This document shows positions 1-24,609 of a DNA stretch of 24,609 nt, piece by piece. Each line of letters begins with the position of its first letter. Position 1 is the first letter of the stretch. The notes beneath the pieces were generated by a model that saw only the letters and a program-made list of their open reading frames with translations, was not told the origin of the DNA and made no database searches. This stretch comes from a virus, in IMG/VR virus record IMGVR_UViG_3300027969_004512, positions 1-24,609 of that record; one strand, written 5' to 3'. The position numbers were made by a program, and so were the translations under genes.

Positions 1-2451
1 ATCATGCTTCCAAAACAAATATTGTTCCGGCACAATTGTTCCAGGAGAAGGTGAGCCGTAAAAAGGAACAACTTTATAGAAGGTATCTGGGATGTCCGAA
101 TATCCATCATAATTCGTATCTGATAATATGACGGTAGTTCTTAATGGATTGGGTGAACCATCTCTATTCAAATAAACTCTATCTACGCGCAAATCATAAT
201 CAAATTTTAGTCCTCGACCCGACTGAACATTAGATTCTCCGACATATATAAAATCGTTAAAGTCTTCATTTATTTTCAATATTTTAATAGAATCGGATAC
301 GACTTCTCCTGTTTTTGGGTCGGTAGTTTTTCTACCATCATTATACCATTTAACATCACGCAGACTTTCAAAAACATATCGAATGCCTTCAGATTCAATA
401 CTCCAAGCCCCATGATTATATATAAGTTTAGCTACCAAAAACATAGATGGTCTTGGAGGCGCATTGTTACTTCCTAAAACTGGATTAATTATCCATAATT
501 GAGAACTATAGTCATACCAAATATCAGATTTTTTTGGTGATTTTATATTATTCAATAAAATATCAAAAGTATTGCTATCAAAGTTTGTATTAAATGCCGG
601 AAGTATTCTTAATATCGTTGCACCATCAGGAATAGCTATTGATAATACTACGGGGCCTGGAGAACCGGCAGGCGGTGCTTCGGTGGCATTTCCAGTAATA
701 TTAACAACCGTAGTCCATTTTATATTTGATTCAAAAGAAAATAGAATTATTGCCCCAGGAACAATAGCATCATTTGATGTTGGGAAATATCCAGTAGTTA
801 TAAAACTATTGTCGGTAGTTGCTCGTTTCCAAATTATATCAGATGGTCTAATATTGGATTTGTTTAATATTACATCATTTGCAAAGTTTTTTACTTCTGA
901 ACGATTTATAGTTTTTTGTAAGTATAAAGAAATAATGTCATTTGCGGCAGAAGTAAAGGTTGTCGGAACTTCCGAATAAATTTTATAATTTTCTTTAAAA
1001 AATATACCATCGTCTGAGAAAACATTTATACCTTGATAATTTCCAGTAGGATCATTTAAATCAATAAATCTGGAATGCCCAGAATATACTCTGTTTAATG
1101 CCTTTACTTTTAAAGCAGAAGTGCTTTGTAAAGGAAATATATTATAATCCTGGCCAGATACCATTCTATTTTGAGTAGCATATACCGATGGAGCACGCGC
1201 TTTAATTTGATCATTTGTTTCAGAAGGAACTGAGTTTGACAAACTTTCTTGTAAGGAGAAAGTTAATGTAAGATTTCGTTTTATGTTGCTTCGGTTATAA
1301 TATGGGACGGTTACTTTTATAAGATTCATATCTGTTGGACGAATTTGATATGATAGTCCGTTAGATGCTCTATACCAAACACGAATATTTCCAGTTGGTA
1401 CTGCGCCAAATCGACCATCAGAAAAACGAATACTAATCGTATCATTTTTTCCAGTAATTACAGAAAATATTGCTCTTACTTGCGGATCATAATTATTATA
1501 TGTTATATTTTCACTAAAAATAGCAGGAACTTTATTCCAAGAATATTGAATAGTCCCAGAATCATTAATAGATTGAACCCACACATCTGTATTATTAATT
1601 CCAGTACTAGGAATTGACAAAACATTGTTTTCAATTGGAATCGGTATATTGAAATCTATGTTAGAAAGCAATCCTTGCTTAAACATAAGAAAAAATCCAG
1701 TATTAGGGCTGGAATTTCCATTTCCATCGTTTCTATAAAGAAAGCTCAAGGCATCATAATAATCAGGAGAACGTTCATAAATTCCGCCGCCACTATCAAA
1801 ATCGCAGTTTACTATTTCAAACGGCATGGGCGTTCCACCAATAATGGAATTGAAGTTCAATTTTGCATCCGCATTGGTATTATTTAAACGATAAGATTGT
1901 GTTTTAACGCCACCAACCGTGCCATTTTTCAAAGGAACACCAAATGGTGCTGTGCTAATCGACGCACTATTTAAAACAATAATAAACCGCTCAAACCAAT
2001 CCGGATCATCTGGATTATCCCATGAAATAGTTTGACTATTAAGATTATTACCATAGCCATCATATACGTCATCATTCGTTGAGATACGAACAAGCTTTAC
2101 TAATCCTTGACCGCACTGATTACGACTAGGATTATACGAAATAAAACGAGCAAGTCTTAAAATACTATCTCGTTGTTGCGCAGTTTCCAAAAAAGATTCT
2201 CTTGCATTAATATCAGTTTTGAAAGCAAGCGTTCCGGCAATCCAAGAAATAAGATCGATAATGGCAACGAATTCAGAAGACTCAATCCAGTCATTAAAGT
2301 TTTCTGGATAGTGTCGTTTAATGTATTCTCGCAATGCTGTGTTAATAGAAGCAGGGTCAGATGCATTAAAATTAATATTGGTAAAAGCTCTATAAATAAC
2401 TTGCCAATCATTTCCTGTAAACAGATCGCTTTGTCGTATTGCCTGTGACAT
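1..2451 (-). CDS. 6: Baseplate wedge protein gp6-like (3' end outside window)
   Basis: The frame stays open from the ATG at 2451 to the window edge, giving at least 817 residues. The N-terminus closely follows T4 gp6: DLFTGNDWQVIYRAF, then DWIESSEFVAIIDLISWIAG and RDSILRLARFISYN. A later block reads SIRFSDGRFGAVPTG and RVWYRASNG, also typical of gp6. In T4, gp6 dimers bridge neighbouring wedges and form the continuous baseplate ring. AAGGA lies five bases before the ATG, and the gene starts 8 bases after the stop of the gp25 gene, so the two are cotranscribed from the late promoter upstream of gene 25. T4 gp6 has 660 residues, so this one is longer at the C-terminal side, which is cut off here. 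Identity is confident; the role of the extra C-terminal part is unknown. Confidence 0.95.
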   Translation of the reverse strand, partial: MSQAIRQSDLFTGNDWQVIYRAFTNINFNASDPASINTALREYIKRHYPENFNDWIESSEFVAIIDLISWIAGTLAFKTDINARESFLETAQQRDSILRLARFISYNPSRNQCGQGLVKLVRISTNDDVYDGYGNNLNSQTISWDNPDDPDWFERFIIVLNSASISTAPFGVPLKNGTVGGVKTQSYRLNNTNADAKLNFNSIIGGTPMPFEIVNCDFDSGGGIYERSPDYYDALSFLYRNDGNGNSSPNTGFFLMFKQGLLSNIDFNIPIPIENNVLSIPSTGINNTDVWVQSINDSGTIQYSWNKVPAIFSENITYNNYDPQVRAIFSVITGKNDTISIRFSDGRFGAVPTGNIRVWYRASNGLSYQIRPTDMNLIKVTVPYYNRSNIKRNLTLTFSLQESLSNSVPSETNDQIKARAPSVYATQNRMVSGQDYNIFPLQSTSALKVKALNRVYSGHSRFIDLNDPTGNYQGINVFSDDGIFFKENYKIYSEVPTTFTSAANDIISLYLQKTINRSEVKNFANDVILNKSNIRPSDIIWKRATTDNSFITTGYFPTSNDAIVPGAIILFSFESNIKWTTVVNITGNATEAPPAGSPGPVVLSIAIPDGATILRILPAFNTNFDSNTFDILLNNIKSPKKSDIWYDYSSQLWIINPVLGSNNAPPRPSMFLVAKLIYNHGAWSIESEGIRYVFESLRDVKWYNDGRKTTDPKTGEVVSDSIKILKINEDFNDFIYVGESNVQSGRGLKFDYDLRVDRVYLNRDGSPNPLRTTVILSDTNYDGYSDIPDTFYKVVPFYGSPSPGTIVPEQYLFWKHD

Positions 2452-2459
2452 ATTATTCC

Positions 2460-2861
2460 TTATTCAAACCCTAAATTAGTATTTTGTCTTGTATCAAAAT
2501 CAACATAGAACGTATCTACAACATCATATGGATTATATAATAACGTTAATTCTATTCGAATACCATTTCCATATGTATATACTTCAGAATTTTTAACTGT
2601 AACCCGTGAGTCAGATTCGCATACCCGCAGAGCTTCTTTCAAAACCAAATCTTTCATGTTTGGAGTCAATTGTTCCATCATATAATCCCATATTTTGCAT
2701 CCAAAATCAGGTCTCATTACTCTTTCGCCCATATGTGTATTAAAATGATTCAGTAAATCGCGTTTAATGAGATCAATATCGTAATATGTCCAATTTTTTG
2801 TTAAATTTGCCCCAATAGTGCTAAACCCTACAAAATAATTTTGACTTTTCATGATAGCCAT
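2460..2861 (-). CDS. 25: Baseplate wedge protein gp25-like
   Basis: 133 residues, almost exactly the length of T4 gp25 (132). It has the gp25/GPW fold signature: a central NHFNTHMGERVMRPDFGCKI (the 'GER..rP.fG' block), then a helical stretch and a C-terminal beta region (GIRIELTLLYNP). gp25 sits in the inner baseplate ring next to gp6 and gp53 and helps nucleate sheath assembly; the family was once called lysozyme-like, but no enzymatic role is expected. AAGGAG lies 9 bases before the ATG at 2861, and an AATAAATA late promoter core lies about 20 bases further upstream. A second ATG at codon 4 is less well placed for this ribosome binding site. It is followed at once by the gp6 gene. Confidence 0.95.
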   Translation of the reverse strand: MAIMKSQNYFVGFSTIGANLTKNWTYYDIDLIKRDLLNHFNTHMGERVMRPDFGCKIWDYMMEQLTPNMKDLVLKEALRVCESDSRVTVKNSEVYTYGNGIRIELTLLYNPYDVVDTFYVDFDTRQNTNLGFE

Positions 2862-2880
2862 ATATAAAGTCTCCTTATAA

Positions 2881-2892
2881 CCTTATTTATTG
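2881..2892 (-). promoter_or_regulatory. T4-type late promoter core for genes 25 and 6
   Basis: The minus strand reads CAATAAATAAGG, close to the T4 late core TATAAATA and the NATAAATA form described in cyanophages. Transcription would start just downstream and leave a leader carrying the AAGGAG ribosome binding site of gene 25. Confidence 0.65.
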
Positions 2893-2906
2893 TAGAGTTA
2901 AGTGCC

Positions 2907-3278
2907 ATGATAACAGACGGACAAAAAAATCAATTTTATATGATTTCCGTTAGGAATTCTAAAGGAGTAATTCTCTTTTTAGGAGGAGAAAAATCGCGAC
3001 CCCGCATGTTTGAACACCCAAAGGACGCTTTTCATTTCGATTTTGATACAGACAAATCAGAATTGGTTTCTTTTCTGGATAGATATAAAAGCGTTTTATC
3101 AAAATATGATGCAGATACAGTTTCATTTGTAATCTATGAGACTGCATTATATGAAGTAGATGTAACTGATTATGAATGGTCTACCGCATTACAACGAAAT
3201 GCTGTAAAAAAATTATCTACTATGGAAATAAGGGCATTGGGCGTAGAAAAATTTGAAATAGAAAGAAGAATGAGTTGA
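2907..3278 (+). CDS. Hypothetical protein, 123 aa
   Basis: I do not recognise this protein. It is soluble-looking, with no signal or membrane segment; it starts with a beta-rich part (QFYMISVRNSKGVILFLGG) and ends with a charged helix. It is the only plus-strand gene within the 8-kb minus-strand virion module and lies divergent from gene 25 with about 45 bases between the starts. The only ribosome-binding hint before the ATG is a weak GAG 9 bases upstream, and I see no clear promoter on this strand. Its 3' end stops just short of the convergent fibre gene. The open frame and normal amino acid composition support a real gene, but expression timing and function are unknown. Confidence 0.65.
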   Translation: MITDGQKNQFYMISVRNSKGVILFLGGEKSRPRMFEHPKDAFHFDFDTDKSELVSFLDRYKSVLSKYDADTVSFVIYETALYEVDVTDYEWSTALQRNAVKKLSTMEIRALGVEKFEIERRMS

Positions 3279-3286
3279 TGTACTTA

Positions 3287-5053
3287 TTAATTGATCTTCT
3301 TCTTAATATCCTCTATTTCTTTTCTAAGGTCTTTGATGCCTTCAATAAGAAGCGCAACTAAGTTACCATAAGAAACAGATAATAGTCCATTTTCTGTTTC
3401 ATGCACAACTTGTGGAATAGTTTCTTTAACTTCTTGTGCAATAAGGCCGATTTGTTCTGGATTACCTTGCAAATCATTTCTTGTATAAAGAACTCCGCGA
3501 AGATTATCTATTTTATCTAATGCATCTTCTATAGTACGAACATTATCTTTCAAAGATGCGTCGGATAATCCAGAAATATCGCCTGCGGCAGTAATAGCAC
3601 CATTGGTAATTATGTTTCCGTTTTCGCGGACCATTCGGATAGTCCATGTTGTAGAATTACCAACATAAACCGATGCATTTGACAAAAGGGAAACTCTTGT
3701 AAGATCAGGCGTTCCTGTACCATCGTTTGTGATGCCGCCTCCAGACCAACCAGGATTAAGCCACAGGTCGGCGGAAGGCTCTAATGCTATACTATCGTTA
3801 TTGAGGCCATTATCGGGGTCATTGGTAGTTCCAATTCTTAAGCATGATAGTTCCCAGTGAGTATTGGCATTGGCAATACCATTTGCTGCAATGTCGGCGG
3901 CGACTGCGTTTGCTACATCTGTAGCCATTCGAGCATAAGAAAAATTGTTCTGATCGTAAGTAATAAATCCACCATCACGACCACCAACAAGATTAGGAAT
4001 AGTATTAAATAGCAAATATTGCCCAGAATCAAATCTAACATTTGCGTTACTAATAGACAAATCACCAGTCATAGTGCCGCCACTAGTTGGTAGATAGGTT
4101 CCTACTGAATTTACTCTAGTTGTTAGATCGGCAATAGAATTAGATAATGCGCGGTCTCCCGCGATTCTGGCAGATATCTCAGAAGAAAGACCGGTGCTAT
4201 TATTAACAGAATTTGATAAGTCGCTAAGGTCTTGTGCAAGCAAAGCATCGGCATCAGTTCTATTTGTAATCTCTTGATTTACAATATATGTTAAATTAGT
4301 TAATCCACCATTGGTTGTATTAACTTGATCACCAATTGCATTAATCATGCCAAGTTGTGAATTATCTGCCGAAATTCTAGAATTAGTTTCGGCTACTATA
4401 GCATTCGAAAGATTAGACATCTGCGCATTAATAGAGGCAGAGGTTGTTCCTGCATTATTAATTGTATTATTAATAGAATCTATTTCTGATTGCAATATAG
4501 CATCTCTTGCTGCCCGTGCATTTGCTTCTGCCTGTAGTTGAGCAGATGATACTAGTCCGCCACTTATAGACATATTTGATAGTGCCGTATTTAAGTATGA
4601 CAATCTAACCGCATCAGTACCAATTGCGGGATCAGAATTTATAGTTAGATTAGTGGTAGTAATTCTATTTGTTACAGCAAGATTAGATAAGGTAACATTA
4701 CCAGAAGAATCTTGATTTATTATTTTTTTCCATCCAATCCCGTCATATAATTGCATAGCATTTAGGCTACTATTATATCGAATCATACCCGATGTTAAAG
4801 ATATGGATGGGTCTCCTTGCGGTAATATAAGAGAATTTCCATTATAATTAACATCAATAGTAATAATTCCATTAGAACCTTGATTAACATTTAAATCAAA
4901 GGTACTTTGATTACTATTAGTGGCAGAGTGTACTCGCTCTAACGCAGTTTTAATAATAGAAAAATTATCCCTAAACTGCTGAGATGATTGATTCACATTA
5001 GCTACAGGATAATTTTGATTATAACTTAAATTTAGACCAGTATCGATGCCCAT
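3287..5053 (-). CDS. Tail fibre-like protein with C-terminal S74 intramolecular chaperone
   Basis: 588 residues. The last ~92 (from residue 497) match the Peptidase_S74 / intramolecular chaperone family: SDASLKDNVRTIEDALDKI, then EQIGLIAQEV, LLSVSYGNLVALLIEGIKDL and a terminal coiled coil. Ser497 and Lys502 of the SD..LK motif are the expected self-cleavage dyad; in this family the chaperone trimerises the fibre and is then cut off. Residues about 150-330 are rich in L/I, N and S with heptad-like spacing (for example QLQAEANARAARDAILQSEI), fitting a trimeric fibre shaft. A Gly/Asn-rich region with GGTMTGDL follows. It is therefore a fibre or appendage that may bind the host or decorate the baseplate. 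GGCGGAAAGG precedes the ATG, and a GATAAATA late core lies 26 bases upstream. The receptor cannot be inferred. Confidence 0.85.
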   Translation of the reverse strand: MGIDTGLNLSYNQNYPVANVNQSSQQFRDNFSIIKTALERVHSATNSNQSTFDLNVNQGSNGIITIDVNYNGNSLILPQGDPSISLTSGMIRYNSSLNAMQLYDGIGWKKIINQDSSGNVTLSNLAVTNRITTTNLTINSDPAIGTDAVRLSYLNTALSNMSISGGLVSSAQLQAEANARAARDAILQSEIDSINNTINNAGTTSASINAQMSNLSNAIVAETNSRISADNSQLGMINAIGDQVNTTNGGLTNLTYIVNQEITNRTDADALLAQDLSDLSNSVNNSTGLSSEISARIAGDRALSNSIADLTTRVNSVGTYLPTSGGTMTGDLSISNANVRFDSGQYLLFNTIPNLVGGRDGGFITYDQNNFSYARMATDVANAVAADIAANGIANANTHWELSCLRIGTTNDPDNGLNNDSIALEPSADLWLNPGWSGGGITNDGTGTPDLTRVSLLSNASVYVGNSTTWTIRMVRENGNIITNGAITAAGDISGLSDASLKDNVRTIEDALDKIDNLRGVLYTRNDLQGNPEQIGLIAQEVKETIPQVVHETENGLLSVSYGNLVALLIEGIKDLRKEIEDIKKKIN

Positions 5054-5078
5054 GTGAGCCTTTCCGCCATATTATTCA

Positions 5079-5087
5079 ATATTTATC
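5079..5087 (-). promoter_or_regulatory. T4-type late promoter core for the fibre gene
   Basis: The minus strand reads GATAAATAT. The distance of about 26 bases to the fibre ATG at 5053 leaves room for a short leader containing the GGAAAGG ribosome binding site. Confidence 0.65.
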
Positions 5088-5155
5088 AGGAAGTAATATT
5101 ATTTGATGCTCGGTTATTTAAAAATGCCAAATTCTCTATAATAATAACGATTATC

Positions 5156-5241
5156 TTAATATTGTTTAAAGGTAACAGTAAGCGGAAGATCGGCTGATGC
5201 TCCATTATTGCTAATACGAACGGTAAACCTGTATGTTCCTA
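5156..5241 (-). pseudogene. Out-of-frame continuation of the Ig-like protein at 5239-5439
   Basis: After the TAG at 5239-5241 ends the upstream frame, the -1 frame continues the expected fold: TGTTVGTYRFTVRISNNG, then ASADLPLTVTFKQY and a TAA at 5156-5158. This is the usual second half of a putative Ig (He_PIG) repeat, in which 'LPPGL.I.P.TG' is followed by 'GT.YTFTV' and a final beta strand. One extra base near 5253 would join both halves into a ~94-residue protein. There is no obvious slippery heptamer, so a sequencing indel or a real inactivating deletion is more likely than programmed frameshifting. Confidence 0.7.
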
Positions 5242-5439
5242 CCGTTGTGCCCGTACAGTAGTAGGATTAATAGTAAGTCCTGGCGGCAATCCAGTATCAC
5301 TCCCCAACATTCTATAAACGGTCGATCCAACTGGATTATTAATTATAACGTTAGGAATAATTTGAAAATACGAACCCACATACATTAAAAAAGTTTGTTC
5401 CGCCAATGGTTCTAGAAATTCTATCGTTGTATCAGCCAT
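5239..5439 (-). CDS. Small Ig-like (He_PIG) tail protein, N-terminal part; frameshifted
   Basis: 66 residues in the intact frame. The N-terminus MADTTIEFLEPLAEQTFLMY leads into VYRMLGSDTGLPPGLTINP, the first half of a putative Ig repeat of the same type as in the preceding 681-residue protein. The frame then ends early, while the rest of the repeat is readable in the -1 frame down to 5156. The ATG overlaps the end of the 681-residue gene (shared ATGGCTGA), so it is translationally coupled to it and belongs to the same late operon. Such Ig-like domains are common on phage tails, capsids and fibres, where they are thought to bind cell-surface carbohydrate; that role is family knowledge, not shown here. 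Confidence 0.7.
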   Translation of the reverse strand: MADTTIEFLEPLAEQTFLMYVGSYFQIIPNVIINNPVGSTVYRMLGSDTGLPPGLTINPTTVRAQR

Positions 5440-7477
5440 TATTATTACCCGTATCGATAGTATCTTTTATTCTAAATAATTTTGAATCGTTGTATGGGTA
5501 ATAATCAAATATCAAACCATTATCAAATGAAGTTAAGTCCAGATCAAAACTTGTTTTTATAGAAATTGATTCAAATATAACTTCATATTGATCAAATAAT
5601 ACAACATGTCCTCTTCGAATTGGATCGGATGGGTCAATGGGAGATTCATCTGGCTTGTATCTTACTGCAATCTTATCTAACACCTGTTTTCCTGTTCCAG
5701 GCAGTAAATATGCTACAACGATTGCGGGAATATATCCTATAGCTGTTGAGGGATCATTATTTGATTGCGGGCATGACATCCATATTGGTAAGTTTTCGGC
5801 AGAGTTTATACCCAAAAACTTTGGATTATCCGATGGAAATTTTAGACCTAAAGCAAACTCATTGCGTATATTATTAATACTATTTGGATTTATATAAACT
5901 GGATTAGTTGCATCGGATTCTGGATAAAGCAATGGGTCTTTAACTGGATTATTATCAATAATATACCCTCCCGCTCCAGCCATGGAATCATGTACTTCTC
6001 TATATAAGACTTCATATATAACTTTTCCATTGATTATTACGTTTGCAACTTTATGATCTCCCAAAATTAAACGCATTGGTCCATTAGTAGGAGATGATCT
6101 AATATAAGAACCTACCGTATCAGCGGACCCATTTAATCCACCAATAAGATAAATTTGCAAAGAATTAGAATTTGATATTCCAAAGTTTATATCATCTCGT
6201 CTGAAATAATCAGATGTCTGTATTATTTCAGAATAATATTTTGTCATATAAGTGGCATCAAGCATTCTTATTTTAAAATAAAAATCCAAATATTGCGATG
6301 ATTTGTATTTTGATAAGACGGTGATTGAAAAATTTCTATCTTCAAAAACATTTAAAACATTTGCTCGAACTGTAAAATCATAGGTAACATTTGTATCACT
6401 AGCATGCAATAAGATGCCTTCTATATTACCGTTAGACGAATTTAATTTTAAGCCTGGAGGTAATTGTGTATTTTTAACCAGTGAATAAGAAACACTTTCC
6501 CCCGTGGTACAAATAGCATTTATTGATAAAGGAAAAGCTTGACCTTCATACAGGCTTGTTAAAAATCCGGCAGGAGTATTCCAAATTATAAGACGGAACG
6601 GCTGTAGGGACGTATTGGTCGGCTCTATGGTGATTTTAAACGTTAATGCATTTTTTGCATTACCAGACGTAATTAAATTTCCAAAAAAATCTTTCATTAA
6701 TATATTAAAATAATAATCACCGAACCGAACATCTGGTGCAACGATGCCTTCTATTAATCCAGAAGAATTTATAGAAAGACCGGATGGAATCATATTAAAT
6801 GGCGATGATAATTGCGGATTAAAAAATCTTTGAATTTCAAAAGTTGGTGGGAGGTTGGTTGGTTCAAATATATCTAATTGAAACTCAAAAAGCTTTGAGC
6901 GGGTAGAGCTACCAATAGGAATATAAGGAAATGGTGGATTTCCAGATTTAATTTTTTCAGTGGGCAATTTTCCCCAACTGGGCGGAGATGAAACCGCGTT
7001 GGATATATCAACGATAATAGAGAATTCTCTGTCTCTAACATATATTCCATCGGATATTCTAGTCGCAAACGTATAAGTTTGTGGCACAACCGACTTGGAT
7101 GATTTTAATGTTCCAGAAATTAATCCAGAATTTGATAAACTCAGACCAGAAGGGAGCGAATCATATAAAGTAGAATATGTTAATGGTTTTGTAGTATTGA
7201 TACTAATAATATCTGATTTCGAAACAACCGTATTTGATAAAACTATGTTATCGGCTTCTATAGTATAAGAAACTGATTTATTATTAACATATACATTGCT
7301 AATCGAACGTAAATCGATATTATTTCCTGCTAAATTAACTTGATTTGGCGAATTAAAATACGATCCCATAAATTGCGCAGAGTGAACCGCGTTCAATTTA
7401 ATAGATATTGCCTGATTCTCTATAATACGTGTAATATTACCAGAAGGCGTTTGCCATGTTGGATAAAAAGCAATCAT
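5432..7477 (-). CDS. Structural protein with three putative Ig (He_PIG) repeats
   Basis: 681 residues. Three repeats carry the He_PIG signature: SLPSGLSLSNSGLISGTL (residues ~100-157), IPSGLSINSSGLIEGIV (~195-285) and LPPGLKLNSSNGNIEGIL (~305-387), each followed by a YxF-type beta strand. The N-terminal ~95 and C-terminal ~290 residues match no family I know; the C-terminal part is aromatic, Pro- and Asn-rich. No signal peptide is seen. The position between a fibre and baseplate genes suggests a virion appendage. There is no Shine-Dalgarno sequence before the ATG. Instead the minus strand reads AATAAATACAAGATG, placing a late promoter core four bases before the start, so the mRNA may be leaderless. 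Confidence 0.8.
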   Translation of the reverse strand: MIAFYPTWQTPSGNITRIIENQAISIKLNAVHSAQFMGSYFNSPNQVNLAGNNIDLRSISNVYVNNKSVSYTIEADNIVLSNTVVSKSDIISINTTKPLTYSTLYDSLPSGLSLSNSGLISGTLKSSKSVVPQTYTFATRISDGIYVRDREFSIIVDISNAVSSPPSWGKLPTEKIKSGNPPFPYIPIGSSTRSKLFEFQLDIFEPTNLPPTFEIQRFFNPQLSSPFNMIPSGLSINSSGLIEGIVAPDVRFGDYYFNILMKDFFGNLITSGNAKNALTFKITIEPTNTSLQPFRLIIWNTPAGFLTSLYEGQAFPLSINAICTTGESVSYSLVKNTQLPPGLKLNSSNGNIEGILLHASDTNVTYDFTVRANVLNVFEDRNFSITVLSKYKSSQYLDFYFKIRMLDATYMTKYYSEIIQTSDYFRRDDINFGISNSNSLQIYLIGGLNGSADTVGSYIRSSPTNGPMRLILGDHKVANVIINGKVIYEVLYREVHDSMAGAGGYIIDNNPVKDPLLYPESDATNPVYINPNSINNIRNEFALGLKFPSDNPKFLGINSAENLPIWMSCPQSNNDPSTAIGYIPAIVVAYLLPGTGKQVLDKIAVRYKPDESPIDPSDPIRRGHVVLFDQYEVIFESISIKTSFDLDLTSFDNGLIFDYYPYNDSKLFRIKDTIDTGNNNG

Positions 7478-7481
7478 CTTG

Positions 7482-7490
7482 TATTTATTG
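7482..7490 (-). promoter_or_regulatory. Late promoter core directly at the start of the 681-aa gene
   Basis: The minus strand reads CAATAAATA, followed by CAAG and the ATG at 7477. With T4-like spacing the first transcribed base falls at or next to the start codon. Confidence 0.6.
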
Positions 7491-7497
7491 TAGATAT

Positions 7498-8217
7498 TTA
7501 ATATGATAGCCTATCGTCTTGTATCTTCATACGGGCATTTGATAGTTTTTCTATGTATCCCAAGTTTCTAAGAGATTTGAAAGTAAGATTTTCTGTAGAA
7601 AACTCTCCACCAGATTCTAATCCAGATTTTCTCATTTTTTTAATAGCAGCAAAAAGATCAGCAATGTCTTTCATATTTGGATTATTTTCTAGCAAATCGT
7701 CTATTTTTTCAGCATAATAACTAGTTTTAGCGATAACAGCAGAATCATTCCATGATGGTTTTTTTGCGGTAGGAGTATCTATCCATTTATTACGTAAAAT
7801 AGAGTATATACCATTTGAATTTAAATTTTCATTTAAGTCCTGAACATACAATTCAACTGATTGATTTCCAACTATTATATTATGCTGAGAATTCCAAAGA
7901 TTTTTTTTTGTTGTAAAGAAATTAGCCATTAATTCTGAGCATGGTTCTGAATTATAATCGACAATTAAATGAACATCTAGGTCACTTAAAGACGTATAAT
8001 TATACGATGCATTTGAACCGCCAAGAATAATATCTAGAACTTTCAATTTCGGCAATTCCAAGAAATCATAAAAAGCGCGTGCGATCTGCAATAAATGGAG
8101 ACGGACCATTGGAATTAATGTGGAATCTTTCCAGATTCTTGGATTAAGCTCATCGTGAAATGTGATGAACTTTTTCAATTCGTTGGGATCAATATCTTCT
8201 AGATGAATATCGGGCAT
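7498..8217 (-). CDS. Nucleotidyltransferase-like protein (pol beta superfamily)
   Basis: 239 residues. IILGGSNASYNYTSLSDLDV (residues ~63-82) has the pol-beta nucleotidyltransferase pattern: a GGS turn followed by a D-x-D pair (Asp79, Asp81). A possible third carboxylate is Glu122 in SVELYVQD. The rest is mostly helical. Members of this superfamily transfer NMP to RNA, protein or small molecules; the substrate here is unknown. The gene is the first of the minus-strand late run, and its stop lies only 20 bases before the next start codon. Its own start follows a late core directly (GATAAATAAAGTATG), again without a Shine-Dalgarno sequence. A late nucleotidyltransferase beside tail genes could be virion-associated or host-directed, but that is speculation. 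Confidence 0.75.
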   Translation of the reverse strand: MPDIHLEDIDPNELKKFITFHDELNPRIWKDSTLIPMVRLHLLQIARAFYDFLELPKLKVLDIILGGSNASYNYTSLSDLDVHLIVDYNSEPCSELMANFFTTKKNLWNSQHNIIVGNQSVELYVQDLNENLNSNGIYSILRNKWIDTPTAKKPSWNDSAVIAKTSYYAEKIDDLLENNPNMKDIADLFAAIKKMRKSGLESGGEFSTENLTFKSLRNLGYIEKLSNARMKIQDDRLSY

Positions 8218-8220
8218 ACT

Positions 8221-8229
8221 TTATTTATC
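8221..8229 (-). promoter_or_regulatory. Late promoter core directly at the start of the nucleotidyltransferase gene
   Basis: The minus strand reads GATAAATAA, then AGT and the ATG at 8217. The same twelve-base string GATAAATAAAGT precedes the start codon of the unrelated gene at 10975. Confidence 0.65.
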
Positions 8230-8321
8230 AACATAGCTTTAAAAAATATTGTAATGTCGGGGGTAGGTTTGATAAAGTTGGTTTGTGGATAAAACACAAC
8301 AAACAGGCAAAGGAAAAATAA

Positions 8322-8747
8322 ATGAATAACGTCAATAAGGTAACATTAATCGGTCGGTTGGGCGGTAACCCTGTAATTCGCACTATGTCTTCTGGTGATA
8401 AGGTAGCTAATATGAGAATTGCTACTTCAGATTCTTGGAAGAATAAGGTTACAGGCGAGCGGCAAGAAACTACTGAGTGGCACAATGTTGTAATTTATAA
8501 CGAGAATATTGTGCGCGTTGCTGAACAATATCTAAAGTCAGGTGCTCTAGTTTACCTTGAAGGTGCTCTTCGAACACGAGAGTGGAACGAAGAATCTACC
8601 GGAAATACACGATATACCACTGAAATTGTCATGCAAAAGTACCGTGGTGAGTTGGTAATGCTGGATAAGAAGTCAGAAAATTCCGGTGGAATTGAAATGA
8701 TGAGTACTCGCATCGAGCGAGATATGAGCGAAGAAATTCCGTTCTAA
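8322..8747 (+). CDS. ssb: Single-stranded DNA-binding protein, bacterial type
   Basis: 141 residues with the bacterial SSB OB-fold: NKVTLIGRLGGNPVIRTMSS at the N-terminus, TEWHNVVIYNENIVRVAEQY in the middle and YLEGALRTREW, then an acidic tail ending EEIPF. That tail matches the bacterial '-DDIPF' tip, which recruits repair and replication proteins. It would coat single-stranded DNA in replication and recombination. T4 uses the unrelated gp32; whether a gp32 also exists outside this window cannot be told. AAAGGA lies about eight bases before the ATG at 8322, and a strong terminator follows. The gene is divergent from the late tail operon, which suggests separate, earlier control, but I cannot define its promoter with confidence. 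Confidence 0.95.
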   Translation: MNNVNKVTLIGRLGGNPVIRTMSSGDKVANMRIATSDSWKNKVTGERQETTEWHNVVIYNENIVRVAEQYLKSGALVYLEGALRTREWNEESTGNTRYTTEIVMQKYRGELVMLDKKSENSGGIEMMSTRIERDMSEEIPF

Positions 8748-8767
8748 TCATATTATTTTTCTAAATG

Positions 8768-8808
8768 AAAAACTCCCGATAGCTTAAATGTTGTCGGGAG
8801 TTTTTTTA
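8768..8808 (+). terminator. Intrinsic terminator after ssb
   Basis: AACTCCCGA and TCGGGAGTT form a 9-bp stem (extended by A/T pairs), followed by a run of seven T. It ends the ssb transcript. Confidence 0.93.
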
Positions 8809-8908
8809 TTAAAATGAAAAATAAATGTTGTATTTTTATGCAAACTAATATAGACCCTAAATTAACCGAGAAACGGGTGATTCGTACCCAAAGTCAAGAA
8901 AGATAAAC

Positions 8909-9421
8909 ATGACATTCAAACTTACGTTTAACAAGCCAGCTACTCGTCAATTTATTGATGGAATTGAGTGTGGTGGTCTAGAAATCAAGATAGTCGATGG
9001 CTGTGTTCAATTCAGACCCGTAGTTAATCTTGGTTCTGAATCAGTCGAGCTATCTATGCGGGATCGTGGTGGATTTGAAATCACCATTTCGGGTTCCGAA
9101 GAAAATGAGCTTTTGGCGGCTTTTAAGAATAGTTCTGGTCCATATTTCACTTTACGGCGGCAGGGTGAATGGATGGTAACTGCCCCATATAATAAGGCGG
9201 ATGAGCCACCGAAGTTTGAACCCCACCTGCGGGTTTGGTCTAAGGATGTTCTGGTTCAAACCAAGAAAGAAAAAGAAATTATTGGCGAACCAGAGGGCCA
9301 TGATGCCCGTGTGCGTTGGGCATATGCTATACTCGCCAGTCACGCCAAGGGCCCAGGAAGGCCCTCCAGTAAGTTTCTAAGGGCAAAGCAGATTGTCAAA
9401 GAAGAATTTGAAACTGCTTAA
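8909..9421 (+). CDS. Hypothetical protein, 170 aa
   Basis: I do not recognise this protein. The first ~85 residues are beta-rich (LTFNKPATRQFIDGIECGGL). The C-terminal ~55 residues are basic and helical and contain KGPGRPSSKFLRAKQIV, whose GRP core resembles an AT-hook and would suit nucleic-acid contact; this is only a resemblance. AAGAAAGATAAAC precedes the ATG. The gene stands alone between two intrinsic terminators (8768-8808 and 9433-9461), so it must have its own promoter in 8809-8908, where the -10-like TATAGA or TAATAT near 8850 has no well-spaced -35. GC content looks higher than in the structural genes nearby. Confidence 0.8.
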   Translation: MTFKLTFNKPATRQFIDGIECGGLEIKIVDGCVQFRPVVNLGSESVELSMRDRGGFEITISGSEENELLAAFKNSSGPYFTLRRQGEWMVTAPYNKADEPPKFEPHLRVWSKDVLVQTKKEKEIIGEPEGHDARVRWAYAILASHAKGPGRPSSKFLRAKQIVKEEFETA

Positions 9422-9432
9422 TGTAAAATAAG

Positions 9433-9461
9433 AAAAAGGCGGGAAATTCCCGCCTTTTTTT
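9433..9461 (+). terminator. Intrinsic terminator after the 170-aa gene
   Basis: AAAAAGGCGGG and CCCGCCTTTTT form an 11-bp stem with a five-base loop and a T-run. The A/T flanks make it usable from both strands. Confidence 0.92.
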
Positions 9462-9462
9462 A

Positions 9463-9527
9463 TATCTGGTAAGGATTCGAACCTCACTACCTCTAAACGC
9501 GCACCTTCTCCATAATGCTGCTCGATA
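9463..9527 (-). other. tRNA-like remnant
   Basis: Read on the minus strand, this has a good T-arm (TGAGG, loop TTCGAAT, CCTTA). Outer segments TATCGAG and CCAGATA pair over four end bases. The 5' part resembles a D-arm (GCA ... GGAGAAGG ... TGC). Only ~14 bases separate the D-like and T arms, about eight too few for a normal anticodon arm plus variable loop, and the acceptor stem has mismatches. It is therefore not a functional canonical tRNA, but probably a decayed or deleted tRNA or a tRNA 3' end left by recombination. Confidence 0.35.
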
Positions 9528-9548
9528 TAATTTATTTATTATTAAAAT

Positions 9549-9579
9549 AAAAGGGGGTGGAAAAATCCACCCCCTTTTT
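9549..9579 (-). terminator. Intrinsic terminator of the M16 peptidase gene
   Basis: A 13-bp perfect stem (AAAAGGGGGTGGA with its complement) with a four-base loop, ending in a T-run on either strand. It sits four bases after the peptidase stop codon. Confidence 0.92.
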
Positions 9580-9582
9580 CAG

Positions 9583-10872
9583 TTATACTGATAATATTTC
9601 TTTCACTATCTCAGAAGGATCACGGAGGCTATCACCTCCAGTATTACCGGCAATTGTGATAGATGGAATAGTCAGGATAACTTCCTTAGCGGCTCGAATT
9701 ACGTCATCTTTGGTTACATTGGCATACTGTTCATAAAGATCATTAATTGAAACGACCTTATTGATTGTGAACATTTCCGTAGCAATAAGAGGAGCGATAC
9801 CTGAAACTTTATCAGCACGATGTGCTAGTCCCATGAAAACTTGGTTTCTAGCACGATCCCAATCGCTATCTTGGATTTCTCCATTGGCAATTTTCATAAG
9901 TTCTTGACAGGTTATTTCTAAACAGCTTTCGATATGATTTGCCGTGGTCGCACTTTGAACTATCAATAGACTATGATCAGATTGGCGCATCATGCCTGAT
10001 CCAATAGAATATGCCATCCCACGCTTTTCTCTAACTTCTTGGAAAAGAGGAGAAGACATTCCTGAACCAAGGACATCTGCTAGTAGCTTGAACCGAGGGA
10101 AGTCATCGCTGTATGGTGATGGCGCGGGAAAACCAAGGAGGATATGGGCTTGATCATATCGATCATCTGTAACTAGTGTTGTTCCCCCGACATATTCCGC
10201 AGGATCAAACGTGTTATTTCCCAAGTTCGGAAGATCACCAAAACGTTCAGCCGCCAGAGATACAAACTCGGCATGATCAATATCACCAACACCAATTACC
10301 ATCATTGAACCAGCATGATAATATTTTTGCATATACTCTCGGATAAGGGCTTGGTCAAACGACCTAACGTTATCGGCTTCTCCTAAGATGGGGCGACCAA
10401 TTGATTGATTAGGATAGGCAGTTCGAGAAAATGCATTGTATGCGATATCTTGAATATCGTCTTGGCTTTCATGGATTTCTTGAATTACGACTTCTTTTTC
10501 CCGAACAATTTCTTCGGGTTCAAGCGTAGAATGTTTCAAAACATCTGAAAGAATATCTAATGCCGGAATAATGTGCGAATTCAGACCGGTTACATGATAT
10601 GCAGTCATTGAGCGGCTGGTAAAAGCATTAATGTCAGCACCAAGCGTTTCAATTTCTACCGCAATATCCTTAGTTCCGCGAGTTTCTGTTCCCTTGAATG
10701 CCATATGTTCAAGAAAATGCGACAAGCCATTTTCCCGTTCAGTTTCAAAACGAGCACCCACATTTACAGCGACAGTAACATTAACGGTATTAATCGGCTT
10801 ATACGCGGTAGCGACGATTATACCATTGGGGAGTGTGGCCATATCAACTTTTAGATCGACAAGCTTTTTCAA
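9583..10872 (-). CDS. M16B family zinc metallopeptidase (processing-peptidase-like)
   Basis: 429 residues from a TTG start. The inverted zinc motif HFLEH (His52, Glu55, His56) follows GARFETERENGLSHFLEH, and the distal zinc ligand is Glu132 in VVIQEIHES, at the usual spacing. Both halves of the M16B fold are present, including the later REKRGMAYSIGSG block of the C-terminal half. Related enzymes are mitochondrial processing peptidase beta and bacterial PqqL/YmxG-like peptidases, which clip presequences or small peptides. The frame is open to an ATG at 10905, but only the TTG at 10872 has a good ribosome binding site (AAAGGAT, 7-8 bases upstream). No signal peptide is seen, so it acts in the cytoplasm. 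It is a single-gene unit with its own terminator, which together with the tRNA-like scar suggests horizontal gain from a bacterium (inference). Confidence 0.93.
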   Translation of the reverse strand: MKKLVDLKVDMATLPNGIIVATAYKPINTVNVTVAVNVGARFETERENGLSHFLEHMAFKGTETRGTKDIAVEIETLGADINAFTSRSMTAYHVTGLNSHIIPALDILSDVLKHSTLEPEEIVREKEVVIQEIHESQDDIQDIAYNAFSRTAYPNQSIGRPILGEADNVRSFDQALIREYMQKYYHAGSMMVIGVGDIDHAEFVSLAAERFGDLPNLGNNTFDPAEYVGGTTLVTDDRYDQAHILLGFPAPSPYSDDFPRFKLLADVLGSGMSSPLFQEVREKRGMAYSIGSGMMRQSDHSLLIVQSATTANHIESCLEITCQELMKIANGEIQDSDWDRARNQVFMGLAHRADKVSGIAPLIATEMFTINKVVSINDLYEQYANVTKDDVIRAAKEVILTIPSITIAGNTGGDSLRDPSEIVKEILSV

Positions 10873-10961
10873 AATTATTATCCTTTTGTTTAAAATCCAA
10901 ATCATACCTTATGCAAATATCGCTCGTTAGTCAATTGAAAAATTTATATTGCATTGAACAT

Positions 10962-10970
10962 GATAAATAA
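10962..10970 (+). promoter_or_regulatory. Late promoter core directly at the start codon at 10975
   Basis: GATAAATAA is followed by AGTA and the ATG. An upstream in-frame TTG (10954) and ATG (10960) fall in or before the promoter core and are not credible starts. Confidence 0.65.
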
Positions 10971-10974
10971 AGTA

Positions 10975-11559
10975 ATGGCTTTCGATATTCAAAAAATTCA
11001 AGATTCTCCGCACCTTCTGGACATATTACTCCAAATGGAGGATGTGCTAGATTCTTTAGATATATACGTTTTTAAAAATTGGTATCTTGGTGAACTATCA
11101 GAAGGACCAATAATTCGCCGCTATTGGTTAGATTTTACATTAAAATATCCATTAGATAAAATGCCTGATCCAAAAGCAGCGCTGCGGTTACTTAAACATG
11201 GCATACGAGTTGACTATTGGAAAGCTCGATTGCAAAATGGTGACTTCATAGATATTGAAAACAATGAGAATGAAAACTTGGATGATAATTCTAATCAAGG
11301 AATGTCCGCATCAGAACAAGAAAAATCGGCTGATCCAGTAAAAGATCATGTATGGTTAGTTAAGATTAGTATTCCTCGTAGATTAGTTTCGCAAATGTCA
11401 GCAGAAGAAATGAACTTCTACGATGAAGACGTTGACATTGAAGATGTAGAAGACGCAAAAGATAGCGGAATAGATGAAGAAACCGCATATACTAGCGATC
11501 AACAAGACAATCTTGATTCTACTGGTCAGGAAAATCCACCAGGAGAAATTAATGCTTAA
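10975..11559 (+). CDS. Conserved-looking phage protein of unknown function, acidic C-terminus
   Basis: 194 residues. The first ~95 look like a compact domain (SPHLLDILLQMEDVLDSLDI, then YPLDKMPDPKAALRLLKHGI). A short conserved strand follows near residue 120 (KDHVWLVKISIPRRLV), and then a very acidic, probably disordered tail of about 60 residues. It reminds me of unknown proteins encoded by T4-like marine phages, but I cannot name a function. The chosen ATG directly follows the late core, so expression is expected late and possibly from a leaderless mRNA. The stop overlaps the next gene by eight bases (ATGCTTAA), so the pair is translationally coupled and probably works together. A late structural or assembly role is a reasonable guess only. 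Confidence 0.8.
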   Translation: MAFDIQKIQDSPHLLDILLQMEDVLDSLDIYVFKNWYLGELSEGPIIRRYWLDFTLKYPLDKMPDPKAALRLLKHGIRVDYWKARLQNGDFIDIENNENENLDDNSNQGMSASEQEKSADPVKDHVWLVKISIPRRLVSQMSAEEMNFYDEDVDIEDVEDAKDSGIDEETAYTSDQQDNLDSTGQENPPGEINA

Positions 11560-12298
11560 TATTACTGAAGGAATGCGTGCTGGCGATTTAGCTGATCTGG
11601 TATTACCATTAATATCAATAGATGAATACGAAAGCAAAATAGACGAGGATGCCGTAGTTATAGGATTTTATGTGCATGATAATGATGCGGCAAGCGATTT
11701 GAATAGATTTATACAAAAATCGGCGGCTACCTTATTAGGCACCGATATTTCCCCTGCACCCGACCAACATGGGTATTACCTAGTGTTTGTCGAATTATTG
11801 AACGATATTAGAATTTCAAAAAATATAAATGATATATTGGATGAAGTAGGAGAATTAGTAAAAGTAAATAAGTGGAAAATGCGGGTTAGAGGCTCGAATA
11901 AACTTATTAAATTTTCAAAAAAAATATTAGATAGACATTTTTCTAAGTTGAGAAATGAAGATGAAGAGCAAGATGCACTAGAAGAAACGATAATGGACTT
12001 CTTAGGCCAAAGTTCATTAACTAATGCCATTATGGAATCAAATATTTTAAAAATTTATAGTCAAGATGGCGCAATGCAGGGGAATATAATTGGTATTGGC
12101 CATTCAAATGAAGTTTTTAAAAAGCATAAATTGATAAATGAAGCAGTTTCTTTAGAAATAAAAGACATCGCAACTACTTTATATATACAAAGAATACTAG
12201 GAGAAGGATGGATTCCTTCTACCATAGGTGATAAAATATTACTACAACGATCAAATAGCGATTTAATTCTACTTATTAATGATATGAAATTTATATAA
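11552..12298 (+). CDS. Unknown protein coupled to the preceding gene
   Basis: 248 residues, starting at the ATG at 11552 with AGGAG six bases upstream. The longer open frame to 11474 lies inside the previous gene and lacks a ribosome binding site. The N-terminal ~110 residues form an alpha/beta-looking domain (ADLVLPLISIDEYESKI, DDAVVIGFYVHDN-like strand, APDQHGYYLVFVELLNDI). They are followed by an acidic linker and a helical C-terminal domain. No membrane segment or catalytic motif is visible. It shares the late promoter of its neighbour. The pair probably interact, because overlap and fixed order are typical of partners, but the function is unknown. Confidence 0.8.
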   Translation: MLNITEGMRAGDLADLVLPLISIDEYESKIDEDAVVIGFYVHDNDAASDLNRFIQKSAATLLGTDISPAPDQHGYYLVFVELLNDIRISKNINDILDEVGELVKVNKWKMRVRGSNKLIKFSKKILDRHFSKLRNEDEEQDALEETIMDFLGQSSLTNAIMESNILKIYSQDGAMQGNIIGIGHSNEVFKKHKLINEAVSLEIKDIATTLYIQRILGEGWIPSTIGDKILLQRSNSDLILLINDMKFI

Positions 12299-12383
12299 TT
12301 CGCATATTTTGATAAAAAATCACTTGTAGTTTGGCAGAGAATAGGGCATTTTAGAGGCTAATCGATGATTTAAGAGGGAATCG

Positions 12384-12719
12384 ATGCCTACTTGTGTGGA
12401 AATTCCCTGTAATTGGAGAGATATTAATGTTCTCTGTACCAATAAGTATAAAAATATTCCACCATTCGACAAGATAATCAAAGTCTCTCAGCCCATTTGC
12501 GATGAGATGGGGAGCGTGCTCATTCCTATTCATGAGAAAAAAATAAATGTTATTGAGTTGCGTGACTGGATAGATGATCAAGTTGTCAACAAAGTTCATA
12601 TATTTAATAGATTTTCATACGAGAAACATCCTTATAGGGTAGACGTAATATTCCTTGGAACCAACTTTAGGTTCACTGATATGCATGATGCATGCATATT
12701 CAAACTATTTTGGTGGTAA
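12384..12719 (+). CDS. Hypothetical protein, 111 aa
   Basis: Not recognised. The protein is mixed alpha/beta with four cysteines (Cys4, Cys9, Cys18, Cys39) and an unusual aromatic end, ACIFKLFWW. AAGAGGGA lies five bases before the ATG. The eight bases AATCGATG occur twice, at the start codon and about 18 bases earlier, where the first copy gives a minimal ATG-ATT-TAA reading frame. The gene is flanked by spacers of about 85 and 94 bases and is probably an independent accessory gene. Confidence 0.65.
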   Translation: MPTCVEIPCNWRDINVLCTNKYKNIPPFDKIIKVSQPICDEMGSVLIPIHEKKINVIELRDWIDDQVVNKVHIFNRFSYEKHPYRVDVIFLGTNFRFTDMHDACIFKLFWW

Positions 12720-12776
12720 AAACTATACATAACGCCATTTAATAATAAAAACCTATTTTCACCCCACAATTGCCCA

Positions 12777-12786
12777 CAATAAATAC
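12777..12786 (+). promoter_or_regulatory. Late promoter core before the membrane/PAS gene pair
   Basis: CAATAAATAC lies about 28 bases before the GTG at 12814. CCCACAAT is directly repeated just upstream (12763-12780). Confidence 0.55.
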
Positions 12787-12813
12787 TTTGGGTCAATTAA
12801 CAATGGGTGGCGC

Positions 12814-13068
12814 GTGGATAGTTTTATTGCAACAATTATCAATCTGATAACTAACGGAAAGAGTGGTACTCAAATAATTCCAGTAATTATGGGTTTGATT
12901 ATTTGGCATCTTCTCGAAGAAAGAAAAAAACTTCTCAAAGAAATAGAGAAGAAAGATAAAAGAATTGATGGCATCATAGATGATTATCATAAAGGAAATT
13001 TAACGCTTACTGAAGCATTAAATTCTCTAAAGCTCGTCCTATATGAAATCAAAGGTCGTTTACAGTAA
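12814..13068 (+). CDS. Small one-span membrane protein with coiled coil
   Basis: 84 residues from a GTG start with a GGGTGG-like ribosome binding site five bases upstream. The N-terminal ~18 residues are amphipathic, residues ~19-34 form one membrane span (GTQIIPVIMGLIIWHLL), and a highly charged coiled coil follows (EERKKLLKEIEKKDKRIDGI). The protein ends with a short conserved-looking helix, GNLTLTEALNSLKLVLYEIK. The topology resembles small phage membrane proteins such as holin- or spanin-like factors, but there is no lysis cassette nearby. It precedes the PAS protein by about 20 bases in the same orientation, so the two are probably cotranscribed and may form a membrane-anchored pair. Confidence 0.75.
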   Translation: MDSFIATIINLITNGKSGTQIIPVIMGLIIWHLLEERKKLLKEIEKKDKRIDGIIDDYHKGNLTLTEALNSLKLVLYEIKGRLQ

Positions 13069-13088
13069 ATATTCGATAAAGGTATGCT

Positions 13089-14234
13089 ATGAATTGGTTT
13101 GGTAAAAAAAAGAATAATGGTGAAAATAAAATTCGCGAAGCGATTCGTGATCTTATGCTTATTGATAGCCAGAATGCATTATTATTAGCGGCGACTGAAA
13201 CCGCAGATATGGCACAATTAGTTACCAAGAAACTTAAGTCTAAACTAGAAGATACTATGGCACAAATCGAAAGCACTGCCAGAATATTGAATGATGCATT
13301 AATAATTTGCGACTCTGATGGAAAAGTGCAAGCATTTAATCCTGCTGCTGAAAAAATATTTGATATGACTTCGGATGAGGTTCGTTGCAGCTTTGTTGGA
13401 GATTTGTTTAATAGCAAAACGCATAACTTCAAAACGTTTGATGATATTTGGACATTTCTAGCTATGATGGATATTAGCGAAGAAGAACATGATCTGAGCG
13501 GTAAAAGAAAAGATAATAGCTCATTTCCTATAAAAATAAATCACACCAAGTTAGATAGGTCTGATGGTAGTTCCATAATTTTGTTAGCAATACGAGATAT
13601 AAGTGAAATCCCATGCGAACCGTGCAGCGATGCTCATGAAAAAATGAAATGCTATAGAAGCATTTTTGAAGAAAGCTTTGATGGTATTTTAGTTGTCAAA
13701 GGGAAAAGAATATTGGCGGCAAATCGAGCAGTTAGTAATCTCTACGGCTATTCAGTAGAAGAACTTTTGTCGCAATCTTTGGATATATTAATATTTTCTT
13801 CTGATATGGGCAAACATCATGATGGGCATTTAATTGATATTTCATTTACAACTTCTAATATAATTTGGCATAATGAACCAGCATCGTTAATAACTATAAA
13901 AACTAAGAGAAATGAAAGTAAAAATAAAGAAGCTAAAATGATTTGCTTCTTTAATAAAGATTTTAATATAACCTTTGCGAATTCAAAATTTGCAAATTGG
14001 TATAATTTAACAAAAGAAGAAATTATAGGAAAAGATATTAGATCATTATTAAATGAAGAAGAACATGATTTATTTGTAATTCACATCAATAGTTTAACGT
14101 CGGAAAATCCAACTAGAAAAATGGAACTTCGTACTCGCGGCGAGAATGGCAAAGTTAATTATCAAATTTGGACTGATCACGTGGCATACGACGAATATGG
14201 CACTGAGTATCAAAGAATTGGTCATGCTGGTTGA
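13089..14234 (+). CDS. PAS-domain protein without output domain
   Basis: 381 residues. Three PAS modules are visible. PAS1 (~61-172) has DALIICDSDGKVQAFNPAAE and a final IILLAIRDISE. PAS2 (~189-275) has ESFDGILVVKGKRILAANRA and LYGYSVEELL. PAS3 (~283-381) has MICFFNKDFNITFANSKF and ends at EYQRIGHAG, just where other PAS domains continue with 'RDIT'. An N-terminal ~55-residue amphipathic helix could mediate dimerisation. A CxxC pair lies between PAS1 and PAS2 (PCEPC). No histidine kinase, GGDEF or DNA-binding domain is present, so it would act by binding a partner or as a decoy for host sensory proteins. AAAGG precedes the ATG. The 3' end overlaps the convergent DUF3307 gene by 13 bases. Confidence 0.88.
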   Translation: MNWFGKKKNNGENKIREAIRDLMLIDSQNALLLAATETADMAQLVTKKLKSKLEDTMAQIESTARILNDALIICDSDGKVQAFNPAAEKIFDMTSDEVRCSFVGDLFNSKTHNFKTFDDIWTFLAMMDISEEEHDLSGKRKDNSSFPIKINHTKLDRSDGSSIILLAIRDISEIPCEPCSDAHEKMKCYRSIFEESFDGILVVKGKRILAANRAVSNLYGYSVEELLSQSLDILIFSSDMGKHHDGHLIDISFTTSNIIWHNEPASLITIKTKRNESKNKEAKMICFFNKDFNITFANSKFANWYNLTKEEIIGKDIRSLLNEEEHDLFVIHINSLTSENPTRKMELRTRGENGKVNYQIWTDHVAYDEYGTEYQRIGHAG

Positions 14235-14569
14235 AATCCCCCACTGGCTAAAATTATAAAAAACCAAATAAACTTGTGAATTATATGTAAAAATTGATCA
14301 GTTTTATAATCGATCATTTTTTCACATTTGGCATAATCAGTTATCCAATGCGCAATTGTCTCTAAAATACCCAAAGTAACAGAACTTGTTATAAGAGCAA
14401 CAATTGCGCCATGTATTAAAGAATGTGCAGTTAAAACTATCCACCATACTTCTTTGCCGTGCTCATTATGCCGGTTTTTTGCATCTGCTACATATTGATT
14501 TTGTAGTGCATAATCACCAAGAGCATGTCCAGCAATAAGTAAAAATAAAATGAACAGCGTGTAGTTCAT
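14222..14569 (-). CDS. DUF3307-like membrane protein
   Basis: 115 residues. The start ILFLLIAGHALGDYALQNQY fits the DUF3307 pattern (H-x3-D-x3-Q) inside the first membrane span, with LTAHSLIHGAIVALI in the second. A third hydrophobic segment lies near the C-terminus (KFIWFFIILASGG). Members occur in bacteria and phages and have no established function; conserved His/Asp/Gln in the membrane suggest a binding or catalytic site, which is inference. The ATG overlaps the stop of the preceding 69-residue gene (ATGA), so it is coupled to it. It is the last gene of the minus-strand replication run. Confidence 0.8.
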   Translation of the reverse strand: MNYTLFILFLLIAGHALGDYALQNQYVADAKNRHNEHGKEVWWIVLTAHSLIHGAIVALITSSVTLGILETIAHWITDYAKCEKMIDYKTDQFLHIIHKFIWFFIILASGGFQPA

Positions 14570-14775
14570 AATTTTCCGCCATCCATCTTTATAGAACTTC
14601 CTATAAGATTCTCCAAATCTTGAATTTTGTTATTAAGAAGCATATGCGCTACTAAAATTTCGTTGATAGCCAACGATAATCCAACCGCTTCTTGAATAGA
14701 AAGACGAATCTCATTCGTACCCATAGAATTAGCAATTTTAGATTTATTAATAAAGTTTTGAATTGATTCATCCAT
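14566..14775 (-). CDS. Small helical protein, 69 aa
   Basis: Not recognised. It is fully helical with hydrophobic heptads (EAVGLSLAINEILVAHMLLN) and no membrane span or cysteines. It starts two bases after the RNase H stop and overlaps the DUF3307 start, so it lies in a tight three-gene unit. A small subunit or adaptor role is possible, but nothing more can be said. Confidence 0.7.
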   Translation of the reverse strand: MDESIQNFINKSKIANSMGTNEIRLSIQEAVGLSLAINEILVAHMLLNNKIQDLENLIGSSIKMDGGKL

Positions 14776-14777
14776 AA

Positions 14778-15905
14778 TTATCTCATATATCCCCGATTTA
14801 AATATTCGGCATGGTCATTTGCATTTCTGGCCAATAAAGGCAAATCATACTTGTTGCAAAATTTAAGAAAATGTATTCCAACATTGGATACTTGTGGTTT
14901 TTGAACAGCGTCTACTATAGTAGTATCCATTAGTTCTTTGATATCGTCTGGCTGTTTCGTTAAGTCAATCAAACTTTCATTAAACTTAAACTCATCAATT
15001 ACTCGAACAGATTTTTTAATTGGCTGACCGTTATCGTCGAAGCCTACCAACTTTTCCCATTGTTGAAGCATGAAATTGTTCCAGTTATAGCCCTGACCTG
15101 ATCGATCTTCCCATGCTTCTCTGATTCCAACTTTTTTATTGCTACCAGCATATCGAACGCCTGGATTGCATGAAAAAATACCATCCCCGCTATCTCCACG
15201 AACAATTTTTATAAAAAGAGCTTTTTTGCACCAATCGTCTTCTGGTTGGAATTCAAAATCAGATATATTATGATCTAAGTTTTGCTTTTTTAATTGCTTT
15301 TGTTCCGAAAGATGCTTCTTTTTTAAATCATCTATCTTTCCAATAATTTTAATTTTCCCAGAGGAAGGTTCTACATTAAATGCTAAGCTATTTCCGCGAC
15401 CATCAATAACACGATCATGATATATAGTTCTATCTTCTATTCCATTATATATAGAAACATTTGGGGATAATAGTTGAATAAAGTCACTATCACCAGATAT
15501 AATAACATGCTCATCCGATGGATGTAATTGAATCCATCTGGCAATAAAATCATCACCTTCTATACGATCTTGAATTAAAGAAGTACATCTAGTTTTTTCG
15601 ACCATGAACTTTGCAAAATCAGATAATGCAACTTTAAATGCCTCATCTTCTTCGATGTCATCTTTTGAGCCACTAAGGCGTTTTAATTTTCTTGATTCTT
15701 TGTATTGAGGATATGCCGCATATCGCCAACTCAAAGAATCAAAACTGAACACCATATGATCTACTTTTGTTTCTCTATAAATCTTTCGAAGACTTTGAAA
15801 AACAGTATTCATGGCCATGCCTACCTTAGTGTAAGGATCACCCTGACACGTATGCCTAGCTCTATAAAATAGATTGCTTACATCAATAATTGCGTAACGA
15901 GTCAT
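14778..15905 (-). CDS. rnh: T4-type RNase H (FEN-family 5'-3' exonuclease)
   Basis: 375 residues. Metal-binding acids of the PIN/FEN fold are all visible: Asp8 (YAIIDVSNLFYRAR), Asp56 (FSFDS, then RYAAYPQYKESRK), Glu116/Asp118/Asp119 (EGDDFIAR), Asp139/Asp141 (ISGDSDFIQLL) and Asp238/Asp241 (RGDSGDGI). In T4 the enzyme removes RNA primers and some adjacent DNA from lagging-strand fragments, working with the clamp and SSB. T4 RNase H has 305 residues; here a Lys/Gln-rich insertion (~191-222) precedes the helix-three-turn motif. GAGAGG lies six bases before the ATG. A TTGAAT-17-TAATAT promoter at 15924-15952 can drive it independently of the upstream genes. Confidence 0.93.
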   Translation of the reverse strand: MTRYAIIDVSNLFYRARHTCQGDPYTKVGMAMNTVFQSLRKIYRETKVDHMVFSFDSLSWRYAAYPQYKESRKLKRLSGSKDDIEEDEAFKVALSDFAKFMVEKTRCTSLIQDRIEGDDFIARWIQLHPSDEHVIISGDSDFIQLLSPNVSIYNGIEDRTIYHDRVIDGRGNSLAFNVEPSSGKIKIIGKIDDLKKKHLSEQKQLKKQNLDHNISDFEFQPEDDWCKKALFIKIVRGDSGDGIFSCNPGVRYAGSNKKVGIREAWEDRSGQGYNWNNFMLQQWEKLVGFDDNGQPIKKSVRVIDEFKFNESLIDLTKQPDDIKELMDTTIVDAVQKPQVSNVGIHFLKFCNKYDLPLLARNANDHAEYLNRGYMR

Positions 15906-15923
15906 GAAACCTCTCTAAACATC

Positions 15924-15952
15924 ATATTAATCATAGTTTGACGCAAATTCAA
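15924..15952 (-). promoter_or_regulatory. Sigma70-like promoter for RNase H
   Basis: The minus strand has TTGAAT, a 17-base spacer and TAATAT. The predicted start lies just before the GAGAGG ribosome binding site, leaving a very short leader. The -35 overlaps the plus-strand late core. Confidence 0.45.
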
Positions 15953-15960
15953 ATAAATAA
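15951..15960 (+). promoter_or_regulatory. Lone plus-strand late promoter core
   Basis: AAATAAATAA matches the late core, but no plus-strand gene follows; all genes from 14222 to the window end are on the minus strand. It would transcribe the hairpin tract. A chance match in AT-rich DNA remains possible. Confidence 0.35.
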
Positions 15961-16219
15961 ATGGTGGCAAGTTGCTAATTAATCGGGTTCAACGCCGGTT
16001 TAGACAACATGAGGCGGAAGTTGTAAATTATAAGTATAAGCTTATAAAATAAACTTTGAACGCTCAGCCAATTGATCTGTTGGGCAAACATTTTTTTTTA
16101 ATGTTTGATAAAAGATATTAATTATAAAATGAACGCTACTGTTCATTTATTACTCGACTATGCCACAATCGCGATTATTTTGCGAGATGCATATCTTTTA
16201 TCCATAGTAGTAGAATTAA

Positions 16220-16945
16220 TCAACTATATCCGGTACTGCCGTCATCATTTGGGTATTGACGAGTGATTGCGCGAGAAGAGTTAAATGGAACAGTATCATT
16301 TTCCACAGGAGTTCCGTCTACTTGAGTACGGCATACATCGGAGAACCATTGTTCGACAATTTGTTCATCATTAAACCCGTGATATCCATTCTTACGAAGA
16401 AAATCTACCCAATATTCGTTCCAATCAAACTCAAAATAAACCCCATTGACTCCTTGCTTAGGATCAAAGCCATGATCTACGATATCAATCCACGGTTCTT
16501 CTTTTAAAGTGGCCGTAGTTTTTTCAAACTTATTTTTTTCAATTTTCCCATGCTTAAAATCTACGGCTAACATACTTACTTTATGCTTAACGGTATCCGC
16601 ATCAGGGAAATCTAGAAATACGAGGGATTTATCATATTCATATTCATCAATTTTATTATGTAAAAGTTCTAACCGCAACCGGTCTTCTGCTGGTATTTCA
16701 CCATTATTATCTATTTTTACATTATTAAGGGCATAGTCGTAATCAGCAATCAAACCATATTGATGTTGCAAATTATTAAACTTACTATTGTATTCTTTTT
16801 CAGAAAGACCATGATTCTTTTCAACTTCAAGAAGCTTATAATCTAATTCTCTTCCAGTATGATAATAATTGGCTTCAGCAAGGTCATATGACTTGCCTTT
16901 TAGACCCCAACTCGCTGGTAACCATTTGAAAGGTATTTTAGCCAT
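16220..16945 (-). CDS. Unknown protein, 241 aa, of T4-like phage type
   Basis: The start is the ATG at 16945 (MAKIPFKWLPASWGLKGKSY), with AGGAG eight bases upstream; an upstream in-frame TTG at 16966 lies before this ribosome binding site. The N-terminal 'MAKIPFKW.PASWGLKGK' reminds me of unknown proteins encoded near replication genes in T4-like environmental phages. A charged helical middle (~35-165) is followed by an aromatic C-terminal region (YFEFDWNEYWVDFLRKNGYH) and a polar tail ending DDGSTGYS. No enzymatic motif or membrane span is visible. It follows the clamp gene after a structured spacer and has its own late-like core (CTAAATAA) about 33 bases upstream, so it may be expressed late despite its replication neighbours. 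Confidence 0.8.
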   Translation of the reverse strand: MAKIPFKWLPASWGLKGKSYDLAEANYYHTGRELDYKLLEVEKNHGLSEKEYNSKFNNLQHQYGLIADYDYALNNVKIDNNGEIPAEDRLRLELLHNKIDEYEYDKSLVFLDFPDADTVKHKVSMLAVDFKHGKIEKNKFEKTTATLKEEPWIDIVDHGFDPKQGVNGVYFEFDWNEYWVDFLRKNGYHGFNDEQIVEQWFSDVCRTQVDGTPVENDTVPFNSSRAITRQYPNDDGSTGYS

Positions 16946-16978
16946 TTTTAGTTCTCCTGATCCCAATAATATACGTAC

Positions 16979-16986
16979 TTATTTAG
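16979..16986 (-). promoter_or_regulatory. Late-like promoter core for the 241-aa gene
   Basis: CTAAATAA on the minus strand is a variant also accepted in cyanophage late promoters (CTAAATA). It lies between the GC-rich hairpin and the AGGAG ribosome binding site. Confidence 0.4.
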
Positions 16987-16992
16987 CATATT

Positions 16993-17020
16993 GGGGGGTG
17001 GACCCGCAGGTCCATCCCCC
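16993..17020 (-). terminator. GC-rich hairpin after the clamp gene
   Basis: GGGGGGTGGACC pairs with GGTCCATCCCCC: a 12-bp stem on the plus strand with one G-U pair, which becomes an A-C mismatch on the transcribed minus strand. The minus-strand loop is UGCG closed by C-G, a UNCG-type stable tetraloop. No T-run follows, so it may stabilise or attenuate the RNA rather than terminate like a textbook site. Confidence 0.5.
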
Positions 17021-17060
17021 CTGTCACGAAAGGCTGACTGAGAGCCATCCTAACGCTACC

Positions 17061-17110
17061 ACCGCTCGCGAGTGATTGCTCACCTCCCTCTTGGATAAAT
17101 GCAGAGCGGT
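17061..17110 (-). other. Inverted repeat in the clamp 3' untranslated region
   Basis: ACCGCTC and GAGCGGT form a perfect 7-bp stem around a 36-base interior that contains smaller dyads (CTCGCGAG and GAG...CTC). Together with the hairpin at 16993-17020 it makes an unusually GC-rich, structured spacer in an AT-rich genome. Confidence 0.4.
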
Positions 17111-17130
17111 CGATTCTATAATCTACAATA

Positions 17131-17868
17131 TTATCGGTTAGCCCTTAAGAAATAGTTGTAAATACCGTGAGCAGTTTCAACTGATATCAAAAGAACGCCA
17201 CGATTTGTGACCTTCATCGTAGTTGGATTATTTCCACTTAGTTTCATGATTGAAAGAAACTGAGCAGTGGTCCAAGAAAGATTTCCCTTTAGTTCGCCAG
17301 AAGCACCATTCTCAAACACCATGCTTGCTCGGTGGCTAGAAGAATTTTCTTCATCACCAATAAAGAATTGAAGATCGCCTTTAACTGTACGAATACCAAA
17401 GCACTTATCAACCTCTGCATACAAGCTAGCCAATTGAGAAAACTCAGATATCTTCGACTTAGAAGGAGAAAACTCGACATCCCACGGAATGTTAGTTGGA
17501 ATGGTAGCTTGTTCTGGTATATGGCGAGGGTCCATCATTCGAAAATCGGCATCGTTTCCGGTAACCGCATTTCGAAATTCAAACTTTTCTACTGTGTTTT
17601 GACCATTACGTTCCATCTTCTTTACGGAAAATACTGCGTCAGATGTACGATAATTTGCAAAATTAAGAAGACCATTGAGAAGAGACATATTGCTAATCCC
17701 AAACTCACCTTCGAACTCTGATACAACATTCTTTAATTCTGCTTCAACAAATAATGTTTTTTCAGAATCACATCCCTTGATAAGGGTTACCTTGTCTGTT
17801 CCAGAAATCTTAAGACATTCCATCAACCCATTAGTTTGACGGATAATATCTAATAAAACGTCTCTCAT
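17131..17868 (-). CDS. 45: DNA polymerase sliding clamp (gp45-like)
   Basis: 245 residues, compared with 228 for T4 gp45. Recognisable blocks are EFGISNMSLLNGLLNFANY in the N-terminal domain, WDVEFSPSKSKISEFSQLAS in the middle and GVLLISVETAHGIYNYFLRA at the C-terminus, the last being the typical gp45 ending. The trimeric clamp tethers gp43 to DNA and in T4 also activates late transcription by contacting the sigma-like gp55 and gp33, which links it to the late promoters in this window. GGAG lies eight bases before the ATG. It follows the peroxiredoxin gene after only 14 bases, so the two share an mRNA. In T4 the gene is followed by clamp loader genes 44 and 62; here they are absent. Confidence 0.9.
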   Translation of the reverse strand: MRDVLLDIIRQTNGLMECLKISGTDKVTLIKGCDSEKTLFVEAELKNVVSEFEGEFGISNMSLLNGLLNFANYRTSDAVFSVKKMERNGQNTVEKFEFRNAVTGNDADFRMMDPRHIPEQATIPTNIPWDVEFSPSKSKISEFSQLASLYAEVDKCFGIRTVKGDLQFFIGDEENSSSHRASMVFENGASGELKGNLSWTTAQFLSIMKLSGNNPTTMKVTNRGVLLISVETAHGIYNYFLRANR

Positions 17869-17882
17869 TAACTTAACTCCAA

Positions 17883-18425
17883 TTAAGCTTGTTGATTTTT
17901 GTATTGTAACCAGTTCATAACACTTTGTGGTGATGTTTGCCCATAAGGATCATCTCCAGCATTATCAGTCTTTCCAGGCTCGATAAACCATTGTTCAATG
18001 GTTCCATTATTGATAATGGCCGCATAGCGCCATGACCGCTTACCGAATCCTAGGTTATCCTTGTCTACAAGCATATCCATGCCTTGTGTAAATCTCCCAG
18101 AGCCGTCTGGAATGAGCTTTATGTTATTAATGCTTTGAGTATTACCCCAAGCATTCATAACAAATGCATCATTTACCGAGATGCAATAAACATCATCAAT
18201 TCCATATGACTTAAAATCTTCGAACATCTTCTCAAAATCTGGAAGTTGAAAAGTAGAGCAGGTTGGAGTAAAGGCTCCTGGAAGAGAAAATAGGATTACT
18301 TTCTTTCCACCGAAATAATCAAATGATGTTTTTGTTTCCCAACGGAAGGGATTTGGTCCTTCGATTGAGTCGTCACGAACACGTGTTTGAAATGAAACAG
18401 ATGGGACTACGGTTGGTAGGCTCAT
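17883..18425 (-). CDS. Peroxiredoxin (Prx5-type, AhpC/TSA-redoxin family)
   Basis: 180 residues. The active-site loop PGAFTPTCS places the peroxidatic cysteine at Cys56, with Thr53 of the PxxxTxxC motif. A second cysteine (Cys81, in VYCISVND) is at a position common in Prx5-type proteins, and an Arg near residue 130 (GKRSWRYAA) completes the usual triad. It reduces peroxides with thiols and would protect the infected cell or its nucleotide metabolism from oxidative damage; peroxiredoxin-like genes have been described in marine T4-like phages. AGAGGAT precedes the ATG, and a TTGCCT-18-TAATAT promoter precedes it. It sits between polymerase and clamp genes, where T4 has no such gene, so it is a cargo gene built into the replication cluster. 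Confidence 0.93.
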   Translation of the reverse strand: MSLPTVVPSVSFQTRVRDDSIEGPNPFRWETKTSFDYFGGKKVILFSLPGAFTPTCSTFQLPDFEKMFEDFKSYGIDDVYCISVNDAFVMNAWGNTQSINNIKLIPDGSGRFTQGMDMLVDKDNLGFGKRSWRYAAIINNGTIEQWFIEPGKTDNAGDDPYGQTSPQSVMNWLQYKNQQA

Positions 18426-18458
18426 TTTATTATCCTCTAAGTTAATTTCTATAATCTC

Positions 18459-18488
18459 ATATTACCAAATTATGGTAGAATTAGGCAA
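18459..18488 (-). promoter_or_regulatory. Sigma70-like promoter with dyad before the peroxiredoxin gene
   Basis: TTGCCT, an 18-base spacer and TAATAT on the minus strand. The spacer includes TACCA and TGGTA as an inverted repeat (18463-18477), whose ACCAAA half is shared with the palindrome before the dsbA-like gene. Confidence 0.4.
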
Positions 18489-18490
18489 TA

Positions 18491-21286
18491 TTATTTGAAA
18501 ACAAAAAACTCATCGCCTGGTTTTTCTTTTGTTTCTGATAAATTCCAATCACTAAGAACTCCAAGAAGATTCTTTAATTTCATATCAATGATCGTATTTT
18601 CCATATCAGAATGGTCGAATGGTAATGCCTTAAACCATTCAGGTAAATGCATTTCATCGATTGGATATGCAACTCGTTCGATATTCATATGATTCTTTTT
18701 TAGTTTACAGACAATGATCTTTGTTCCATCACCAATAGACATAGAATATCTATCATTATGAATATCTCGAAGTTTATTCCAGTTTACAGCAGCCTCAATA
18801 TGCGAAACAGTATTGACCTTATGCTTTGTACCTTTTTTCAATTTGGCTGCATCCATAAGACCCAAATTTTCAGATGATTTTTTTCTTTTAGCATAATCTG
18901 ATAATGCATTAACTTTTTTTGGTGTACCCTTTTCCCAAGCTGGGCGTTTTGTAAACTCTTTTCGGAATTCTTTAATTTGCTCAAATATTTCCGCACGAGA
19001 TACGCCAGTCAATAGGTCTATGAGGATTTTTTCTAAAAATACTTGCATGAACTTAGGAGTATCAGACCGCTTAAGATCAAGACCCATTGGCTTTAGTTTT
19101 CCTGGGCTATTGCCTGTATCTAGGCGTTCACCTTCTTTATCGTACATCAAAACGGCGTATTTTTTCTTTTTAATGAACAATCCTCTGGACGCCACTAATT
19201 CTCGACCAGCTTTAATTATCGCACCACGCTCTATAGAGGTGTTAAACTCTCTATTCATAAATTGTGGGAAACTTTCATTAACTTCTTCTGCTATCGCATC
19301 ATATAAATCAATGACTTGCTCTCTACTTAAACCATTTTCTTTAATTAGTTTATCCGCCGTAAAATATGAGCTATCTGTATCGGAATATACAATAGCATCC
19401 CCTTTATAGTCATATTCTTCTGCAATGATTTCATTTATCTTGGAGTTCATATGCTTGACAATAGAACGACCTGTAAGTGTAACCGATTGTCCCATTCTTT
19501 CATCATAGAAGCGCAATCCTTCATTCAACAAAGCGCCATACAAACTGTTCAACAAAATTTTACGAGCTTGCTGGCGTTGATTCCAGAAGCTAATCCAATA
19601 TTTTATCTCTTTTTCTTCTTCTGGAGAACTTGCGTCTTTGAGCTTCTTTTCAAACGATCTTTGTTTATCTTGCATCTCTTGACGTTCTGCATACCACTTG
19701 GCCAACAGAAGGGGGATGATGCCCGTTTTTCTAGTACTAAAGATGGTGCCATTAGCGGAAATGCACAATTGATTATTAGGATCAAAAATAAACTTGTATA
19801 AATCCCGACCGGACATAATACGAGTAGTACCATCTTCGAAATCAACGGTTATTGGTATGCTATTTTTTTCATGAATGTAATCAACTTCTAATGCTCGGAA
19901 AATACCTTCCCACGCATCTTTCTTTGGGATACCACTCTTTATTCTATTTTCGACTTCTAACATAGTGGCATCTAAACGAACTTGCCCAACTATAGTCTCA
20001 GGGCTAATATTTAATGCTCTAATTGCAGAAGGATAAAGTGAGTTAATATCGACGCAGCCGATTTCAGAATGAAGACCTTTTTTTGGTTGTGCAACATACG
20101 CGCCAACCACGGGTGTTCGACCATCATCCACTTCTTCATCATCGTCATCAGCAAGGTCTAAATTGCTAATTTCTTCTACTTGCTTCTTTCGATCTGGTGC
20201 AATCAGATTCATCTGATGCATTTCGTTGATTATCGCTTGTTCTACTAGGGCTACCGATCCCATAGTAGTTTTAAGAAGCACGCAATTATTATGCGCAACT
20301 TGGTTAGCAAGTTCAATAAAACGCTTTTTCTGATCAATCTTATGAAGAAGAATAGTATCTTGTCTATTATATTCAATGAACTTTGTAAAATCTTTCTTAT
20401 AAAGATCGTCCAATGTTCCTTCATATGGGATTTTATTTTCTTTAACTTCGATTTCCCCAACATAATCCAAACGATATGAGTGGAGTTGTTGCGGATTATG
20501 CTTTTGATATAATTCAAGATAGTCTAGATGGACACGGCCAACCAAATCATATGATTCAAGTTCTTTCTTGAACTTCTTAACCATTCTCTTGCGTGGTTTT
20601 TGATCCCACAAACAAAGTTCGCGAGTAGCATCCGACCCAATAATTTTTATAATGCGGTTAACAATATAAGGAATATCGAATGTTGAACTATTCCAGCCTG
20701 AAAGAACATCAACGTCTTGAATGACTTCCATGAAATCTTTCAAGAGTTGTTTTTCATCAGTATATAGATATGTGTCTTCGAAGGTTCCACATATTTTGTT
20801 ACCTTCTTCCGATGAATATGTTGGCGGACATAATACCAATGTCACCATTTTATTCAAATGTGATAGGTACACAGAAATTGCGGTAATTTTATTAAATGGA
20901 TCATCTGGCGGAGCAAATCCAAACTCAGGATCAAAATCAACTTCAATATCGAAGAACCCAATGTTTAGTTCTGGGGCCTCAACGCCCGCATAATGATTGG
21001 CCAAACTACGAAATATGGGGTTAATGTCACTTTCAAAAATCTTAACTGGGGTTTTTGAAGATGAACTATAAGTAATTCTATTGAGTTCTTTACGAAACTT
21101 TTGTGAACTATTAGTTGAATATTTCTTACAGGTATCGCCATATAGAGAAATATGCGAACCCGATGGGTGAGAATAATAAAATGTATGGTCTGGTTCAAAT
21201 TCAGTTAATATTCTTTCACCATTGATGCGCTCTGCAACAAAGATTGTATCTTTATTTTTATCATAATATGCATCAACGTAGCTCAT
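18491..21286 (-). CDS. 43: Family B DNA polymerase (gp43-like)
   Basis: 931 residues, compared with 898 for T4 gp43. Exonuclease motifs: Exo I FFDIEVD (Asp113, Glu115), Exo II GWNSSTFDIPY (Asp204) and Exo III YNRQDT (Asp310). Polymerase motifs: A, VDINSLYPSAIRALNISPET (Asp413); B, KILLNSLYGAL (576-586); C, YSDTDSS (Asp636, Asp638). KKKKYAVLMYDKEG corresponds to the KKRY region. It copies the phage genome with proofreading and is tethered by the clamp. An acidic run (LDLADDDDEEVDDGR, ~377-391) sits between the exonuclease and palm domains. The ribosome binding site is weak (GGTGA) and lies in the 3' arm of a hairpin (21292-21319), which recalls the autogenous translational operator of T4 gene 43. 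Confidence 0.97.
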   Translation of the reverse strand: MSYVDAYYDKNKDTIFVAERINGERILTEFEPDHTFYYSHPSGSHISLYGDTCKKYSTNSSQKFRKELNRITYSSSSKTPVKIFESDINPIFRSLANHYAGVEAPELNIGFFDIEVDFDPEFGFAPPDDPFNKITAISVYLSHLNKMVTLVLCPPTYSSEEGNKICGTFEDTYLYTDEKQLLKDFMEVIQDVDVLSGWNSSTFDIPYIVNRIIKIIGSDATRELCLWDQKPRKRMVKKFKKELESYDLVGRVHLDYLELYQKHNPQQLHSYRLDYVGEIEVKENKIPYEGTLDDLYKKDFTKFIEYNRQDTILLHKIDQKKRFIELANQVAHNNCVLLKTTMGSVALVEQAIINEMHQMNLIAPDRKKQVEEISNLDLADDDDEEVDDGRTPVVGAYVAQPKKGLHSEIGCVDINSLYPSAIRALNISPETIVGQVRLDATMLEVENRIKSGIPKKDAWEGIFRALEVDYIHEKNSIPITVDFEDGTTRIMSGRDLYKFIFDPNNQLCISANGTIFSTRKTGIIPLLLAKWYAERQEMQDKQRSFEKKLKDASSPEEEKEIKYWISFWNQRQQARKILLNSLYGALLNEGLRFYDERMGQSVTLTGRSIVKHMNSKINEIIAEEYDYKGDAIVYSDTDSSYFTADKLIKENGLSREQVIDLYDAIAEEVNESFPQFMNREFNTSIERGAIIKAGRELVASRGLFIKKKKYAVLMYDKEGERLDTGNSPGKLKPMGLDLKRSDTPKFMQVFLEKILIDLLTGVSRAEIFEQIKEFRKEFTKRPAWEKGTPKKVNALSDYAKRKKSSENLGLMDAAKLKKGTKHKVNTVSHIEAAVNWNKLRDIHNDRYSMSIGDGTKIIVCKLKKNHMNIERVAYPIDEMHLPEWFKALPFDHSDMENTIIDMKLKNLLGVLSDWNLSETKEKPGDEFFVFK

Positions 21287-21291
21287 TATTC

Positions 21292-21319
21292 ACCGAATTT
21301 AAATTAGAAAAACTTCGAT
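21292..21319 (-). promoter_or_regulatory. Hairpin covering the polymerase ribosome binding site
   Basis: On the minus strand ATCGAA pairs with TTCGGT (one G-U) around a 16-base A/T-rich loop, and the GGT of the weak GGTGA site is in the stem. T4 gp43 binds a hairpin at the same place in its own mRNA; a similar role here is inferred from position only. Confidence 0.35.
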
Positions 21320-21385
21320 CCCGTATATTTTATTGGGAGAAGAAAATAACAAATTTGCTATAAACAATTATATATTAGAAAATAT

Positions 21386-21424
21386 CTCCCCACGATGCAA
21401 AACTTATGTTTGAATTGTGGGGAG
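21386..21424 (-). terminator. Probable terminator after the dsbA-like gene
   Basis: CTCCCCAC and GTGGGGAG form an 8-bp stem with a 23-base loop containing an inner AAAC/GTTT pair. On the minus strand it is followed by ATATTTTCT, a weak T-rich tail. It starts eleven bases after the stop codon. Confidence 0.55.
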
Positions 21425-21434
21425 ACTAGATATT

Positions 21435-21698
21435 TTAGCGTCTGCCCGTTACTTCAAGAATTTCCTCAATCATATCGAAGGCATTCTTTTCTTCTTCGAT
21501 AGACGCCTTGTAAGCCACTCTGGCGGCTTTCATCAATACGCTGGGCTTCCATCCAAACTCTTCTGCGATGGTCTTAGCGGTGTCCTTGAGGCCCGCCTTG
21601 AGGTCATCTGTTTCTTGGAAGACGCGCATGGCCCCATCCATAAAATCTCTCAAGCGGACGCGATCATTTGCGGAAAGTGTTTGTGTATCAAGAGCCAT
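21435..21698 (-). CDS. dsbA: DsbA-like late-transcription DNA-binding protein
   Basis: 87 residues from the ATG at 21698 (MALDTQTLSANDRVRLRDFM), with GAGGAT seven bases upstream; the longer open frame to 21806 runs into thyX and is not real. Length and organisation fit the phage DsbA family (T4 DsbA, 89 residues): a helical start, a central 'KDTAKTIAEEFGWKPSVLMKAARV' type block and an acidic end (EKNAFDMIEEILEVTG). T4 DsbA binds double-stranded DNA near late promoters and enhances late transcription, so it links to the late cores in this window. It is unrelated to the bacterial disulfide oxidoreductase of the same name. Assignment is by pattern, without a search. Confidence 0.7.
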   Translation of the reverse strand: MALDTQTLSANDRVRLRDFMDGAMRVFQETDDLKAGLKDTAKTIAEEFGWKPSVLMKAARVAYKASIEEEKNAFDMIEEILEVTGRR

Positions 21699-21733
21699 GT
21701 TAATTATCCTCTTCAATGGGCTTCTATTTTTTA

Positions 21734-21763
21734 ATCTTATCGGTTTGGTTAACCAAAAGTCAA
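21734..21763 (-). promoter_or_regulatory. Promoter with perfect 14-bp palindrome before the dsbA-like gene
   Basis: The minus strand has TTGACT (overlapping the thyX stop), an 18-base spacer and TAAGAT. The spacer contains the perfect palindrome TTTGGTTAACCAAA (21744-21757), placed where a dimeric repressor would block RNA polymerase. Confidence 0.5.
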
Positions 21764-22737
21764 TTTTTTGATTCAGAAAATGAGGGTAGACCCCATTGTT
21801 GGACAAACTCTCTCAACTCTCGCAATGAGAGACTATAGCTTTCTGCAAATTCTTTTTCCGATTTTGCAGAGCTATAAAGAGAAATTAAGGCTTCACGAGG
21901 TGCCACTGGTGCCGCAAACAACATCTTTGTCAGATCAACTTCCATACGGGAAAGAGATTTTGCGTCCCGAACATAATCGTCAAATGCTTGAATAGCATTG
22001 GGATAAATCGGTTGAATTAGATCATATACTGCTTGGGCAAAAACTCTGATTTCATATTGAGCATGTGAGTCCATGCGTAGCTTCATCAGATGCATCATAT
22101 TATGCAAGTTTTGTGTCCAATATAGCTCCGTATAGTTGGCGACTGGCAAGACGGTTCTAGCTAATTCACGAGCAATGCCGGAAAAATCATCGTCTAATAA
22201 AGAATCGACATCATCTCCATATGGTTCGTACATATCATCTATATCAGAACCTCGTTCTCCCAAAAGAGTTCGATAGACGTTGTAGGAATGATCATTGGCA
22301 TTTTTAATTAACCACTGAACACCTTCTTTTGATTTATCTGAAATATTTCCATCACGACCTTGCTTATTGTCCAAACTTTGTGGCTGGATATGATCAAGTG
22401 TCGGCATATAGAATTCATCAGTCATCACAGAATATCGACCCGAATATTCGTTTAAACTAGCGGTACGGTGGCGAACCCATTGTCTCATAACAAAAATTGG
22501 CATTTTTATATGAATCTTGATCTGGCACATCTCGAACGGGGAAGTGTGTTTATGCTTCATTAAATAACGAATTAAACCACGATCTTCTAATACTGTCTTA
22601 GTTCCGTCGCCATAGGATACGCGGGCGGCTTGTACTATAGATGAATCGGTTCCCATAGTTTCTATTAGACCGACAAATCCATGGTCTAATACGGGAACAT
22701 ATTTTGAATCACTTAATATTTCATGTTGTTTTGTCAT
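21760..22737 (-). CDS. thyX: FAD-dependent thymidylate synthase ThyX
   Basis: 325 residues. The ThyX signature RHRxxSxNEySxRY is present as RHRTASLNEYSGRYS (89-103), preceded by HTSPFEMCQIKIHIKMP (64-80), typical of the family. The C-terminal half carries ARTVLPVANYTELYWT and RMDSHAQYEIRVFA. It makes dTMP from dUMP with methylenetetrahydrofolate and FAD/NADPH in the cytoplasm, feeding phage DNA synthesis. It is longer than most family members owing to a charged insertion around 160-182 (SDIDDMYEPYGDDVDSLLDD) and a C-terminal extension. The start has only a weak GAGAATAG site, and the upstream gene ends eight bases before it, so translation is probably coupled. T4 itself uses the unrelated thymidylate synthase Td. 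Confidence 0.97.
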   Translation of the reverse strand: MTKQHEILSDSKYVPVLDHGFVGLIETMGTDSSIVQAARVSYGDGTKTVLEDRGLIRYLMKHKHTSPFEMCQIKIHIKMPIFVMRQWVRHRTASLNEYSGRYSVMTDEFYMPTLDHIQPQSLDNKQGRDGNISDKSKEGVQWLIKNANDHSYNVYRTLLGERGSDIDDMYEPYGDDVDSLLDDDFSGIARELARTVLPVANYTELYWTQNLHNMMHLMKLRMDSHAQYEIRVFAQAVYDLIQPIYPNAIQAFDDYVRDAKSLSRMEVDLTKMLFAAPVAPREALISLYSSAKSEKEFAESYSLSLRELREFVQQWGLPSFSESKN

Positions 22738-22745
22738 GTCTATTC

Positions 22746-23048
22746 TCAGCTATAGAAATTAGATGAAGAGTGTGCTATTTCATGCTCTTTGATCACGGTT
22801 GATAATATTTCATCCAATTCTGGGCAAACCATCATTAGAACAATACAAAAATGGTCCCATTCTGATTTCAAACTTGGATTATCGAGGATAGCTTTTTGCA
22901 TTTCCAAATAAAATTTACCGGCAAGATGCTCGCGATACATTTTATCTTTGAGATTGCATATTTCGGCATCTTTTGAACGAACACGTTCATTAAGCTCCGA
23001 AATTTTTCGGGCTTGTGTTTCGATCATTCGTTGATCACTGTTAATCAT
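22746..23048 (-). CDS. Unknown protein, 100 aa, N-terminal coiled coil
   Basis: Not recognised. The first ~35 residues form a charged coiled coil (RMIETQARKISELNERVRSK), and the rest is helical with a hydrophobic core (SEWDHFCIVLMMVCPELDEI). No membrane span is likely because the hydrophobic stretch is short and flanked by acids. AAGGA lies eight bases before the ATG but is inside the 3' arm of a terminator-like hairpin, so translation may depend on unfolding of that structure. The gene leads into thyX after eight bases and may set the expression level of thyX. Confidence 0.75.
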   Translation of the reverse strand: MINSDQRMIETQARKISELNERVRSKDAEICNLKDKMYREHLAGKFYLEMQKAILDNPSLKSEWDHFCIVLMMVCPELDEILSTVIKEHEIAHSSSNFYS

Positions 23049-23087
23049 AAAAAAAATCCTTGATATAAATTAATATACCAAGGATTT
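23049..23087 (-). terminator. Terminator hairpin overlapping the next ribosome binding site
   Basis: On the minus strand AAATCCTTG pairs with CAAGGATTT (9 bp, plus four inner A-T pairs after one mismatch), followed by eight T and then the ATG at 23048. The AAGGA of the 100-residue gene is the 3' arm of the stem. It also ends the upstream 105-residue gene, whose stop codon is at its 5' edge. Confidence 0.75.
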
Positions 23088-23089
23088 GA

Positions 23090-23407
23090 TTAAATGTCTT
23101 TATTTTTATGATCTAATGGTGGATTAGGCGGTTGATTTTCTTCAGAAAGTTTACGATTAATTTCATCGTATATTTCGTTTACACCAAACGCAATTGCCTC
23201 CCGTATTTTTCTAATATTCAATATAATACGGGCTTCTGAAAGTTTTCGTCTTTCCGGTCCTCGCATAATTTTTGCGAGTTCCGCTCCACGAAGCACTCTT
23301 TCATTTCCATTGAAATCGGTTACTTTTGCTAAAACAATAAATTCCAATGGTACTTCATCGGGATCGATGCTTTGGATAATATCTTCAAATAGATCACTAG
23401 GGGTCAT
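23090..23407 (-). CDS. Unknown protein, 105 aa
   Basis: Not recognised. It has an acidic N-terminus (DLFEDIIQSIDPDEVPLEFI), a short beta-like segment (IVLAKVTDFNGNERVLRGAE), a basic helix (RGPERRKLSEARIILNIRKI) and a polar, Pro/Asn-rich end. There are no cysteines and no membrane span. The ribosome binding site is strong (AAGGAGGAC, six bases before the ATG) and directly abuts an 11-bp inverted repeat (23420-23454). The gene is followed at once by a terminator hairpin, so it may be transcribed at a higher level than its neighbours. Confidence 0.78.
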   Translation of the reverse strand: MTPSDLFEDIIQSIDPDEVPLEFIVLAKVTDFNGNERVLRGAELAKIMRGPERRKLSEARIILNIRKIREAIAFGVNEIYDEINRKLSEENQPPNPPLDHKNKDI

Positions 23408-23419
23408 AGAAAGTCCTCC

Positions 23420-23454
23420 TTAACATAAGTATTTACCCGAATAACTTATGTTAA
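23420..23454 (-). promoter_or_regulatory. 11-bp inverted repeat abutting a strong ribosome binding site
   Basis: TTAACATAAGT and ACTTATGTTAA are perfect complements separated by 13 bases. On the minus strand the 3' arm runs straight into AAGGAGGAC. It may be a 5' stabilising hairpin or an operator. Confidence 0.45.
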
Positions 23455-23456
23455 AT

Positions 23457-23485
23457 AAACCTCCGGTAATTACTACCGGAGGTTT
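23457..23485 (-). terminator. Hairpin terminator holding the stop codon of the 88-aa gene
   Basis: AAACCTCCGGTA pairs with TACCGGAGGTTT over 12 bp around a five-base loop. The last codons of the 88-residue gene form the 5' arm and its TAG lies at the top of the stem and loop. The T-rich tail is ATTTAAC, so termination may be partial. Confidence 0.7.
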
Positions 23486-23739
23486 CCTGATTTTTTCATA
23501 ATAATGCTATGTTCAAGGGCAGCAAGAATTACTGCTGCTGCTTTAATCATATCGTCTTCGAATTCTTCAATAGGTTGAGACATGTGCTTTCGTGTAGCAG
23601 TTTGTGAAAAATAATAGGAAGCAATAGCTATCCAATCATTCGGGGTATTTTTCATGTCCCATTCAGAACCAGGAAGATCACATTGTTTATCCCGTTCTTC
23701 TAAAATCTTTTGAATAAAATCTTGACGAAGTTTTGACAT
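23473..23739 (-). CDS. Unknown small phage protein, 88 aa
   Basis: Not assigned a function. The arrangement 'KILEERDKQCDLPGSEWDMK' then 'TPNDWIAIASYYF' and 'EFEDDMIKAAAVILAALEHS' resembles a type of small helical protein found in many phages, often near replication and nucleotide genes; this is recollection rather than a search. The ATG overlaps the stop of the upstream 219-residue gene (TAATG), which shows translational coupling. Its 3' end runs into the terminator hairpin. Confidence 0.75.
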   Translation of the reverse strand: MSKLRQDFIQKILEERDKQCDLPGSEWDMKNTPNDWIAIASYYFSQTATRKHMSQPIEEFEDDMIKAAAVILAALEHSIIMKKSGNLR

Positions 23740-24398
23740 TAAGCTTTTGGTGCCGAAGTCTTTCTTGGGGCCTTAGCAGTAACCTTAGTTGCTTTCTTAG
23801 GAGCAACCTTTTCTGGAACTACTTCGGTATTTAAGCTAAAAGCCTTACTCGCCGTAGGTTTTTCATGTTGTGATCTAAGTTGCGGAGCAAAGCTATAAGC
23901 ACGTTCGCGCTTATTGCGTGCTTCGGCTTCAAGCATCTCAGCTTCCTGTAGAAGTCCATTTGCTACACCGAGACCATCTTGTTTAGCATCTGCTTCTTGA
24001 TTAGAAGTATATGGGTTGAACTTACTGGTTTCTGCGTTGTTTTGTGGAACTAATCTTCCAAGATTTTCCAAAATCTTCCTTAGAGGATATGGTTGATTTG
24101 GTGCTGGATACATAATTACATTATCTACCGAGACCGAAACTAGAAGATTTGCCGAATGCAGAGATTGTAGCAAAGTTTCGGTACTTTCTGGCATAAGTCT
24201 ACGACCAAGAACCGAACCTAGATTTTCATCACCTTGGCCTTCTGGACTTTCCAGAATCTGCATAAGGTATTGCTCCCAGCGAGGAGGAAGATTGTCGGTA
24301 GAAACTACCAACGAGTGATCTTCCTTTCCTGGGATTTGCATAAAGACTACTACGATCTTTTGATCGGTATTAGCCATACGTCCAATGTGTCTTTTCAT
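23739..24398 (-). CDS. Unknown protein with basic, histone-like C-terminal tail
   Basis: 219 residues. The first ~120 form a folded-looking domain (IVVVFMQIPGKEDHSLVVST, then LGSVLGRRLMPESTETLLQS and VDNVIMYPAPNQPYPLRKIL). The pattern reminds me of unknown proteins in T4-like cyanophages. A helical linker follows. The last ~30 residues are a Lys/Ala/Pro tail (KKATKVTAKAPRKTSAPKA) resembling histone H1 or AlgP-type tails, likely to bind nucleic acid. The ATG at 24398 has GGAT five bases upstream; a second ATG at codon 8 is an alternative. No promoter is evident in the 22 bases to the preceding gene, so it is cotranscribed with it. Confidence 0.78.
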   Translation of the reverse strand: MKRHIGRMANTDQKIVVVFMQIPGKEDHSLVVSTDNLPPRWEQYLMQILESPEGQGDENLGSVLGRRLMPESTETLLQSLHSANLLVSVSVDNVIMYPAPNQPYPLRKILENLGRLVPQNNAETSKFNPYTSNQEADAKQDGLGVANGLLQEAEMLEAEARNKRERAYSFAPQLRSQHEKPTASKAFSLNTEVVPEKVAPKKATKVTAKAPRKTSAPKA

Positions 24399-24420
24399 TT
24401 TTAATCCAATTAATTAAAAG

Positions 24421-24609
24421 TTATGCTACCGCTGTTGCCAATGCTTCTTCATTAGAATCGGTGGCAGATTCTAATGTCGCTTCTGTAGCATCATCTTCTG
24501 ACGCATTAGTTTCGACTTGTTGTTGAGCAAAATTTACAAAATTGTTCAAACGATTGCGAACAGCCAATACTTGTTCGATAGTACTCCAACCTTTGAATGC
24601 ACCTTGCTC
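24421..24609 (-). CDS. Unknown protein, C-terminal 62 residues only
   Basis: The frame enters from the window edge and ends at a TAA at 24421-24423. A helical part (GAFKGWSTIEQVLAVRNRLN) is followed by a Gln-rich stretch and a strongly acidic Ala/Thr/Glu tail ending LATAVA. The 'GAFKG...V...LNNFV' pattern resembles short conserved proteins of T4-like environmental phages with no known function. The start and full length lie outside the window. Confidence 0.7.
   Translation of the reverse strand, partial: EQGAFKGWSTIEQVLAVRNRLNNFVNFAQQQVETNASEDDATEATLESATDSNEEALATAVA

Follow-up and report, generated by a model that had tools for sequence, protein, structure and literature searches.

Known late promoters and leaderless mRNAs

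Late promoters that depend on gp55 and leaderless mRNAs are each well known separately. The late promoters of phage T4 (TATAAATA) are the closest described system. Like them, the promoters that we describe here have the core ATAAATA and no evident -35 element, and the geometry of the start site is the same; also, several relatives in which the core lies immediately before the start codon (the fused layout) encode homologs of gp55. In T4, however, most of the cores are 17-32 nt upstream of starts that have a Shine-Dalgarno (SD) sequence. In Pectobacterium phage CBB and Cronobacter phage GAP32, which are Rak2-like, ATAAATA is reported upstream of structural genes, in passages that do not mention a leaderless class (PMC5259590). 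Neither CBB nor GAP32 has the fused layout above the level of the control.

Bacterial leaderless mRNAs and the cI mRNA of phage lambda are similar in that the -10 element adjoins the start codon, AUG is preferred, and there is no SD (PMC9031893, PMC3160421). They differ in that the system proposed here would rely on a dedicated promoter of the T4 late type, at dozens of genes in each phage, beside leadered late promoters. Among pelagimyophages, the cultured HTVC008M is T4-like and has cores exactly 5 nt before annotated virion genes, although it is smaller than the phage that we studied and is distantly related to it. The authors of a study of phage AR9 state that phage transcripts are often leaderless (PMC5312081). 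A search of available open-access literature turned up no account of T4-type phages with leaderless late mRNAs.

The window and its relatives

The stretch of DNA that we analyzed (the window) is an entire virus record of 24,609 nt. The DNA polymerase that it encodes shares 50-52% identity with its counterparts in Sinorhizobium phage Phosso and Agrobacterium phage Atu_ph07, and 44-45% with those of Rak2-like phages. By sequence comparison, the window represents part of the genome of an uncultured jumbo T4-type myovirus whose relatives are Phosso, Atu_ph07, and the Rak2-like phages. Two of the related contigs are G003 (415 kb, 55% GC, classed as linear) and G010 (578 kb, 59% GC). G003 is probably incomplete because it is classed as linear and is shorter than relatives of 561-608 kb.

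The window encodes an insulinase-like M16 peptidase with both domains present (9583-10905, minus strand), which is kept in G002, G003, and G004. Its best cellular homologs are 31-41% identical and are alphaproteobacterial almost without exception. A 381-amino-acid protein with several PAS domains (13089-14234, plus strand) is kept in G003 and G004. Between convergent genes, there are two strong GC-rich hairpins with T runs (9433-9459 and 9549-9578). These were called on the minus strand, and they are nearly symmetrical, so they may be bidirectional.

Fused and leadered cores in the window

A preliminary description of this DNA reported that three genes have a late core four or five bases before the ATG and no SD. 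All three of the promoter-start strings are exact and are located where they were reported to be, and GGAG, GAGG, and AGGA are absent upstream of each start. On the minus strand, ATAAATA at 7482-7488 is 4 nt before the ATG at 7477 (CAATAAATACAAGATG). This gene (5432-7477) encodes, by sequence comparison, a 681-amino-acid protein with He_PIG Ig domains, and its N-terminus, M(I/V)xFYPxW, is conserved from the proposed start. The second core, at 8222-8228 (minus strand), is 4 nt before the ATG at 8217 (GATAAATAAAGTATG). The gene (7498-8217, minus strand) is predicted to encode a 239-amino-acid phrog_36119 protein; homologs of this protein occur in cyanophages. On the plus strand, ATAAATA at 10963-10969 is 5 nt before the ATG at 10975 (GATAAATAAAGTAATG), which starts the gene for a 194-amino-acid virion structural protein (phrog_12928; 10975-11559). 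The first residues of this protein are conserved from the proposed ATG.

Two of the three fused genes have divergent upstream neighbors, which counts toward their having their own promoters. The gene upstream of the 8217 start encodes SSB (8322, plus strand) and is divergent, so the 8217 gene needs its own promoter within 8218-8321. The 10975 gene is 69 nt from the M16 peptidase gene, which is on the minus strand. The third gene, starting at 7477, is 20 nt downstream of a gene on the same strand. Just upstream of its fused core, there is a core-like TTAAATA (7495-7501, minus strand; 17 nt before the start), and the two may form a tandem promoter. Sigma-70-like promoters were found in 7400-11050 at the level expected by chance (11 found and 11.6 expected), and predicted RNA structure in the first 60 nt of each message was unremarkable.

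Other cores in the window are farther upstream and have an SD. On the minus strand, the core at 2884-2890 is 22 nt before the start (2861) of a homolog of gene 25 (baseplate wedge), with AAGGAG, and the core at 5080-5086 is 26 nt before the start (5053) of a tail-fiber gene. The contrasting layout had been described as a core at 20-26 nt with a good ribosome binding site at both genes. The distances hold, as does the site of gene 25, but the SD of the fiber gene (GGAAAGG) is weaker. A third leadered site was absent from that list: a variant core, GTAAATA (23430-23436, minus strand), is 22 nt before the start at 23407, with AAGGAGG. At the equivalent place, G003 and G004 have ATAAATA.

Within the window, ATAAATA is not over-represented (9 were found and 18 are expected from shuffles of this AT-rich sequence). 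For the motif followed by ATG, simulations of the window alone give a mean of 1.2 strings, and 40 of 300 simulations (13%) reach at least three. Given the 26 likely gene starts, the probability of three cores at 4-6 nt is about 4e-7. The decisive evidence for the fused layout is comparative and comes from sequences of relatives.

Spacing and SD content in relatives

Across 33 related contigs, there are 318 matches to ATAAATA-N4-6-ATG and 58 to the reversed pattern, which is a count rather than a test, as some of the contigs are near-duplicates. A count of ATAAATA-N3-6-ATG gave 16 strings in G003 and none for the reversed control. Two contigs are not clearly enriched over the reversed pattern (18 vs. 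10 in G011 and 14 vs. 11 in G013).

In relatives, the spacing between (A/C/G)TAAATA and the start is bimodal. The near peak is at 4-6 nt (extending to 9) and the far peak at 17-35 nt, with hardly any sites at 10-16 nt. Among G003 ORFs of at least 50 codons, 15 ATAAATA sites are at 4-6 nt, one is at 8 nt, none are at 9-16 nt, and the remainder are at 17 nt or more. Among rearrangements of the heptamer at 4-6 nt in G003, the runner-up was TAAATAA, with 8 sites (it overlaps the same motif), and the next had 3. When the core is widened to [ACG]TAAATA, 20 sites in G003 have a 4-nt gap and 25 have a 5-nt gap. With core variants included, G010 has the same two peaks, and the near one is at 4-5 nt. 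Another 45 contigs have their near peak at 5-9 nt. As had been proposed, two late-promoter layouts thus coexist, both in the window and throughout the genomes of several relatives, and they are separated by a real gap.

The two layouts differ sharply in SD content. The scoring rule was simple: an SD was counted when GGAG, GAGG, or AGGA occurred between -17 and -5 of a computed start. Pooled across genomes, 5 of 244 fused sites have an SD, as compared to 143 of 290 leadered sites (Fisher P about 3e-40, for sites that are not fully independent). For all four core variants in G010, the counts are 0/57 and 28/60. Start codons at [ACG]TAAATA sites in G003 (ATG/GTG/TTG) are 52/4/1 for fused genes and 50/7/17 for leadered genes. 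That fused starts are mostly ATG is as expected for leaderless initiation, for which AUG is preferred (PMC9031893).

Conservation of the layout across orthologs

At about 40-67% protein identity, relatives keep the layout of the window's genes. The gene for the 194-amino-acid virion protein has the fused layout in the window as well as in each of the three relatives that were compared, one of which has CTAAATA; the orthologs read CATAAATAAGGG-ATG, GATAAATAAGGTG-ATG, and GCTAAATAAGTG-ATG. The 239-amino-acid protein is fused in both phages that have the gene (CTAAATAGGGTT-ATG in G002). The gene for the 681-amino-acid protein is fused in three of four phages, including G003 (AGGGC-ATG) and G004 (AGGGT-ATG), and is leadered in G002, with a core at 20 nt and the SD AAGGA. 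The homolog of gene 25 is leadered in the window, G002, G003, and G004 and is fused in G010.

A comparison of orthologs between G003 and G010 found 14 that are fused in both, 18 that are leadered in both, and 2 switches (P = 2e-7). Specifically, genes that are fused in G003 are fused (14), leadered (1), or without a core (7) in G010, while those leadered in G003 are leadered (18), fused (1), or without a core (4). Just 4 of 115 genes that lack a core in G003 have one in G010. From these sequences, we conclude that layout is inherited with the individual gene, even between diverged phages.

What is conserved is the core and its spacing alone. The preliminary description had suggested that the identical GATAAATAAAGT before two starts may define a class, but this string differs in the orthologs of the 10975 gene, and the bases after the core, including the AAGT that had been pointed out, are not conserved. 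We rejected the string as a class marker because orthologs do not keep it; its presence at two starts is incidental.

Proposed mechanism

In T4, the late core occupies -13 to -6 (PMC2988020). With a 5-nt gap, the A of the ATG therefore falls at +1, which is where the fused layout has it. A late core of this type is expected about one helical turn before the transcription start, and the spacing to the ATG fits. At sites with a 5-nt gap, the base before the ATG is C or T in 91 of 102 cases, as compared to about 50% at other starts (three genomes). A pyrimidine there is what one would expect if RNA polymerase began its transcript with the purine A. Unlike this pyrimidine rule, sites with a 4-nt gap often have GG before the ATG (13/20 in G003 and 6/15 in G010), and this is at odds with a YA initiator.

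Homologs of gp55 are present in G006, G008, G010, G011, G012, and G014 and in cultured relatives. G007 has only a gp55 fragment, at one end of the contig. We did not find gp55 in G003, G009, G022, or G023, which may be incomplete, or in the 24.6-kb window, and a custom profile gave no match in G003.

We propose that these are T4-type late promoters, with a core (NTAAATA) that resembles TATAAATA, and that they are read by the phage's late sigma factor, presumably gp55 in this phage as well, on the host's RNA polymerase. At a fused core, the first transcribed base would be the A of the start codon or would lie a few bases from it at most. The resulting late mRNAs are predicted to have leaders of 0-4 nt and no SD, and they would be translated by leaderless initiation, with the ribosome recognizing the 5'-terminal AUG. 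The same phage would also make ordinary late mRNAs from the same core at 17-35 nt upstream of starts with an SD. Fused starts have two features that are expected of leaderless mRNAs, namely, no SD and a preference for AUG. It is very probable that fused T4-type late promoters give rise to leaderless late mRNAs beside leadered ones in one phage. The leaderless reading is supported, about as strongly as sequence alone permits, because of the dual layouts, the lack of SDs, the T4 +1 geometry, the conservation across orthologs, and the co-occurrence with gp55 in several relatives.

If this is correct, then one of the best-studied viral promoter systems doubles as a system for leaderless mRNAs in many natural phages. 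Each genome would hold tens of leaderless cases, and these phages require a very large output of late proteins. The purpose of leaderless translation would become testable, with the same core and sigma factor and two types of leader in one infection. Annotation of start sites and promoters in jumbo and SAR11 phages would also improve.

We considered phage-encoded IF-3 as an enabling factor and rejected it: there is no correlation with the fused layout. IF-3 is present in G009, G012, Atu_ph07, Phosso, and CBB (for example, L008:28625-28843) and was not found in G003, G006, G008, G010, or G014. Phosso also carries an annotated IF-1.

Alternative explanations

The promoters and the leaderless RNAs could be real but poorly translated, with the proteins made mainly from longer read-through transcripts. 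The promoter evidence would be identical, and the 7477 gene could be reached from its same-strand neighbor. We consider this unlikely. Read-through would have to reach the 8217 and 10975 genes past divergent neighbors, and HTVC008M uses the layout at core virion genes. Also, read-through RNAs would lack an SD at these starts as well, and the near absence of SDs at fused sites is best explained by an SD-independent mode of initiation.

Somewhat less probable still is that the A/T-rich heptamer is not a promoter but a translation element, such as an unstructured or S1-binding patch that aids initiation without an SD. The heptamer occupies the usual place of the SD, and some bacteria are known to have upstream signals that are rich in A and T (PMC3160421). 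But the same heptamer and its variants are also found 17-35 nt upstream of starts that do have an SD, heptamers with the same bases in another order show no enrichment, the spacing peak is at the T4 +1 distance, and the 681-amino-acid protein's gene changes layout between relatives.

It is very unlikely that the assumed starts are wrong and that translation begins at internal codons with an SD. The starts were computed, but the similarity of the 681- and 194-amino-acid proteins to their homologs begins at the proposed methionine or within a few residues, and the depositors of HTVC008M independently picked the same starts.

Finally, that AT-rich sequence yields ATAAATA near ATG by chance is compatible with simulations of the window alone, but this explanation has almost no remaining probability and is already refuted by the comparative sequence data: the signal is strong in phages with 55-59% GC, the layout is conserved at orthologs, and the reversed pattern is far rarer (58 vs. 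318). Within the window, the probability of about 4e-7, given the gene starts, also counts against chance.

Distribution across phages and hosts

The fused layout is not a general feature of T4-type phages; we rejected that idea because most cultured phages are not clearly above the reversed-pattern control. T4 itself has no ATAAATA within 0-11 nt of any ORF start. Besides T4, the phages not clearly above the control are GAP32, CBB, 121Q, XaC1, RaK2, PA5oct, KVP40, syn9, S-SSM5, P-SSM2, S-CRM01, PAU, Cr30, phiM12, Phosso, and Atu_ph07, with several counts that are too small to decide. This includes the closest cultured relatives by protein similarity (Phosso and Atu_ph07). Xanthomonas phage XacN1 is intermediate, with modest enrichment (8 vs. 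1 for the control).

Clear enrichment was found in HTVC008M, a cultured phage of Pelagibacter (SAR11), which has nine starts 5 nt after ATAAATA. In its first 50 kb, nine genes annotated by the depositors start exactly 5 nt after ATAAATA or CTAAATA, and four leadered genes with GGAG are found besides these. The fused genes of HTVC008M include those for the tape measure, the DNA end protector, head closure, the baseplate tail-tube cap, the baseplate wedge, and the wedge initiator. In a survey of pelagimyophages, prediction of late promoters by published methods failed (PMC7029224); the fused layout may explain this.

It is plausible that the fused layout depends on the host, because the best cellular homologs of the M16 peptidase are almost all alphaproteobacterial and because, among gammaproteobacteria, leaderless genes are reported in Xanthomonadales (PMC3160421). 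On the other hand, Cr30, phiM12, PAU, Phosso, and Atu_ph07 are also phages of alphaproteobacterial hosts and give no clear signal. A broader proposal, which we put forward tentatively and which may well be wrong, is that large T4-type phages have evolved two modes of late expression throughout their genomes: roughly half of the late promoters would make leaderless mRNAs, and each gene would keep its mode over long evolutionary distances. This system would track hosts that are competent for leaderless translation (alphaproteobacteria such as SAR11, and perhaps Xanthomonas) and would be preferred for virion and injected proteins that have an N-terminal targeting peptide in common.

Proteins encoded downstream of fused promoters in G003 often share a start peptide, such as MREFINLLE, MREWINLVE, MRDFINLVE, or MRMRDLMNLVES. 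By an ad hoc pattern, it is present in 15 of 52 fused genes, 0 of 37 leadered genes, and 32 of 580 genes overall. Examples are L021:9714-10850, L016:13424-14185, and L022:2238-2843 (G003 comprises these within L009-L029). This shared peptide resembles the capsid-targeting propeptides of T4. Among the G003 genes whose products start with MR, one matches ART-PolyVal (PF18760), and others match an endolysin or a kinase profile.
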